DNA of 64,000 nucleotides from Acidovorax radicis (GTDB lineage Bacteria > Pseudomonadota > Gammaproteobacteria > Burkholderiales > Burkholderiaceae_C), in assembly GCF_020510705.1 (NCBI RefSeq), contig NZ_CP075184.1:682001-746000 (forward strand), read 5' to 3'. The position numbers were made by a program, and so were the translations under genes. Within the stretch, counting starts at the first letter, position 1; the number at the start of each line of letters is the position of its first letter. Positions 1-64,000 of the stretch are shown piece after piece. Under the pieces are notes generated by a model. The model was not told the DNA's origin and searched no databases. It was given only the letters and a program-made list of their open reading frames with translations.

Positions 1-270
1 GGTAAACCCCGCGCCGTAGTCCGCCAGCAGGCCGTCACGCGGTGGTTGCGAGCGGACAAACACCGCAGCAGCGGCGCGGAACCAGTCTTCGCCCACCAGC
101 TGGCACACCGTGGGGTAGTTGGCTTGCAGTGCATCGATGCAAGCCTTGAGCACGGTGTTGTGGTACACGGCAAAGCCGGGCTGGGATTCCAGCGCAGACA
201 GCCACGGTGCGTGCTCGGCATGGCCGAGCAGCGCGGCGCAGAAGCCGTCCTGGAATGCGCTCAGCTGCAT
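1..270 (-). CDS. bufC: BufC/HvfC-family protein (DUF2063), partial
   Basis: This is the N-terminal 90 residues of a DUF2063 protein; the rest lies beyond position 1. The translation opens MQLSAFQDGFCAALLG and contains YHNTVLKACIDALQANYPTV and a VGEDWFRAAA segment, the usual N-terminal helical pattern of the HvfC/BufC family. These proteins act as partners or recognition subunits of MNIO (DUF692) enzymes that modify cysteine-rich peptides. The ATG lies inside the end of bufB with a 10-bp overlap, so the two are probably translationally coupled. It is the third gene of bufA1-bufB-bufC. Family assignment is firm from the context plus the sequence pattern; the role in peptide maturation is known for the family and inferred here. 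Confidence 0.85.
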   Translation of the reverse strand, partial: MQLSAFQDGFCAALLGHAEHAPWLSALESQPGFAVYHNTVLKACIDALQANYPTVCQLVGEDWFRAAAAVFVRSQPPRDGLLADYGAGFT

Positions 271-1109
271 GCTGCCTCCTCGGACTGCGCCGCTGTGAGC
301 GCGTTGTGGGCCCGGTCACGTTCGGCCAACAGCTCACTGAAGGCGGGCAACTGGTCGTCGCGCTCGATGAGGGTGGGCACGGGGCCCGTGCGCGCGATCA
401 CCTGCTCGTACAGCGCCCACACCGCAGGGGCGATGGGCGCATCGTGGCTGTCGATCAGCAGGGCGTTGCCATGTACCGGGTCGGCATGGTGGCCTGCCAG
501 GTGGATTTCGGCCACGGCGTGCAGAGGGAAGGCGTCGAGGTAGGTTTGCGCGCTATAGCCCAGGTTGTTGGCGCTGACGTACACGTTGTTCACGTCCAGC
601 AGCAGGGCGCAGCCGGTGCGCTGCACCAGTTCGGCCAAAAAATCGGTCTCAAGCCAGTCGTGGCCGTCGATGTGCAGGTAGTGCGCGGGGTTCTCGATGG
701 CGATGGGGCGCTGCAGCACATCTTGCGTGCGGGCGATGTTGCTTGCGATGCGGTGCAGTGCCGCATGCGTGCGCGGAAACGGCAGCAGGTCGGGCAGGTA
801 CTGCCCGCGCCAGGTGGACCAGGCTAGGTGTTCCGAGATGATAGCGGGCTCTATGCGCCGAGCCAATGCCGCAAGACGGGCCAGGTGGGTCGCGTCGGGT
901 GGTGCATCGGCCGCGAGCGACAGTGACACGCCGTGCAGCGCGACAGGGTGGCGCGCGCGAATGGCCTCCAGCCAGGCCAGGCGCGGGCCGCCATCGGCCA
1001 GGTAGTTCTCGGGGTGCACCTCCCACCACAGGCCGGGGGCGGTGCACCGCAGCGCCTCGTCGTAGTGCTGGGGCTTGAGGCCCAGGCCAGCGGTGAGGGG
1101 GGATGCCAT
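261..1109 (-). CDS. bufB: MNIO-family RiPP maturase (DUF692, BufB/HvfB)
   Basis: This gene encodes a 282-residue DUF692 protein, a TIM-barrel multinuclear non-heme iron oxidative enzyme. Family-typical segments seen are MASPLTAGLGLKPQHYDEAL at the start, then VHPENYL, HGVSLSLA, SEHLAW, LLDVNNVYVSANN, EIHLAGHH, LIDSHD and LIERDDQLP. The His, Asp and Glu residues in these segments are the expected metal ligands. In bufferin systems this enzyme oxidises cysteines of the DUF2282 precursor encoded just upstream. An in-frame upstream extension to 1289 was rejected because it runs through bufA1 in another frame; the ATG at 1109 lies 2 nt after the bufA1 stop and begins where the family begins. Peptide modification itself is inferred from the family. 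Confidence 0.93.
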   Translation of the reverse strand: MASPLTAGLGLKPQHYDEALRCTAPGLWWEVHPENYLADGGPRLAWLEAIRARHPVALHGVSLSLAADAPPDATHLARLAALARRIEPAIISEHLAWSTWRGQYLPDLLPFPRTHAALHRIASNIARTQDVLQRPIAIENPAHYLHIDGHDWLETDFLAELVQRTGCALLLDVNNVYVSANNLGYSAQTYLDAFPLHAVAEIHLAGHHADPVHGNALLIDSHDAPIAPAVWALYEQVIARTGPVPTLIERDDQLPAFSELLAERDRAHNALTAAQSEEAACS

Positions 1110-1111
1110 GG

Positions 1112-1405
1112 TCAGCTCTTCATGGGCGTCAGCATGCCCATGCCCTTGGGCGTCTTGATGGTGGTGCAGGTGCCTGCGGGCACAAACTTCCAGGCGTTGC
1201 CCTGGTAGTCCATCTTGGACGTGCCCGCGCAGGTGGTGCCGGGGCCGGCGGCGCAGTCGTTCTTGCCGGCCATCGAGACGCCGTAGCACTTCTCCATGGC
1301 GGGCTTGGCGCCGTCCATGGGGGCGGCGCTGGTTTGGGCCATGGCGGCGCCAGAGGTCAGGGCAACGAGGGCGAGGGCGCCGAGGCTGAGGGTGCGGGTG
1401 GTCAT
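1112..1405 (-). CDS. bufA1: Bufferin-type precursor peptide (DUF2282, BufA1)
   Basis: This gene encodes a 97-residue exported peptide. Residues 1-23 form a signal peptide ending AMA before Q24. The mature part has exactly four cysteines (C40, C51, C59, C80) in the DUF2282 pattern [33 protein letters not shown]. Family members are periplasmic RiPPs whose cysteines are modified by the DUF692 partner and which sequester copper. It is the first gene of the operon and lies about 80 nt downstream of a GTAACC-N16-CGAA promoter on the same strand. The stop codon is 2 nt before the bufB start. Copper binding is inferred from the family, not visible directly. Confidence 0.92.
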
Positions 1406-1492
1406 GGTGCGGTTCTCCGAGGGTTGATAAAGGTTGAATCCGACCGGGTGGCTGCGCAGAGGCTGCGTTGCGTGGCCCGATCTGCGTTGTAA

Positions 1493-1518
1493 TTCGCGCG
1501 ATGCAGCAGGCGGGTTAC
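1493..1518 (-). promoter_or_regulatory. ECF sigma (SigF-type) promoter of the buf operon
   Basis: Read on the minus strand this is GTAACC (1518-1513), 16 nt, then CGAA (1496-1493). It matches the GTAACC-N16-CGAA element I recall for Caulobacter SigF targets. It faces bufA1 and leaves a leader of about 80 nt. The identical element on the other strand drives the sigma gene, so the ECF factor encoded at 1618-2262 is the likely user. Confidence 0.8.
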
Positions 1519-1572
1519 AGCACTGCGCAAAAAAATCGTGACGGCGTTGCGCAAATATTTTTTGTGCTGCCT

Positions 1573-1598
1573 GTAACCCATTGACTCCGACATACGAA
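1573..1598 (+). promoter_or_regulatory. ECF sigma (SigF-type) autoregulatory promoter
   Basis: GTAACC at 1573-1578, a 16-nt spacer, and CGAA at 1595-1598, placed about 20 nt before the sigma ATG. It is the mirror image of the buf promoter with the same spacing. The shared arms CTGTAACCC and GGGTTACAG form an inverted pair about 50 nt apart. This implies that the sigma factor activates its own gene together with the bufferin operon. Confidence 0.8.
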
Positions 1599-1617
1599 TT
1601 GCCTGCAGGGAGACACC

Positions 1618-2262
1618 ATGGAGATAGTGGAAGAGCGCCTGCGCGGCTTGTTGTTGCAGGGGCTGGATGCCGACGCAGCCGCGTACCAGCGCTTTTTGAA
1701 GGAGCTGAGTGCGCACCTGCGCGCCTTTTTGCGTCGCCGCCTCGCGCAGCGGCCCGATGAGGTGGAAGACCTGGTGCAGGAGACGCTGCTGGCCGTGCAC
1801 AACCAGCGCCACACCTACCGGCCCGAGATGCCGGTGACGGCCTGGGCGCACGCGATTGCGCGCTACAAGCTCATCGACTGGCTGCGCTCGCACGCGGTGA
1901 AGGAAGGCCGCAACGACCCGTTGGACGATGCCGACGAGTTGTTTGCCAGCAGCGACAGCGAGGCTGCCGAAGCCCGGCGCGACCTGGGGCAACTGCTGCG
2001 CACGCTGCCAGACAAGCAGCGGCTGCCGATTGAGTATGTAAAGCTGGAAGGGTTGTCGGTGGTCGAGACGGCGCGCCTCACGGGGTTGTCGGAGTCGGCC
2101 GTCAAAGTCGGCGTGCACCGGGGGCTCAAGGCCCTGGCCGCCAAGATCAGGGGCATGACTTACGCAAAACCGGGTTCAAGCCAATCGCCTGCTGCCGCAG
2201 ATCGGTCGGTGGTGCATCCTGATTTGCGTCAGTCCCAGGAGGAATGGCATGAAAACCGATGA
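1618..2262 (+). CDS. ECF RNA polymerase sigma factor (SigF-like)
   Basis: This gene encodes a 214-residue ECF sigma factor. Region 2 is seen in [20 protein letters not shown] followed by [20 protein letters not shown] (about residues 40-85). Region 4 is seen in [19 protein letters not shown] and the helix-turn-helix [20 protein letters not shown] (about 125-175). The C-terminal 35 residues are poorly conserved. The ATG follows a GGGAG ribosome binding site. It overlaps the downstream anti-sigma gene by 14 bp and is divergent from the bufferin operon. The layout matches Caulobacter SigF/NrsF, which controls bufferin genes under copper stress; target and signal here are inferred from this and from the twin promoters. 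Confidence 0.93.
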
Positions 2263-2890
2263 ATTGATTCACCTGCTGGCCACCGATGACCGGCCCGTGC
2301 AGTCCACCGCCATCGAGCAACGGTTTGCGATTGCAAGCGCCGTGGGCGTTGCGGGGGCCGGAGTGCTGATGCTGGCCCTGTTCGGTCTGCGCCCCGACCT
2401 GCTGGCCACCATGGCGCTGCCCATGTTCTGGGGCAAGCTGGTGTTTGCCGCAGCTCTGGCAGCCGCTGGCGTGGCGCTGCTGCGCCGCATGGCCCGCCCG
2501 GGCATGGCGCTGGGCCACGCAGCCCTGTGGCTGGCCGTGCCACCACTGGTGCTGTGGGCCATGGCCTTGTGGGCGTTGTCGCAGGTATCTGCAGCAGAGC
2601 GCATGCCGCTGATTCTGGGCAGCACCTGGCGGACTTGCCCATTCAATATCGCGGCGCTGTCGGTGCCGGCGTTCGTGGCTGGTTTCTGGGCGCTCAAGGG
2701 CGCTGCCCCCACGCGCCTGGTGTGGGCGGGTGCAGGCGCGGGACTGTTGGCGGGCGCACTGGGTGCGCTGGTGTACGCCTTGCATTGCCCCGAGATGGCC
2801 ACGCCGTTCCTGGCCGTGTGGTACCTGGCGGGCATGGCCATCCCGACCGCGCTGGGGGCTGTGCTGGGGCCGCGCTTGCTGCGCTGGTAG
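2249..2890 (+). CDS. nrsF: NrsF-family membrane anti-sigma factor (DUF1109)
   Basis: This gene encodes a 213-residue integral membrane protein with about six hydrophobic segments (near residues 28-46, 56-78, 88-112, 131-149, 155-176 and 187-206) and a short N-terminal cytoplasmic region that would hold the sigma factor. It begins [17 protein letters not shown], typical of DUF1109. The only cysteines are C130 (in RTCPFN) and C180 (in LHCPEM). This is almost the spacing I recall for the two conserved signalling cysteines of Caulobacter NrsF (C131 and C181). It overlaps the sigma gene by 14 bp, so synthesis is probably coupled. Copper or redox sensing through the cysteine pair is an inference. 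Confidence 0.9.
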
Positions 2891-2915
2891 GTCTAGGACC
2901 CGCGCGCACTGTGCG

Positions 2916-4166
2916 TCAGTGCGCGGCAGACTCCTGGAGCCACTGCGCTACGGCCCCCGCACGCGCCTGGTGGATCAACTCCCCCACCTTCGGCCCACTC
3001 ACGCCCCTGGCCGCTGCCAGCGCTGCAATATCGCGCGTAGCCACCGATTGCACGGCGGCCAGCACCGCAGCCAGCCGCTGGCGTTGCGGGTAGGCGGCTT
3101 CTTCAAACCCCAGCCGCCCGCGCGCATCGCATTCGCAGGCCAGCAGCACCTCGTCAAACCGGGCGGGTTTGCGGATGGCGTCGCAGCGCTCCATCAGCCG
3201 CACCAGGGCGGCGGCACCCAGCTCGCCGCTGCGGTGGATGTTGCCGTGCTCGCGTGCCACCACGTCGGCCAGTTCGCGGCAGTCGGTGGGCACACGCAGG
3301 CGCTCGCACAGGCCCTGGAGCAGTTTTGCGCTGCGCTGCTCGTGGCCAATATGGCGCGGGAGCATGTCGGCCGCTGTCGTCCCTTTGCCCAGGTCGTGGG
3401 TCAGGCAGGCAAAACGCACGGTCAGCGGGGCATGCAGCCGGGCCGCCATGTCCAGCACCATCATCAGGTGCACGCCCGTGTCCACCTCGGGGTGGTATTC
3501 GGCGCGCTGGGGCACGCCCCACAGGCGCTCCACCTCGGGCAACAGCACCTGCAGCGCGCCGCACTCGCGCAGCACTTCGAACATGCGCGAGGGCTGTTCT
3601 TCTATCAGCCCGCGCGCCAGCTCTTGCCACACACGCTCGGCGACCAGGTGGTCGGCCTCGCCGTGCTGCACCATCTCGCGCATCAGTTGCATCGTCTCGG
3701 GCGCTACGGTGAAGTCGGTGAACCGCGCCGCAAACCGCGCCACCCGCAGAATGCGCACCGGGTCTTCGCGGAAGGCATCGGTCACGTGGCGCAGCACCCG
3801 GGCTTGCAGGTCTTGGATGCCGGAATAAGGATCAAAAGTGCCTCCAGCGCTTATTCCATAAGCGCTGGTAGCTATTGCATTGATAGTAAGGTCGCGGCGC
3901 GACAGGTCTTCTTCCAGCGTCACATCGGGCGAGCTTTCCACCACAAAGCCCCGGTAGCCCCGGCCGCTCTTGCGCTCGGTGCGGGCCAGGGCATATTCCT
4001 CACGCGTTTCGGGGTGCAAGAACACCGGAAAGTCACGCCCTACGGGTAGATAGCCCAGTTCCAGCATCTGCTCGGGCGTGGCGCCCACCACCACCCAGTC
4101 GTGGTCATTCACCGGCCTGCCCAGCAGCTTGTCGCGGACGGCGCCGCCCACCATGTAGATTTGCAT
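2916..4166 (-). CDS. cca: Multifunctional CCA-adding tRNA nucleotidyltransferase
   Basis: This gene encodes a 416-residue enzyme that adds or repairs the 3'-CCA of tRNAs. The N-terminal head has [20 protein letters not shown], the DHD metal pair and [10 protein letters not shown]; the neck has [12 protein letters not shown]. An HD phosphohydrolase domain follows (LTHDLGKG, about residue 255), as in the bacterial multifunctional class. Between INAIA and DPYSG (residues about 96-112) the usual short loop is replaced by a longer segment encoded by a palindromic repeat (3831-3880). The same reading frame continues, so the gene looks functional. Convergent with nrsF, with a bulged G+C hairpin overlapping the stop. 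Confidence 0.95.
3831..3880 (-). repeat. Dispersed AGCGCTT palindromic repeat, copy A (inside cca)
   Basis: On the minus strand it reads AATAGCTACC, then AGCGCTT, ATGGAAT, AAGCGCT, then GGAGGC and ACTTTTGAT. The central arms AGCGCTT/AAGCGCT are perfect inverted repeats. The flanks match other copies (AATAGCT on one side, GAGGCCA-TTTT on the other). It is translated in frame as part of cca. Confidence 0.8.
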
Positions 4167-4211
4167 CGCCGTAGTTTAGGACGAGCCCCCGGCCGTATAT
4201 TCCAGCCCACC

Positions 4212-4682
4212 ATGTCCCCATCGTCTGAACTTTCCGACTTCACCATTGCCCAGCTCAACCCCGACGGCCGCGCGCCCGTGCCCACGGCGTCCGACGCCGC
4301 TGCCAACGCGGCGGCCGAAGCCCTGCAGCGCCAGGCGCAGTTCGAGGCCCTAAAGGCCCAAGTGGAGGGGCTGCAGGAGATCCTGGCCAAACCGCTGAAC
4401 GAGATATTGGCTGAGCACGACAAGGCCAAGGAGGCCGCCGCCGCGTGGGATTCGTTCGGCGCGATGTGGATGCTGTCGCAGCGCGCCATGCGCCGCGTTG
4501 CCATGGACTTGGCGGCCACGCAGGGCGTGAGCGAAGAAGAGGTGGTGGCCCGCGCCATGGCCTACGCCAACCAGGTGCTCAATGTCGAAGACGAAGACGA
4601 AGACCTGGGCGGCACCGTCGCACCCGCCCAGTTGGCGCACATTGCGCGGCACAAGCCGTTTTTGCGCAAGCAGTTCCGGTAG
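4212..4682 (+). CDS. Conserved hypothetical protein, helical
   Basis: This gene encodes a 156-residue soluble protein I do not recognise. Residues 25-75 (ASDAAANAAAEALQRQAQFE and the following KAQVEGLQEILAKPLNE) are strongly helical and could form a coiled coil. The C-terminal part contains an acidic stretch (VEDEDEDLGG) followed by a basic end (HIARHKPFLRKQFR). No signal peptide or membrane segment is seen. The ATG at 4212 was chosen over the upstream in-frame extension because that part is antisense to the cca start. It is divergent from cca, with starts 45 bp apart, and convergent with the NIPSNAP gene. No function is proposed. Confidence 0.8.
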   Translation: MSPSSELSDFTIAQLNPDGRAPVPTASDAAANAAAEALQRQAQFEALKAQVEGLQEILAKPLNEILAEHDKAKEAAAAWDSFGAMWMLSQRAMRRVAMDLAATQGVSEEEVVARAMAYANQVLNVEDEDEDLGGTVAPAQLAHIARHKPFLRKQFR

Positions 4683-4706
4683 CGAAACCGGGCTGCCCGC
4701 GCCCGT

Positions 4707-5015
4707 TCAGCCAAACACCGGCCTGAAAAAACTCCGCTCGTAGCTCACGATGCAGCCCGTTTCCTCCGCATAGCGAAACGCCGCCAGGCAGTCCGCATCC
4801 TGCATCGACTGCTGGCGGTACACCTCGTAGGCCGCGAGGCTGGCGAACGTGAACAGCGCCAGCGCGATGTTGTTGGCGCCCTCGCTGGGCATGAAGTAGC
4901 CGTGGTGCTGGCCGCCGAATTTCTCGACCAGCGGGATCCACAGCTTGCCGTAGTGCTCGAACTCCTGGAGCTTGCTGGTGTTGAGCACGTAGCGCAGATA
5001 GACGGTGACGGCCAT
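4707..5015 (-). CDS. NIPSNAP-family protein
   Basis: This gene encodes a 102-residue protein with a ferredoxin-like dimeric alpha/beta pattern: MAVTVYLRYVLNTSKLQEFE, then EHYGKLWIPLVEKFGG, HHGYFMPSEGANNIALALF and SYERSFFRPVFG. This is the NIPSNAP domain. The biochemical role of small bacterial NIPSNAP proteins is mostly unknown. The longer in-frame upstream extension was rejected because it runs through the glutathione S-transferase gene in another frame; the ATG at 5015 sits 8 nt after that gene's stop, so the two are likely cotranscribed. Confidence 0.88.
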   Translation of the reverse strand: MAVTVYLRYVLNTSKLQEFEHYGKLWIPLVEKFGGQHHGYFMPSEGANNIALALFTFASLAAYEVYRQQSMQDADCLAAFRYAEETGCIVSYERSFFRPVFG

Positions 5016-5023
5016 GACGGTGC

Positions 5024-5716
5024 TCAGCCTTGCGTGTGGCGCAGGCGGTAGGGCTCTTCGAAGTCCAGAAAGTCCTTCTCGGCCAGGGCCTCGTCGATCC
5101 AGGCTTTCACGCCGGGCAGGGCGCGCACGCGGTCCACATAGGCGGCGATGTGGGGTGGCACCGGCAGGGCGTAGGCGGCCAGGCGCATGCACACCGGGGC
5201 GAAGTAGGCGTCGGCCACCGTGAACTCGCCAAACAGCAGGGGGTCGCCGTGCTCTTCGAGCAGCGCGCTCCACATCTCGACCAGGCGCTGCACGTCGGCG
5301 CGCACGGCCGGCTTGTCGCGCCAGATCAGCGCGCCGGTGTCGGCCAGATTCGCCTCGATGTTCATGGGGCAGTTGCCGCGCAGGGCGGTGAAGCCGCTGT
5401 GCATCTCGGCACAGATGCTGCGGGCGCGCGCACGGGCCTTGGCGTCCGTGGGCCAGAGTTTTTTGTCAGGGTGGGTTTCGGCCACATATTCAGCAATCGC
5501 CAGGGTGTCCCACACCACCAGGTCGCCATCCACCAGCACGGGCACCTTGGCCGTGGGGCTCACAGCCCCGATGGTGCGCTTGAATTCCGAGTCGGCGTCA
5601 AAGCTGTCGAAGCGCACGCGCACTTCTTCAAACGCGATGCCCGCCTGCTTGAGCAGCACCCAGGGGCGCATGGACCAGGACGAGTAGTTCTTGTTGCCAA
5701 TATAGAGCTTGAGCAT
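5024..5716 (-). CDS. Glutathione S-transferase family protein
   Basis: This gene encodes a 230-residue soluble GST. The N-terminal thioredoxin-like domain shows LYIGNKNYSSWSMRPWVLLK and the cis-Pro segment SPTAKVPVLVDG followed by VWDTLAIAEYVAE. The serine-rich SSWS turn points to a Ser-type catalytic residue. The C-terminal all-helical domain contains FTVADAYFAPVCMRL. Family members conjugate or isomerise with glutathione; the substrate cannot be read from the sequence. The NIPSNAP gene follows after 8 nt. Confidence 0.93.
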   Translation of the reverse strand: MLKLYIGNKNYSSWSMRPWVLLKQAGIAFEEVRVRFDSFDADSEFKRTIGAVSPTAKVPVLVDGDLVVWDTLAIAEYVAETHPDKKLWPTDAKARARARSICAEMHSGFTALRGNCPMNIEANLADTGALIWRDKPAVRADVQRLVEMWSALLEEHGDPLLFGEFTVADAYFAPVCMRLAAYALPVPPHIAAYVDRVRALPGVKAWIDEALAEKDFLDFEEPYRLRHTQG

Positions 5717-5847
5717 GGGGCACCTGCCGATGGAAATCAGAGAAAAGAAGGCCAGCTCGCCATGCTAGCGGCAGTGGTTCGCGCCAGCGATGCAAAAACA
5801 TGGCCTGAATGATGCGCATCACGCATCACGGGTAATGGCCCAGTGGG

Positions 5848-6420
5848 TCAGAACGGCCAGACCACGCCGTTGTCGTTCAGGATGGCATCGAGCGGCAGAT
5901 CGAACTCCTCGGGCTCGAAGTCGTCCAGGTAGCCGTTGGTGAAACCCAGGCCCACGGTGAAGGGTTTGGGCTGCAGGGTGGCCAGCGTGCGGTCGTAAAA
6001 ACCGCCGCCATAGCCCAGCCGGTAGCCGCCCGGCGCGTAGCCCACGCAGGGCACAAACAGCAGTGTGGGCACGATGACCTCGGTGTCCTTGGGCTTGGGG
6101 ATGCCGTAGGCGTCTTCTTCCATGGGGCAGCCGGGGTACCAGGCGTGGAAAGTGAGCGTTTTGTGCTGCTTGTTGACCACCGGCAGGCCGATGCGCCGGC
6201 GCAGGGGCTCGTCCAGCAGCTCGCCGTCTTCCTTCCAGCGGTGCAGGGCAGGCAGGGGGTCAAATTCGCCCTTGATGGGCCAGTAGGCGCCAATCACCGT
6301 GTCGGGCCGGTTGATCAGCCAGATGCGCATCACTTGTTGTAACAGGTCGGCCCGCTGTAGGCGATCGGGCAGGTTGAGACGTTCTTCAATCAATGCGCGC
6401 CGAAGGGCTGCTTTGTCCAT
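5848..6420 (-). CDS. 5-formyltetrahydrofolate cyclo-ligase
   Basis: This gene encodes a 190-residue enzyme converting 5-formyl-THF to 5,10-methenyl-THF with ATP. It has the family signatures KAALRRALIEERLNL at the N terminus, GAYWPIKGEFDP, PYGIPKPK-like DAYGIPKP, FVPCVGYAPGGYRLGYGGGF and YDRTLATL, the last two forming the nucleotide and folate site. It is divergent from the lytic transglycosylase gene, with the two starts only 14 bp apart. I see no sign of a 6S RNA beside it, unlike the gammaproteobacterial locus. Confidence 0.93.
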   Translation of the reverse strand: MDKAALRRALIEERLNLPDRLQRADLLQQVMRIWLINRPDTVIGAYWPIKGEFDPLPALHRWKEDGELLDEPLRRRIGLPVVNKQHKTLTFHAWYPGCPMEEDAYGIPKPKDTEVIVPTLLFVPCVGYAPGGYRLGYGGGFYDRTLATLQPKPFTVGLGFTNGYLDDFEPEEFDLPLDAILNDNGVVWPF

Positions 6421-6434
6421 CAGATAATTCCCCC

Positions 6435-8429
6435 ATGCAATTACTCAGAGCCATTCTGACACCCCTTGTGGCCGCCGCTGCGCTGGCCACTGCTGCGCCC
6501 CTTGTCCAGGCGCAAAACCGGGGCGACGACACCCTGCTGGAGATGCAGCAGGCGTTTCGCAAGGGCGACCGCAAGAAGCTCGAACAGCTCCTGCCTGCTG
6601 CGCGGGGCCATGTGCTGGAGCCCTGGGCGGCGTATTGGGAGCTGAAGCTGCGCCTCGCCGAGGCCACGCCGCAAGAAGTGGAGGCCTTTTTGCAGCGGTA
6701 TGCCGGCACCTACCAGGAAGACCGTCTGCGCAACGACTGGCTGCTGTTGCTGGGCCAGCGGCGCGACTGGGGACGGTTTGCCGAGCAGCACCCCAGCTAC
6801 CGCATGTCGGACGACCGCGAGGTGCGCTGTTACGCCCTGCTGATTGATCACATCAAGGGCTCGCTCACAGGCGCTGCGGACACAGCGGTCGACGAGGTGC
6901 GCCGCAACTGGTATGCGCTGCGCGACGCGGACGATGGGTGCACCCACGCTGCCAGCGAGCTTTACAGCGCCAAAAAACTGAGCGCTCTGGATATCTGGCG
7001 CAAGGCACGCCTCGCGGTGGACGCCAACCGCGCGCGGGTGGTGCGCTACGCGGTGGAGATTGCCGCGCCCGATGCGCTGCAAGAGCTCAAGTCGGTGCTC
7101 GATGCGCCCAGCAAATTCCTGCTGAGCAAGGCCACGGCACGCGGCAAGATGCGCCAGGAGCTCGTCCTCCTGGCGCTCATCAAGCTGGCGGGCAGCGATC
7201 CTGAGAGCGCGGCCTACCAGCTGGACAGCAAATGGGGCGTGCACCTGTCGCCTGAAGAGCGCAACTGGGCCTGGGGCGCTATTGGCAAGTCTGCCGCGCT
7301 CAAGCTCTCGGACGACGCCCCCGGTTACTTCGCCAAGGTCACCAAGGACAGCGACCTCACCGACGACATGCTGGGCTGGAAGGTGCGTGCCGCCCTGCGC
7401 GCTGGCCAGTGGAAGACCGTGGACAAGGCGGTGGACGCAATGGCCCCCGACGTACGCCAGGACAGCACCTGGGTTTACTGGAAAGCACGCGCGCTGCTGG
7501 CGGGCAAGCCCAGGGACGCCGAGCGCGCCGAGGCGCGGCAGCTGCTGGAGGGGATTGCCGGCACGCGCGGTTTTTACGAGCAGCTGGCCCTGGAAGAGCT
7601 GGGCCAGCGCGTTGCCGTGCCCCCCGCGCCTGCGCCGCTGACCGCCGAGGAAAAAACCGCCGCGCGCGCCAACCCGGGGCTGAACCGGGGGCTGTATGCC
7701 ATCTTGCTGGGCCTGCGCAGCGAAGGGGTGCGCGAATGGAACTACGCCACCAATCTGCACCAAAGCGGGGGCATGTCAGACCGTGAGCTGCTGGCGGCGG
7801 CCGATTTTGCGTGCCAGCGCGAGGTGTGGGACCGCTGCATCAACACCAGCGAGCGCACCAAGAGCGTCATCGACACCTCGCAGCGCTTCCCCACCCCGTT
7901 TCGCAGTGCGGTGGTGGAGCGGGCCAATGGCATCGGTCTGGACCCTGCCTATGTGTACGGTCTCATCCGCCAGGAAAGCCGCTTCATCATGGACGCCCGC
8001 TCGGGCGTGGGCGCATCGGGCTTGATGCAGGTGATGCCTGCCACGGCGCGCTGGACCGCCAAAAAAATCGGGCTGACCAATTTCACGGCGGACCAGATCT
8101 CCGACCGTGACACCAACATCACCATCGGCACTGCTTATCTGAAGCTTGCGCTGGACGATTTTGCAGGCTCCATGGCGCTGGCCGCCGCCGCTTACAACGC
8201 CGGCCCTGGGCGTCCGCGCAACTGGCGCAACGGGCCCGTGCTCGATGCCGCCATCTGGGCCGAGAACGTGCCGTTCACCGAAACCCGCGACTACGTGAAA
8301 AAGGTGCTGGCCAACACCACCAACTACGCGGCCATGCTGACAGGCCTGCCCCAGTCGCTCAAAAACCGCCTGGGCACGGTGGGCCCGCGCGACGCGTCGG
8401 TGCCCGAGGTGAACAAGGATTTGCCTTGA
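6435..8429 (+). CDS. Soluble lytic murein transglycosylase (Slt family)
   Basis: This gene encodes a 664-residue periplasmic enzyme that cleaves peptidoglycan glycan strands with formation of 1,6-anhydro ends. A signal peptide (MQLLRAILTPLVAAAALA, ending VQA before Q) is followed by a long alpha-helical superhelix and a C-terminal SLT domain. The catalytic glutamate is E514 in IRQESRF, and GASGLMQVMPATA and AAAYNAGPGRPRNW complete the domain. The ATG at 6435 was chosen over the upstream in-frame codon at 6393 because it starts the signal peptide and lies outside the divergent folate gene. Confidence 0.94.
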   Translation: MQLLRAILTPLVAAAALATAAPLVQAQNRGDDTLLEMQQAFRKGDRKKLEQLLPAARGHVLEPWAAYWELKLRLAEATPQEVEAFLQRYAGTYQEDRLRNDWLLLLGQRRDWGRFAEQHPSYRMSDDREVRCYALLIDHIKGSLTGAADTAVDEVRRNWYALRDADDGCTHAASELYSAKKLSALDIWRKARLAVDANRARVVRYAVEIAAPDALQELKSVLDAPSKFLLSKATARGKMRQELVLLALIKLAGSDPESAAYQLDSKWGVHLSPEERNWAWGAIGKSAALKLSDDAPGYFAKVTKDSDLTDDMLGWKVRAALRAGQWKTVDKAVDAMAPDVRQDSTWVYWKARALLAGKPRDAERAEARQLLEGIAGTRGFYEQLALEELGQRVAVPPAPAPLTAEEKTAARANPGLNRGLYAILLGLRSEGVREWNYATNLHQSGGMSDRELLAAADFACQREVWDRCINTSERTKSVIDTSQRFPTPFRSAVVERANGIGLDPAYVYGLIRQESRFIMDARSGVGASGLMQVMPATARWTAKKIGLTNFTADQISDRDTNITIGTAYLKLALDDFAGSMALAAAAYNAGPGRPRNWRNGPVLDAAIWAENVPFTETRDYVKKVLANTTNYAAMLTGLPQSLKNRLGTVGPRDASVPEVNKDLP

Positions 8430-8459
8430 TGCCACGCCAGGGCGCGGGTGGATGCGGTT

Positions 8460-8515
8460 TGCTATAGATAACAGAGCGTATAGCGCTTGATACATAAGCG
8501 CTAGAGCCTGATTTA
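8460..8515 (+). repeat. Dispersed palindromic repeat, copy B
   Basis: Between the transglycosylase and the convergent metallo-hydrolase. Contains GCTATAGATAAC, then AGCGCTT (8482-8488), GATACAT, AAGCGCT (8496-8502) and AGAGCCTGATTT. It is one of the best-preserved copies. The position between convergent genes allows a role as a transcript end, but there is no T-tract. Confidence 0.85.
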
Positions 8516-8617
8516 TCTCTATTGGCTACATCCCTCAGATACCACTCCAACCGTTTGGGCTGAGCCCCGTCGAAGCCAGGGCTTGCAGCGTGCGCGCCAG
8601 CCGCCGTTCGCACCGTC

Positions 8618-9556
8618 TCAGGCGTTGTGCAGCAGGTCACCCTCGCGGGTAGCGGCGCCCGAGCGCACCAGGTCGTCGGTCAGGGCGGCCAGCCAGTCGG
8701 CCTCGGACTGCCCCGCAAAGTGGCGCTCGCGCAGCATGCCGAAGTACGGCGTGGCCTGTGCCCAGCCCACCAGCTCGGTCCAGCGGATCTGCTGCCATTC
8801 CAGCAGCTTGTATTTGAGCAACACCTTGGCGGCATACAGCGCGTGTTTGCCGGGGTTGCGCACAAAACCGTCCAGGCGGCGGCGAGCCCCGGCGATAGCG
8901 CGGGGTGCATCGGCAAACACCGGCCCGTGGCCGGGTATCACCACCAGGGGGGCCAGCGCTTCGATCACGTCCAGCGTCGCCGCCACGTCGCCAAAGGCGT
9001 CAGCGCCTTCCAGCTCGGGGAACACCACGCCAAAACCGTTTTCCCAGAGCGCGTCGGCCGAGATCAGCAGGCGGCCCTGGGGCTCGAAAAGCACCACCGA
9101 GTGGGGGTCGTGTCCTGGTGCGGCATGTACCTGCCATGGCTTGTCGCCCAGCAGCACGCTGGAGCCCGGTTGCAGCAGGGTGTCAAAGCCAAATGCGGGG
9201 CACTCCTGGCCGGTTGGGGTGTAGCTCAGGGCGTAGGGGTCCCAGTGGCGCACATGGGGCGCCTGCCCGGGGGGGATGGCGGTGCGCAGCGCCGGCCAGG
9301 TGCGCTGCAGGGCCGCATTGCCGCCACAGTGGTCGCTGTGCAAATGGGTGTTGAGGATGCGATCGAGTGGCCGCCCGCCCAGGCTGCTTTGCACCAGCGA
9401 GACGGTCTGCCCGGCATGGCTGCAGTAGCCGGTGTCCACCAGGGCGGTGTCGCGCTGGCCGATAAAAAGGATATTGTTGGCAGAGAGCCAGCCGCGCTCC
9501 AGCACGGTGATTTCGGGGGGAAGCAGGTCGTGGTGGTGCGCGGTGCTGTGGGACAT
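8618..9556 (-). CDS. MBL-fold metallo-hydrolase
   Basis: This gene encodes a 312-residue metallo-beta-lactamase-fold protein. The metal motif is NTHLHSDHCGG, followed by a histidine in APGHDPHSVVL and a further ligand in VVIPGHGPVFAD. The opening VLERGWLSANNILFIGQRDT and ALVDTGYCSHAGQT resemble glyoxalase II-like or quorum-lactonase-like members; no signal peptide is seen. The substrate is not predictable. Convergent with the transglycosylase gene across repeat copy B. The ATG at 9556 is the first in-frame start and fits the family N terminus. Confidence 0.9.
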   Translation of the reverse strand: MSHSTAHHHDLLPPEITVLERGWLSANNILFIGQRDTALVDTGYCSHAGQTVSLVQSSLGGRPLDRILNTHLHSDHCGGNAALQRTWPALRTAIPPGQAPHVRHWDPYALSYTPTGQECPAFGFDTLLQPGSSVLLGDKPWQVHAAPGHDPHSVVLFEPQGRLLISADALWENGFGVVFPELEGADAFGDVAATLDVIEALAPLVVIPGHGPVFADAPRAIAGARRRLDGFVRNPGKHALYAAKVLLKYKLLEWQQIRWTELVGWAQATPYFGMLRERHFAGQSEADWLAALTDDLVRSGAATREGDLLHNA

Positions 9557-9802
9557 GGCCTGAAGGGTTCGGTGGCTGGCGGCGGGCAGGCTCTATGGCA
9601 GTGCTGCCGGCCGGGCTGGCATACAGGCCAGCGTAACCCACGATCCACCTCGCGGGACTTATCCAAAACCCGCAAGCGGCACCCCTGGCCGCCGACTGAA
9701 ATCCTATCCGGCCGGGTGCGCTATGGGCTCTGTCATCGCCCCAGCGGCGGCCGTGGCCTCAAGCCGCGCTGGCGGCCAGGGCCTCAGAACGTGTTCACGA
9801 TC
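9557..9802. other. Intergenic stretch, no gene
   Basis: This stretch holds no convincing gene. Short inverted G+C segments are present but without a T-tract. Its right end carries the 21-bp sequence shared with 26832-26852. Confidence 0.5.
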
Positions 9803-9806
9803 TCAG
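9786..9806 (-). repeat. 21-bp sequence shared with 26832-26852 (inverted)
   Basis: Read on the minus strand it starts CTGAGATCGTG and ends AACACGTTCT. It overlaps the rbsD stop codon. The same 21 bases occur on the plus strand at 26832-26852, also directly downstream of a gene. Here the local CGTTCTGAG is present twice as a direct repeat around the CGTG-AA-CACG centre. Confidence 0.75.
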
Positions 9807-10192
9807 AACGTCACGCCCGCCACCAGAATCACGTTGGCAAACGGCGTGCACTCGCCGGTGCGCACCATCACGCGGGCCTGCTGGGTGAGGCGCTTGAAAT
9901 CGTCGTGGGTCACGGTCTGGGGCTCCATGGGGAGCGCGCACCAGGTCGGTAACTGGCCCCCGCTGCGCTCCACGGCTTCGGTGGCAATGACGGCCTTTTC
10001 CACCTGCATTTCAGACAGCACCACACGCAGCACATCGGCCACGGACGGGATGCCCGGCGTGAGCGCCAGGTCAATACGGCGCGGGCCGGGCGGGATGGGC
10101 AGGCCCACATCGCCGATCACCAGCATGTCGCCATGGCCCAGGCTGGCAATGGCGTGCGAGAGTTCGGCGTGCAACAAGGTCGTGCGTTTCAC
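9803..10192 (-). CDS. rbsD: D-ribose pyranase RbsD
   Basis: This gene encodes a 129-residue mutarotase that interconverts pyranose and furanose forms of ribose so that ribokinase gets its substrate. Family segments are LLHAELSHAIASLGHGDML, VIGDVGLPIPPGPRRIDLAL, GIPSVADVLR and a C-terminal RTGECTPFANVILVAGVTF. I chose the GTG at 10192 rather than the long upstream extension: GTGA overlaps the rbsK stop by 4 bp and the family N terminus begins exactly here. It is the last gene of the ribose operon. Confidence 0.92.
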   Translation of the reverse strand: MKRTTLLHAELSHAIASLGHGDMLVIGDVGLPIPPGPRRIDLALTPGIPSVADVLRVVLSEMQVEKAVIATEAVERSGGQLPTWCALPMEPQTVTHDDFKRLTQQARVMVRTGECTPFANVILVAGVTF

Positions 10193-11184
10193 AGGGCGGT
10201 CCAGTCGGGTGGTTGGGGGCTTTGCGCAACCGCTGCGCGGGTGGGAATGGAGGGCTGGGCACCCGGCTGCGTGACACACAGCGCTGCGGCACGTATGCCG
10301 TTGCGCACGGCGGCATCCAGGGGGTCGCCCTGCGCCAGGGCCACGGTCAGCGCGCCCAGAAAGGTATCGCCTGCCGCCGTGGTGTCGACGGCGCGCACCT
10401 TCATGCCGGGGTGATGGCGGCAGCCCGCGGCGTCGGCCGCCACCGCTCCCGCCGCGCCCAGCGTCACCACCACCTGGGCGGGGCCACGGGTGCGCAGGGC
10501 CTGTGCGGCGGCAGCAGCATCTTGCGGGGTGGCCACGGCCACACCGGCCAGGGCGGCCGCCTCGACCTCATTGACCACCAGCGTGTCGATCAGCGGCCAC
10601 AGCGCCTCGGGTAGCGGCTGAAGGGGCGAGGGATTGAGCAGCACCGGGCAACGGGCGGCGCCCGCGCGCTGTGCGGCGGCCAGCACCTGGGGCAGCGGAA
10701 TCTCGAACTGCAGGACCAGGCCCTGCGCGCCCTGCAGCGCGGCGTCCAGCGCGGCGGCGTCCAGCACAAAACGGCCATTGGCCCCCGGCACGACCACGAT
10801 GCGGTTTTGTGCGGTGGCGTCTACCGTGATCGCGGCCACGCCGGTGGTGGTGTCGGTATCGGTCTGCACGCCCCGGTGGTCAATGCCGTCGGCGTCGAGC
10901 CCGGCGCGCAGCGTGTGGCCATAGGCGTCGTCGCCCACGCGGCCAAAAAGAGACACATGGGCCCCTTGGCGCGCGCATGCCACAGCCTGGTTGCCGCCTT
11001 TGCCGCCGGGAATGAGGTGCAAACCTTCGGCCAGTACGGTTTCGCCGGCCTCGGGTGCGTGGGCGACCGGCAGCACCAGGTCCATGTTGAGACTGCCTAC
11101 CACCGCGATGCGGGGCCTTGTTGTCGAGGGGGGCGCGGTGGTTGCGTTCGCGGTGGCGGTGGTGGTTGTCGTGGTGGGGCTCAT
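10189..11184 (-). CDS. rbsK: Ribokinase
   Basis: This gene encodes a 331-residue PfkB-family kinase that makes ribose 5-phosphate from ribose and ATP. It has VVGSLNMDLVLPV, the sugar-binding LIPGGKGGNQAVACA, the ATP-site VTLGAAGAV and the catalytic AVDTTAAGDTF. Residues 1-24 (Thr/Ala-rich, MSPTTTTTTATANATT) precede the conserved domain and are low-complexity, encoded by a degenerate trinucleotide-like run near 11120-11180. Both ends overlap neighbours by 4 bp (rbsR upstream, rbsD downstream), which indicates coupled translation. Confidence 0.94.
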   Translation of the reverse strand: MSPTTTTTTATANATTAPPSTTRPRIAVVGSLNMDLVLPVAHAPEAGETVLAEGLHLIPGGKGGNQAVACARQGAHVSLFGRVGDDAYGHTLRAGLDADGIDHRGVQTDTDTTTGVAAITVDATAQNRIVVVPGANGRFVLDAAALDAALQGAQGLVLQFEIPLPQVLAAAQRAGAARCPVLLNPSPLQPLPEALWPLIDTLVVNEVEAAALAGVAVATPQDAAAAAQALRTRGPAQVVVTLGAAGAVAADAAGCRHHPGMKVRAVDTTAAGDTFLGALTVALAQGDPLDAAVRNGIRAAALCVTQPGAQPSIPTRAAVAQSPQPPDWTAL

Positions 11185-12203
11185 GGTTGTGTCGGCACGG
11201 CGGGTGCGGTGGATGAGCGCACGCGCAGCTCTGGTTGCAGCATCACCTTGCGGGCGTCCTGGCGCTTGCCGTCGATGCGTTCGAGCAGCATGTCCACCGC
11301 CAGCGCGCCAATGCGCTGCTTGGGCTGGGCCACGGTGGTGAGCGGCGGGCTGGTGAAGGCGGTCAATTCGATGTCGTCAAATCCCACGATGGACAGGGCC
11401 TCGGGCACGCGCAGATCGCGCTCGTGCGCGGCGCACAGCGCGCCCATGGCCATGAGGTCGTTGCAGACGAAGACTGCCGTGGGCGGGTGGGGCGCGCGCA
11501 GCACGGCGTGCATGGCTTCGTAGCCGCCCTGGCTGGTGAAGTTGCCGTGCCACAACAGGCCTTCACCCGTGCCGCAGCCTGCATCGGCCAGGGCTGTGCG
11601 CCAGCCTGCAATGCGCTGCTCGCTGGGGGCAATGCCGGCGGGACCGCCAATGCAGGCGATGTGCCGGTGGCCCAGCGACAGAAGGTGCTGCGTGGCCAGC
11701 AGGCCACCTTGCATGTGGGCGGTTTCCACCAGGTCGCAGGGCTGCTGCTCGGCCAGTTCGATCTCGCGGTCCACCAATACGGTGGGGATGGACAGGCCCG
11801 CCAGCTGCGTGGGCAGCGTGGCGTCATGGCCGGTAGAGACGACGATCAGCCCGTCGATGCGCCGCTCGGCCAGCACCTGCAGATAGGTGCCCTGGCGGTG
11901 GGCCTCGTCGTTGGTGTTGCACAGGATAAGGTTGTAGCCCGCGCCAAAGCAGCGGTCTTCCACGCTGTGAACGATCTCGGCAAAGTAGGGGTTGGAGCTG
12001 TTGGGGATCAGCATGCCCAGCGTGCGCGTGTTGTTGCTCTTCAAGCTGCGCGCGATGGCGCTGGGCACATAGCCGAGCGCGCGAATGGCCTTTTCGACCC
12101 GCTCGCGCCCCTCGGGGCTCACATGCCGCGTGCCGTTGACCACGTGCGACACCGTGGTGACCGATACACCGGCGTGGCGGGCAACGTCCTTGATAGTGGC
12201 CAT
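11181..12203 (-). CDS. rbsR: LacI-family regulator, probable ribose repressor RbsR
   Basis: This gene encodes a 340-residue regulator. The N-terminal helix-turn-helix MATIKDVARHAGVSVTTVSH plus hinge-helix region VPSAIARSLKSNNTRT is followed by a periplasmic-binding-protein-like domain (GMLIPNSSNPYFAEIVHSVE, LAERRIDGLIVVS, VGFDDIELTAFTSPPLTTV). It lies inside the ribose operon between rbsC and rbsK. The two GCAAACGTTTGC palindromes before rbsB have the central CG of LacI-family operators, so it probably represses its own operon with ribose or a phosphorylated form as inducer (inference). Confidence 0.9.
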   Translation of the reverse strand: MATIKDVARHAGVSVTTVSHVVNGTRHVSPEGRERVEKAIRALGYVPSAIARSLKSNNTRTLGMLIPNSSNPYFAEIVHSVEDRCFGAGYNLILCNTNDEAHRQGTYLQVLAERRIDGLIVVSTGHDATLPTQLAGLSIPTVLVDREIELAEQQPCDLVETAHMQGGLLATQHLLSLGHRHIACIGGPAGIAPSEQRIAGWRTALADAGCGTGEGLLWHGNFTSQGGYEAMHAVLRAPHPPTAVFVCNDLMAMGALCAAHERDLRVPEALSIVGFDDIELTAFTSPPLTTVAQPKQRIGALAVDMLLERIDGKRQDARKVMLQPELRVRSSTAPAVPTQP

Positions 12204-12297
12204 GCGAAGGTGAAGGTGGTGAAGGTGAGGAAGATGAAAATGGAGAGACGGGGCAGCGATGGAGCCTAAGTGGCGGCGGGCTGCAAGGGGCCCGGCC

Positions 12298-13290
12298 TCA
12301 GGCCACGGCGCGCCGCTGGCGCAGCGTATCGATGATGACGGCCGCCACGATCACGGCGCCGGTGATGATGCGTTTGGACGGCTCGCTGGCACCCACCTGC
12401 GCCAGGCCCGCCTCCAGCACCGCGATGATGAGCACGCCAAACGCGGTGGTCACGACCGAGCCGCGCCCGCCCATCAGGCTGGTGCCACCAATCACCACGG
12501 CTGCGATCACCTGCAGCTCCATGCCGGTGCCGGCGTTGGGGTCGGCCGCTTCCAGCCGGGCCGATTGCATCAGGCCCGCCAGCCCGGCCATCAGGCCGGT
12601 GAGGGCAAACACAATGATGCGCACGGGCCGTGGGTCCACCCCTGCCAGGCGCATGGCCTCTTCGTTGGTGCCGATGCCTACCACCGAGCGGCCAAACACG
12701 GTGCGTGTGAGCACCATCTGCGCCACCACCACCAGCACCAGCGCGATCAAGAACGCCACCGAAATGCCGCCAAAAAACGGCGCGGACAGCCACGAGATGG
12801 CATCACCCACATACTGCGTGCGCGAATCGGTCACCAGGTAGGCGCTGCCGCGCACCGCTTCAAGCATGCCCAGCGAGACGATGAACGACGGCAGCCGCCA
12901 CGCCACCGAGATGGCCCCGGTGATGGTGCCGCACACCAGCCCTGTGACCAGCGCCAGCGCCGCAGCGGCGGGCACCGACCAGTGCCATTGCAGGATGGCG
13001 GCGGCCGATGTGGCCGCCGACAGGGCCATGACCGAGCCCACGGACAGGTCGATGCCCGCGATGATGAGTACAAACGTCATGCCCACGGCCATCACCGCCA
13101 GCGCCGGAATTTCATTGGCGATGGTGATGAAGGTTTCGGTGCTCCAGAAGTATTCGGACATCCACGAGAACAGCCCCACCATGCCAGCCAGCACGGCAAG
13201 GAGGCCCAGGTAGGTGCCCAGCTGGCTGCGCCACATCGGGGCAGAGCGGGGCGCTGAAGAGGGGGGGGGCGATGGTGCGGCGGCGGTCAT
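12298..13290 (-). CDS. rbsC: Ribose ABC transporter permease RbsC
   Basis: This gene encodes a 330-residue inner-membrane permease of the sugar ABC family. About 8-10 hydrophobic segments are seen, with the family signatures IIAGIDLSVGSVMALSA, SFIVSLGMLEAVRGSAYLV and AAVVIGGTSLMGGRGSV, the last being the loop that contacts the ATPase. The ATG at 13290 was chosen because it overlaps the rbsA stop by 4 bp; the longer extension runs through rbsA in another frame. It would form the pore with RbsA energising transport and RbsB delivering sugar. Confidence 0.93.
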   Translation of the reverse strand: MTAAAPSPPPSSAPRSAPMWRSQLGTYLGLLAVLAGMVGLFSWMSEYFWSTETFITIANEIPALAVMAVGMTFVLIIAGIDLSVGSVMALSAATSAAAILQWHWSVPAAAALALVTGLVCGTITGAISVAWRLPSFIVSLGMLEAVRGSAYLVTDSRTQYVGDAISWLSAPFFGGISVAFLIALVLVVVAQMVLTRTVFGRSVVGIGTNEEAMRLAGVDPRPVRIIVFALTGLMAGLAGLMQSARLEAADPNAGTGMELQVIAAVVIGGTSLMGGRGSVVTTAFGVLIIAVLEAGLAQVGASEPSKRIITGAVIVAAVIIDTLRQRRAVA

Positions 13291-14987
13291 GCGGTGGTTG
13301 AAGAAGAAGGGTGGGACGAAGGGGCGGAGCCCGGGGTGGGGGTGCCAGCAGATGCCGACGCCGTGGCATCGGCGCCAGTTGCTTCGGCGTGGCGCCCGGC
13401 CATGTCGGAGAACGCCGTGGCCAGCAGCGATTGTTCGGTCCATTCGCCGCGCTCGAACACGGCCACCAGGCGGCCTGCACTCATCACGCCGATGCGGTCT
13501 GCCATGGCCATGAGTTCGCGCAGATCGGACGAGACCATCAGTAGCGCGCGGCCTTCGTCGGCCATGCGATCGAGTTCGGTGTAGATCTCGGCGCGTGCAC
13601 CCACGTCCACGCCGCGCGTGGGCTCGTCCAGCAGCAGTGCACGCACGGGCCGGTGCAGCCAGCGCGCGAACACCACTTTTTGCTGGTTGCCGCCCGACAG
13701 CTGGCCCACGGGCTGCTCGCCGCTGCGGCAGCGAATGCTCAGCGTGCGCACCAGGGCTTGCACCAGGCGGTGCTCCCGCGCGCGCAGCAGCCAGCCACCG
13801 CGCGAGACGGTGCCCAGGTCGGACAGCGTGGCGTTGATGCGGATCGGCTGGGTCAGCAGCAGACCTTGTGACTTGCGGTCTTCCGTCACCAGGCCCACGC
13901 CCGCGCGGATCGCCTGCAGCGGTGAGGCAAAACCCAGGGGGAAAATGTTTGCTACTGTTTTGGTAGCTACTGGCGCTTGTGTATCAAGCGCTGCAGGCTG
14001 TTCTTGCTTGAATTCGTGAGTGTGCAACGTGATGCTGCCCCGGTCTGCGCGGTCAGCGCCAAACAGCAGGCGAATCAGCTCCGTGCGGCCCGAGCCCACC
14101 AGGCCCGCGATGCCAAAGACCTCGCCCGCGCGCAGCGTGAGGCTCACGTCCTGCACGGCGGTGCCGCGCCCGATGTTGTCCACCTGCATCACCACCGGGC
14201 CGGCCACGCGGCGTGGGCGGCTCTCCAGGTCGCTCACCGAGCGGCCCACCATGCGGCGCACTAGGTCGTCTTCACACAACCCGGCCATGGGGCACACGTC
14301 CACCAGCTGCCCGTCGCGCAGCACGGCCACGCGGTCGGCAATGCGGCGCAGCTCTTCGAGCCGGTGCGACACGTAAACGATGGAAACACCGCGCCCAGTC
14401 AGGCGCGCGATCTGGTCAAACAGGTAGGTGGTCTCGCGCGGCGTGAGCATGGCCGTGGGCTCGTCGAGCACCAGGATGCGCGTGTCGTCCTGCAGGTTGC
14501 GCGCGATCTCCACCATCTGCTGCTGGCCGATGCCCAGCTGCGACACCGGCGTGCTGGGGGCGATGTGATCGAGCCCGATCTTGGCCAACTGGGTGCGTGC
14601 CGCAGCGATCATCACATCGCGCTGCAGCCAGCCCGCCCGGTGCGGCATGCGGCCCAGCAGCAGGTTTTCGGCCACGGTCAGTGTGGGCACCAGCCCCAGC
14701 TCTTGCATGACCATGCGCACGCCGTGTTGCTCGGCTTCACGGCGCGTGGTGGGGGCAAAAGGCTGCCCGCCCAGGCGCATGCTGCCGCGCGTGGCCGTGG
14801 TGAGCCCGCAGACGATTTTGGACAGCGTGCTTTTGCCCGCGCCGTTTTCACCGGTCAGCGCCAGCACCTCGCCCGCAAACAGCGCCATATTCACGCCATC
14901 GAGCACGGTGGTGCCGTTGTAGTCCTTGCCCACGCCCTCGATGGCAAGCAAAGGCGTGGCCTGGGAGGCGGAGGATGTGTGGGGCAT
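13287..14987 (-). CDS. rbsA: Ribose ABC transporter ATP-binding protein RbsA
   Basis: This gene encodes a 566-residue tandem ABC ATPase. Domain 1 has Walker A GENGAGKST, signature LGIGQQQMVEIARNL and Walker B ILVLDEPTAML. Domain 2 has the degenerate Walker A GLVGSGRTE usual for this family, signature LSGGNQQKVVFARWL and LLLDEPTRGVDVG. In domain 2, between ITLHTHEF and SPLQAIRAGVGLV, there are about 28 residues where E. coli RbsA has only a few. They are encoded by palindromic repeat copy C (13957-14015). The ATG at 14987 precedes PLLAIEGVGKDY; the upstream alternative at 15020 adds only non-conserved residues. Confidence 0.92.
   Translation of the reverse strand: MPHTSSASQATPLLAIEGVGKDYNGTTVLDGVNMALFAGEVLALTGENGAGKSTLSKIVCGLTTATRGSMRLGGQPFAPTTRREAEQHGVRMVMQELGLVPTLTVAENLLLGRMPHRAGWLQRDVMIAAARTQLAKIGLDHIAPSTPVSQLGIGQQQMVEIARNLQDDTRILVLDEPTAMLTPRETTYLFDQIARLTGRGVSIVYVSHRLEELRRIADRVAVLRDGQLVDVCPMAGLCEDDLVRRMVGRSVSDLESRPRRVAGPVVMQVDNIGRGTAVQDVSLTLRAGEVFGIAGLVGSGRTELIRLLFGADRADRGSITLHTHEFKQEQPAALDTQAPVATKTVANIFPLGFASPLQAIRAGVGLVTEDRKSQGLLLTQPIRINATLSDLGTVSRGGWLLRAREHRLVQALVRTLSIRCRSGEQPVGQLSGGNQQKVVFARWLHRPVRALLLDEPTRGVDVGARAEIYTELDRMADEGRALLMVSSDLRELMAMADRIGVMSAGRLVAVFERGEWTEQSLLATAFSDMAGRHAEATGADATASASAGTPTPGSAPSSHPSSSTTA
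13957..14015 (+). repeat. Dispersed palindromic repeat, copy C (inside rbsA)
   Basis: Plus strand: TTTTGGTAGCTACTG, GCGCTT, GTGTATC, AAGCGC, then TGCAGGCTG and TTCTTGCTTGAATT. The order TAGCT, palindrome, AGGC and TTTGA-like end is that of the other copies. It encodes an extra surface segment of RbsA (residues about 325-344). Confidence 0.75.
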
Positions 14988-15028
14988 GGTGTGGAAAAGC
15001 GGGGTGACGGGCCATGGCATTCCTCCCT

Positions 15029-15073
15029 GTTCACCCTGCGCCTTTTGCGCCTTTCGGCTGGCGCAGGGTGAAC
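15029..15073 (-). promoter_or_regulatory. Stem-loop between rbsB and rbsA
   Basis: A perfect 14-bp inverted repeat, GTTCACCCTGCGCC at 15029-15042 and its complement at 15060-15073, with a 17-nt loop. It lies in the 132-bp gap between rbsB and rbsA and has no following T-tract. Such hairpins after a binding-protein gene usually protect the upstream mRNA and lower expression of the transporter genes behind it. Confidence 0.7.
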
Positions 15074-15119
15074 GGTCGGGAACGAAGCCGCTGTGCGGTG
15101 GACTGCTGCGGTCCGGGGC

Positions 15120-16073
15120 TTATTTGCTGTCTTTGGTGACCAGCACCACGTCGGTTTTCACCAGCGCAGGCAATTGGGCCTGCGGCGTTTTGGCGGCCAG
15201 GGCCTTGAGCACCAATTCGATGCCAAAAACGGCTTGCTTGGCGGCATATTGGTCGGCCGTGGCCAGCACGCGGCCATCGGCCAGCATCGGCTTGATGGCG
15301 CCGATGTTGTCATAGCCCACCACCTGCACCTTGCCGGTTTTGCCTGCGGCCTTGACGGCAGCCACCACGCCCAGGGCCATGCTGTCATTGCCAGCCAGCA
15401 GGGCCACCAGGTCAGGGTGCTCGCGCATCATGCCTGCGGCCACGGTGTTGCCCTTTTCGATTTCCCAGTTGCCGGACTGCACCCCCACCACCGTAATGTT
15501 GGCGGCCTTCATCGCATCCTGGTATCCCAGCGTGCGCTGCTGCGCGTTGAACGTGGTGGACACGCCTTCAATGATGCCCACCTTGTCGCCCGCCTTGAGC
15601 AACTTGGCCAGGTAGTCGCCCACCAGCTTGGCGCCTGCGCGGTTGTCGGGACCCACAAACGGCACGGTGATGTTCTTTTCCTTCAGCGCATCGACGTCGA
15701 GTTGGTTATCGATGTTGACGACCAGAATGCCCTTGTCGATGGCGGCTTTGACAGCCGGCACCAGGGCCTTGGAGTCTGCGGGGGCCAACACGATGGCGCT
15801 GGCCTTCTGGGCCACGGCCTGCTCGATCATCTTGATCTGCGCGGCGGTGTCGGTCTCGTTCTTGATGCCGTTGGCGACCAGCGTGTATTGGCTGGCATGC
15901 TGCTTTTGGTGGGCCTTGGCGCCGTCTTCCATGGTGCGGAAGAACTCGTTGGCCAGGGATTTCATGACCAGTGCGACCTTGGGCTTGTCCTGCGCCATGG
16001 CCGGGCTGGCCAGCATGCCTCCCAGTACGACAAGGGCAGCAGCAGTCTGAAGGGAGCGGCGGGTAAATGGCAT
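15120..16073 (-). CDS. rbsB: Ribose ABC transporter periplasmic binding protein RbsB
   Basis: This gene encodes a 317-residue periplasmic sugar-binding protein (Peripla_BP_4 fold). The signal peptide MPFTRRSLQTAAALVVLGGM ends AMA before Q. The mature protein begins with PKVALVMKSLANEFFRTMED and contains the family segments NIDNQLD, TVPFVGPDNRAGAKLVGDYL, LLAGNDSMALGVVAA and VVGYDNIGAI. The ATG at 16073 was chosen over 16193 because it follows a GGAGAC ribosome binding site and starts the signal peptide. First gene of rbsBACRKD, about 110 nt downstream of the predicted promoter. Ribose is the likely ligand from the kinase and pyranase in the operon. Confidence 0.93.
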   Translation of the reverse strand: MPFTRRSLQTAAALVVLGGMLASPAMAQDKPKVALVMKSLANEFFRTMEDGAKAHQKQHASQYTLVANGIKNETDTAAQIKMIEQAVAQKASAIVLAPADSKALVPAVKAAIDKGILVVNIDNQLDVDALKEKNITVPFVGPDNRAGAKLVGDYLAKLLKAGDKVGIIEGVSTTFNAQQRTLGYQDAMKAANITVVGVQSGNWEIEKGNTVAAGMMREHPDLVALLAGNDSMALGVVAAVKAAGKTGKVQVVGYDNIGAIKPMLADGRVLATADQYAAKQAVFGIELVLKALAAKTPQAQLPALVKTDVVLVTKDSK

Positions 16074-16188
16074 GTTGTCTCCAGTTGGAAGGGTTGCAAA
16101 GGCGACAGCCCTGCGGCACGCAAAAAAGCGCGCCAGGCGGTGGCATAAGCCCTGCCCACGCGCCCGGCGCCGGGTGTGTCGGATGCGA

Positions 16189-16217
16189 ATCATAGCGAAA
16201 GCAAACGTTTGCGCAAA
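16189..16217 (-). promoter_or_regulatory. Sigma70-type promoter of the rbs operon
   Basis: On the minus strand TTTGCG (16217-16212), a 17-nt spacer, then TATGAT (16194-16189). The -35 and spacer are covered by the operator pair at 16201-16224, so a bound repressor would block RNA polymerase directly. Confidence 0.6.
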
Positions 16218-16224
16218 CGTTTGC
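16201..16224. promoter_or_regulatory. Twin LacI-family operators before rbsB
   Basis: Two perfect 12-bp palindromes GCAAACGTTTGC lie directly end to end at 16201-16212 and 16213-16224. Each has the AACG-TT core of LacI/GalR operators. The likely binder is the LacI-family protein of the same operon (11181-12203). Confidence 0.85.
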
Positions 16225-16268
16225 TAATTGGTAAAAACCCCAAAGCAGGGGGCAAAACGCGCCGAATG

Positions 16269-16300
16269 CATGGCCTTATAGCGGCATGGCCTTATAGCGG
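16269..16300. repeat. Perfect 16-bp tandem duplication
   Basis: CATGGCCTTATAGCGG occurs twice with no gap (16269-16284 and 16285-16300). Probably a replication-slippage duplication; it may vary between strains. Confidence 0.9.
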
Positions 16301-16403
16301 CGCGCAGAGGGGCCAGCGCAGCCGTTGAGGCGCCGCAATTCGCTGGTGGAAACGGGGGGCTGTGGGCACACCATCACGGGTGGAAATTGCCGAGGCCCGG
16401 AAG

Positions 16404-16426
16404 GAAAAAAAGGCGCCGAAGCGCCT
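16404..16426 (-). terminator. Rho-independent terminator after fadD
   Basis: On the minus strand AGGCGC, a TTCG tetraloop and GCGCCT are followed by seven T residues. It lies 80 bp past the stop of the acyl-CoA ligase gene and reads in its direction. Confidence 0.9.
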
Positions 16427-16506
16427 GTGTGAAGGAAGGGTGGGCCCGCAAGGCTCGCAAGATTTTGAAGGCTTGCAGGACACGTGCAAGCCTTGCAATG
16501 GCCCCG

Positions 16507-18195
16507 CTACGCCGTCGGCGAACGCAGCTCGCGCCGCAGGATCTTGCCCACATTGCTCTTGGGCAGTTCGTCGCGGAACTCGATGTATTTGGGGCGCTTG
16601 TAGCCGGTGAGGTTGTCGTGGCAGAACTTGGCCACGTCGTCCTCGGTGAGCGCGGGGTCGTTGCGGATGACGAAGACCTTGATGGCTTCGCCCTGCTTTT
16701 CGTCGGGGATGCCGATGGCGGCGCATTCGACCACGCCAGGGCACAGGCTGATGACCTGCTCCAGCTCGTTGGGGAACACATTGAAGCCGCTCACCAAAAT
16801 CATGTCCTTCTTGCGGTCGATGATGCGGGTGTAGCCCTGCGGGTCCATGATGCCGATGTCGCCGGTGCGCATGAAACCGTCGGGGGTGAACGCCTTGGCG
16901 TTCTCTTCGGGCTGGTTGTAATAACCCACCATCACGTTGGGGCCGCGAATGCAGATTTCGCCCGATTGGCCCTGCGGCAGGCTGTTGCCCTCGTCATCCT
17001 TGATGGCGATATCGATGCCTGGCAGCGGCAGGCCAATGGTGCCGCTGAACTCCGTGTTGCTCACGGGGTTGTTGGTGCCGATGGCGCAGGTCTCGCTCAT
17101 GCCCCAGCCTTCGATCATGGTGCTGCCTGTCACCTTTTGCCATTGTTTGGCCGTGCTTTCGCTGGCGGCCATGCCACCAGCTTGCGACACGCACAGGTGC
17201 GAGAAATCGAGCGTCTTGAACTGCGGGTTTTGCAGCAGCGCGTTGAACAAGGTGTTCACGGCCGGCAGCATGTGGAAGGGGCGTTTTTTCAGCTCCGCCA
17301 CAAACTTGGGGATATCGCGCGGGTTGGGGATCAGCGTGAGGCTGGAGCCCTGGCGGATGGCCAGCAGGCACAGCGTCAGCGCGAAGATGTGGTACAGCGG
17401 TAGTGCGGCGATGCTGTTGGCTTTGCTCAGGTCGCCCACCTTGGCCAGTGCCGGGGTGAACCAGGCCTCGGCCTGCAAGGTGGCGGCGACGATGTTGCGG
17501 TGGGTGAGCACCGCGCCCTTGGACAACCCGGTGGTGCCGCCCGTGTATTGCAAAAACGCAATGGAGTCGAGTGTGGCCTGGCTGGGTGTGAGCGCCTTAC
17601 CCTCGCCCAGGGATAGCGCCTTCTTGAAGGTGACGAGCTTGCGGCCGCCTGTCAGTGGCAGATCGTAGGCGGGCACCATCTTGGCGAGGTGGCGCACGGC
17701 GAAGGTGATCCACTGCCCAAACCACAAGCCGAGCAGGTCGCCCATCGAGGCCATCACTACCTGTTTGATCGCGGTGTGGTCGATGATTTCGGCCAGGGTG
17801 TGGGCGAAATTCTCCAGGATGACGATGGTGGTGGCGCCGGAGTCCTTGAGCTGGTGCTCCAGCTCGCGTGCGGTGTACAGCGGGTTCACGTTCACGCAGG
17901 TGTAGCCCGCGCGAAGCACGGCCGACATGGTCACGCCAAACTGCGGGATGTTGGGCAGCATGATGGCCACGCGAGCCCCGGGCGCGAGGCCCAGGCTTTG
18001 CAGGTAGGCACCGAGAGCGGCAGAGCGGCTGTCGAGCTCGCCATAGGTCATCCAGCGGTCCATGCAGACCGAAAACGGGTTGGACGCGTTTTTGCGGAAG
18101 GACTCTTCCAGCAGGTGGGCTACGGAGCGGTACTGCTCGGGCTGCACATCGTGCGGTACACCGGGTGGGTAGCTCTTGAGCCAGATCTTGTCCAT
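16507..18195 (-). CDS. fadD: Long-chain acyl-CoA synthetase
   Basis: This gene encodes a 562-residue AMP-forming ligase that activates fatty acids with CoA. The P-loop-like motif is FLQYTGGTTGLSKGAVLTHR; further motifs are GWGMSETCA, GYYNQPEENAKAFTPDGFMRTGDIG, the hinge IDRKKDMILVSGFNVFP and the C-terminal lysine region LTGYKRPKYIEFRDELPKSN. It is very close in pattern to E. coli FadD. The second ATG (18195) was chosen because the AAGGAAAC ribosome binding site is better spaced to it than to the ATG at 18201. A clean terminator follows the gene. Confidence 0.93.
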   Translation of the reverse strand: MDKIWLKSYPPGVPHDVQPEQYRSVAHLLEESFRKNASNPFSVCMDRWMTYGELDSRSAALGAYLQSLGLAPGARVAIMLPNIPQFGVTMSAVLRAGYTCVNVNPLYTARELEHQLKDSGATTIVILENFAHTLAEIIDHTAIKQVVMASMGDLLGLWFGQWITFAVRHLAKMVPAYDLPLTGGRKLVTFKKALSLGEGKALTPSQATLDSIAFLQYTGGTTGLSKGAVLTHRNIVAATLQAEAWFTPALAKVGDLSKANSIAALPLYHIFALTLCLLAIRQGSSLTLIPNPRDIPKFVAELKKRPFHMLPAVNTLFNALLQNPQFKTLDFSHLCVSQAGGMAASESTAKQWQKVTGSTMIEGWGMSETCAIGTNNPVSNTEFSGTIGLPLPGIDIAIKDDEGNSLPQGQSGEICIRGPNVMVGYYNQPEENAKAFTPDGFMRTGDIGIMDPQGYTRIIDRKKDMILVSGFNVFPNELEQVISLCPGVVECAAIGIPDEKQGEAIKVFVIRNDPALTEDDVAKFCHDNLTGYKRPKYIEFRDELPKSNVGKILRRELRSPTA

Positions 18196-18300
18196 GTGCA
18201 TGTTTCCTTGTGCGCGCTGGGGGAATGTTCCGACCTGAGCGGAACACCTCACGGGAATCGTGAAGGGCCACGGATTGTGGGCGCAGGTGTGCCTTGTGGG

Positions 18301-19086
18301 TTACCGGGCTTGTCCTAGGGTGGCGGCCAGCCGGGTCTCGCAAGTGACACGATCTGCATCAAACAGCTGGTCCATCAACGCGCGTTCGCGCGTCTCGATG
18401 GTGGCCAGAAACTGCTCGACGCCGCCGCGCTGGCGCGACAGCTGGCCAAACGTGTCGAAACCCGCTTCCAGAAAGTCCTGCAGCGCGCCCATGCCTGCGG
18501 CGTGGGCGGGCGCTCGCATCATGCGCAGCATCATCCGCAGGCCCGGCGTGCGGGTCAGGCGCGCGAGATCACGGCCCATGGCCAGCACGCGCGCCAGCTG
18601 CGCCTGGCGTGCCATGCGCTGGCCCACCGCGCGCCATGCGTCGGCGTAGCGCGCCGCATCGCTGGCGGCATCAGAGGTTGGCGGGGATGCGGGGGCGAAA
18701 ACCGGGGCAGGGGCGGGTGATTGCGCCACCCATGCGCGGCCCATGTCCTGGTCCAGTGACTCGGTTTGCGCGTGCAATTCGGCCAGCGCCACGGCAGTGG
18801 CTACCACGGGTTGCGGGAAGAGGGTTTGCAGCGTGCCCGCGATGCGACTGAACTGCAGGTCGCGATCGGTGTAATCGCTGTCGCTGTAGAGCTCAGTGAG
18901 AAAAAACCGCGCGGCCGGGCCGAACGAGGGGGAGCCCATGATGTCGGCATACGTGCCCCTGAAACGCCGCGCCTGCAAGGTTTTGACGGTGCCCACCGCC
19001 GCTCCCAGCAAGGGGTCGCCCGTGCGGTGCAACCGCAGCGCGGTGACGGTGGCAATGCAGTCTCGAATGGTGTGGGCCGCATCCAT
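18301..19086 (-). CDS. FFLEELY-like motif protein, unknown function
   Basis: This gene encodes a 261-residue soluble, mostly helical protein. Residues 61-67 are FFLTELY followed by SDSDYTDRDLQFSRI; this resembles a family I know as FFLEELY motif proteins, whose function is unknown. A low-complexity Ala/Pro/Ser stretch (about residues 122-145) separates two helical halves, the second rich in Met/Arg (LRMMLRMMRAP). The ATG at 19086 was chosen because the upstream extension runs antisense to the lipase-like gene. It is in the same direction as fadD, 105 bp upstream of it. Confidence 0.8.
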   Translation of the reverse strand: MDAAHTIRDCIATVTALRLHRTGDPLLGAAVGTVKTLQARRFRGTYADIMGSPSFGPAARFFLTELYSDSDYTDRDLQFSRIAGTLQTLFPQPVVATAVALAELHAQTESLDQDMGRAWVAQSPAPAPVFAPASPPTSDAASDAARYADAWRAVGQRMARQAQLARVLAMGRDLARLTRTPGLRMMLRMMRAPAHAAGMGALQDFLEAGFDTFGQLSRQRGGVEQFLATIETRERALMDQLFDADRVTCETRLAATLGQAR

Positions 19087-19233
19087 GGGGGGCGTTCTCC
19101 TTGTCAAAACGTCTGCAATCGTCTGCAAGACGGCGGTATCTGGCGCTGTAGTGTGGAGGCCTCGCCCAGGGCACCGGGCGGCACAATGCGGCCTGTTCAT
19201 TTCATCACACCCCCACTGGGAACCCTCATCCCC

Positions 19234-20130
19234 ATGATTGCGCGCTTCCAAAGGGCCTTTGTCTTGTTTCAACTGCTCGCCATGGCCGCCTGGTTGTGGT
19301 GGTGGTGGCCGCAATCGCCCGTGTGGGCGCTGGCGGGGGCGGCCGTGCCTTTGGGGGTGTTCCTGTTCGTCATGACCATGGAGTTTGTGGTCATGCATGT
19401 GACCAACCGCTCTGATGGTGCACCCCGCGCGCGCGCGGCGCAGGTGGTGGCCGCCTGGTGGGCCGAGGTGCGCTCCGCGTTGCTGGTGTTTTGCTGGCGC
19501 CAGCCCTTTCGCCACCGCTCGCCGCCTGACTGGCTGCCCTCCGAGCCTACGGGCCGGCGCGGTGTGGTGCTGGTGCATGGGTTCATGTGCAACCGGGGCA
19601 TCTGGCTGCCCTGGTTTGCGCCGCTGCGCCAGGCCGGCCATGCCCACGTGGCCGTGAACCTGGAGCCGGTGATGGGCTCGATCGATGCCTACAGCACCAC
19701 CATTGAAGACGCTGTGTTGCGCGTAACGGCGGCCACCGGTGTGCCGCCCGTGTTGGTGTGCCACAGCATGGGCGGCTTGGCGGTGCGCGCGTGGTTGCGG
19801 GCCCATGGTGCGGACGACCATGTCCACCGTGTGTTGACGCTCGGCACGCCCCACGGGGGCACGTGGCTCGGGCGCTTCAGCCGGGCGGTGAATGGTCGGC
19901 AGATGAGCCTGGCAGGGGACTGGGTGGTGGCGCTACAGCGCGCCGAACCGGCGGGGCGTGCTGCCTTGTTCACGTGCTGGTATTCCAACTGCGACAACAT
20001 CGTTTTCCCTGCGAGCACGGCGGCGCTGGCGGGAGCGGACAACCGGCTGGTGGACGGGGTGGCGCATGTGCAAATGGCCTTGCATCCGGCGGTGATGCGG
20101 GCTTGTTTGGAGGAGATTGGGTGGGGGTGA
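19234..20130 (+). CDS. Membrane-anchored alpha/beta hydrolase, lipase-like
   Basis: This gene encodes a 298-residue protein. Two N-terminal hydrophobic segments (FVLFQLLAMAAWLWWWW and WALAGAAVPLGVFLFVMTM, about residues 8-50) are followed by an alpha/beta hydrolase domain. The domain has GVVLVHGFMCNRGIW (oxyanion loop) and the nucleophile elbow LVCHSMGGLAVRAW (GxSxG), then TLGTPHGGTWLG. A histidine near the C terminus (DGVAHVQMALH) could complete the triad. The pattern fits triacylglycerol lipases and PGAP1-like esterases. The ATG at 19234 was taken because it opens the first membrane segment; the long upstream extension is antisense to the FFLEELY-like gene. Confidence 0.88.
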   Translation: MIARFQRAFVLFQLLAMAAWLWWWWPQSPVWALAGAAVPLGVFLFVMTMEFVVMHVTNRSDGAPRARAAQVVAAWWAEVRSALLVFCWRQPFRHRSPPDWLPSEPTGRRGVVLVHGFMCNRGIWLPWFAPLRQAGHAHVAVNLEPVMGSIDAYSTTIEDAVLRVTAATGVPPVLVCHSMGGLAVRAWLRAHGADDHVHRVLTLGTPHGGTWLGRFSRAVNGRQMSLAGDWVVALQRAEPAGRAALFTCWYSNCDNIVFPASTAALAGADNRLVDGVAHVQMALHPAVMRACLEEIGWG

Positions 20131-20140
20131 TTTTTTGCTG

Positions 20141-20190
20141 TTTTTGACCTCTGGTGCTTGTATGCCAAGCGTTGGTCGCTATGGTTTTTG
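20141..20190 (+). repeat. Dispersed palindromic repeat, copy G (left end of large palindrome)
   Basis: Reads TTTTTGACCTCTGG, TGCTT, GTATGCC, AAGCG, TTGGTCGCTATGG. It is degenerate in the central arms but aligns with the complement of copy H along its whole length. Confidence 0.7.
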
Positions 20191-20247
20191 TAGTTCGCAC
20201 TGTGCCTGATTGAAGGGCGGAGGCCGGGTTGTCGCCCCGGCGGGCGA

Positions 20248-20281
20248 GGTACTTTTCTTTGCTTCGCCAAAGAAAAGTACC
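20248..20281. repeat. 14-bp perfect hairpin in left arm
   Basis: GGTACTTTTCTTTG, a 6-nt loop, then its exact complement. A matching hairpin (13 of 14 pairs) is found in the right arm at 20774-20807. Confidence 0.85.
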
Positions 20282-20864
20282 CAAAAGAAAGGCGACCCCC
20301 AGTCTGCGACCCCTTCGCTGGGCGAAGGGGCAAACCTGCGTCGGGGCGGTTGCGGGGTGCGCCGTGGAACTCGCTTTGCGCTGCGCGCGCCGCTCGGACA
20401 ACCGCGGCGAGCTAGACAACGAGGCATGGGCGCTTCGACGCCCATGCTCACCCCGCAACCGCCCCGACGCAGGCGCAGCCAGCAGGGGGTGGACAGCCGA
20501 ACATCCAAGCAGCCACACGGGCCATCGCTGCGCTCGGCTTCGCGGTCGCGGCGCGAAGCGCCTGCGCGTTCCGGGCCGAGCGCAGCGATGGCCCGTATGG
20601 ATGTCCGGTTGCGGGCTCCCTTCAGGATGCGCAGCGGCCAGCGGATCAGGGCTCGCGATTGTTTGAGCGCAACGCAGTGGAGCGAGTTCGAGCGAGACCC
20701 CGCTGGACGCGAGCACCGCAGGTTGCCAGCAGCGAAGCGAAGGGACGCAGCGTGTAGGGGCGCCCTTTCTTTGGTGACTTTCTTTCGGCGACGCGAAAGA
20801 AAGTTACTCGCCCGCCGGGGCAAAATCCCGGCCTCCGCCCTTCAATCAGGCACAGTGCGACTAC

Positions 20865-20915
20865 AAAAACCATAGCTATCAGCGCTTTATGGATAGGCGC
20901 CAGAGCCCAATTTCA
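20865..20915 (-). repeat. Dispersed palindromic repeat, copy H (right end of large palindrome)
   Basis: On the plus strand AAAAACCATAGCTATC, AGCGCTT, TATGGATA, GGCGC, CAGAGCCCAATTT. Inverted relative to copy G. It lies 9 bp from the phhA stop. Confidence 0.75.
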
Positions 20916-20923
20916 TTAAAAAG

Positions 20924-21763
20924 TCAAGCCGCCAGAGCTTCCCGCTCATCCGCAGCAAACTCCTGCAACCCCCGCAGCCGCTCATAGATCGGCGCAAAGT
21001 CCGCCGCCGTCATTTCAAACAGTTGCTCAAAACTGTCGATCACAAAATACGTCTGCTGGTACGTATCGATCTTGTAGCGCGTGCGCATGGTGCGCTCCAG
21101 TTGCAGCGCAATGCGCTGCGGCTCCGGGCTCTGCACCGAGTACGCCAGCTCGCCCGACGAACTCAAAATGCCCGCGCCATACGCCCGCAACTGACCCGCC
21201 TCGCGGATCAGCCCGAACTCGATCGTGTACCAGTACAGGCGGCTCAGCATCTCGCACGACCCCAGTCCCTGCGCCTTGAGCCCACCCTGCCCATAACGCT
21301 GCACATAGTCGGCAAACACCGGGTTGAACAGCAGCGGCACATGGCCGAACAGGTCGTGGAAGATGTCTGGCTCGACGATGTATTCGAACTCCTCGGGCTT
21401 GCGGATCCAGTCCGTCACCGGGAACTTGCGGTTGGCCAGCAGGGTGAAGAACGGCACCTCGGGGATCAACCCCGGCACGCCCACCAGCTCCCAGCCGGTG
21501 GCCTTGTAAAGGCGCTCGTTCACCTCTTCAAAGCGCGGGATGCGGTCGCTCGCGCCCAGCGACGGCAGGGCGTCGATGAACGCCTGGCTGGCCAGCCCCG
21601 GCAACAGCGCGCGCTGGCGCTCGTAGAGCCTGCGATAGGTGTCGTGGTCGGCGGCGGTGTAGCTTGCGTAATCCTGCGGGCAGGTGTAGTCCTCGTTGGC
21701 GCGCGAGTAGTCGCCACGGGGTGGGCGGGTGGATTGACCATAGACGACGGGGGCTTGTCCCAT
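20924..21763 (-). CDS. phhA: Phenylalanine 4-monooxygenase
   Basis: This gene encodes a 279-residue pterin-dependent iron enzyme that hydroxylates phenylalanine to tyrosine. The iron ligands are seen in EPDIFHDLFGHVP (two His) and LYWYTIEFGLI (Glu). GELAYSVQSPEP and YFVIDSFEQLFE are typical C-terminal segments of the bacterial monomeric form. hppD on the same strand supplies the next committed enzyme of tyrosine catabolism. The gene ends at the border of the large palindromic element. Confidence 0.95.
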   Translation of the reverse strand: MGQAPVVYGQSTRPPRGDYSRANEDYTCPQDYASYTAADHDTYRRLYERQRALLPGLASQAFIDALPSLGASDRIPRFEEVNERLYKATGWELVGVPGLIPEVPFFTLLANRKFPVTDWIRKPEEFEYIVEPDIFHDLFGHVPLLFNPVFADYVQRYGQGGLKAQGLGSCEMLSRLYWYTIEFGLIREAGQLRAYGAGILSSSGELAYSVQSPEPQRIALQLERTMRTRYKIDTYQQTYFVIDSFEQLFEMTAADFAPIYERLRGLQEFAADEREALAA

Positions 21764-21837
21764 TTTTGGCTCCTTGGCCGTCGTGATGGATGGTCAGCGC
21801 GCCTGGAAGGGTTGGCGCGCACTGGCCCCGACGGCGG

Positions 21838-22803
21838 TTAATCGATCTTGATTTTTGCGGCCCGGATCAGAAACTCATATTTGCTGTTTTCCGAGCGCAC
21901 AAACTGTGCAAACCCGTCAAGCGTCAGCTCTTCGGGTGTGATGCCCATCTTCTTGAATTTCGCCAGGCCAGCGGGTGAATGCATGGCCGACGAGAATGCT
22001 GCGGCATAGCGCCGTGCGTCTGCGTCAGGCAATGAAGCCGGGGCAAACAGGCCGAACCACGTCGACACGTTGAAGCCTTGCACGCTGTCATTGATGCTGG
22101 GCACTTTGGGCAGAGCCTCGTCGCTGCTGAGCGTGGTCACCCCCAGCGCCAGCAGCTTGCCTGACTTGATCTGTGGCAGCGCCGAGGCGAGGTTGTCAAA
22201 CACCATCAGCACCTGGCCCGACTCCAGCGCGGCCAGGGCCGGCTTGGAGCCCTGGAACGGCGTGTGGCCCATCTTGGTGTTGGTGAGCGACTTGAACATC
22301 TCGGCCGAGATGTGGCCGATGCTGCCGTTGCCGCCCGAACCATACTTGACCTGGTCGGGGTTTTTCTTGAGGTACTGCACGAGGTCGGGGGTGGTCCGAA
22401 TCCCCAGCTTGGCGGCCTGGTCTGCGTTGATCACCAGCACGTTGGGGGTGCGTGCCACCAGCGCAATCGGTTTGAAATCCTTGAGGGCGTTGTAAGGAAA
22501 GTTCTTCTGCAGCCACGGGTTCACGGCGTGGGTGGCCACGGCGCCCATCAGGATCTGGTTGCCGGTTTTGGGGGCCTTGGCCACCTCGTTGGCGCCGGTG
22601 GTGCCCCCCGCGCCGGGCTTGTTCTCCACCTTGATGGTGCCCAGCTGTGTGGCCCCATCAGCCACGATGTGTGCCGAGGTATCCAGCGGACCGCCCGCAG
22701 GGTAGGGCACCACGATGGTGAGAGGTGCAGAAGGGTTCTGCGCCAACGCGGCGGTGGCCATGCTGGCAATGAACAGGCACAGGAGATTGCTACGGAGCGA
22801 CAT
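21838..22803 (-). CDS. Bug-family tripartite tricarboxylate transporter substrate-binding protein
   Basis: This gene encodes a 321-residue periplasmic protein. A signal peptide (MSLRSNLLCLFIASMATAAL, ending ALA before Q) is followed by the Bug/TctC signature LTIVVPYPAGGPLDTSAHIV and by VENKPGAGGTTGANEVAKA. Members bind organic acids, amino acids or aromatic acids for TctAB transporters, and many are orphans in Burkholderiales. No TctA or TctB is nearby. The place between phhA and hppD suggests an aromatic amino acid or a breakdown product as ligand, but this is only a guess from context. Confidence 0.92.
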   Translation of the reverse strand: MSLRSNLLCLFIASMATAALAQNPSAPLTIVVPYPAGGPLDTSAHIVADGATQLGTIKVENKPGAGGTTGANEVAKAPKTGNQILMGAVATHAVNPWLQKNFPYNALKDFKPIALVARTPNVLVINADQAAKLGIRTTPDLVQYLKKNPDQVKYGSGGNGSIGHISAEMFKSLTNTKMGHTPFQGSKPALAALESGQVLMVFDNLASALPQIKSGKLLALGVTTLSSDEALPKVPSINDSVQGFNVSTWFGLFAPASLPDADARRYAAAFSSAMHSPAGLAKFKKMGITPEELTLDGFAQFVRSENSKYEFLIRAAKIKID

Positions 22804-22885
22804 CGGGATCCTTGGGTGTTCCGGGGAGCGCGCAGTATAGGCACGTGTCCCCGTTTAACCCTTGGCGTGGTTGGGGCATCCGCGG

Positions 22886-23998
22886 TCAGGCTTTCAGCAC
22901 CCCGCGACGAATCTGGTCGCGCTCCAGCGATTCGAACAGCGCCTTGAAGTTGCCTTCGCCGAAGCCGTCGCGGTAGTCGCCCTTGCGCTGGATGAACTCG
23001 AAAAACACCGGTCCCAGCAGGGGCGTGGAGAAGATTTGCAACAGCAGGCGCGGCGTGCCGTCGGCCGTAGAACCGTCCAGCAGGATGCCACGCGCCTGCA
23101 ACTCGGACACGGGCTGGCCGTGGCCGGGCAGGCGGGTGTCCAGCATTTCGTAATACACGTCGTTGGGGGCCGTGGCCAGGGGCACACCGGCCATGCCGAG
23201 CTTGTCCACCACTTCGGTGAGGTTGTCGCAGATCAGCGCGATGTGCTGGATGCCTTCGCCGTTGAACTGCATCAGAAACTCTTCGATCTGGCCGCCGCCC
23301 TGCTTGGATTCTTCGTTCAGCGGGATGCGGATCTTGCCGTCGGGCGCGGTCATGGCCTTGGAGGTCAGGCCCGTGTATTCGCCCTGGATGTCGAAGTAGC
23401 GGATCTCGCGGAAGTTGAACAGCTTCTCGTAGAAGTTGGCCCAAAAGCCCATGCGGCCCCGGTACACGTTGTGCGTGAGGTGGTCGATTTCATTGAGGCC
23501 ATGGCCCACGGGGCGGCGGTCTACGCCGTCGATGAACTCGAAGTCGATGTCGTAGATCGACTTGCCGTCTTCAAAACGGTCGATCAGGTACAGCGGCGCG
23601 CCACCAATGCCCTTGATGGCGGGCAGGCGCAGCTCCATGGGGCCGGTGGGGATCTCGATGGGCTGGGCACCCAGCTCCAGCGCACGGTTGTAGGCCTTGT
23701 GCGCGTCTTTCACGCGGAAGGCGAGGCCGCAGGCCGAGGGGCCGTGCTCGGCGCCGAAGTAGGCGGCCTGGCTGTGGGGTTCGCGGTTGAGAATGAAGTT
23801 GATGCTGTTCTGGCGGTAGAGCACCACGTCCTTGGACCGGTGCTTGGCCACCAGCGTGAAGCCCAGCTTTTCAAACACCGCCTCCAGCACGCCCGGCGTG
23901 GGCGAGGTGAATTCGACGAATTCGAAGCCTGTCAGGCCCATGGGGTTGTCCCAGGCCTCCAGTTGGGCGGCGGTGGGCTGCGGCAGGGGGGCGTTCAT
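22886..23998 (-). CDS. hppD: 4-hydroxyphenylpyruvate dioxygenase
   Basis: This gene encodes a 370-residue non-heme iron enzyme that makes homogentisate from 4-hydroxyphenylpyruvate. Iron ligands are visible as His in [13 protein letters not shown], His in [12 protein letters not shown] and Glu in [12 protein letters not shown]; the C-terminal gate helix is [20 protein letters not shown]. The ATG at 23998 was taken because it follows a GGAGAC-type ribosome binding site and precedes the family N terminus; the frame is open up to 24055. It works downstream of phhA once tyrosine is transaminated. A palindrome at 24066-24092 lies in its upstream region. Confidence 0.95.
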
Positions 23999-24065
23999 GG
24001 TTGTCTCCGGCATTCGTTGATGAATGTCATGGACTGTAGGTGCGGCATGCCTCATGTTTCTGGCG

Positions 24066-24092
24066 AAATCAAGACCCTATCGGGCTTGATTT
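24066..24092. promoter_or_regulatory. Palindrome upstream of hppD, possible operator
   Basis: AAATCAAG (24066-24073) and CTTGATTT (24085-24092) form an 8-bp perfect inverted repeat with CCC/GGG pairing inside. It sits 68 bp before the hppD ATG, where a regulator of tyrosine catabolism could bind. It could also be the end of the foldase transcript region, but there is no T-tract. Confidence 0.45.
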
Positions 24093-24181
24093 GCAGGAAT
24101 CTTGTGAATGATCAAATAAGGGCGCAGGACGACCGCGCCCATAAGAGCTTTGTCGCCCGGCATTTGCGCTGGGCGCTGGGT

Positions 24182-25219
24182 TCAGGAGCCAGACGCCGCG
24201 GGCTGCAGGCGGCGCAACGCCAGGGCCGCATCAATGCGCAACTGCTCTTCGGCCGAGAAAAGCTGCTGCCGAAGTTGTTGCAGCGCCGCCCCTTCGCCTT
24301 GCCGTGCCCGGGCCTCGCTGTATTGCGCCAGCCGCTGCTGCCAGTTCTGTTCTTCGCGGTCCAGTTGGGCCATGGCCTGGGCGGCCGGTTCGCCATATTG
24401 GGCGGCGCGCACGGTGTGGCGCGTGCGCTCGTCGGTGTTTTGTGCGTTGAAGCTGGCCGTCTGTTCTGCGGCCGCCATGTGTGCCGTGGCGGCATTGCGC
24501 TCGGCGCGGCGCTGTGGCGATAGCTCTGCTTCGGCGTCCTGCAGTGCCTGCGTGCGTTGCTCGGCCGACAACTGGGTGTTGCGTGTGACCTCCAGGCGCG
24601 CGAGCGTGTAGCGGTCCAGCTCTGCCTCACGGGCAAAGAGGGCGTCGTATTCGGCGTCGTCAAAAAACTGTGAGCGCACCTTCTGGCGAGCCTCCAGGGC
24701 GTTGCGCAGTGCGCTGGGGTCGTTCAGGTCTTGAGGCGCGTGCAGACCTGCGAGTGCCACGCGATAGTCCACATAACGCTCGGCCAGGGCCAGTGCCCGC
24801 GTGACCAGGTCGGGCGCAAAGTGCTGCCCCACTAGCTGGGCAAGCCGTTGTTTGAGTGCCTGGGGGTCGGCCACATCGCCGGCTTCCATCAGCATGGCTT
24901 CCAGTCGGTCGCGCAGGCCTTCGGTCAGCAGCGGGTCGGCTGAGCTGCCCGATGCTGGCGACTGCGCCGGGTGGGGTGACGTGCCGAGCCGGTTGGCATC
25001 GCTCGCAGCGATGGACGCGCCTACGGCCCCGCCAAGCATCGCGGTGGCCTGCGGTTTCTGGGCGGGGGTGTGCGCGCCCGGCTGCACGGTGAATGCGCCC
25101 AGCCACCAGGCCACGGCGGCTGCCGCAATGCCTGCGGCTATGGCGGCCAGCCCCAAAAAGTGGATGCGTGCGCGGGCTTGTGCCGTCTCCGGGGGGCCTT
25201 GGTGGCGGACGCTTTGCAC
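24182..25219 (-). CDS. lifO: Lipase secretion chaperone (foldase)
   Basis: This gene encodes a 345-residue steric chaperone anchored in the inner membrane. One N-terminal membrane segment (FLGLAAIAAGIAAAAVAWWL, residues 21-40) is followed by a variable Ala/Pro linker and a long helical domain with DPQALKQRLAQLVGQHF, ALALAERYVDYRVALAGL and LRDRLEAMLMEAGD. The helical size and order fit Lif proteins of Burkholderia and Pseudomonas. The position of the canonical RxxFDY motif reads RDRLEA here, so the motif is degenerate. It starts with GTG 3 nt after the lipase stop, which supports the pairing. Confidence 0.85.
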   Translation of the reverse strand: MQSVRHQGPPETAQARARIHFLGLAAIAAGIAAAAVAWWLGAFTVQPGAHTPAQKPQATAMLGGAVGASIAASDANRLGTSPHPAQSPASGSSADPLLTEGLRDRLEAMLMEAGDVADPQALKQRLAQLVGQHFAPDLVTRALALAERYVDYRVALAGLHAPQDLNDPSALRNALEARQKVRSQFFDDAEYDALFAREAELDRYTLARLEVTRNTQLSAEQRTQALQDAEAELSPQRRAERNAATAHMAAAEQTASFNAQNTDERTRHTVRAAQYGEPAAQAMAQLDREEQNWQQRLAQYSEARARQGEGAALQQLRQQLFSAEEQLRIDAALALRRLQPAASGS

Positions 25220-25222
25220 GGT

Positions 25223-26161
25223 TTAAACGCCCATCAGCTTGAGGCGATTGGCGTGCTGGCGGTACAGCGTGACGGGATCGGTTGAAAACCAGTCGCGCAG
25301 GCCGAGCAATTGGTTGACTTCGTCGAGGTGGTTTTGCCGGTAGTCGCCCAGGTGTTTGCCCAGGCGCGACGAGCAGGCGGCCACCAGGCCATCGTTGGCT
25401 TCGCCAAAGACCAGGCCCAGTACGCTGAGCAGGCCGTCGCTGGCGTCCAGCACATTGGTCAGCGGCTGTGTGCCCGTCCACGAGTAGTAGCGCACGCCGT
25501 TCACCAGCTCGGCGCCGCTGCCGCAATGGCTGGGCAGCGCCTGCGGAAAGCGGCGGTTGAAGTCGGCGAGACCTGCGGTGGTGAGCGCGTCAAGCGCGGC
25601 CGTGGGCATCTGGGGCAGGCTTGTGCCTCCCGACACCAGGTTGATGAGCCCCACCAGGGCCTTGGCGGCGCTGTTGGCCACGGCCTCGGACACCGAGCCC
25701 TTCGGCGCAACCCTTCGCAGAATGTCGGCCACGCGAGAGCCTTTGTTCACGCCGCCAATGGAGGTGACCGACGCCACGAGTTGTGGCGCCACGCCCGCGA
25801 CATAGCGGGTGGTGGGGCCGCCGTGGGAGTGGCCAATCAGATTGACCTTGTCGGCGCCCGCCATCGCCATGATGGTTTTGACCTGCGCAAGCAACTGCTC
25901 ACCGCGCACCTCGGTGCTGTTGGCGGCAGAAACCTGCGCCACATACACCCGCGCGCCGCCCTGGCGCAGCGCGTCGGGGATTCCATAGAAGTAATCAACG
26001 CCCAGGGCGGAATCAAAGCCAAAAAGCCCGTGCACCAGCACGATGGGATAACGGGTCTGGGTGTAGCCGCTTTGCGCATGCGCCCCTGCGCCGATGAGCA
26101 GCAGCCCCGCCGTGGCTGCGAGCACCAGTGGCCGCAAAAGGCGGCTGAAAAATCCGGTCAT
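25223..26161 (-). CDS. Secreted triacylglycerol lipase (foldase-dependent)
   Basis: This gene encodes a 312-residue lipase of bacterial subfamily I.1/I.2. A signal peptide (residues 1-29, ending AHA before Q30) is followed by YPIVLVHGLFGFDS (oxyanion loop) and the nucleophile elbow GHSHGG (S112). Further C-terminal are EANDGLVAACSSRLGKHLG with the likely catalytic Asp, and QNHLDEVNQLLG with the catalytic His and a calcium-site neighbour. The foldase is encoded 3 nt downstream. Such lipases fold in the periplasm and cross the outer membrane by type II secretion, for which genes lie at 53046-64000. Confidence 0.93.
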   Translation of the reverse strand: MTGFFSRLLRPLVLAATAGLLLIGAGAHAQSGYTQTRYPIVLVHGLFGFDSALGVDYFYGIPDALRQGGARVYVAQVSAANSTEVRGEQLLAQVKTIMAMAGADKVNLIGHSHGGPTTRYVAGVAPQLVASVTSIGGVNKGSRVADILRRVAPKGSVSEAVANSAAKALVGLINLVSGGTSLPQMPTAALDALTTAGLADFNRRFPQALPSHCGSGAELVNGVRYYSWTGTQPLTNVLDASDGLLSVLGLVFGEANDGLVAACSSRLGKHLGDYRQNHLDEVNQLLGLRDWFSTDPVTLYRQHANRLKLMGV

Positions 26162-26195
26162 GTGTTTGTCTCCGTTGATTGATTTTTTATATGCA

Positions 26196-26221
26196 CAAAA
26201 ACGAACGACCGTGCGTTTTTG
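26196..26221. promoter_or_regulatory. Inverted repeat in lipase/regulator intergenic region
   Basis: CAAAAACG (26196-26203) and CGTTTTTG (26214-26221) are separated by 10 nt. It lies between the divergent lipase and Lrp/AsnC genes, so it may bind that regulator. Function is not shown by sequence. Confidence 0.4.
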
Positions 26222-26325
26222 CGGAATCAATTTTTGTGTTTCACCCACACAGTCACTATCGGGACATACCCGCAACCGCAAAAAGATTCGGCGGGAACCG
26301 TGTCGCGTTCGTAAAATCCTGCGTC

Positions 26326-26808
26326 ATGACTGGTTTCAACGCACTCGACAAGCTGGACAGGGCCATCCTGCGCCGTCTCCAAGACAACGGCAGAGAAACC
26401 TATGACGTCATCGGCGAGCAGGTGGGACTGTCGCCCAGCGCCGTGCTGCGCCGCGTCAAGCGCCTGGAAGACAGCGGCGTCATTGATCGCTATGTGGCCT
26501 TGGTGCCGCCCGAGGCTGTGGGTTTGGGGCTCACGGCCTACCTCAATGTGCGGCTCGAAAAACACACCGAAAGCCACAAGCGCAACCCCATGGACCTGTT
26601 TCGCGCCAGCGTGCAGACCTGGCCCGAGGTGGTGGAGTGCGCATCGCTCACCGGCGAGATGGACTATCTGCTGCGCGTGGTGGTGGCCGACATGGCGCAC
26701 TACAGCCGCTTCATCATGGACACGCTGCTCAAGCACCCCAGCGTGCAGGACTGCAAGACCAGTTTTGTGCTCGACCGCGTGAAGGCGACGACGGCCGTGC
26801 CGGTGTGA
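26326..26808 (+). CDS. Lrp/AsnC-family transcriptional regulator
   Basis: This gene encodes a 160-residue regulator. The N-terminal winged helix-turn-helix is LDKLDRAILRRLQDNGRETY with VGLSPSAVLRRVKRLEDSGV; the C-terminal RAM domain includes WPEVVECASLTGEMDYLLRV and is expected to bind an amino acid and form octamers. The ATG at 26326 was chosen because upstream in-frame codons lie in the intergenic region shared with the lipase promoter. It is divergent from the lipase. Ligand and targets are unknown; the nearby phhA/hppD genes are possible targets. Confidence 0.92.
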   Translation: MTGFNALDKLDRAILRRLQDNGRETYDVIGEQVGLSPSAVLRRVKRLEDSGVIDRYVALVPPEAVGLGLTAYLNVRLEKHTESHKRNPMDLFRASVQTWPEVVECASLTGEMDYLLRVVVADMAHYSRFIMDTLLKHPSVQDCKTSFVLDRVKATTAVPV

Positions 26809-26831
26809 GCGGGCCTGATCCCTGCAACGGC

Positions 26832-26852
26832 CTGAGATCGTGAACACGTTCT
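26832..26852 (+). repeat. 21-bp sequence shared with 9786-9806 (inverted)
   Basis: Starts CTGAGATCGTG and ends AACACGTTCT, identical over 21 bases to the minus strand at 9806-9786. It is 24 nt after the stop of the Lrp/AsnC gene. Both copies directly follow the 3' end of a gene. Confidence 0.75.
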
Positions 26853-27000
26853 AAACGCGCCAGCGGCGCAGGGTGTTGCCGCTTTGGGCGGACCGCTATA
26901 CGCTTGCGCCATGGCAACCCTTGGGGCGGCCTTGGAGTGGGGGCGCCATAGCGCATCGCCAGTCATCCGGGCGACAGGGTATTCGTTTTTGTGGCTTGTG

Positions 27001-27060
27001 TTGCTATTTTTTGTATAGCTGCTTGTGCTCATGAATAAAGCGTTACAGCCTCTTTGTTAC
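27001..27060 (+). repeat. Dispersed palindromic repeat, copy I
   Basis: Reads TTGCTATTTTTTGTATAGCT, GCTTGTGCTC, ATGAAT, AAAGCGTTA, CAGCCTCTTTGTT. The centre is worn but the flank order TATAGCTGCTTG ... AGCG.TACAGCC matches other copies. Confidence 0.65.
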
Positions 27061-27145
27061 TGTGTTTTGGGGTGGCGCCACTATTTTGTTGCGGTGCAGC
27101 AAATTTCACTGGAAATGATCAGGGAAAACCCTTACATTAATTGCC

Positions 27146-27889
27146 ATGATCGCAACCAAAGACTGGCTCAAGGCATCCTGGGACGCAGGGCGGGACATCC
27201 TGCGCCCGGTGACGGCGCGTCCCTCCATGCCGTCTGCTGATGGCCACCAGCCTATCCATCTGCCTGTAATGGTTCCTATCCGGGCGCTGGGCCCTACCTA
27301 CCGCGAGCGAATCACTCAGCACCTGCTGCAGTTGGAGCCTGCCGACCGTTACCTTCGGTTTGGCTACGCGGCCAATGACGAGCAGATCCGCCGCTATGCC
27401 GAGCAGTTGAACTTTGACCGCGACGAAATTTTTGGCATCTACAACCGTCGCCTTGAGCTGATTGCGATGGCGCATCTGGCTTTCTCCGAGCACCCCGATC
27501 ACAAACACTGTGCAGAGTTTGGCGTGTCGGTGCTCAAGCAGGCCCGGGGCCGAGGCTTTGGCGCGCGGCTGTTCGAGCGTGCCGTGATGCACGCCCGCAA
27601 CGAAGGTGTGAGCATGGTGTTCATCCATGCACTGTCTGAAAACACGGCCATGCTCAAGATTGCGCGCAATGCGGGCGCCACCGTGCGCCGCGACGGCTCT
27701 GAATCCGAGGCTTACCTGCAGATTGAGCCCGCGAGCCTGGACACCCGCATGGCAGAAATCGTCGAACAGCAGTTTGCCGAAGTGGATTACCAGATCAAGA
27801 AGCAGGCCAAGCAGTTCTGGGACTTTCTGGCCAACGTGCAGGAAGTGCGCAGCGGCGTTCAGCACGCGCGCCACCAGTCGGCCGAGTGA
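27146..27889 (+). CDS. GNAT-family N-acetyltransferase
   Basis: This gene encodes a 247-residue protein with a GNAT domain at about residues 45-190. The acetyl-CoA loop is VLKQARGRGFGARLFERAV (Q/R-x-x-G-x-G/A pattern), preceded by the strand LIAMAHLAF and followed by FIHALSENTAMLKIARNAG. The C-terminal 60 residues (AEIVEQQFAEVDYQIKKQAK) are helical and outside the fold. The substrate cannot be inferred. It is transcribed towards corC-lnt, which begins 95 bp downstream. Confidence 0.9.
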   Translation: MIATKDWLKASWDAGRDILRPVTARPSMPSADGHQPIHLPVMVPIRALGPTYRERITQHLLQLEPADRYLRFGYAANDEQIRRYAEQLNFDRDEIFGIYNRRLELIAMAHLAFSEHPDHKHCAEFGVSVLKQARGRGFGARLFERAVMHARNEGVSMVFIHALSENTAMLKIARNAGATVRRDGSESEAYLQIEPASLDTRMAEIVEQQFAEVDYQIKKQAKQFWDFLANVQEVRSGVQHARHQSAE

Positions 27890-27984
27890 GCTGGCGAAGC
27901 CGTGACGCCGGTGGTGGCTGGCGTTCACGACAATCCGCTATCCTAGGGGCCTGATTCACTACCGCACGTCCTGCACTCCAGACA

Positions 27985-28869
27985 GTGTCTGACCCGCACC
28001 CCGCGCACCCCGGGCGACCGCCCGAGAGGGAGGACAAGCGCACCTTCCTGCAAAAAGTGGCCGAGTTCATCCATCCGGGGCCCGATTCCCGGGAAGAGCT
28101 CATCGAAACCCTGGCCGAAGCCGAAGACAACGAAGTCATTGGCGCGGACTCGCGCGTGATGCTGGAGCGCGTGATTCGCATGGCGGACATGACGGCGCGC
28201 GACGTGATGGTGGCTGCCCCGCGCATGGATCTCATCAACATCGATGCGCCGTTTGACGAGCTGATGAACATGGTCATCCACACCGCGCATTCGCGGTTCC
28301 CGGTGTACCACGGTGAGCGCGAGAACATCATCGGCATCCTGATGGCCAAGGATCTGCTCAAGCTGCAGCGATCTCCCACGCTGAATGTCCGCGCTTTGTT
28401 GCGGCCGACGGTTTTTGTGCCGGAGAGCAAGGGGCTCAACGACCTGTTGCGCGAATTCCGCGGCAACCGCAATCACCTGGCCATCGTCATCGACGAGTTT
28501 GGCCGTGTGGCGGGCCTTGTCACCATTGAGGACGTGCTCGAAGAAATTGTGGGCGAGATCGAGGACGAGTTCGATATCCCCGAAGACGACGGCGATATCT
28601 TCGGCCTGGCTGATCGCACCTACCGCGTGAGCGGAGACACCCTGATCGAACGCGTTGCCGAAGCGTTTGGAGTCACTATCACCGGCAGCGATCCGGGCGA
28701 GCACTTTGACACCATCGGTGGGCTTATCGCCCACGAGATCGGCCATATGCCCAAACGCGGCGAGCTTCTGGAGCTTGCGGGCCTTCAATTTGTCGTGCTG
28801 CACACCAAGGGTGGCGCGGTGCGCTGGTTCAAGGTCTCCAGGGTCGAAGAAACCGACGCTGCCGGTTGA
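27985..28869 (+). CDS. CorC/HlyC-family protein with CBS domains
   Basis: This gene encodes a 294-residue cytoplasmic protein. Two CBS domains lie at about residues 70-190 (VMVAAPRMDLINIDAPFDEL, MNMVIHTAHSRFPVYHGERE, LVTIEDVLEEIVGEIEDEFD) and a CorC_HlyC C-terminal domain follows (YRVSGDTLIERVAEAFG). The family is linked to magnesium or cobalt efflux and membrane homeostasis. Translation appears to start with GTG at 27985, as no ATG precedes the conserved KRTFLQKVAEFI. Its stop overlaps the lnt start by one base, the common ybeX-lnt order. Confidence 0.9.
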   Translation: MSDPHPAHPGRPPEREDKRTFLQKVAEFIHPGPDSREELIETLAEAEDNEVIGADSRVMLERVIRMADMTARDVMVAAPRMDLINIDAPFDELMNMVIHTAHSRFPVYHGERENIIGILMAKDLLKLQRSPTLNVRALLRPTVFVPESKGLNDLLREFRGNRNHLAIVIDEFGRVAGLVTIEDVLEEIVGEIEDEFDIPEDDGDIFGLADRTYRVSGDTLIERVAEAFGVTITGSDPGEHFDTIGGLIAHEIGHMPKRGELLELAGLQFVVLHTKGGAVRWFKVSRVEETDAAG

Positions 28870-30491
28870 TGTTGCGCGCCCATCCGGCAGCGGGACGGTC
28901 GCTGGTGACACAAATCCCTGTGGCCTTGGTGGCGGGCCTGGCGCAAGCGGCTTCGCTGGCCTGGCCCGGAAGTGGCCATGCGCTGTGGTGGCTGCAACTG
29001 GCATCGTTAGCGGTGCTGGCCTGGCTGGTGCGCCCGGCGGCCTCGAGCCCCTCGGTTTCATGGGGGCGCGGCGCCTGGATAGGCGGCATGTTTGCCACCG
29101 CATGGCTGTCTGGCACGTTCTGGTGGCTTTTCATTTCCATGTACCAGTATGGCGGCCTCGCAGCGCCGCTGGCGGCAGCTGCCGTACTGGGGCTGGCTGC
29201 ATTTCTTGCCACCTATTACGCAGCGGCTGTAGCGTTGTTTTGCCGTCTGGCGCCCGTTGGTAAAGCGCGAAGTGCTCTTCTTTTCGGAGCGCTCTGGCTC
29301 TTGGCGGAATTGGCGCGTGGTGTGTGGTGGACGGGTTTTCCTTGGGGCGCTGGCGGCTACGCGCATGTGGATGGTCCGCTGGCCGTTCTTGCGCGCTACG
29401 TGGGGGTGTATGGCATCAGCGCGGTAGCGGCCATGCTGGTGATGTTGGCCGTGCAGGTGCGCCGTGACGACCTGCGCAGCGCTCGCCTGTGGGGCCTTTT
29501 GTTGGCCGTCGGGGTGGCGCTTGCCGCCGCCACGATGGATCGGTTTTGCGCAGTGGATATGTGCCACACGCCAGTGCAACCCCCGGCGCCTGCCCTGAGC
29601 CTTGAGTTGCTTCAGGGCAACATCGCGCAGGATGAAAAGTTCCAGTCGGGCAGCGGCGTGCCGGTGGCGCTGGCGTGGTACGCGCAGGCCCTGCGGGATG
29701 CGCGCGCCGACCTCGTGGTGGCGCCAGAGACCGCGATCCCGCTGTTGCCCCAGCAACTTATCCCTGGTTACCTTGACGGCATTGAGCAGCGCTATGCCCA
29801 CGGCCAACAAGCGGCGTTGCTGGGTATACCGCTCGGAGACGAGACACTGGGCTACACCAACTCGGCGGTGGGTTTCAGCCCCGCCACCGTGAACGAGCCC
29901 TATCGGTATGACAAACACCACCTGGTGCCGTTCGGCGAGTTCATCCCGCCGTTTTTCAGGTGGTTTACCGAGATGATGAATATTCCGCTGGGCGATTTCA
30001 ACCGCGGCGCGGTTGGCCAGCCCTCGTTGGTCTGGGCGGGCCAGCGCGTGGCTCCCAATATCTGCTACGAAGACCTTTTTGGCGAAGAGCTGGGCGCGCG
30101 GTTTCGGGACCCGGCTAAAGCCCCCACGGTGTTTGTCAACCTGAGCAATATCGGCTGGTTTGGCGACACCGTGGCGATTGACCAGCATTTGCAGATCAGC
30201 CGCATGCGGGCGCTGGAGTTCGAGCGGCCCATGGTGCGGGCCACCAACACGGGGGCCACCGCCATCATCGATCACCGCGGCGTGGTGACCCACCAACTGG
30301 CGCGCTACACCCGTGGGGTGTTGCGAGGCGAGGTGCAGGGCCGGGGGCTGGACGCCCAAAGTGGCTGGGCAATCACCCCTTACGCGTGGTGGGTTTCTCG
30401 CTGGGGGCTGGGGCCGCTCTGGGGTTTTGGTGGCTTGGCGCTGGTGTGGGCACTGGTGGCAATCCGCTTGCGGGCGGCGCGTGGCAATTGA
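28869..30491 (+). CDS. lnt: Apolipoprotein N-acyltransferase
   Basis: This gene encodes a 540-residue inner-membrane enzyme that adds the third acyl chain to lipoproteins. Several N-terminal membrane segments (residues about 15-215) precede a periplasmic nitrilase domain. The catalytic Glu is in VVAPETAIPLLP, the Lys region is KHHLVPFGEFIP and the nucleophile Cys is in NICYEDLFGEE; NISNIGWFGDT-like NLSNIGWFGDTV and ALEFERPMVRATNTG follow. The ATG at 28869 was chosen over the TTG at 28866 because it forms TGATG with the corC stop. Confidence 0.95.
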   Translation: MLRAHPAAGRSLVTQIPVALVAGLAQAASLAWPGSGHALWWLQLASLAVLAWLVRPAASSPSVSWGRGAWIGGMFATAWLSGTFWWLFISMYQYGGLAAPLAAAAVLGLAAFLATYYAAAVALFCRLAPVGKARSALLFGALWLLAELARGVWWTGFPWGAGGYAHVDGPLAVLARYVGVYGISAVAAMLVMLAVQVRRDDLRSARLWGLLLAVGVALAAATMDRFCAVDMCHTPVQPPAPALSLELLQGNIAQDEKFQSGSGVPVALAWYAQALRDARADLVVAPETAIPLLPQQLIPGYLDGIEQRYAHGQQAALLGIPLGDETLGYTNSAVGFSPATVNEPYRYDKHHLVPFGEFIPPFFRWFTEMMNIPLGDFNRGAVGQPSLVWAGQRVAPNICYEDLFGEELGARFRDPAKAPTVFVNLSNIGWFGDTVAIDQHLQISRMRALEFERPMVRATNTGATAIIDHRGVVTHQLARYTRGVLRGEVQGRGLDAQSGWAITPYAWWVSRWGLGPLWGFGGLALVWALVAIRLRAARGN

Positions 30492-30650
30492 TCCACGTCA
30501 GGTGTTTTGGCGGCGGTCGCGCGGGCTTGGCGGCCAAAACCGGATGGTGTCATCCTATGCCTTGATAATAGAGGGTCGCACGCGGGGGCTTGTGTTGCGT
30601 ATAACGATGGTTTGAAGCGGTGCAACCGCTGTTCTGGAGCACGACTGAAA

Positions 30651-31190
30651 ATGGCAGATTCCTTTTCCTACGAACAACTGATCGCCTCGGGCGAGGGCCG
30701 GCTGTTCGGCGCTGACAGCGGGCGTCTGCCGCTGCCACCCATGCTGATGTTCGATCGCATCACGCACATCGACAGCGATGGGGGCGCACACGGGCTAGGA
30801 AAAATCCGCGCAGAGCTGGACATCAAACCCGATTTGTGGTTTTTTGCCTGCCACTTCCAGGGTGACCCGGTCATGCCCGGTTGCCTGGGGCTCGACGCCA
30901 TGTGGCAGCTCATCGGTTTTTACCTGACCTGGCTGCAACTGCCGGGCAAGGGCCGAGCGCTGGGCGCCGGCGAGGTCAAGTTCACTGGTGAAGTGGGGCC
31001 TGACGTGAAATTGGTCACTTACGAAATCGACATCAAGCGTGTCATCAAGCGCAAGCTGGTCATGGCCATTGGCGATGCCCGCCTGCTGGCCGATGGCAAG
31101 GAAATTTATGTGGCCAACGACCTGCGGGTGGGCCTCTTCAAACGCGACGACGCAACGGTCGGAGCACCCACGGAGGGAGCCTCGGCATGA
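30651..31190 (+). CDS. fabA: 3-hydroxydecanoyl-ACP dehydratase/isomerase FabA
   Basis: This gene encodes a 179-residue hot-dog-fold enzyme that introduces the cis double bond in anaerobic unsaturated fatty acid synthesis. Active-site residues are H68 in [16 protein letters not shown] and D82 in [21 protein letters not shown] and [20 protein letters not shown] are family-typical. The ATG at 30651 begins the conserved N terminus; an in-frame extension back to 30507 has no support. Its stop overlaps the fabB start by 4 bp. Confidence 0.95.
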
Positions 31191-32413
31191 TCTCGAAAAA
31201 GCGTGTTGTCATCACAGGTGCGGGCATCGTCTCGTGCATCGGCAATGACCAGCAGGCCGTCACCCAATCGCTGCGCGAAGGCAAGTCCGGCATCCGCGCG
31301 ATGCCCGAGTTTGCCGAGCTCGGTTTGCGCAGCCAGGTGGCGGGCGTGCCGCAGATTGATCTGGACGCACTGATTGACCGCAAGCTGCGCCGCTTCATGG
31401 GGGATGCCGCGGCCTATGCCTATGTGTCGTTGAAAGACGCCATCGCGCAGTCCGGCCTCACGCCCGCGCAGGTGTCGCACCCGCGCACCGGCCTCATCAT
31501 GGGTTCGGGCGGCGGCTCGCCGGCCAACCAGATCGAGGCTGCAGACACGCTGCGCAGCAAGGGCATTCGCCGCGTGGGGCCGTACCAGGTCACGCGCTGC
31601 ATGGGCTCGACGGTGTCGGCCAATCTGTCCACGGCGTTTGCCATCAAGGGCATCAATTTTTCGATCACTTCGGCCTGCAGCACCTCTGCCCATTGTGTGG
31701 GCATGGCCGCGCAGCAGATCGCCTTTGGCCTGCAGGACGTGATGTTCGCGGGCGGCGGCGAAGAGCTCTCGTGGGGCCTCGCGCTGCTGTTTGACGGCAT
31801 GGGTGCCATGTCCAGCAAATACAACGACACGCCCGAAAAAGCCTCGCGCCCCTATGACGCAGACCGCGACGGCTTTGTCATCGCCGGTGGCGGTGGTGCG
31901 CTGGTGCTCGAAAGCCTCGAACACGCGCAGGCACGCGGCGCCCACATCCTGGCCGAGGTCGTGGGCTTTGGCCTGTCGTCCGACGGCGAAGACATGGTCG
32001 CACCGTCCGGTGACGGCGCGATCAACTGCATGCGCCAGGCGATTGCCGACGCAGGCGGCGCCACCATTGATTACGTGAACACCCACGGCACCTCGACCCC
32101 CGTGGGCGACCTGCCCGAGCTGCGCGCGCTGCGTGAAGTGTTTGGCGATGCGGTGCCACCGTTTTCATCGACCAAGTCGCTCACCGGCCACTCGCAAGGT
32201 GCGACGGGCGTGCAGGAGGCGATTTATTGCCTCTACATGTTGCAGGAAGGCTTTGTCGCCGGCTCGGCCCACATCGAAAACCTCGACCCGGCTGCCGAAG
32301 GCATGCCCATCGTGCGCACCTCGCGCGATGCGCAGCTCACGACCGTGCTGTCCAACAGTTTCGGGTTTGGGGGCACCAACGCCAGCCTGGTGCTGCGCCG
32401 CTGGAACGATTGA
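31187..32413 (+). CDS. fabB: 3-oxoacyl-ACP synthase I FabB
   Basis: This gene encodes a 408-residue condensing enzyme. The Cys-His-His triad is visible as [23 protein letters not shown] and [12 protein letters not shown]; the C terminus [18 protein letters not shown] is typical. It elongates the cis-3-decenoyl product of FabA, so fabA-fabB form the unsaturated fatty acid operon. The ATGA overlap with fabA indicates coupled translation. Confidence 0.96.
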
Positions 32414-32448
32414 CGCAACCCTCTGGGGCGCATTGCGTCTTTCCGTTT

Positions 32449-32479
32449 TTCCCTCTGGCCGCTACTGCGCGAGAGGGAA
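32449..32479. terminator. Hairpin between convergent fabB and LysR gene
   Basis: TTCCCTCT (32449-32456) pairs with AGAGGGAA (32472-32479). A second GCCCCGC/GCGGGG stem follows. No run of T after either arm, so intrinsic termination is uncertain. Confidence 0.35.
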
Positions 32480-32524
32480 GGGGGCCCCGCCACCGCAGCG
32501 GGGTCGCCTCAAGTCACCGCCCGA

Positions 32525-33433
32525 TCAGTGCGCGGGCCCGGATGACAGCGCTTGGTGCAACAGCCCCGGCAGCATCGCCAGTATGCGCGTGGCCTGCAGC
32601 CCCGGTGGCAGCGTGCGTGCGTGGTAGCAGTACAACGACATAGGCGGCAACTCGTGCAGTTCCACCGCCATGATGGCCTGCGGGTCGAGCTGGGTGGCTG
32701 TCAGAAAGTCGACCACCGTCCAGCCCATGCTCCGGCGCACCAGCTCCAGCGCCAGCCGTGAAGTCTGCACTTGCAGGCTTGGCCCTGCGGGCGTGCCCAG
32801 GCGCTGGGCGAGGTCGTCGATGGACAGGCGCATGGGGTCGTCCCCCACCAGCCGAATCACTGGCACCTGGGCCAGCCGGGCGCCGGGTGTCACGGCGCGC
32901 GGCGCGCGCGCCCACACCGACTGCGCCACGGCCAGGTACATGCGCCCGCTGACCAGCAGGTCGCTGCGGATCTGCGGGTGCGGGTGCTTGTAGAAGCCGA
33001 GGCAAAAGTCCACGCTGCGCGTGAGCAGGGCCTGTGTCATCTGGTCCTGGTGAATGGTGCGCACTTCCACGCCCACCTGCGGGTAGCGCTGCGCGTGTTC
33101 TTGCAGCACCAGGGGCAGGAATTCGTGCGTGATGGAGGGAATGGCCGCCAGCCGCACACTCCCGGAGTCATTGGCGCCCAGGTTGCGTGCCGTGCGGCGC
33201 AGGGCTTCGAGCTGGCGGTGGATGCCTGTGGACTCGGTGGCGAGCACCTGCGCCTCGGGCGTTGGGGTCAGTCCTGCCGGTGTGCGCACGAACAGGCGGT
33301 AGCCGAGCTGCAGCTCAGTGTGCGCCACGGCCTTGCTCACGGCCGACGGAGTAATGCACAGCAGCCGCGCGGCAGCGCTCATGTTGCCGGTTTGCAGAAC
33401 AGCCTGGAACACCTCAAGTTGCCGCAGGTTCAT
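32525..33433 (-). CDS. LysR-family transcriptional regulator
   Basis: This gene encodes a 302-residue regulator. The winged helix-turn-helix is MNLRQLEVFQAVLQTGNMSA followed by ARLLCITPSAVSKAVAHTE. The effector domain has VRLAAIPSITHEFLPLVLQ and IHQDQMTQALLTRSVDFCLG. The ATG at 33433 fits the family start; the upstream in-frame codon at 33466 adds residues that do not belong. It is divergent from the asparaginase gene with a 171-bp gap, so that gene is a likely target. The effector is unknown. Confidence 0.92.
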   Translation of the reverse strand: MNLRQLEVFQAVLQTGNMSAAARLLCITPSAVSKAVAHTELQLGYRLFVRTPAGLTPTPEAQVLATESTGIHRQLEALRRTARNLGANDSGSVRLAAIPSITHEFLPLVLQEHAQRYPQVGVEVRTIHQDQMTQALLTRSVDFCLGFYKHPHPQIRSDLLVSGRMYLAVAQSVWARAPRAVTPGARLAQVPVIRLVGDDPMRLSIDDLAQRLGTPAGPSLQVQTSRLALELVRRSMGWTVVDFLTATQLDPQAIMAVELHELPPMSLYCYHARTLPPGLQATRILAMLPGLLHQALSSGPAH

Positions 33434-33484
33434 TGCAAGGTCCGTAGGTGGGGGGTGTGAGTTCAATTCACAGGGGGTGGCTGA

Positions 33485-34675
<1,191 letters not shown>

Positions 34676-34680
34676 GAAGA

Positions 34681-34773
34681 CCCCCTGAGTCGCTTCGCGC
34701 CTTCCCCCTGAAGGGGGACGCCCCCAGCGCGGCGGGGCGGCTCTTGCGCGGGGGCGCTGGCCTGGTTCGCGAC
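34681..34773 (+). repeat. G+C-rich palindromic intergenic repeat
   Basis: Begins CCCCCTGAGTCGCTTCGCGC and holds two stems: CCCCC-TGAA-GGGGG (34704-34717) and CCAGCGC with GCGCTGG (34724-34730 and 34754-34760). I remember very similar intergenic sequences in Comamonadaceae. It follows the asparaginase gene and may end its transcript. Confidence 0.6.
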
Positions 34774-34908
34774 AGTTTCGACGGGTGGCGAACTGCGTAG
34801 CGATAGGCTATTTCAGATAAGACTTGGCGCACCATATGTGCGCCGACGGGCTGCCCGCAAAGGTGGTCACCGGCACGCACCGGCTTATAGCTCGCGTGAC
34901 TGGTTGGG

Positions 34909-34943
34909 AAGGCTGGGGCTCCAAAAGGGCTCCGGCCTTTTTT
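34909..34943 (+). terminator. Possible terminator or attenuator in glyQ leader
   Basis: AAGGC (34909-34913) pairs with GCCTT (34935-34939), with a weaker GGGC/GCTC inner stem, and six T residues follow. It points towards glyQ about 200 bp upstream of its start. No T-box features were recognised. Confidence 0.4.
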
Positions 34944-35141
34944 CATGGGTGCGGGCCGATGTTGCTGGTGCTGCCGCAGCACCTGCGGCTGCGCGCCGTA
35001 AAATCACTGGTTTCGCGCGCGATGCCCGCCCTTGTTGCCTTTTGGGGCGGCGGGCGTTGGGTTTGGCGCACGCACCGCGTTTTCTTCTTGTCCCCCTTAC
35101 TTGCCCGGCCCTGGCTTGCCAGTGCCCCAGCCACAGACGCC

Positions 35142-36062
<921 letters not shown>

Positions 36063-36073
36063 GAGAAATGACG

Positions 36074-38215
36074 ATGACAACCCAAAACCTCCTCGTTGAA
36101 CTGTTTGTCGAAGAACTGCCCCCCAAGGCGCTTCAGAAGCTGGGCGATGCCTTTGCCACGGTGCTGGCCGACCAGCTCAAGGCCCAGGGTCTGGCCGCCG
36201 CTGATGCTGTGGTAACGGCCTATGCCGCGCCGCGCCGTCTGGCGGCCCATGTGGCGGCTGTGCTGCCCCAGGCGGCTGACAGGGCCGTGCAGCAAAAGCT
36301 AATGCCGGTGTCGGTGGGGCTCGATGCCTCGGGCAACGCGTCTCCTGCATTGTTCAAAAAGCTGCAGGCGCTGGGCGCCGATGTGTCCAACCCCGCAGCC
36401 GCCGTGGCCGCCTTGAAGCGCGCGCAGGACGGCAAGGCCGAAGCCCTGTTCTACGACAGCGTGGTGCCCGGTGCCACCCTGCAGGCCGGTTTGCAAAAGG
36501 CGCTGGATGAAGCCATTGCCAAGCTCCCCATCCCCAAGGTCATGAGCTACCAGCTCGAAACCGACTGCGAGCTGCCCGGCTGGACCAGCGTGAACTTTGT
36601 GCGCCCCGCACACGGCCTAGTGGCGCTGCATGGCAGCACCGTGGTGCCCGTCAAGGCGCTGGGCCTGACGGCTGGCAACAGCACTACCGGCCACCGTTTT
36701 GAAGCCGCCGTGTCGCCCGTGGTGCTGGCCGACGCCGACAGCTACGCCGCCACGCTGCGAAAAGACGGCGCGGTGATCGCATCGTTTGCCGAGCGCAAGG
36801 CCGAGATCGCACGCCAGCTGGCTGCGGCCGCTGCGAAGGTGGGTAACGGCGCCCGCCCCATCGAAGACGAGGCCCTGCTGGACGAAGTGACCGCGCTGGT
36901 CGAACGGCCCAACGTGGTCATCTGCCAGTTTGAAGAGCAGTTCCTGGGCGTGCCGCAAGAGTGCCTCATCCTCACGATGAAGGCCAACCAGAAATACTTC
37001 CCGCTGCTGGACGCCGCAGGCAAGCTGACCAACAAGTTCCTGGTGGTCAGCAACATCAGCCCTGAAGACACCAGCTTTGTGACCGGTGGCAACGAGCGCG
37101 TGGTGCGCCCGCGCCTGGCCGATGCCAAGTTCTTCTTTGACCAAGACCGCAAGAAGACCCTGGCCTCGCGCGTCGAAGGCCTGGGCAAGGTCGTGTACCA
37201 CAACAAGCTGGGCACGCAGGGCGAGCGCGTGGAGCGCGTTAGGTCAATAGCCAAAGCCATTGCCACGCAGCTGGGCGATGCCGCTTTGGTGGCAGATGCC
37301 GACTTGGCAGCACAACTGGCCAAGACCGACCTCGTGACCGATATGGTGGGCGAGTTCCCCGAGCTGCAAGGCACCATGGGCGGCTACTACGCGCTCAACG
37401 ATGGCCTGGGCGAGACCGTGGCCTACGCCATTGAAGACCACTACAAGCCCCGTTTTGCGGGCGACGCACTGCCCCGCAACACCGCTGGTGTGGTGGTGGC
37501 GCTGGCCGACAAACTGGAAACCCTGGTGGGGATGTTCGGCATTGGCAACCTGCCCACGGGTGACCGCGATCCGTTTGCGCTGCGCCGCCATGCGCTGGGC
37601 GTGATCCGCATGCTGGTCGAAAAAGACCTGCCGCTGGATTTGAACGCGCTGCTGGCCGGTGCCGTGCCCGCGTTTGGCGACAAGATCACCGACGCATCGG
37701 CGGCGCTGGCCGACTTCATCTACGACCGCCTCGCCGGCAGCCTGCGCGAGCAGGGCTTCAGCGCCCAAGAGGTGGACGCCGTGCTGGCCCTGCGCCCGCA
37801 GCGTCTGGCGCTGGTCGAAAAACAGCTCGCGGCCGTGCGTGCCTTTGCCGCCTTGCCCGAAAGCCCGGCCCTGGCCGCTGCCAACAAGCGCATCGGCAAC
37901 ATCCTGAAAAAAGCCGAGGCCGAAGGTGCGGTCGACCCCCACGTCAACCCCCAGCTGCTGCAGGAAAGCGCCGAGCAGGACCTGTACGCCGCGCTGCAGC
38001 GTTTTGTGCCCGAGGCCAATGCGCAATTCGAAGCCGGTGATTTCACCGCATCGCTGCAAACGCTGGCTGTGTTGCGTGCGCCGGTGGATGCGTTTTTTGA
38101 CGACGTGATGGTCAACGCCGAGCAACTCGATCTGCGCCTGAACCGCCAGGGCCTGCTTAAGAGCCTGCACCTGGCGATGAACCGCGTGGCCGATCTCTCG
38201 CGCTTGGCCGTTTGA
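36074..38215 (+). CDS. glyS: Glycyl-tRNA synthetase beta subunit
   Basis: This gene encodes a subunit of about 713 residues that binds tRNA-Gly for GlyQ. It begins with TQNLLVELFVEELPPKALQK and contains the B-subunit signatures KANQKYFPLLDAAGKLTN, ERVVRPRLADAKFFFDQDRK and NLPTGDRDPFALRRHALGVI, followed by an HD-like domain and a DALR-type anticodon-binding C terminus. Starts at 36068 or 36074 are both possible; 36074 is better spaced from the GAGAGA Shine-Dalgarno. It lies 11 bp after glyQ. Confidence 0.95.
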   Translation: MTTQNLLVELFVEELPPKALQKLGDAFATVLADQLKAQGLAAADAVVTAYAAPRRLAAHVAAVLPQAADRAVQQKLMPVSVGLDASGNASPALFKKLQALGADVSNPAAAVAALKRAQDGKAEALFYDSVVPGATLQAGLQKALDEAIAKLPIPKVMSYQLETDCELPGWTSVNFVRPAHGLVALHGSTVVPVKALGLTAGNSTTGHRFEAAVSPVVLADADSYAATLRKDGAVIASFAERKAEIARQLAAAAAKVGNGARPIEDEALLDEVTALVERPNVVICQFEEQFLGVPQECLILTMKANQKYFPLLDAAGKLTNKFLVVSNISPEDTSFVTGGNERVVRPRLADAKFFFDQDRKKTLASRVEGLGKVVYHNKLGTQGERVERVRSIAKAIATQLGDAALVADADLAAQLAKTDLVTDMVGEFPELQGTMGGYYALNDGLGETVAYAIEDHYKPRFAGDALPRNTAGVVVALADKLETLVGMFGIGNLPTGDRDPFALRRHALGVIRMLVEKDLPLDLNALLAGAVPAFGDKITDASAALADFIYDRLAGSLREQGFSAQEVDAVLALRPQRLALVEKQLAAVRAFAALPESPALAAANKRIGNILKKAEAEGAVDPHVNPQLLQESAEQDLYAALQRFVPEANAQFEAGDFTASLQTLAVLRAPVDAFFDDVMVNAEQLDLRLNRQGLLKSLHLAMNRVADLSRLAV

Positions 38216-38270
38216 CGCGATCGCCCGACCTGATAGGCTGGCTGCTGCGCTCACCAGGGAAACACCGCCC

Positions 38271-38912
38271 ATGAAACTTGCCATCCTTGACCGCGACGGC
38301 ACCCTCAACCTGATGGGGGGGGACTACATCACCTGCGCCGACGAGTGGATCCCCGTGCCCGGCGCGCTTGAAGCCGTGGCCCGGCTGAACCACGCGGGCT
38401 GGCATGTGGTGGTGGCCACCAACCAGCCCGGGCTGGGTCGTGGCCTGTTTGACGTGATGGCGCTCAATGCCATTCACGCCAAGATGCACCGGCACCTCGC
38501 CGCTGTGGGGGGGCGCATCGATGCGGTGTTTTATTGCCCCCATGCGGCCGACGAAGACTGCGGGTGCCGCAAGCCAGCGCCCGGCTTGCTGGAACAGATC
38601 TGCGACCGATATGGCGTCGAGCGCCCCGATGTACACGTGGTGGGCAACTGCGTGGCCCATGTGCAGGCGGGTGAGGCGTTGGGTGCGCAGGTGCATCTGG
38701 TGTGCACGGGGGAGTCGGCCCACCTGACGCCGGGTGGGCCGTTGCCAGCCGGGGTGGCACCGGGCACGCGCGTGCACGCCAGCCTTGGTGATTTTGTGGA
38801 CCAACTGCTGCCAGTGTTGCCGGTGCTGCAAAGCGGCTCGCCTTTGGTGACGCCCGTCGCTACATCCTCCGCGCCCTTACCATTGCCAGGGCAGGGTATC
38901 TTTTCTGCTTGA
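38271..38912 (+). CDS. gmhB: HAD-family heptose-bisphosphate phosphatase (GmhB-like)
   Basis: This gene encodes a 213-residue HAD-IIIA phosphatase. Motif I is LAILDRDGTLN (nucleophile D7 and D9), motif II is VVVATNQPGLGRG and the zinc loop is YCPHAADEDCGCRKP. The family hydrolyses D-glycero-D-manno-heptose 1,7-bisphosphate for lipopolysaccharide inner core. Motif IV, normally VGD with a second Asp four residues later, here reads VVGNCVAHVQAG: N126 and H130 replace the acidic metal ligands. The C terminus has an extra Pro/Ser-rich tail. Activity may be changed or lost. It sits in the usual glyS-gmhB-plsC order. Confidence 0.88.
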   Translation: MKLAILDRDGTLNLMGGDYITCADEWIPVPGALEAVARLNHAGWHVVVATNQPGLGRGLFDVMALNAIHAKMHRHLAAVGGRIDAVFYCPHAADEDCGCRKPAPGLLEQICDRYGVERPDVHVVGNCVAHVQAGEALGAQVHLVCTGESAHLTPGGPLPAGVAPGTRVHASLGDFVDQLLPVLPVLQSGSPLVTPVATSSAPLPLPGQGIFSA

Positions 38913-38920
38913 TGCTATCT

Positions 38921-38977
38921 AATTAATAGCTGGTGGCGCTTTGTATATAAGCGCTAGTGGCCAAAAAGACTCTAAAC
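38921..38977 (+). repeat. Dispersed palindromic repeat, copy E
   Basis: Reads AATTAATAGCTGGTG, GCGCTTTG, TATAT, AAGCGC, TAGTGGCCAAAAAGACTCTA. It fills the gmhB-plsC gap and ends directly at the plsC ATG. It provides a GTG codon at 38957 in frame with plsC. Confidence 0.85.
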
Positions 38978-39814
38978 ATGGCTTTCATCCGTTCCGTCAT
39001 TCATCTTTTGTGGATGGGCATTACCGTGGTGCCCTACACGCTGGCCATCATGCTGTGCACATTGTTTGGCATGCGGGGGCGGCCGGTGTACCGCATCGCG
39101 CGGGCGTGGCTGTCGCTGTCGATCAGTGGGGCGCGGGTGATCCTGGGTATCAAGACCCATGTGATCGGCATGGAAAACCTGCCGCAGGGCGAGAACGAGG
39201 GGGCGGTGCTGCTGGTCAAGCACCAGTCCACCTACGAGACCTTTCTGATGCCGGCCATCATGCCCCGCCCGTTGGCCTATGTGTTCAAGAAAGAACTGTT
39301 GCGCGTGCCGTTCTTTGGCTGGTCCATTGGTCGTCTGGACATGATCCACATCGACCGCCGCCAGACCACGGCGGCGTTCAACAAGGTGGTGCAACAGGGC
39401 AAGGACCTGCTGGCCAAGGGTATCTGGATCATCATGTTCCCCGAAGGCACGCGCATCGACCGTGGCCAGCAGGGCAAATACAAAAGCGGCGGCACCCGCC
39501 TGGCCATCGACACCGGCGTGCCGGTGGTGCCGATTGCCGTGACGTCGGCGCGCGTCTGGCCGCGCAAGGCCTTCATCAAGCGACCCGGGGTGGTGGACGT
39601 GTCCATTGGCAAACCCATCTCCAGTGTGGGCCGACAGCCCGACGAGCTGATGCGTGAGGTGCAGGCCTGGATCGAAGCCGAGATGCGGCGCCTGGACCCG
39701 GACGCCTACCCAACCCCCGCCCCTGCCAACGCAGTGCCGGCTGGTGCGCCCTCGTCGGCAGTGACGCCCGCGGCGTCTGGCGAGGCATCGCAAGACGCAG
39801 CCGCTGGAAAGTAA
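38978..39814 (+). CDS. plsC: 1-acyl-sn-glycerol-3-phosphate acyltransferase
   Basis: This gene encodes a 278-residue inner-membrane enzyme making phosphatidic acid. An N-terminal membrane segment (VIHLLWMGITVVPYTLAIML) precedes the acyltransferase motifs: LVKHQSTYETF (the HX4D box, here with Glu in place of Asp), FGWSIGRLDMIHIDRR, MFPEGTRIDRG and GVPVVPIAV. The C-terminal Ala/Pro-rich tail is low-complexity. I chose the ATG at 38978 and not the GTG at 38957, because the latter lies in a repeat and adds seven residues without family support. Confidence 0.93.
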   Translation: MAFIRSVIHLLWMGITVVPYTLAIMLCTLFGMRGRPVYRIARAWLSLSISGARVILGIKTHVIGMENLPQGENEGAVLLVKHQSTYETFLMPAIMPRPLAYVFKKELLRVPFFGWSIGRLDMIHIDRRQTTAAFNKVVQQGKDLLAKGIWIIMFPEGTRIDRGQQGKYKSGGTRLAIDTGVPVVPIAVTSARVWPRKAFIKRPGVVDVSIGKPISSVGRQPDELMREVQAWIEAEMRRLDPDAYPTPAPANAVPAGAPSSAVTPAASGEASQDAAAGK

Positions 39815-39824
39815 GCCCACCGTG

Positions 39825-40841
39825 ATGCAGCGGCTTGTGCAGCTTGCACTCGACCTTTTCGATACACCGGTTGCGCCGCCCACGCCCGGTGAGCCGCCCG
39901 TGTTGCAGGCTGGGCGCCAGCCAAAAATTCAGCCAAAAACACCGCCTGCGCTTGCCCATCAAGCGCAAGATGCTCCTGAAGTTGTAGCAAATGCAGGCAT
40001 GCCTGCCCATGCGCCTGCCCATGTGCCTGCACCTGTGTCTCTGCCCTCGGTGATGACACCGGCTGAATTCCGCCACCCGCAGGCCAGCCGCGAGGTGCTG
40101 CTGGGCGACGCGGTGGTGGCCTATGCCTTGCAGCGCGCGCGGCGTCGCACCATCGGGTTTACCGTGGGGGCGGACGGCCTGTCGGTGCGTGCGCCCAGTT
40201 GGGTGACCTTGGGCGCAGTGGACGCTGCCCTGCGCGAGAAATCCGGATGGATCGTGCGCAAGCTGGCCGAAGCCCGCGAGCGCCAGCAGCGCATGGAGGG
40301 TGGCCGCATCGTGTGGGCCAATGGGGCTGTGCTGCCCTATCTGGGCGAGCCGCTGAGGCTGGTGCTGGACCCTAGCCATGGCTTTGCGGGCAAGGGCGGG
40401 GCACTGGTGGCCGCTTTGGCGCACGGCGATGTGGGTGCCACGGCCGCAGCGCCCAGCTTGCACGTTGGCTTGCCCCACAGTGCCAGTGCAACGCAGATCC
40501 GCGATGCCGTGCAGGCCTGGTTGATGCGCGATGCACGGCGCCACTTCACCACCCGGTTGGACCACTTTGCGCCCCTGCTGGGCGTGCGCTGGGCCAGTCT
40601 GCGTCTGTCGAGCGCCAACACCCGCTGGGGCAGCGCCAAGGCCGACGGCTCCATCCGGCTGAACTGGCGCCTGCTGCATTACCGCCCGGCCGTTATCGAC
40701 TATGTGGTGGCCCACGAGCTGGCCCACCTGCGCGTGATGGACCACAGCCCGCGCTTTTGGGACACCGTCGCCACGGTGGTGCCCGACTACGCGCAGCTGC
40801 GCAACCATTTGCGCGACGAACCCGCGCCGCTGTGGACATGA
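39825..40841 (+). CDS. YgjP-like metallopeptidase-domain protein (DUF45)
   Basis: This gene encodes a 338-residue cytoplasmic protein. After a variable, Pro/Ala/His-rich N terminus (residues 1-75) comes the YgjP/DUF45 domain: VAYALQRARRRTIGFTVGAD, RWASLRLSSANTRWGSAKAD and the zinc motif YVVAHELAHLRVMDHSPRFW (HExxH plus a third His). Substrates of the family are unknown. Residues about 33-57 are encoded by palindromic repeat copy D. GTG at 39822 and ATG at 39825 are adjacent; ATG was taken. The gene starts 10 bp after plsC. Confidence 0.87.
   Translation: MQRLVQLALDLFDTPVAPPTPGEPPVLQAGRQPKIQPKTPPALAHQAQDAPEVVANAGMPAHAPAHVPAPVSLPSVMTPAEFRHPQASREVLLGDAVVAYALQRARRRTIGFTVGADGLSVRAPSWVTLGAVDAALREKSGWIVRKLAEARERQQRMEGGRIVWANGAVLPYLGEPLRLVLDPSHGFAGKGGALVAALAHGDVGATAAAPSLHVGLPHSASATQIRDAVQAWLMRDARRHFTTRLDHFAPLLGVRWASLRLSSANTRWGSAKADGSIRLNWRLLHYRPAVIDYVVAHELAHLRVMDHSPRFWDTVATVVPDYAQLRNHLRDEPAPLWT
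39921..39993 (-). repeat. Dispersed palindromic repeat, copy D (inside YgjP-like gene)
   Basis: On the plus strand CCAAAAATTCAGCCAAAAAC, ACCGCC, TGCGCTT (39947-39953), GCCCATC, AAGCGCA (39961-39967), AGATGCTCC, TGAAGTTGTAGCAAATG. The complement has the same order as other copies. It is translated in frame within the variable N terminus. Confidence 0.7.
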
Positions 40842-40878
40842 TGGCGGCAGGGCCTGTTCGCCATGAAAGGAACTTGGG

Positions 40879-41298
40879 ATGACCGCACAACAAGCAAACC
40901 CCGCCGTTGACGGCTATGCGGGCGACGTCCCGGCGCCACTGGCGTGGCAGTGGGTGCAGGCTGGCCAGGCCGTGCTGGTGGACGTGCGCAGCGATGCGGA
41001 GCGTGACTGGGTGGGCGTGGTGCCGGGCGCGGCGGCCGTGGCGTGGAAACAATGGCCCGGCATGGCCATGAACCCCCATTTCGACGCCCAGCTGCACATG
41101 GCAGCGCCCGAGGGCGCCACGCTGGTGATGTTGTGCCGCAGTGGTGTGCGCTCCATCGCGGCGGCACGCCGGGCGACCGAACTGGGCTACAAGGCCTACA
41201 ACATCCTGGAGGGTTTCGAGGGCGACGCCGACGCACAGGGCCACCGCGGCCAACGCGGGGGCTGGCGTTTTCAGGGCCTGCCGTGGCGGCAGGGCTGA
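40879..41298 (+). CDS. Rhodanese-like domain protein
   Basis: This gene encodes a 139-residue single-domain rhodanese. AVLVDVRSDAERDWVGVVPG forms the N-terminal conserved box and the active-site loop is VMLCRSGVRS with C86 as the likely persulfide carrier. EGFEGDADAQGHRG and the final GLPWRQG are common to small proteobacterial members. Family members move sulfane sulfur; partner unknown. It follows the YgjP-like gene by 37 bp with its own GGAAC-type ribosome binding site. Confidence 0.92.
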   Translation: MTAQQANPAVDGYAGDVPAPLAWQWVQAGQAVLVDVRSDAERDWVGVVPGAAAVAWKQWPGMAMNPHFDAQLHMAAPEGATLVMLCRSGVRSIAAARRATELGYKAYNILEGFEGDADAQGHRGQRGGWRFQGLPWRQG

Positions 41299-41322
41299 TG
41301 GCCGGGCCATCGGTTTCTGTTT

Positions 41323-41377
41323 GCTCCTGAAAATATAGCTGTTGGCGCTTGATGGATAAACGCTCCCCGCTATTTTT
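41323..41377 (+). repeat. Dispersed palindromic repeat, copy F
   Basis: Reads CTCCTGAAAATATAGCTGTT, GGCGCTTGATGGATAAACGC, TCCCCGCTATTTTTG. Intergenic, between the rhodanese and coaX genes. Confidence 0.75.
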
Positions 41378-41574
41378 GTCGAAGCGGGTATTGATGTGTT
41401 CGGCGGCGAAGTGTGCAGCTTCTGGCCCGCACAGATCTTGTCGGAATCACTCGGCAGGCGCCTGTTCCCCCCGCGAATTGGCGGAGCCCTGCGGGCATCT
41501 CCGTCAAACCGCGTGGTGAAGGCCGCCGCAGCCCCTGCACCGCAGGCCGGGCAAAACTCGGGATAATCCGCCGC

Positions 41575-42342
41575 ATGACTTTCATGGCCATCGACGTCGG
41601 CAACACCCGTCTCAAATGGGCGTTGTATGACGCCCCCCGCCCCGGGGCCGCACTGCTGGCCCACGGCGCCGAGTTTCTGGACAACATCGACAAGCTCGCA
41701 GAGGGAAGCTGGGCCTCGTTGCCGCCGCCGGATCGCATGCTCGGTTGCGTGGTGGCCGGCGATGCGGTCAAACGCCGCGTGCAAGAGCAAATGGAGCTGT
41801 GGGACGTCACGCCTTCCTGGGTGGTTTCGTCCGCACAGGAGGCCGGGCTGACCAATGGCTACGACCACCCCTCGCGCCTGGGGTCAGACCGCTGGGTGGC
41901 CATGATCGGTGCGCGCCACCATGTGCTGGCGCAGGGCCCGGCACGCCCGCTGGTGCTGGTGATGGTGGGCACGGCGGTCACGGTGGAATGTGTGGATGCG
42001 CAAGGGCATTTTCTGGGGGGGCTCATCCTGCCGGGCCACGGCATCATGCTGCGCGCCCTGGAGTCCGGCACCGCTGGGCTGCATGTGCCCACGGGCGAGG
42101 TGCGCCTGTTCCCGTCCAACACCAGCGATGCACTCACCAGCGGCGGCACCTATGCCATTGCAGGCGCCGTGGAGCGCATGGTGCAGCATGTTTTGCAGCA
42201 CTGTGGCGAAGAGCCTGCGTGCCTCATGACGGGGGGCGCGGGCTGGAAGATGTCGCCCAGCATGACCCGTCCCTTCGAGCTGGTGGACAACCTGATCTTC
42301 GATGGCCTTCTGGAAATCGCCTTTCGCCGCTTTGGCGGGTAA
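41575..42342 (+). CDS. coaX: Type III pantothenate kinase
   Basis: This gene encodes a 255-residue enzyme of the ASKHA fold that phosphorylates pantothenate, the first step of CoA synthesis. Motifs are [17 protein letters not shown] (phosphate 1), [20 protein letters not shown] (pantothenate site), [20 protein letters not shown] (phosphate 2) and [20 protein letters not shown]. The ATG at 41575 fits the conserved N terminus; the frame upstream is open but unconserved. BirA, a usual neighbour in betaproteobacteria, is not present here. Confidence 0.93.
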
Positions 42343-42467
42343 TCAGATCGCAGCCTGGTCCCCCAGGGCGCTGCGCGCGGTCTGCGGGTCGTGAAACTGG
42401 CGCGGCGGCCCGCGTCAGAGCTGCCGTGCTGGCGGCGGATACCAAGGCGCAGAGCGCCACAGGGGGG

Positions 42468-43241
42468 TTATTCCTCCAGTTCCGTCTTCGCCATCTCTAC
42501 ATCCAGCCGCTCCATGGCGTCGACGGGCGTGGTGGCGGCGGCTTTTTCATAGAGCTCAGTGGCTTCCTTCATGCGCTTGTCACCCTCCAGCATGACCAGC
42601 GCATTGGCATATTCGACCATGCAGATGGCAGAGCCCGGGTTGAGCTTGAGCGCCTCCTGAAACAGCTTGAGGCCGGTGTCTTTTTTGGCGCCGTAAGTCA
42701 TCCCGCCGATCAGAGAGCCCACTTTGTCGATCACTTCGGCATGAAAGGCCCCGAGCGCAATGTGTGCGTCGGCGTGTTGGGGTGACAACACAATGGCTTT
42801 TTCCAGCGAGTCCTTGACCTTGCCGCCCAGCCCCTGCGCCAGGGCCTTGGCCACACTGATGCCCTGGCTGTAGCGGCCCAGTGCGTAGGCGTGCCAATAC
42901 CAGGCATTGGCGTTGTTGGGCTCCTCGGCCGCCTGCGCGGCGGCGCGCTCCGCCACCTGGGTGAACAGGTCCAGCCGCGTCTTCTCTTTGGGTTCCAGAT
43001 AGTTCGCGTAGATCGCGGTGGCTTTGTTGGCCACCGTGATGCCCGCGCCCCCGGCAGCGATGCCGGCCTCATTGGCCTGGTGAAAATCGCCGTTGTGGAA
43101 AAGCGCCCAGGCGTCGAGCACCGCGGCGTCTTTGGGGCAGGGCTCCGCGTCACCGCCATGCAGGCGTGCCCATTGTTTCTTGACACTCGCCGCGTCGAAG
43201 CTGTAGTCACCCGCGTGCGGGAAAGGGGTCCATTTGGCCAT
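42468..43241 (-). CDS. TPR-repeat protein, unknown function
   Basis: This gene encodes a 257-residue soluble protein of helical repeats. TPR-like units are seen in LDAWALFHNGDFHQANEAGI, PNNANAWYWHAYALGRYSQG, LSPQHADAHIALGAFHAEVI and LFQEALKLNPGSAICMVEYA. No signal peptide is seen. It begins MAKWTPFPHAGDYSFDAASV, which I do not recognise as a named domain. It lies downstream of the TetR gene on the same strand (107-bp gap). TPR proteins usually hold protein complexes together; no partner is evident. Confidence 0.85.
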   Translation of the reverse strand: MAKWTPFPHAGDYSFDAASVKKQWARLHGGDAEPCPKDAAVLDAWALFHNGDFHQANEAGIAAGGAGITVANKATAIYANYLEPKEKTRLDLFTQVAERAAAQAAEEPNNANAWYWHAYALGRYSQGISVAKALAQGLGGKVKDSLEKAIVLSPQHADAHIALGAFHAEVIDKVGSLIGGMTYGAKKDTGLKLFQEALKLNPGSAICMVEYANALVMLEGDKRMKEATELYEKAAATTPVDAMERLDVEMAKTELEE

Positions 43242-43348
43242 GGTGTGTGTCTCCTTGGTTATTGTTCGGGGCGCAAGTGTCTGGGGTCTGGGTGTGGCGG
43301 CCTGGGGGCTCGGGAGCGGGATGGGATCGCGTTTGCCGATGGGTGCGG

Positions 43349-44011
43349 TCAGCCAGGTGCCGTTGTGTACGCACCCACCAGTTCCAGCAGGTGGGCGCGC
43401 TGGTCGCTGTGCAGATAAGGCATGAGCAGGTTCAGCACATGGTGTGCCCCGCGCATCAATGCCGCCTGTGCGCTCTCGGGTTCCAGTGCCCGGCGTGGGT
43501 CGCGCACGTATTCAAAACTGAGCCAGTACGTGAGCACCACCACCATGCTGGTCGCGGTGGCCTCCAGTTCTCGGGCGTCGATGTGCAGCGCACCGGCACG
43601 GCCCATGCCGTCCAGCATCTCCCGCACTGCGCGCGTCTTGTTCTTCAGAATGGTCTGGAAGTGGGTCTCCAGGCGCCGGTTCTTGGACAGCAGATCATTG
43701 AGGTCGCGGTACAGAAAGCGGTACTGCCAGATCAGCTCGAACAGGGTGTGCATGAAGAACCAGGCGTCCTCCACATTGCGCACGCCGTCGGCGGCGGCCA
43801 GCAGTTCGGCGAGCGCGCTTTCATACCGATCAAACAGCGTGTTGATCAGCTCATCTTTGGCAGGGTAGTGGTAATAGAGATTGCCGGGGCTGATGCGCAG
43901 CTCGGCCGAGATCAGGGTGGTGGAGACGTTGGGTTCGCCGAACCGGTTGAACAGCTCCAGGGTCACCTCCAGAATGCGTTCTGCGGTGCGGCGCGGCGCT
44001 TTCTTCACCAT
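43349..44011 (-). CDS. TetR-family regulator, PhaD-like
   Basis: This gene encodes a 220-residue regulator. The N-terminal helix-turn-helix region ILEVTLELFNRFGEPNVSTT followed by ISAELRISPGNLYYHYPAKD is close to Pseudomonas PhaD, which activates phasin genes of polyhydroxyalkanoate granules. The second domain has WFFMHTLFELIWQYRFLYRD and LLSKNRRLETHFQ, also PhaD-like. The phasin gene immediately upstream on the same strand supports this assignment. Ligand (probably an acyl-CoA-type PHA metabolite) is inferred from PhaD. Confidence 0.85.
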   Translation of the reverse strand: MVKKAPRRTAERILEVTLELFNRFGEPNVSTTLISAELRISPGNLYYHYPAKDELINTLFDRYESALAELLAAADGVRNVEDAWFFMHTLFELIWQYRFLYRDLNDLLSKNRRLETHFQTILKNKTRAVREMLDGMGRAGALHIDARELEATATSMVVVLTYWLSFEYVRDPRRALEPESAQAALMRGAHHVLNLLMPYLHSDQRAHLLELVGAYTTAPG

Positions 44012-44189
44012 GTGTGCAGGCCCCCTCGCGTTGTTTGGCGTCGTTGTTTCGTTGGCTTTAAACAGGCTCTCAGGCCTACTCTACCCCACGCGGTCATGCT
44101 GCAGTGCGGCATGCAGCATGCCGCGGGGGGCCTGCCGCTGTGTGCAACCCCCTGGGCTGCTGCTAGCGCGGCTCACGGACTTCGCCAAC

Positions 44190-44227
44190 AAAAAAGCGGC
44201 CAACACGCTGTCGCGCATTGGCCGCTT
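44190..44227 (-). terminator. Rho-independent terminator after phasin gene
   Basis: On the minus strand AAGCGGCCAA and TTGGCCGCTT pair perfectly around a 14-nt loop and six T residues follow. It lies 39 bp past the phasin stop and separates it from the TetR gene. Confidence 0.9.
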
Positions 44228-44265
44228 GCATCAGAGGCAGGGACCCGCTTGTCGGCGGCGGGTAA

Positions 44266-44847
44266 TCAGTTGGCTGATGGAGTGTTGGCTGCGGCCCGTG
44301 CGACGGGCTTCTTTGCGGCCGCTTTTTTGGGTGGTGCGGCCTTGGCGGCGGGCTTTGCTGCAGCCTTGGCCGGGGCGGCCTTCTTGGCAGGTGCTTTCTT
44401 GGTCGGAGCAGCGGCCTTGGGTGCAGGTTTTGCTGCTGCCGCCTTGGCTCCCCTGCCGAGGGCATCTACGCGGGCGCTCAGCGCCTCAAGATCGCGGGCG
44501 GATGGCACGCCGAGTTTCGACAGGGCCTTGGCGACACGGTCTTCGAAAATGTTCTCCAGCTTGTCCCATTGGCCCTGTGCCTTCGAGCCAATATCCGTGG
44601 CCATGGTGGTCACGCGGCTGGTGGCTTCGGTGATCTTTTCTTCGGCCACGGCCTGGGTCTTGCGCTGGATGGTCAGGCCTTCCTTGACCAGGGCTTCAAA
44701 CACCTTGCCGCCTTCTTCCTGCGCCTTGGAGAACGCGCCCAGGCCTGCCAGCCAGATCTGCTGGGCCGAGTCCTTGACGGTGCTGGACAGTTGGGCGTTG
44801 CTCTTTTTCTTGTTGTCGGCGCTGAGTTTCTGCAGTTTCTTGACCAT
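44266..44847 (-). CDS. Phasin (PhaF-like PHA granule-associated protein)
   Basis: This gene encodes a 193-residue protein. Residues 1-125 form the helical phasin domain (QIWLAGLGAFSKAQEEGGKV, FEALVKEGLTIQRKTQ, VPSARDLEALSARVDALG). Residues 130-193 are an Ala/Lys/Pro-rich tail (APTKKAPAKKAAPAKAAAKP) like histone H1 and PhaF, which binds DNA and helps share PHA granules at division. The ATG at 44847 starts MVKKLQKLSADNKKK; an open frame before it lacks conservation. Its own terminator follows. Confidence 0.9.
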   Translation of the reverse strand: MVKKLQKLSADNKKKSNAQLSSTVKDSAQQIWLAGLGAFSKAQEEGGKVFEALVKEGLTIQRKTQAVAEEKITEATSRVTTMATDIGSKAQGQWDKLENIFEDRVAKALSKLGVPSARDLEALSARVDALGRGAKAAAAKPAPKAAAPTKKAPAKKAAPAKAAAKPAAKAAPPKKAAAKKPVARAAANTPSAN

Positions 44848-45243
44848 GGGGCCTCCGTGATGCGGTTGGGTCGGTCGGTCAGCGCGGGTTGCCCTGACTC
44901 GTGGATGCACTTTACGCCGCGCCGCGCAGAAGGTTTAGGCACGGGCTTCTAAAAAACGTAGAGCGTGACATCTAGGAGCCTGTCGGACTTGGAAATCGTC
45001 GGCTGCAAATGGACCGCAGCGGTCCATTTTTCACCGTCTTCTTGCCCCATAGCCGGGCTATGGGGCTGCAAATCCGGCAAAAACTGTCCTCGCTGGGGTC
45101 CATTTTCGCTTTCGACGCTCCAAGTCCGACAGGCTCCTCGGCGCTTTGGTGCGCACGCGCACACCCAGTATCGGCGCGGGTTTGTGCTGAATCGGCGCAT
45201 GCAGGCCTTGGGCAAGAATGAAATTCTCTCAGAGGAGTTTTCC
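44848..45243. other. Intergenic stretch with MITE-like element
   Basis: Divergent region between phasin and acyl-CoA reductase. No gene is seen; the main content is the palindromic element at 44974-45138. Promoters for both genes must lie here, but I could not place them. Confidence 0.6.
44974..45138. mobile_element. 165-bp MITE-like palindromic element
   Basis: Perfect 20-bp terminal inverted repeats start AGGAGCCTGTCGGACTTGGA (44974-44993 and complement 45119-45138). Inside are two perfect hairpins: AAATGGACCGC with GCGGTCCATTT (45007-45029) and GCCCCATAGCC with GGCTATGGGGC (45044-45066). No coding capacity. No clear target-site duplication was found next to the ends. Confidence 0.75.
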
Positions 45244-47229
45244 ATGCAGTATTTCGTGACGGGGGCAACGGGGTTCATTGGCAAGCGGCTGGTCAAGAAG
45301 TTGCTGGGGCGCAAAGGCACCGTGGTGCACTTCCTGATCCGCAAGGAGAGCGCCGACAAGGTGGCCGATCTGCGTGGCTTCTGGGGCGTGGGGGCGGCCC
45401 GCGCCGTCCCGGTGTTTGGCGATCTGACGGCCAAGAAGCTGGGCGTTGCGGGCGAAGACATCAAAAAACTCAAGGGCCAAGTCGATCATTTCTACCACCT
45501 GGCAGCCGTGTACGACTTGGGCGCTGACGAAGAGACCCAGGTGGCCGTGAACATCGAAGGCACGCGCAATACGGTCGAGCTGGCCAAGGCCGTCAACGCG
45601 GGGCATTTCCACCACGTCTCGTCGATCGCTGCCGCAGGCCTGTATGAAGGCGTGTTCCGCGAAGACATGTTTGCAGAGGCCGAAGGGCTGGACCACCCGT
45701 ACTTTCAGACCAAACACGAGAGCGAAAAAATAGTGCGCCACGACTGCAAGGTGCCGTGGACGGTGTACCGCCCCGCCATGGTGGTGGGCGACAGCACAAC
45801 GGGGGAGATGGACAAGATCGACGGGCCGTATTACTTCTTCAAGCTCATCCAGCGGCTGCGCCAACTGCTGCCGCCCTGGCTGCCCGCCGTGGGGCTGGAA
45901 GGCGGGCGCGTGAATATCGTGCCGGTGGATTTCGTGGTCAACGCGCTCAACGTCATCAGCCACCAGCCGCACATCGCCAAGAAATGCTTCCACCTGGTGG
46001 ACCCGGTAGGCTACCGTGTGGGTGACGTGCTGGACATCTTCAGCCGCGCCGCCCATGCGCCGCGCATGAACCTGTTTGTGAATGCTGCGTTGCTGGGCTT
46101 TATCCCCAAGGGCATCAAGAAAAGCCTGATGGCCATGGCGCCCGTGCGCCGCGTGCGCAATGCCGTCATGAAGGACCTGGGCCTGCCCGAAGACATGCTG
46201 ACCTTCGTGAACTACCCCACGCGCTTTGATTGCCGTGAGACCCTGGCGGCGCTCAAAGGCTCGGGCGTGGCCTGCCCCAACCTCAAGGACTACGCCTGGC
46301 GCCTGTGGGACTATTGGGAGCGCCATCTGGACCCCGAACTGTTCATCGACCGCACGCTCAAGGGCACGGTGGGCGGCAGGGTTGTGCTGATCACCGGGGG
46401 CTCGTCCGGCATCGGCCTGGCCGCTGCGCACAAGTTTGCGGAGGCGGGCGCCACCACCATCATCTGCGGGCGCGATCAGGACAAGCTGGACGAGGCCTGC
46501 GCTGAGGCCAAGGCCAAGGGCTATGCGTTCATCGCCTATTCGGCCGACATTGCCGACATGGCCGATTGCGACCGCTTCGTGCAACTGCTTGTCGACAACC
46601 ATGGCGGCGTGGACTTTTTGATCAATAACGCAGGCCGCTCTATCCGCCGTGCCATCGAGTCAAGCTACGACCGCTTTCACGACTATGAGCGCACCATGCA
46701 GCTGAACTACTTTGGCTGCCTGCGCGTGACCATGGGCTTTTTGCCGGGCATGGTGGATCGGCGCAAGGGCCACGTGGTCAACATTAGCTCCATCGGCGTG
46801 CTGACCAATGCGCCGCGTTTTTCGGCCTACGTGGCCAGCAAGGCGGCCCTGGACGCCTGGACGCGCTGCGCATCGAGCGAGTTTGCCGATCAGGGCATCA
46901 CCTTCACCACCATCAACATGCCGCTGGTGCGCACCCCCATGATCGCGCCGACCAAGATCTACAACAACGTGCCCACGCTCGCGCCCGAAGAGGCGGCCGA
47001 CATGATTGCGCAGGCCTGCATCTTCAAGCCCGTGCGCATCGCCACGCGCCTGGGCATCACCGGGCAGTTGCTGCACGCGCTGGTTCCCCGCGTGGCACAG
47101 ATCACCATGAACACGAGTTTTCGCATGTTCCCGGATTCCACGGCCGCCAAGGGCGATAAAAACGCCAAGCCCCAATTGTCGGCGGAGGCCGTGGCGCTGC
47201 AGCAGATGATGCGCGGGATTCACTTCTGA
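45244..47229 (+). CDS. Two-domain fatty acyl-CoA reductase (SDR family)
   Basis: This gene encodes a 661-residue protein of two fused Rossmann domains. Domain 1 (residues 1-365) is an extended [40 protein letters not shown], and Tyr/Lys in [14 protein letters not shown]. Domain 2 (from about 376) is a classical [46 protein letters not shown] and [12 protein letters not shown]. Length and order match Marinobacter Maqu_2507, an alcohol-forming fatty acyl-CoA reductase. Reduction of acyl-CoA to fatty alcohol with NADPH is therefore likely but inferred. The ATG follows an AGAGGAG ribosome binding site. Confidence 0.9.
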
Positions 47230-47339
47230 GGACCGCTGGCCGCACGTCTATCGCCCGTGTTGAACTCTGTTACGCCGGGGGCGGGTGGGGTGGGATAATC
47301 GCGGGTTCTGCCGAGCAGGCACTTCACACGGCCCTCCCT

Positions 47340-48434
47340 ATGATTCTGGTTACTGGCGGCGCGGGTTTTATCGGCGCCAACTTCGTTCTTGACTGGCTTG
47401 CCGCCTCCAGCGAGCCCGTGGTCAACCTCGACAAACTCACCTATGCGGGCAATGTGCACAACCTAGACAGTGTCCAGGGCGACCCGCGCCACACCTTCGT
47501 GCAGGGCGACATCGGCGACGCCGCGCTGGTGGCCCGCCTGCTGGCCGAGCACAAGCCCCGCGCCGTGGTGAACTTCGCGGCCGAATCGCACGTGGACCGC
47601 TCCATTCACGGCCCTGAGGATTTCATCCAGACCAATATCGTGGGGTCCTTCCGGCTGCTGGAGGCCGTGCGGGCCTACTGGAGCGCGCTGCCCGAGGGCG
47701 AGCGCGCCGCCTTCCGCTTCCTGCACGTCTCGACCGACGAAGTGTACGGTTCGCTCTCCCCCACTGATCCTGCCTTTGCCGAAACCCGCAGCTTCGAGCC
47801 CAACAGCCCCTACAGCGCCAGCAAGGCCGCCAGCGACCACCTGGTGCGCGCCTGGCACCACACCTACGGCCTGCCGGTGCTCACCACCAACTGCAGCAAC
47901 AACTACGGGCCCTACCACTTCCCCGAGAAGCTGATCCCGCTGATGATCGTCAACGCCATGGCGGGCAAGCCTTTGCCGGTGTACGGCGATGGCATGCAGG
48001 TGCGCGACTGGCTCTACGTGAAGGACCACTGCAGCGCCATCCGCCGCGTGCTGGAGGCCGGTGCGCCCGGCCAGACCTACAACGTGGGCGGCTGGAACGA
48101 GAAGCCCAACATCGAGATCGTGAACATGGTCTGCAGCTTGCTCGACGAGCTGCGCCCCCGTGCCGACGGTCAGAGCTATAAAACCCAGATCACCTACGTG
48201 AAGGACCGCCCGGGCCACGACCGCCGCTACGCCATCGATGCCAGCAAGATCGAGCGCGAGCTGGGCTGGAAGCCCGCCGAGACCTTCGATACCGGCATCC
48301 GCAAGACAGTGTTGTGGTACTTGGGCCACCCGGAGTGGGTCGCCAATGTCCAGACCGGGGCCTACCGCGACTGGGTACAGGCCCAGTACGCGCAAGAGGC
48401 GACCGCCACCGCTGTAGCGGGCGCCAGCGCATGA
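47340..48434 (+). CDS. rmlB: dTDP-glucose 4,6-dehydratase
   Basis: This gene encodes a 364-residue extended SDR, second step of dTDP-L-rhamnose synthesis. [20 protein letters not shown] binds NAD; the catalytic region is [11 protein letters not shown] and [40 protein letters not shown] is family-typical. It leads rmlB-D-A-C; its stop overlaps the rmlD start by 4 bp. Confidence 0.96.
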
Positions 48435-49321
48435 ACATCCTGCTCTTTGGAAAAAACGGTCAGGTCGGCTGGGAACTGCAGCGCAGCCTCTCGGTGCTGG
48501 GCGCGGTCACCGCGCTCGATTTCGACAGCGCTGAGCACTGTGGCGACTTTGCCAACCCGGCGGGCGTGGCCAACACGGTGCGCAGCTTGAGGCCCGACAT
48601 CATCGTCAATGCTGCCGCCCACACCGCCGTGGACAAGGCCGAGGGTGAGCCTGAGCTGGCCCGCACGCTGAACGCCACCACGCCGGGCGCCATTGCGCAG
48701 GAGGCCGCAGCATTGGGTGCGTGGCTGGTGCACTACAGCACCGACTATGTCTTTGACGGCAGCGGCAGCCGCCCCTGGGTGGAGACCGATACGCCCGCCC
48801 CGCTGAGCGTCTACGGCCGCACCAAGCTCGAAGGTGAGCAGTTGATCGCGCAATCGGGTGCTCAACACCTCATCCTGCGCACCAGTTGGGTCTACGCCGC
48901 CCGTGGCGGAAATTTCGCCAAGACCATGCTGCGTCTGGCACAAGAGCGCGAGCGCCTGACCGTCATCGACGACCAGTGGGGCGCCCCCACCGGTGCCGAC
49001 CTGCTGGCCGATGTCACCGCCCACGCCTTGCGTCACCTGCAGCGCCACCCGCAAGACGGCGGCCTGTACCACTGCGTCGCAGCCGGTGAGACCAACTGGC
49101 ATTTGTATGCAAAAGAGGTGCTGGTGCTTGCTGCGCAAGCGCAACCAGCTATCAAATTAAAAGCAACGGAGGTCGCTCCCGTGCCCACCAGTGCCTTCCC
49201 CACGCCCGCTGTGCGACCGCACAACTCGCGCCTGGATGTGACCCGTCTGCAAACCACCTTCGGCCTGCGCCTTCCGCACTGGCGCGAAGGGGTGGCGCGC
49301 ATGCTCACCGAAATCCTCTGA
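48431..49321 (+). CDS. rmlD: dTDP-4-dehydrorhamnose reductase
   Basis: This gene encodes a 296-residue NADPH-dependent reductase, last step of dTDP-L-rhamnose synthesis. [20 protein letters not shown] is the Rossmann motif, with [15 protein letters not shown] and [12 protein letters not shown] (Tyr/Lys) following, and [19 protein letters not shown] near the end. Residues about 230-247 ([20 protein letters not shown]) are encoded by a degenerate copy of the dispersed repeat and make this linker slightly longer than in E. coli RmlD. Confidence 0.95.
49119..49170 (-). repeat. Dispersed palindromic repeat, copy J (inside rmlD)
   Basis: The complement reads TTTTAATTTGATAGCTGG, TTGCGCTTG, CGCAGC, AAGCACCAGCACC. 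TTTGATAGCTGG plus TTGCGCTT match the left half of other copies; the right arm is worn. It is translated in frame in rmlD. Confidence 0.6.
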
Positions 49322-49331
49322 CGGCAACTCC

Positions 49332-50231
49332 ATGACAGCAAGCACAGCAGCAGCCCGCAAGGGCATCATCCTCGCCGGAGGCTCCGGCTCCCGCCTGCAC
49401 CCGGCCACCCTGGCGATCAGCAAACAGCTGCTGCCGGTGTACGACAAGCCCATGATCTATTACCCGCTCAGCACCCTGATGCTGGCGGGCATCCGCGACA
49501 TCCTCATCATCAGCACCCCGCAGGACACACCGCGCTTTGAACAACTGCTGGGCGACGGCAGCCAATGGGGCATCCACCTGCAGTACGCCGTCCAGCCCAG
49601 CCCCGACGGCCTGGCGCAGGCCTTCCTCATTGGCGAAAAATTCCTGAGCGGCTCCCCCAGTGCCTTGGTGCTGGGCGACAACATCTTCTACGGCCACGAC
49701 TTTCACGAGCTCCTCGAAAGTGCCATGCAACGCACGGAGGGGGCGAGCGTGTTCGCCTACCACGTGCATGATCCAGAGCGCTATGGTGTCGCGCAGTTCG
49801 ATGCCCGTGGCAAGGTGCTGTCACTCGAAGAAAAGCCGACCCACCCCAAGAGCAGCTATGCCGTCACCGGCCTGTATTTTTACGACCGGCATGTGGTCGA
49901 CATGGCCAAGAGCCTGCAGCCATCGCCACGGGGCGAGCTGGAGATCACCGATCTCAACCGCCTGTATCTGGAGCAAGACCAACTCGGCGTCGAGATCATG
50001 GGCCGTGGCTACGCTTGGCTGGACACGGGCACCCACGACAGCCTGCTGGAGGCGGGTCAGTTCATCGCCACGCTGGAACGGCGCCAGGGCCTGAAAATCG
50101 CCTGCCCCGAGGAAATCGCCTGGCGCCAGCGCTGGATCGACAGCGAGCAGCTGGTGCGCCTGGCACAGCCTTTGGCCAAAAACGGCTATGGGCAGTATCT
50201 GCTGCGAATCGTTCAAGAAAAAATCTACTGA
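49332..50231 (+). CDS. rmlA: Glucose-1-phosphate thymidylyltransferase
   Basis: This gene encodes a 299-residue nucleotidyltransferase, first step of dTDP-L-rhamnose synthesis. [20 protein letters not shown] with [20 protein letters not shown] is the nucleotide-binding motif; [13 protein letters not shown] and [20 protein letters not shown] follow. The ATG lies 10 nt after rmlD. It is regulated by dTDP-rhamnose in the family; no site is visible here. Confidence 0.96.
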
Positions 50232-50239
50232 AATCCCGC

Positions 50240-50785
50240 ATGAAAGCCACCCGCCTTGCCATTCCCGATGTCGTCCTGATCGAGCCCAAAGTGTTCGGTG
50301 ACGAACGCGGCTTCTTCTTTGAGAGCTTCAACCAGAAAGCCTTCAACGAAGCCACTGGCACCAACCACCAGTTTGTGCAGGACAACCACAGCCGCAGCAG
50401 ACAGGGCGTGCTGCGGGGCCTGCACTACCAGATCCAGCAACCGCAAGGCAAGCTGGTGCGCGTGGCGCAGGGCGCCGTGTTCGACGTGGCGGTCGATATT
50501 CGCAAAAGCTCCCCAACTTTTGGCAAGTGGGTTGGGGAGGTGCTAAGCGCCGACAACCACCGCCAGCTCTGGGTGCCGCCTGGGTTTGCGCATGGCTTCG
50601 TTGTGCTCAGCGAAACAGCGGAGTTTTTGTACAAGACCACCGATTACTACGCGCCGGTGCATGAGCGTTGCATCGCGTGGGATGACGCAACGCTGGCGAT
50701 TGATTGGCACTTCGAAGGCACACCCAACCTGTCGATCAAAGATGCGCAAGGGCTTGGCTTGGCGAAGGCTGATCTGTTCTCCTGA
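50240..50785 (+). CDS. rmlC: dTDP-4-dehydrorhamnose 3,5-epimerase
   Basis: This gene encodes a 181-residue cupin epimerase, third step of dTDP-L-rhamnose synthesis. DERGFFFESFNQKAF, QDNHSRSRQGVLRGLHYQIQ (catalytic His), VAVDIRKSSPTFGKWVG and VPPGFAHGFVVLSETAEFLY (with the Tyr/Asp region YYAPVHERCIAWDD) are all present. Last gene of rmlBDAC; the next gene is convergent. Confidence 0.96.
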   Translation: MKATRLAIPDVVLIEPKVFGDERGFFFESFNQKAFNEATGTNHQFVQDNHSRSRQGVLRGLHYQIQQPQGKLVRVAQGAVFDVAVDIRKSSPTFGKWVGEVLSADNHRQLWVPPGFAHGFVVLSETAEFLYKTTDYYAPVHERCIAWDDATLAIDWHFEGTPNLSIKDAQGLGLAKADLFS

Positions 50786-50810
50786 TGGGCTACGGTCGCC
50801 ATGCCTCTCG

Positions 50811-52694
50811 CTATGGCCGGGTATGGGTCATGATGTTTTGCATAGACCGGTACAGGTGATCCGATCCGAATTTTTCATTGTCAGGATCCAGAGAAAACAA
50901 ATTGTGATCACGCGCTACGAGCTTTCCTTGCCAGCGCGGTTCCACAAAAAATGACAGGAATTCCGCCCCTTGCTTCGCATGTTCTTCGAGCATCCGCTGC
51001 ATGGCAGCTGTGCCCATGGCTCTAAGCGGGTGGAACTCCGTCACCCCATAGCCGTGGTGCGCAGCGGTTTGATACCACTGCGAGAAAGTGGTGCCGTACG
51101 TGGCATCACCATATAGGCTGACCCCCAGTCGGATATCCCCCATGGGTTGCAGCGATGCCTGAATGGCATATTTGTTGGCGTCCCAACTGGGGTTGGTGAA
51201 CGGGATGATCTGGTGTGTGTAATGCGGCGTGCCGACCAAGCACGATTCGTTGACCACGCCGTTAAAGAACTTCAGATAGTCCACCACCTGCTGCTGCCTA
51301 AAGGCGTGCCATAGAGGCACCAATGGGTTGTAGTAATACGCAGCCTGATCGGTCGGCATGTCAATGTGGGCCTGTAACGTCGGGTCAGGTGCGGTGGTGG
51401 GTGGCAGAGGCTTTTGGGGCAGCAGGTGGGGCGTGCTCTGCTGCCGATCCATGATGGCAATCTGGCGTGTTCCCAGGGGGGTCAATTGGCCGGGGCGTTG
51501 TTCCAGAAACACGTCAATGCGGTGCAGGCCAGTGGGGAGATTGCGGAAGTCCAGGTCCAGTCGCCAGCCAGTGTTGGCATCGCCAAACTCTGGTTTGGCC
51601 GCGAGCACATCCTGCCGCCCCTGGTTGACTTTGGTTTTACCTGCAAATACGCCATCGCGGTAGACATGAACCCAGGCGGGCGCCGCTCCGGGGGGCTGTT
51701 TGATATACACCCACCCCGCAACGGGAAAACTGCCGTGGGCAAAAGAGTCGATATGTTCGGTAAAACGTTGCAAGGGTTCTGTCCGAATGTCTCGCGACGG
51801 GGGCTGCACTTCTTCGAACGACGCGTAGTTCGACCCCAACACGCGGTTGAGTTGCTCAATGCGCCGAAAGTCCTTTTGCAAAAACTGCCGGAAGCCTGCG
51901 ATGGACTGCGGGCTGTAATCGGTCACGCGGTAGGGCATGCCGAACCCCATTCCAGACTCAAAGCCGGGGAACAGATGATGCAGTTCACCGAGCAGTGTGA
52001 CGCCCTTGATCTTTGCAATGTCGTTGGCGGGCAGGTGGCACATCGCACCGAGCAACGCCTGCGTGGCCTGCACGCGGCGCTGGGTCAATTCGGTCTGGGT
52101 GCTGGCGAAGCTCCAGTTGTTGATGGCCGCGTCGTAGTAGCGGCCTTGCGCAAGTGGACCATCGCGTGTCTGTGCCAGGTTGGCCGGGTCCTGTGCCAGG
52201 GCTTTCTCCAGCGGTGCGTCGGTGGCGAAGTGCGTGGAAAACAAATACAGGATCAGCGGCCGGTCTGTATCCCGCACGGTGCGCACCAGCCGAGCGACGA
52301 TATTGCTATCAATGACCCAGCCTTGAGGGTCTTGCCGAAAAAGCTGCAACAGAGGCACCGGTAACGTGTAACCCAGCGGGTAGGGGCCAGGATCGCTGCC
52401 GTGAGGCTGCAACTGCGAGAGTGTGGATTCCACTAGTGCTGCGGCAGAGCCGTTGGGGCCCGTGCAGGCGGTCTGCAGATCGGCCGGGTTTTGTGAAGGC
52501 GCACCTTCTTGTTTAAGAACACACGAGTCGATCACGCCGATCATGGGTGCGAGCAACAGGGGCGCGTGGGCACGGGCTTTCGTATTGTCGTGACCGTGCA
52601 AAAACACCAGCCCGGCGCCGCCTGCAGTCAGCACACCACAGGCGGCGATAGCGATGGCGATATTGACTTTTCGTTGCGTGGCTCGTTGGGTCAT
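50811..52694 (-). CDS. GH42-like beta-galactosidase-fold envelope protein
   Basis: This gene encodes a 627-residue protein, probably membrane-anchored or exported (hydrophobic segment at residues 11-33). Residues 125-305 look like half of a GH42-type TIM barrel: LLGELHHLFPGF (E237), then DYSPQSIAGFRQFLQKDF and LNRVLGSNYASFEEVQPPSR, the latter two very close to GH42 enzymes. Residues about 325-415 form an Ig-like domain (VAGWVYIKQPPGAAPAWVHV, YRDGVFAGK, LDFRNLPTGLHRIDVFLEQ). The barrel then resumes (NPLVPLWHAFRQQQVVDYLK) to E553 in VTEFHPLRAM. E237 and E553 could be the catalytic pair. Substrate unknown; the rml neighbours suggest a surface glycan. Confidence 0.75.
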   Translation of the reverse strand: MTQRATQRKVNIAIAIAACGVLTAGGAGLVFLHGHDNTKARAHAPLLLAPMIGVIDSCVLKQEGAPSQNPADLQTACTGPNGSAAALVESTLSQLQPHGSDPGPYPLGYTLPVPLLQLFRQDPQGWVIDSNIVARLVRTVRDTDRPLILYLFSTHFATDAPLEKALAQDPANLAQTRDGPLAQGRYYDAAINNWSFASTQTELTQRRVQATQALLGAMCHLPANDIAKIKGVTLLGELHHLFPGFESGMGFGMPYRVTDYSPQSIAGFRQFLQKDFRRIEQLNRVLGSNYASFEEVQPPSRDIRTEPLQRFTEHIDSFAHGSFPVAGWVYIKQPPGAAPAWVHVYRDGVFAGKTKVNQGRQDVLAAKPEFGDANTGWRLDLDFRNLPTGLHRIDVFLEQRPGQLTPLGTRQIAIMDRQQSTPHLLPQKPLPPTTAPDPTLQAHIDMPTDQAAYYYNPLVPLWHAFRQQQVVDYLKFFNGVVNESCLVGTPHYTHQIIPFTNPSWDANKYAIQASLQPMGDIRLGVSLYGDATYGTTFSQWYQTAAHHGYGVTEFHPLRAMGTAAMQRMLEEHAKQGAEFLSFFVEPRWQGKLVARDHNLFSLDPDNEKFGSDHLYRSMQNIMTHTRP

Positions 52695-53045
52695 GGCAGG
52701 TGATGCAGTCTGGTGACGTGAAGTGAGAATGGGCGAATGTATGGCAAAGCCCCAGTCCCGCAGTCGCTTGGAGTTTTTGGCGGGGTGGTTGGTTTGTAGC
52801 GAAGGAATGAATGAAATGTGCCAATGGCGCTTACGGTGCAAGCGCTATTGTTATAAAAATGATAGCAAAATGGGCGCCCTGCAAAGGATTTTTTTACGCC
52901 TGTCGAGGGACGGTACGCGACGGTGCCGACCGCCTCCGACCGCCCGGGCTACACTCACGCCCATTCATGGCAGGCCGCTGTGGCGCGCCATGCCGTCCCC
53001 ATATAGTGCCGGCGCGCGCAACACAGGCCCGTACTCAGACAATTC
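52695..53045. other. Intergenic stretch before gspE
   Basis: Divergent region between the GH42-like gene and the secretion operon. No gene is seen. It contains dispersed repeat copy K (52820-52872); the gsp promoter was not located with confidence. Confidence 0.6.
52820..52872 (-). repeat. Dispersed palindromic repeat, copy K
   Basis: The complement reads TTTTGCTATCATTTTTATAA, CAATAGCGCTTG, CACCGT, AAGCGCCATTGG. Core arms GCGCTT/AAGCGC with the usual TAGC-rich left flank. Lies upstream of both gspE and the GH42-like gene. Confidence 0.7.
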
Positions 53046-54776
53046 ATGACGACAAACACAATTTCGGCCGTGGCTGAGCCATGGGGCGACAACGCTGCAC
53101 TGCGCCCTCAGATCGGCGAGCTGCTGGTGCAGGCCGGCAAGCTCAGCGCGCGCGATCTGGACCGCGCGCTGTCTGCACAGCAAGAAATGGGCAGCATGCT
53201 TGGCCGGGTGCTCGTGCGCCTGGGGCTTGTATCGGATGCTGACGTGGCGCAGGCGCTGTCTGTTCAGCTGGGTATTCCTTTGGTACCGGCCGCTGGTTTT
53301 CCGGACCTGATGCCAGAGGTCGAAGGGCTGCTGCCCGAGTTTTTGCAGGCCAATTCCATCTATCCGCTGCGCTTGGTAAACGGCGAGTTGCACGTGGCCA
53401 TGGCCGTGCCGCAGGACGCCTTCGTAGTCAAGGCCTTGCACTTGGCTACCGGCTGCGTCATCCGGCCGCACCTGGCGCTTGAAAGCGACATCGAAAAAGC
53501 CCTGGCGGAGCCGGTCGAAGAAGCCACTGATGATGAAGACGACGGCTTCGGCGATGGCTCTGACGGCGGCGACTTTGTTGAACACCTTAAAGACCTGGCC
53601 AGCGAGGCCCCTGTCATTCGCCTGGTCAACACCATCATTGGCCGCGTGATCGACCTGCGGGCCTCCGACATCCATCTGGAGCCGTTCGATGATGGCCTGC
53701 ATGTGCGTTACCGCGTTGATGGTGTGATCCATCCTGGGGAGTTGGTCCCGCCGCGCCTGTCCGCCGCCGTCAACTCGCGAGTCAAGCTGCTGGCGCACCT
53801 GGACATTGCGGAGCGCCGCCTGCCGCAAGACGGGCGCATCAAGACCCGTGTCAAGGGGCGCGAACTGGACCTGCGGGTCTCCACCGTGCCCACCGTGCAC
53901 GGTGAAAGCGTGGTCATGCGCGTGCTTGATCGTGCCAGTGTGCGTCTTGAGTTGGAAAAAATGGGGTTTGAGAAGGACACGCTGACGAGATTCAACGCCC
54001 TCTTGGCGCGTCCGCACGGCATCCTGCTGGTCACAGGGCCTACCGGCTCGGGCAAGACCACGACGCTGTATGCCGCGCTCGCCAAGATCGACGCCTCGGC
54101 TCAGAAAATCATCACCGTCGAAGACCCGGTGGAATACCAGCTCGAGGGTATCAACCAGATTCAGGTGCATCCGCAAATCAATCTGACCTTTGCGAATGCG
54201 CTGCGGTCCATCCTCCGGCAAGACCCCGACATCATCATGATTGGTGAAATGCGTGACGGAGAAACTGCGCAAATTGCTGTGCAGTCTGCGTTGACGGGCC
54301 ATCTTGTGTTGTCTACGTTGCATACGAATACGGCGGCTGGCGCTGTGATCCGGATGCAGGACATGGGGGTCGAGAGCTATTTGATCACCTCGTCTGTCAA
54401 TGGCGTGTTGGCACAACGCCTGGTTCGCACCTTGTGTTCTCATTGCAAGGAACCGTATGAGCCGGACGCGGAGGTGCTGGAGCGAACAGGTCTGCTGCGT
54501 TTTGCTGTGCCGGGAAAGCCCATCTATCGTGCGCGAGGGTGCGACCAATGTCGCGATACGGGTTATCGCGGACGCACGGGCATCCATGAGCTATTGACGC
54601 TCGATGAGCCGATGCGCCGCGCAATTATTGATGGCCTTGATGCCAATGCGCTGAATGCGCTTGCCGCACAAGGCGGCATGGTCAGCCTCCACGAAGATGG
54701 TTTGCGAAAGGTCGCGGCCGGAGTGACCACGCTGGATGAAATCGCTCGGGTGACCCAGGATCAATCCGATGCCTGA
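53046..54776 (+). CDS. gspE: Type II secretion ATPase GspE
   Basis: This gene encodes a 576-residue cytoplasmic ATPase. The N-terminal MshEN-like domain (residues 20-160) is followed by an acidic linker (DDEDDGFGDGSDGGD). Walker A is VTGPTGSGKTTTLYA, the Asp and His boxes are ITVEDPVEYQLEGINQIQVH and STLHTNTAAGA, and Walker B is PDIIMIGEMRDGE. The zinc tetracysteine is CSHC and CDQC near residues 475-515. First gene of the operon; 8-bp overlap with gspF. Confidence 0.96.
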   Translation: MTTNTISAVAEPWGDNAALRPQIGELLVQAGKLSARDLDRALSAQQEMGSMLGRVLVRLGLVSDADVAQALSVQLGIPLVPAAGFPDLMPEVEGLLPEFLQANSIYPLRLVNGELHVAMAVPQDAFVVKALHLATGCVIRPHLALESDIEKALAEPVEEATDDEDDGFGDGSDGGDFVEHLKDLASEAPVIRLVNTIIGRVIDLRASDIHLEPFDDGLHVRYRVDGVIHPGELVPPRLSAAVNSRVKLLAHLDIAERRLPQDGRIKTRVKGRELDLRVSTVPTVHGESVVMRVLDRASVRLELEKMGFEKDTLTRFNALLARPHGILLVTGPTGSGKTTTLYAALAKIDASAQKIITVEDPVEYQLEGINQIQVHPQINLTFANALRSILRQDPDIIMIGEMRDGETAQIAVQSALTGHLVLSTLHTNTAAGAVIRMQDMGVESYLITSSVNGVLAQRLVRTLCSHCKEPYEPDAEVLERTGLLRFAVPGKPIYRARGCDQCRDTGYRGRTGIHELLTLDEPMRRAIIDGLDANALNALAAQGGMVSLHEDGLRKVAAGVTTLDEIARVTQDQSDA

Positions 54777-56025
54777 TTACGTATGGCGCGCGATTTCGGC
54801 TGACGGAAAAGCCGTTGAGGGGCATTCGAGTGCAAACACTGAGTCTGCGGTACTGAAACAGTTGCGCGAGCAGGGTTTGACACCGCTTGAGATCAATGAG
54901 GGCGCCGCGAACGTGGCAGCGAAAGGGCCGGGGGCGAGAGGCCCTGTTGCTGCCATGCTGGCGAAGCCCAAGTCGCGGGTCGCCAAGGGCCCGGTTAAAA
55001 CCTCCGATGTACTGGCTCTGACTTCTGAGTTGTCAATCATGCTGAGGGCCGGCTTGGCATTGGACAATGCTCTGCGTGTGCTTATCGACATGAGCTACAA
55101 ACCCAGTGTTGCCAAGTTGCTGCAAGGTGTTTTAGATGCAGTCAAGGGCGGTACGCCTCTGAGCCGTGCGTTGACTGCGCATCGCGAACTGTTCGGCGAT
55201 TTTTACATCAACATGATTCGCTCCGGTGAAGCCAGTGGCCAAATGTCCGCAGTGTTGGAGCGACTCGTTGAACATATGGAGCGCCAACGCGCTCTGCGCG
55301 AAAGTGTCGTCTCGGCCACTATCTATCCTGCCATTTTGCTCGGTGTGGCGGTGCTGTCTCTCGTGGCAATGCTGGGCTTTGTTGTCCCTCAGTTTGAGAA
55401 GCTCTTTACCGATATGGGGGATGCCTTGCCGCTCCCCACGCAATGGGTGATGGCATTGGGCCATGCATTCAAGAGCTACGGCTTGGTCATCGCGTTGGTG
55501 GCGTTTGGGGTCGGCTCGTTGCTCATGCGCTGGTTTCGTTCACCCCGCGGTCGGCAATGGTGGCAGGCGCAGCTGTTGAAGATGCCGTTGGTTGGCCGTC
55601 TTGCGCTCAAATACGAACTCACCCTTTTTTCCCGTTCGCTAGGAACTCTGTTGGGGAACGGCGTTCCTATGCTGACCGCTCTGCATATCGCAACCGAGAC
55701 AGTGGGGAATACCGTGCTTCAGCAGGCCCTTGCGAGTGTGGCGCCCATTGTGAAAGAGGGGGGCAAGGTTGTGCAAGCCATTACCTCAACGGGAATTTTT
55801 GAACCCTTGGCCATCAATCTGATTCGTGTCGGAGAAGAGACGGGGCGTATTGGCCCCATGATGCTGGAACTCGCGCACATACTGAACCGCGAAGTGGAAA
55901 TCGGCATCAAGCGGCTGCTCACGTTGGTGGAGCCGGTACTCATTTTGGTGCTGGGTGTTTTGATCGCCGCAATCATCGTGTCCATCCTTTTGGGGATCCT
56001 GTCTGTAAATGACTTGGCCGTATAA
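54769..56025 (+). CDS. gspF: Type II secretion inner membrane protein GspF
   Basis: This gene encodes a 418-residue platform protein with two T2SSF domains and three membrane segments (about residues 185-210, 235-255 and 385-410). MPDYVWRAISADGKAVEGHS starts the protein; ELSIMLRAGLALDNALRVLI and NMIRSGEASGQMSAVLERLV belong to domain 1, FSRSLGTLLGNGVPMLTALH and LIRVGEETGRIGPMMLELAH to domain 2. It couples GspE to pseudopilin assembly. Confidence 0.95.
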   Translation: MPDYVWRAISADGKAVEGHSSANTESAVLKQLREQGLTPLEINEGAANVAAKGPGARGPVAAMLAKPKSRVAKGPVKTSDVLALTSELSIMLRAGLALDNALRVLIDMSYKPSVAKLLQGVLDAVKGGTPLSRALTAHRELFGDFYINMIRSGEASGQMSAVLERLVEHMERQRALRESVVSATIYPAILLGVAVLSLVAMLGFVVPQFEKLFTDMGDALPLPTQWVMALGHAFKSYGLVIALVAFGVGSLLMRWFRSPRGRQWWQAQLLKMPLVGRLALKYELTLFSRSLGTLLGNGVPMLTALHIATETVGNTVLQQALASVAPIVKEGGKVVQAITSTGIFEPLAINLIRVGEETGRIGPMMLELAHILNREVEIGIKRLLTLVEPVLILVLGVLIAAIIVSILLGILSVNDLAV

Positions 56026-56050
56026 TTTTTTTGATTCTGGAGGTAAGTCA

Positions 56051-56515
56051 ATGTCCCAACACCGTGCTCGCGCAGATCGACGCCTGTCTCTGCCGGGCAA
56101 TATATGCAACAAGGCCAAAGTTAAAGGTTTTACGCTCATCGAGCTGTTGGTGGTTTTGGCGATTCTCACCATGCTTGCGGGGTTGGTCGGGCCAAAAGTA
56201 CTCAATTCTCTAGGAGGGGCCAAATCTAAAACTGCAGGCGTGCAGATTTCCGATCTTGATAAATCGCTGGAGTTGTTCAAGCTCGACGTGGGGCGTTACC
56301 CAAGCAACGAAGAAGGATTGGGCGCGTTGGTGACAAAGCCGCAATCCGCCAACGGCTGGAATGGCCCCTACCTAAAGGGGGGGCTGCCCGCTGATCCGTG
56401 GGGCAACCCATACCGTTACAACAATACACCCACCGGAGTCGAGATTCTGTCGCTCGGCTCAGACAATGCGGCGGGTGGTGAAGGTGAAGCGGCAGATGTA
56501 CGCAACACCAAATAG
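56051..56515 (+). CDS. gspG: Major pseudopilin GspG
   Basis: This gene encodes a 154-residue pseudopilin. The prepilin site is KVKG before FTLIELLVVLAILTMLAGLV, with Glu at +5. The C-terminal calcium-site region LDVGRYPSNEEGLGALVTKP and GLPADPWGNPYRYNNTPTG are typical. The ATG at 56051 follows a GGAGG Shine-Dalgarno at correct distance, which leaves an unusually long leader of 26 residues (MSQHRARADRRLSLPGNICN and six more). Confidence 0.95.
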   Translation: MSQHRARADRRLSLPGNICNKAKVKGFTLIELLVVLAILTMLAGLVGPKVLNSLGGAKSKTAGVQISDLDKSLELFKLDVGRYPSNEEGLGALVTKPQSANGWNGPYLKGGLPADPWGNPYRYNNTPTGVEILSLGSDNAAGGEGEAADVRNTK

Positions 56516-56582
56516 CATTTAGTGCTCGCGTGACGTTCTTTCGGGCATCCGTGCCGGGGTGCATCGATAGAGGGCTACGCCG

Positions 56583-57047
56583 ATGACGGGCCGTGTACGC
56601 CGCGTCAGCGGATTCACTCTGATCGAATTGTTGGTCGTTTTTGCCATCATGGCGCTGGTCGTGGGGCTGGTGCCCGTGGCTATGGACCGCATGCGGGAGA
56701 GTGCCCAATATCGAGACACCGTGCGTACTGCGTTGAGCCAGTTGAAGGCTGCTCGCGATCAAGCCGTCACCTCTGGGCGAGGCGCATATTTCGTCATTGA
56801 TCTGCCTCAGCGCAGATATGGGCTTGACGCCAGCCCGTTGGTCGCAGTGCCTGAGTCGTTGCAAATGAAGGCTGTGGTGGCCGCACTAGAAGGCGAGCAA
56901 TCCCACGGGCGACTGCTCATTCGGTTTCTACCGTCGGGCGGGTCGTCGGGCGGGAGTGTCGAAATCATTCGCAATACCGGAAGTGGCGTTCGATTGCGGG
57001 TGGATTGGTTGTCAGGACGCGTTACCCAAGAGGCCTTGTTGCCATGA
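56583..57047 (+). CDS. gspH: Minor pseudopilin GspH
   Basis: This gene encodes a 154-residue pseudopilin. A short leader MTGRVRRVSG precedes FTLIELLVVFAIMALVVGLV with Glu at +5. The rest, with DTVRTALSQLKAARDQAVTS and YFVIDLPQRRYGLDAS, fits GspH. Its stop overlaps the gspI ATG (ATGA). Confidence 0.9.
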   Translation: MTGRVRRVSGFTLIELLVVFAIMALVVGLVPVAMDRMRESAQYRDTVRTALSQLKAARDQAVTSGRGAYFVIDLPQRRYGLDASPLVAVPESLQMKAVVAALEGEQSHGRLLIRFLPSGGSSGGSVEIIRNTGSGVRLRVDWLSGRVTQEALLP

Positions 57048-57499
57048 GTTTGTGCGTTCGCCGTGCCAGACATGCACCGTGTTCCCGTCGCGGGAGGGCA
57101 GTGCGATCCGTTTCTGGTTTTACGCTCTTGGAGCTTCTGGTCGCTTTTTCTATCATGGCGCTCGCACTGGGCATGTTCTATCGCGCATTGGGGGGTAGTG
57201 TTAAGTCGATTGACCAAGTGCAACGCTATCAAGGTGCTGTTGTTCTGGCTCAATCGCTCCTGGCACTGAGAGATTCCGTACCCGCAGGTGGCTGGAACGA
57301 GGAGGGAAATAGCGCCGGTTACCACTGGGTAATCCAGTCTCAGCCGTATGGCACGGACGTGCAGGGGCCGAAAATACCGCCTCTTTATCAAATCTCCATT
57401 GCCATCCATTGGGGTGATGAGCGCGGGCAGGGGGGGCGAACGTTGGCGCTGAGTACCCTGAGGCCAGAGCGGAACCCCCCGCAAGGTATCAGGCCATGA
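57044..57499 (+). CDS. gspI: Minor pseudopilin GspI
   Basis: This gene encodes a 151-residue pseudopilin. The processing site is SVSG before FTLLELLVAFSIMALALGMF. The leader is long and basic (MSLCVRRARHAPCSRRGRAV). The ATG at 57044 was chosen because it overlaps the gspH stop by 4 bp; an upstream in-frame codon at 57005 lies in gspH. GspI, J and K form the tip of the pseudopilus. Confidence 0.9.
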   Translation: MSLCVRRARHAPCSRRGRAVRSVSGFTLLELLVAFSIMALALGMFYRALGGSVKSIDQVQRYQGAVVLAQSLLALRDSVPAGGWNEEGNSAGYHWVIQSQPYGTDVQGPKIPPLYQISIAIHWGDERGQGGRTLALSTLRPERNPPQGIRP

Positions 57500-58221
57500 T
57501 GGATTCGTTTGGTGATATCCCAGGTGGCAGGTTCACGGCGACTGGTGCGTGCAATCGGCAACGCAGCGCAGGGTTCACATTGCTGGAGCTCCTTGTGGTC
57601 ATGGCGCTGATGTCGTTGCTGGTTGTGGCGATGGCGTCTGCCCTGCGAACGACTTCGCAGGCGAGCGAACGCGTAGATCATGCGCTTGCTCGTTCTGATG
57701 ACCTTCGAATCGTCTCGGGCTTTCTGCAGTCTTCGCTAAGTCGTATCTCGTTGCAAAAGAGAACCTACCCCTATGCAGAAGGCGGAAGTCAGTACTTTTT
57801 TGAGGGTGAAGAATCTCGGGTGACGTGGTTAGGGGTCATGCCTGCAGGGTATGCAACGGGGGGGCGCACCCTTATGCGGCTTCAGTTGGCCGCCTCGGGG
57901 CAGGGTGGGCAGTCCTTGGTCTTTCAATATTTGCCTTGGACGGACCCTTCTGCAGAACCGGACTGGGCGCAAGCCAGTACGAATGTGCTGCTCAATGGCG
58001 TCAATCAATGGCAAGTTATGTATCAGGATGCACGGGCGGAGCCTCCGACATGGACGACGCACTGGATGATTCCTGATCAAGTGCCCCAGCGTATCCGAAT
58101 CACTTTGTACAGCGAACAGGACCGGCAACGCCCCTTGCCAGATTTTGTCATCGCATTACGCCCGTTGGTGGCTAGCGATCCTCGGGCGCGGGGACCCGTT
58201 TTTGGCGGTGATATCAAATGA
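57496..58221 (+). CDS. gspJ: Minor pseudopilin GspJ
   Basis: This gene encodes a 241-residue pseudopilin with the site RSAG before FTLLELLVVMALMSLLVVAM. The globular part contains QASERVDHALARSDDLRIVS and QRIRITLYSEQDRQRPLPDF, typical of GspJ. It overlaps gspI and gspK by 4 bp each. It has a long leader of 26 residues. Confidence 0.92.
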   Translation: MMDSFGDIPGGRFTATGACNRQRSAGFTLLELLVVMALMSLLVVAMASALRTTSQASERVDHALARSDDLRIVSGFLQSSLSRISLQKRTYPYAEGGSQYFFEGEESRVTWLGVMPAGYATGGRTLMRLQLAASGQGGQSLVFQYLPWTDPSAEPDWAQASTNVLLNGVNQWQVMYQDARAEPPTWTTHWMIPDQVPQRIRITLYSEQDRQRPLPDFVIALRPLVASDPRARGPVFGGDIK

Positions 58222-59135
58222 GTCACCCCATTTTCCGCGCGATGAACGTCCCGATTTCGTCAACTTGCACACTGGGTGGTGAATGGCGTCGTTCCAGTGC
58301 ACCATCAAACCACCGAGGAATGGCGCTGATTGCGGTGCTCTGGCTTGTGGCCGCGCTGAGCGTCATGGTCGCAAGCTTGTCTGCCGGTGTCCGTCAGGAG
58401 GCGAAAACGCTGGCTGACAGACGTGACCTGGTTGCGGCCCAGGCAGTGGGCGACGCGGTGTTGCAATTGATGCTGCAAAAGCTGCGCGCAGCAGATCGAG
58501 TTCCGGACCGTTGGACTCAGGCGAGCGTGACGTACGAAGGGCGAACCATGGTGGCGCAGATCACGCCCCTTACGGGCTTCATCGATCCCAATCGGGCCGA
58601 CCTTGCATTGCTTACGCGCTTGCTTTTTGTTGCCGGAGGACTGGCGCCAAATGAAGCGGTAGCGCTTGCCCAAACTATTATCGATGCCCGGCAGCAACGT
58701 GACAGCAAAGGCGGATTGATGCGTTTTGAAGCACCAGAGGATCTCTTGAAAGTGCCTGGGCTTCACTATGACCTGTATGCTAGACTCGCGCCGCTTATCA
58801 CGCTTGACGGACGCGGCTCCAGCAAAGTGAATGCGAATGCCGCTCCGGTTCCCGTACTGTTAGTGCTGGCCAATGGTGATAGGCGTGTGGTCGAAATGAT
58901 CCATGCAAAGCGACTCAGCGGCGAGGCCGGCATTGACATGTCGGGTCTGGACGCCGGCCTGACGGACAATTCCTATTCAACGCGGGTCAACGTCACGGCA
59001 TTTGTGCCGTTGGGTTCGGGTAAGTCTGTTTTGGTGTCTCGCAATGTCGACGTCATGACGCCAACGGCTGATGGCACCCCCTGGTCCACCTACAGTCTCT
59101 CTACCAGCATACAGGCCACGGCGTCTGAGAATTGA
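58218..59135 (+). CDS. gspK: Minor pseudopilin GspK
   Basis: This gene encodes a 305-residue pseudopilin. The processing site is SNHRG before MALIAVLWLVAALSVMVASL; as in other GspK proteins the Glu at +5 is missing. The insert domain has LTGFIDPNRADLALLTRLLF, RQQRDSKGGLMRFEAPEDLL and SSKVNANAAPVPVLLVL. The leader of about 34 residues is long, so the true start may be inside it, but the ATGA overlap with gspJ supports 58218. Confidence 0.92.
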   Translation: MSHPIFRAMNVPISSTCTLGGEWRRSSAPSNHRGMALIAVLWLVAALSVMVASLSAGVRQEAKTLADRRDLVAAQAVGDAVLQLMLQKLRAADRVPDRWTQASVTYEGRTMVAQITPLTGFIDPNRADLALLTRLLFVAGGLAPNEAVALAQTIIDARQQRDSKGGLMRFEAPEDLLKVPGLHYDLYARLAPLITLDGRGSSKVNANAAPVPVLLVLANGDRRVVEMIHAKRLSGEAGIDMSGLDAGLTDNSYSTRVNVTAFVPLGSGKSVLVSRNVDVMTPTADGTPWSTYSLSTSIQATASEN

Positions 59136-60325
59136 ATATAGACACTCACATGCCTGTTTTTTCGTCTGATGCCCGGTTCCTCGGGATTGATTTGAGTACT
59201 GTGTTGCATGACACCCGCAAGGCTTGGGAGCGCGCTCAGCGGTGGCCATTGTTCGCCTGGCTGACGCCCTCGGTGCCCGTTCATTTGTTCCATGCCGATG
59301 GAAGTCAGTCCCATCGCCGCGGCGATCAGTCGTCTGAGACGGTGCAAAAAGGACCGGGTCGGCTGCAGAAGGTGGAATTCACTGCACTGGAGCTTCCGCC
59401 CGAGATGGTGCTGGTTCGTACCGTGCAATTGCCTGCCGCCATGGCGAGCAACGATATTGAAAATGCGCTGGCATTGCAGGCCCGCACATTCAGTCCATTT
59501 CCTCTCGGCGATATGGTGTGGATCGGTAAACAGATATCACCCGACAGCCTCTCGACATCGACACGACACGTGCTGGCATTGGCGTCGCGCAAGCAGGTTG
59601 ATCAGTATTTAAATGATTGGCGTGTTCATCAGGGCCCGCAGGTCGCGACTCCCGAGCTCTGGGTTGCCGTCTCGCCGCAGGGCTACGCGGCGTTGCCTGG
59701 CTGGGGATTGGAGCGCCGTATGCAATCGACACGGCGAAAACGCAACCTTGGGTACGCGTTGTTATTGAGTGCACTGGCATTGTTGTTAGCGATTGCCGTG
59801 ACACCGACGTTGAAGCTGCGCATGCGGGCGTTGCAAGCGGCAGGCGCCTATGAAGAGGTGGTAAAGCGCACAGCCCCCGTGGTTCGTGATCGCGAGCAGG
59901 TGGTGTTGGCATCGACCAAACTGAATGCGTTGTCCGATATTTTGAGTGAGCGTATTGACCCTTTGCGCGTCATCGACACACTCACGCAAGTCTTGCCTGA
60001 TGATTCTGCGGTTCAGGTGCTGAATCTGTCAGGTGCAAAAGTGTCCTTGAATGGGCTGACCTCCGATACCGCTTCTTTGATGCAGAAGCTGGGCCAGCAA
60101 CCGGGCATCCGTGAGGTGAAGGCACCTGCGGCGGCCACCCGCGTCAACAATTCGGCGATGGAAAATTTCAGCATCGAATTTATGGTGGATCCCCAGACTT
60201 ATGGGGTATCTGATATGAGTCGCAAGCCCGCTGAATCGCCGCAGGCTACGGCGCCCGCTGCACCCGCCTCCGCGCCTGGTGCGCCTCTTGCTGGGGTGAC
60301 CCCCGCCTCAGGAGGGCGTCCGTGA
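59132..60325 (+). CDS. gspL: Type II secretion protein GspL
   Basis: This gene encodes a 397-residue inner-membrane protein. The cytoplasmic ASKHA-like part begins near RFLGIDLSTVLHD and includes LELPPEMVLVRTVQLPAAMA; one membrane segment (LGYALLLSALALLLAIAVTP, about residues 205-226) is followed by a periplasmic ferredoxin-like domain (SAVQVLNLSGAKVSLNGLTS). TTG at 59132 overlaps the gspK stop (TTGA) like the other junctions; ATG at 59150 is an alternative start. The last 35 residues are Ala/Pro-rich. Confidence 0.9.
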   Translation: MNIDTHMPVFSSDARFLGIDLSTVLHDTRKAWERAQRWPLFAWLTPSVPVHLFHADGSQSHRRGDQSSETVQKGPGRLQKVEFTALELPPEMVLVRTVQLPAAMASNDIENALALQARTFSPFPLGDMVWIGKQISPDSLSTSTRHVLALASRKQVDQYLNDWRVHQGPQVATPELWVAVSPQGYAALPGWGLERRMQSTRRKRNLGYALLLSALALLLAIAVTPTLKLRMRALQAAGAYEEVVKRTAPVVRDREQVVLASTKLNALSDILSERIDPLRVIDTLTQVLPDDSAVQVLNLSGAKVSLNGLTSDTASLMQKLGQQPGIREVKAPAAATRVNNSAMENFSIEFMVDPQTYGVSDMSRKPAESPQATAPAAPASAPGAPLAGVTPASGGRP

Positions 60326-60885
60326 AACCTGTTCGTCTCTCGCGCGATGCCCTGTTCGTGGGGATCTCTATTTTGCTGGTCCTGCTGCCTTTGGTCGCGG
60401 GTGGCATCTATGTGTACAACAAGCATCGCTGGGCCAAAGGCTTGATGGCTCAATTGGAGCCCCGTTACGCACGGCTGGTGGGTCTTGAGCGCCAAAAGGA
60501 AGAACTCGATCAAGCCCGAAAACGCATTGGGCAGGCGCAGACCCAGTACGTCTACCCTGCAGCGATGGATGTCAGCCAGGCGGGCAATGCCGCGCAACAG
60601 CATGTGCGCGAAATCTTTGGCGCCGCAGGCATGCAGATCAGCAGTAGCCAGGTCTTGCAACCCAAGGATGACCGGGGCTATGACCGTATCGCACTCAAGG
60701 TTCAGGCCGATGGCGACTTGCTCGCTCTTCAAGGGGTTTTGACCGTTCTGGGGAGCCAGACACCAGCGATCATCATTGATGGGCTGCAAATCCAGCTGAT
60801 AGGCGGGCTCAGTGCCGTCAATCCAAAAGTGGCTCCCAGGTTGACCACCCAATTTTCACTCAGTGTGCTGAAAGATCGCACATGA
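60322..60885 (+). CDS. gspM: Type II secretion protein GspM
   Basis: This gene encodes a 187-residue bitopic protein. A membrane segment (LFVGISILLVLLPLVAGGIY, residues 11-30) is followed by a coiled region and a ferredoxin-like periplasmic domain (AAGMQISSSQVLQPKDDRGY, LALQGVLTVLGSQTPAIIID). The GTG start overlaps the gspL stop by 4 bp (GTGA). It pairs with GspL in the assembly platform. Confidence 0.9.
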   Translation: MKPVRLSRDALFVGISILLVLLPLVAGGIYVYNKHRWAKGLMAQLEPRYARLVGLERQKEELDQARKRIGQAQTQYVYPAAMDVSQAGNAAQQHVREIFGAAGMQISSSQVLQPKDDRGYDRIALKVQADGDLLALQGVLTVLGSQTPAIIIDGLQIQLIGGLSAVNPKVAPRLTTQFSLSVLKDRT

Positions 60886-61538
60886 AGCGCATGAAGATAC
60901 GTGCAGTGGGTGCACTCGCCGCAGTCAATCTTGCGTTGCTCTGCCTGATCGCGCTGATGTGGCTCAGGCCCGACGGCACGCCGCGCAACATTCATTGGCG
61001 TGCCCCGGAGCCATTGCGCGCCGATCTTGCGAACCTGGTCCCGCCTTTTATGCCCGACAAACAGGTCGATGCCAGTCGGTTTTTAGCCATGCTGGAGCGG
61101 CCCCTGTTCTCTATCACGCGCCGCCCGCCGCCCCCGCCACCGCCCGAGCAGCCCGCGCAGCCCCCCGACCACCTGAGCACTGCGCGCTTGACGGGTATCG
61201 TGCGAGGAGACAAAACCGGCTATGTCATTTTGCTGATCAACGGCAAACAGCACCGCATTCAGCAAAACCAGGGAGTCGAAGGGTGGACCCTGAAAAGCCT
61301 GGGTGATCGCCAGGCCACGTTCACGCGGGGTGATCAATCCCAGACGCTGAACATGCAGCGCGCTGACGTCAGCAAATACACCGGTCTAGCCCAGGCTGCA
61401 CCGTCTGCACCGGCCGTGGCCCGTCCCGAGGCGGCGGCCCGCTCTACACCCGGCACAAACTCAGGTGGGGGCGAAAGCACAGCCGCTGCAGCTGCGGCCC
61501 CGCCAAAACCGCGGCCCACTCCCAGTTTTGGGCCTTGA
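60882..61538 (+). CDS. gspN: Type II secretion protein N, XpsN-like
   Basis: This gene encodes a 218-residue protein with one N-terminal membrane segment (AVGALAAVNLALLCLIALMW) and a periplasmic HR-like domain (RLTGIVRGDKTGYVILLING followed by KQHRIQQNQGVEGWTLKSLG). Between them is a proline run (RRPPPPPPPEQPAQPP). The C-terminal tail is Ala/Pro-rich. The place between gspM and gspD is that of Xanthomonas XpsN, which takes the role of GspC by binding the secretin. No separate gspC is seen. It overlaps gspM by 4 bp. Confidence 0.85.
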   Translation: MKRMKIRAVGALAAVNLALLCLIALMWLRPDGTPRNIHWRAPEPLRADLANLVPPFMPDKQVDASRFLAMLERPLFSITRRPPPPPPPEQPAQPPDHLSTARLTGIVRGDKTGYVILLINGKQHRIQQNQGVEGWTLKSLGDRQATFTRGDQSQTLNMQRADVSKYTGLAQAAPSAPAVARPEAAARSTPGTNSGGGESTAAAAAAPPKPRPTPSFGP

Positions 61539-61593
61539 CTTCCACGAGCCCGGTGGTTCGTCAACCCGCAAGCAATCTTAGGCAATTGAAATA

Positions 61594-64000
61594 ATGAATC
61601 TCACTCGCTTCGGCTATTCGTTGCTCGTCTGCGCTACCGTGCAGAGCGTGAGCGGTACATCGTGGGCCCAAGTCGCACCCAATACCACGACGCCCACAGC
61701 AAAACCTTTGGGTGAAGCAGCGGCAGGCGCATCGTCTGCGGTGAGTGGCGCCAAGCCTGCAGAAGAATCAACGCCACTGGGTTCACAGTCTGCGGAGCCT
61801 GAAAGCCGCCCCCGCATTATTCGTGGCAATGACCAGGTCATTGCACCTGCCCGCCCGGTGGCAACGCCTTCGGGCGCACCGCTCACGTTCAGCTTTGAAG
61901 ACGCTCCTGTGGCAGATGTTGTGCGCACGGTGCTGGGCGATATCATGGGTGTGCCCTATGTGCTGCATCCCCCCATCGCAGGCACTGTCACCTTGGCCAG
62001 CCGCAACGCCATCTCGCCGGATCAAGCCGTATTCCTTCTCGAAAGTGCCCTGCAGGCGAATGGCTTGGCGATGGCGCGCGATGCGCGAGGCACCTACCAC
62101 GTGGGGCGCGCCGACGCGTTGCGCAACGCGGGCTCCGACGTGCGTCAGGCCCGCCCGGGCACGCCCCTGTCCCCCGGCTTCGGGGCCATTGTCATTCCGC
62201 TTCAATATATCGGCGCTGGTGAAATGGCCGCCATTCTGCGGCCCATGGTGGCGCCAGATGCCATCCTTCGCGTTGACACGGTGCGCAACCTGCTCGTCAT
62301 GAACGGAACCCGCACCCAGGCCGAAGGCTGGCTGGAGATGGTCAACACCTTTGATGTGGATTTGCTCAAAGGAATGTCGGTGGGCGTCTTCCCGCTCAAG
62401 TACGCCACCGTCGCCGAGGTAGAGAGTGCCCTGCAGCTGGTCGGCGGTGGGGGCGGTGCAGCTTCTACCGCTGGCGCGGCCGCCGCCAGGCCGGGGGCAT
62501 CCGCCATTGCGGGCGCACAGACGGCGCAGCAAGGTGCGGGGGGCAGCATGGCCATGCTGGGTGAAGGCAACCCGTTGTATGGCGCGCTGCGTGTGATGCC
62601 CATCGCGCGCATCAACAGTATTTTGGTCGTAACTCCCCGCGCGGAATACCTTGAGCAAGCACGCCGCTGGATCGAAAAGCTCGACCTCCCCAGCAACGGG
62701 GGCAGTGGCGCGCAGTTGTTCATCTATCGCGTGCAAAACGGCAATGCGGCCCATTTGGCCAGCGTGCTCAATGGCATCTTTGGCGGCGTGGCCGCGCAAC
62801 CCGCTGCCAACAGCGGCGTGGCGCCGGGGCTCAATTCCAACTATGGCAGCACAGGGGGAAGTTTTGGCAACAGTCAAAACGTCAATGCGTTTGGCAACAA
62901 CAGCCTGAACCGGCAAAGCAGCTTTGGCAGCGCCGGGCGCACAGGAGCCACAGGCAGCTCCATGGGGCAGTTCGGCTCGGCATTTGGCAACACGGCCGCA
63001 TCGGGGGCAAACAACCAAGGCCAGGCGGCACCGACGGTGGCCGCCATCGGCAATGTGCGTGTCATGGCAGACGAGCTCAACAACACGTTGCTGGTGTGGG
63101 GTTCGCGTGACGAGTTCTCCAAAATCGAATCCACGCTCAAAAGACTGGATCTGCCGCCCACTCAGGTGCTGATCGAAGCCTCCATCGTCGAGGTCACGCT
63201 CAATGACAGCCTCAATTTTGGGGTGGAATGGGCGCTGAGCGGCGCCACTGGCAAATACGATGGCGTGGGGCAGCTGTCCAGCAGCAAGAATAACAGCGGC
63301 AACACGGGTAACCTCGCCGTGGCCGCCGGGTCGGGGTTTACCTATGCCCTCACCAACTCCGTGGGCAAGGTGCGCGTGGTACTCAGTGCGCTGTCTGAAA
63401 AAACGGCAGTGAAGATGATCTCCAGCCCCTCGCTCATGGTGCTTGACAACCATACCGCCATGATGTCAGTGGGTAACCAGGTGCCCGTGGTGACTTCCAC
63501 CACCAACTACATCGACAACGCCAATGCACAGACCAGCTCGGTGCAATATAAGGACACGGGCGTTAACCTGGCGGTGACGCCTTCGGTAAACGCTGGCAAC
63601 CTTGTGACCATGCAGATCGACCAGACGGTCACCGACACCTCGGAGGGGGCGTCTGCGTCCACGCAGCCTACGTTCATGCAGCGGCAGATCAGCAGCAAGG
63701 TGGCTGTGCGGTCTGGCGAGACCATCGTGTTAGGGGGGCTGATCAAAGACAGCCAAACCAGTGGCAAGAGTGGCGTGCCCCTGTTGCAAGACATCCCCTT
63801 GGTGGGCAACCTCTTTGGCACCAACAAGCGTGGTGGCGACCGTACAGAGCTGCTGGTGATCATCACCCCGCGTGTGGTGCGCACCGACCCCGAAATCCGC
63901 GAAGTCAGTGAAGACCTCCGCGAGCGTCTCAAGGGCCTGAAGGTCTTGGAGCTGCGCCAGCCCGGCCCCGCTGACGCGCGTGTGCTGCCAGCGCAACCAC
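61594..64000 (+). CDS. gspD: Type II secretion secretin GspD, partial
   Basis: This gene encodes the outer-membrane channel; 802 codons are present and the C terminus lies beyond the window. A signal peptide ends near TSWAQ. An N-terminal low-complexity part precedes N0 (LTFSFEDAPVADVVRTVLGD) and the N1-N3 modules (VIPLQYIGAGEMAAILRPMV, VFPLKYATVAEVESALQLVG, FIYRVQNGNAAHLASVLNGI). A Gly/Ser/Asn-rich insertion of about 80 residues (62770-63045) interrupts N3. The secretin domain follows (VLIEASIVEVTLNDSLNFGV, VPLLQDIPLVGNLFGTNKRG, TELLVIITPRVVR). Last gene of the Xps-like order. Confidence 0.95.
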   Translation, partial: MNLTRFGYSLLVCATVQSVSGTSWAQVAPNTTTPTAKPLGEAAAGASSAVSGAKPAEESTPLGSQSAEPESRPRIIRGNDQVIAPARPVATPSGAPLTFSFEDAPVADVVRTVLGDIMGVPYVLHPPIAGTVTLASRNAISPDQAVFLLESALQANGLAMARDARGTYHVGRADALRNAGSDVRQARPGTPLSPGFGAIVIPLQYIGAGEMAAILRPMVAPDAILRVDTVRNLLVMNGTRTQAEGWLEMVNTFDVDLLKGMSVGVFPLKYATVAEVESALQLVGGGGGAASTAGAAAARPGASAIAGAQTAQQGAGGSMAMLGEGNPLYGALRVMPIARINSILVVTPRAEYLEQARRWIEKLDLPSNGGSGAQLFIYRVQNGNAAHLASVLNGIFGGVAAQPAANSGVAPGLNSNYGSTGGSFGNSQNVNAFGNNSLNRQSSFGSAGRTGATGSSMGQFGSAFGNTAASGANNQGQAAPTVAAIGNVRVMADELNNTLLVWGSRDEFSKIESTLKRLDLPPTQVLIEASIVEVTLNDSLNFGVEWALSGATGKYDGVGQLSSSKNNSGNTGNLAVAAGSGFTYALTNSVGKVRVVLSALSEKTAVKMISSPSLMVLDNHTAMMSVGNQVPVVTSTTNYIDNANAQTSSVQYKDTGVNLAVTPSVNAGNLVTMQIDQTVTDTSEGASASTQPTFMQRQISSKVAVRSGETIVLGGLIKDSQTSGKSGVPLLQDIPLVGNLFGTNKRGGDRTELLVIITPRVVRTDPEIREVSEDLRERLKGLKVLELRQPGPADARVLPAQP

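Follow-up and report, generated by a model that had tools for sequence, protein, structure and literature searches.

The window, a 64,000-nucleotide stretch of the Acidovorax radicis chromosome, contains between two convergent genes a non-coding stretch of about 0.65 kb that folds on itself at several nested scales. The gene on the left matches Pfam Abhydrolase_6 over 19234-20127 (E=2.4e-7) and the gene on the right matches Biopterin_H (E=3.1e-50). An earlier note, made from the sequence alone, had placed a nested inverted-repeat element at 20141..20915, and we recovered it there with the following features.

18766..20130, + strand: left flanking gene, alpha/beta-hydrolase fold, directed toward the element (longest open reading frame, start uncertain)
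20146..20194, + strand: left outer layer, copy of dispersed repeat B (B core 20176-20194, 3 mismatches)
20198..20228, + strand: left terminal inverted repeat (CACTGTGCC...AGGGCGGAGGCCGGG; from sequence and the aligned ends of 56 copies)
20232..20247, + strand: hairpin 1 of the left arm, GC-rich, terminator-like in a consensus scan
20248..20281, + strand: hairpin 2 of the left arm (inverted-repeat scan; covariation)
20282..20299, + strand: conserved linker of the left arm (CAAAAGAAAGGCGACCCC)
20320..20520, + strand: asymmetric middle, which serves to orient copies
20335..20473, no strand: inner palindrome 1 (stems 20335-20362 and 20446-20473)
20510..20603, no strand: inner palindrome 2 (stems 20510-20538 and 20575-20603)
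20757..20773, - strand: linker of the right arm
20774..20807, - strand: hairpin 2 of the right arm
20807..20824, - strand: hairpin 1 of the right arm, terminator-like in a consensus scan
20827..20857, - strand: right terminal inverted repeat (from sequence and the aligned ends of copies)
20860..20910, - strand: right outer layer, inverted copy of dispersed repeat B (B core 20860-20878, 2 mismatches)
20924..21763, - strand: right flanking gene, biopterin-dependent aromatic amino acid hydroxylase, directed toward the element

The outer arms (20195-20298 and 20757-20860) are 104 nt long and 83% complementary, and an outward extension of 67 nt (20128-20194 and 20860-20926) is 72% complementary; the arms are the inverted copies that the earlier note described, although about 80% alike and not near-identical. 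The smaller repeats that it had listed were all borne out, namely a 14-bp hairpin in each arm (20248-20281, 100% paired; 20774-20807, 93%), an inner inverted repeat with a perfect 25-bp core (20335-20362 and 20446-20473, 28 nt, 96%), a second with a perfect 20-bp core (20510-20538 and 20575-20603, 29 nt, 93%), and two ends that are inverted copies of a dispersed repeat, here termed B. Repeat B matched twice in the 64-kb window at up to 3 mismatches and not at all in 100 shuffles. When folded as single-stranded DNA, 676 nt of the element form one continuous nested hairpin of -281 kcal/mol, compared with a mean of -167 kcal/mol in 20 shuffles (z = -22.8), and the element is therefore not a product of chance. 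The analysis supports the description of a composite element, in which inverted repeats are nested and inverted dispersed repeats form the boundaries, and no transposase lies within it, as the earlier note had claimed. In the window, the linker (CAAAAGAAAGG, 20282-20299) is a near-tandem repeat of the 3′ strand of hairpin 2 (CAAAGAAAAG, 20268-20281), so that the T-rich strand could pair with either.

Two other dispersed repeats, A (CCGTTCGGGCTGAGCTTGTCGAAGC-like) and B, supply the outer layers of the element as inverted copies. Among the 62 Acidovorax copies with recognizable terminal repeats (two more, without them, were dropped), A or B was found on at least one side in 57 and on both sides in 34, against a background of 0 of 494 windows for each repeat. 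In the flanks of loci L061-L100, many copies are enclosed by A (CCGTTCGGGCTGAGCTTGTCGAAGC) and B (AGCTATTGATTTTGTAGT), arranged in inverse order, and approximately 40 weaker B-like matches occur elsewhere in the window's own genome. In its anatomy, the element thus joins several repeat families in inverted order in intergenic DNA, as an intergenic mosaic does. The window's own site was examined in 30 Acidovorax loci, and the core was at least partly present in 21. Among the nine loci without it, both flanking genes were found in five, which form a graded nested series: 48 bp between the flank matches with no repeat (L242), a single B-like unit (L237), B-A-A′-B′ (L233), B-A-terminal repeats-A′-B′ (L223), and a decayed version with remnants (L227). 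Build-up of the palindrome and decay from its center both fit this series, which cannot decide between them.

Recurrence of the element was surveyed in its own genome, in relatives and in broader collections, and it proved to be multi-copy rather than a single unique occurrence. The 4,995,154-bp chromosome carries eight copies, of which the one at 4.62 Mb is partial. Of 60 genomes, 38 matched: its own, 32 of 35 further members of the genus and, with weak matches, 5 of 24 that represent other families. The three genomes of the genus with no match were G002, G003 and G030; G002 is nearly complete (two contigs), and loss or a basal position are possible reasons. A conserved 31-base pattern matched 100 stretches in a collection of named genomes, and the 80 matches listed bore mostly Acidovorax titles, with Paenacidovorax, Giesbergeria and others also present. 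In a sample of the family, 55 of 200 genomes matched, and outside the genus it was often the arm alone that matched, frequently as an inverted pair. Copies range from approximately 0.55 to 0.86 kb across hosts. The window's element also matched 15 plasmid records, and several of these are in fact large replicons or include housekeeping genes. No matches to the element were found in phages or in E. coli, nor in viral contigs searched with one exact pattern.

The element does not behave as a gene for a protein. Divergence at the three codon positions was 0.111, 0.103 and 0.104 with no periodicity, length differences were spread over the remainders of division by three (24, 20 and 19), and 44 of 63 copies contained a stop; a protein-coding gene was rejected on these grounds, and no conserved protein was found to be encoded across the element. 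A protein search returned 639 look-alike translations. The few names among the best 120 read ‘hypothetical protein’, and one of these 120 has a Pfam domain and exceeds the query in length.

The most widespread part of the element is its arm, which consists of GC-rich hairpin 1 (mostly 5-6 bp), a spacer of usually 3 nt, hairpin 2 (ACTTTTCTTTG...CAAAGAAAAGT) and the linker CAAAAGAAAGG. When a model (R1) covering hairpin 2 and the linker was run against 398 genomes sampled across the phylum, 47 genomes in 35 of 213 genera matched at E<=1e-5. Strict filters make this a lower bound, and six of the 47 have a single or a few weak matches and belong to one family outside the class. Named hosts of the arm include Pasteurella multocida, Aeromonas caviae, Pseudoalteromonas, Burkholderia, Comamonas, Variovorax and Paraburkholderia. 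The P. multocida copy adjoins dapF: a 0.43-kb version (L243, 2990-3420) begins a few bases past the dapF stop and has its own long inner inverted repeat, in a record that is labeled a plasmid but bears clpB, dapF and xerC.

Both hairpins are conserved with compensatory changes across Beta- and Gammaproteobacteria, which bears out the covariation of stems that the earlier note had proposed to check. In 48 distinct matches to hairpin 2, aligned by fitting to a model that contains some of these sequences, 95.9% of cells pair and 11 of 14 pairs change on both sides, a level reached in 0 of 500 shuffles. In 25 of 32 diverse loci, hairpin 1 stops 1-7 nt short of the T-rich stem, and 14 different stems occur among them; the corresponding counts were 41 of 576 in control windows from these loci and 146 of 3200 in shuffles. 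The other seven loci, including that of P. multocida, lack hairpin 1. Because the arm can still be recognized across genera ranging from Acidovorax to Pasteurella and both of its stems show compensatory changes, it is probably recognized by some conserved factor. The imperfect pairs of hairpin 2 read on the inward strand were A.C in 19 cases and G.T in none, and Acidovorax arms lean likewise (left 42:5; right 71:27, read inward). This skew stems mainly from one pair and from related sequences, and gives only a hint against an inward RNA.

Copies in more distant genomes follow the same plan. G446, a genome of the same class, carries at least 40 copies or large parts of 0.8-0.86 kb (40 candidates scored, 14 copies retrieved) with sharp 27-bp inverted ends. 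In some of the retrieved copies (L298-L311), a third outer repeat (GGTTCTTCGCGGAATCTCGGGAAAGTCAGTC and variants) lies beyond these ends. No target duplication was visible by eye in the 14 copies, nine of which have both ends within 4 mismatches, and one exact pattern for an empty palindromic target, searched with no mismatches allowed, gave no match in G446. In the Acidovorax site series, likewise, no target duplication or precise empty site was seen, divergence there hiding the exact junctions. In G641, stems of 104, 99 and 50 nt lie in nested order, so that the whole 0.6 kb is a quasi-palindrome. Paraburkholderia replicons each have at least 37-40 hairpin places, and a 0.55-kb two-armed version occupies one site in 6 of 6 replicons, the left flank being common to all six and the right flank rearranged in two; no insertion polymorphism was seen at this one site.

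In nine complete Acidovorax genomes, 64 copies could be placed by flanking similarity at 20 orthologous sites. Two further sequences, a copy in G007 at 740,707 and a 74-base fragment in G032, both codirectional by position, were left out. Of 19 classified sites, 12 lie by majority between convergent genes, five are codirectional, two antidirectional and none divergent, according to a custom gene finder that had been trained on the window. This compares with 7 convergent pairs among all 53 gene pairs of the window, including those inside operons (Fisher p=7e-5). The element's preference fits one reported for stem-loops in general, which according to the available text of PMC1590033 favor convergent regions, and is not specific to it. 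Gene context outside the genus, assigned by a longest-ORF rule, was dropped after it contradicted the annotation at L247.

Although they occupy fixed intergenic sites, the copies of one genome evolve in concert. Identity of the middle was 0.894 between different sites of one genome, 0.865 at one site in different genomes and 0.859 otherwise, a difference reached in 0 of 2000 within-site shuffles, and the nearest relative of a copy was in its own genome for 36 of 63 copies, at that site in another genome for 3 and somewhere else for 24. Copies are thus more alike within a genome than at one site across species, for which gene conversion is the simplest explanation. Within a single copy, the two arms resemble each other only slightly more than do arms taken from different copies of that genome (0.786 vs. 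0.776; 33 of 2000 shuffles). Compared between species, two sites carry the element inverted in place with respect to the genes on either side (L048 and L049 vs. L033, L056, L062, L077 and L098; L095 vs. L039, L051 and L100), as expected for recombination between inverted arms.

The interpretation we would back, at about even odds, is that of an old, non-coding and non-autonomous dispersed mosaic of nested inverted repeats, forming one long imperfect palindrome that spread in the past and has been homogenized by gene conversion. Its layers would be B and/or A, the terminal inverted repeat, the two-hairpin arm and the inner palindromes. Copies may have spread long ago by means of some enzyme or by recombination, their mobility being read from their dispersal and not observed, and would since have been kept alike by conversion from copy to copy and, to a weak degree, from one arm to the other, at 3′ intergenic ends that tolerate or keep them. 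Observed directly are dispersed copies that occupy fixed, orthologous positions in intergenic DNA, for the most part between convergent genes, along with their freedom from coding constraint, the concerted evolution of copies within a genome, and the conservation of the two-hairpin arm, with compensatory changes, across Beta- and Gammaproteobacteria.

A purely selfish, MITE-like element, with two-hairpin arms recognized by a putative transposase and with no present function, is a serious if doubtful contender. It would account for terminal inverted repeats without coding capacity, for the dispersal of sharp-ended copies in G446, and for modular outer layers and an occupancy of the window site that varies between species. 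It fits poorly with sites that are orthologous across species, with copies that evolve in concert and with hairpins that have both changed in a compensatory manner between classes; no target duplication was visible by eye, no autonomous partner has come to light, and the phage search and the one-pattern search of viral contigs were empty. A link to RAYT transposases was rejected, the hairpin model occurring at 0 of 42 PF01797 loci; beside 12 such loci in Acidovorax, B was found once and A never, and PF01797 was present in 34 of 40 genomes with the hairpin vs. 15 of 20 without it, so that the element is not limited to transposase carriers. The composite non-autonomous element suggested in the earlier note therefore stands as to its composite, non-coding nature, while no target duplication, polymorphic insertion or linked enzyme was seen. 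That note had also considered a structured RNA. Covarying hairpins and extreme foldability agree with a large structured RNA gene, but we regard one as very improbable, since the two arms favor opposite strands, G.T and A.C mismatches of the outer arms are balanced (367 and 324) and give no consistent strand signature, no promoter-like site appeared in a scan, and the 11 Rfam matches up to E=5, to eukaryotic microRNA models and weakly to a plant SRP model, all fell far below the gathering score.

The orientation of copies raises a different alternative, in which the asymmetric middle must point with the replication fork, as a signal for fork progress, repair or chromosome layout. With dnaA taken as the origin and its antipode as the terminus, 58 of 64 copies and, by majority, 19 of 20 sites in the nine Acidovorax genomes run in the direction of replication (binomial p=4e-5 over sites). 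This holds, again by majority, for each of the 12 convergent sites, and gene direction therefore does not explain the orientation. In three genomes, of which two include exceptions to the orientation rule, GC skew had the sign expected for these replichores in 54 of 60 samples; the skew of the core itself is small (0.04). Against such a polar element, G446 showed no bias (25 of 40 copies at the best split vs. a null mean of 25.7), a hand count of 12 oriented copies from five further genomes of the family came out even (6:6), four sites (2, 3, 7 and 13) are of mixed orientation, two sites carry in-place flips, and G002, of the same genus, has no copy at all. The bias was rejected as a general rule, and the role in replication or segregation that the earlier note had raised keeps the Acidovorax bias in its favor and the G446 result against it. 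Insertion preference, selection against harmful inversions between copies and a polar function would all fit the bias, and we hold the last, as a replication-polar chromosome element, to be improbable. A similarly slim chance is given to functional DNA that spans classes, a nested palindrome with protein-recognized arms that is kept and homogenized, and that has become a polar landmark at a few, mostly convergent, Acidovorax sites.

Under the preferred reading of an old mosaic, the likeliest present role, a guess from sequence, would be that of a two-sided transcription barrier, in which a transcript entering from either side may run, in the arm on that side, into a GC hairpin and then a T-rich tract. 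Mirrored arms, the order of hairpin 1 and T-rich tract, and the mostly convergent sites are consistent with this candidate role. However, the T-rich tract lies inside hairpin 2 and starts several nucleotides past hairpin 1, the inward mismatches are A.C and not G.T, the opposite of what tolerance by an inward RNA would give, and 7 of 19 sites are not convergent; terminator-like matches in the element numbered 2, compared with 1.1 +- 1.2 in shuffles. A barrier also does not explain the long interior and the replication orientation.

The element looks like an old, uncharacterized kind of repeated DNA and not like a gene or a one-off. Finding a conserved factor that recognizes the arm would explain many ‘hypothetical’ open reading frames that are element DNA, and the concerted evolution of about eight fixed-site copies, together with their replication orientation, offers a way to study how chromosomes of Betaproteobacteria are laid out and undergo gene conversion. 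We file it as an intergenic mosaic palindromic repeat, a description of whose family was not found in the literature searched, most subscription papers lying outside that search. REP/BIME sequences of enterobacteria and neisserial NIMEs are intergenic, palindromic, modular mosaics with many copies and a preference for 3′ ends, and REP/BIME are mobilized by RAYT, with repeat units flanking or adjoining the Y1 transposase gene. The element resembles both in being an intergenic modular mosaic of inverted repeats with many copies that favor 3′ ends. It differs in forming a single nested palindrome of 0.55-0.86 kb with two-hairpin arms kept over two classes, in lacking a RAYT link, and in having few copies at fixed sites in Acidovorax.

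Other families could be compared by their descriptions, in the available portions of the sources. PMC3542200 is, in its available portion, unrelated to the element. BRE, the beta-proteobacterial repeat element, occurs in Bordetella and Comamonadaceae including Acidovorax, likewise mostly in intergenic DNA, but it is a tandem repeat of about 90 bp and was reported, in the text available, not to be co-oriented with the replication fork (PMC3110155). The Pasteurella family Pam-1 is described as consisting of uptake-signal repeats, which sets it apart from the P. multocida copy of the element. The palindromic intergenic dyad sequences of Haemophilus influenzae, found in Pasteurellaceae and thought to aid the mobility of loci (PMC4144887), are similar as described in being palindromic and intergenic. 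Among the stem-loop families of 40 genomes, Ppu-1 of Pseudomonas putida, with 39 intergenic copies of 617 bp (PMC2267715, PMC1590033), is like the element, by its description, in both size and intergenic place.
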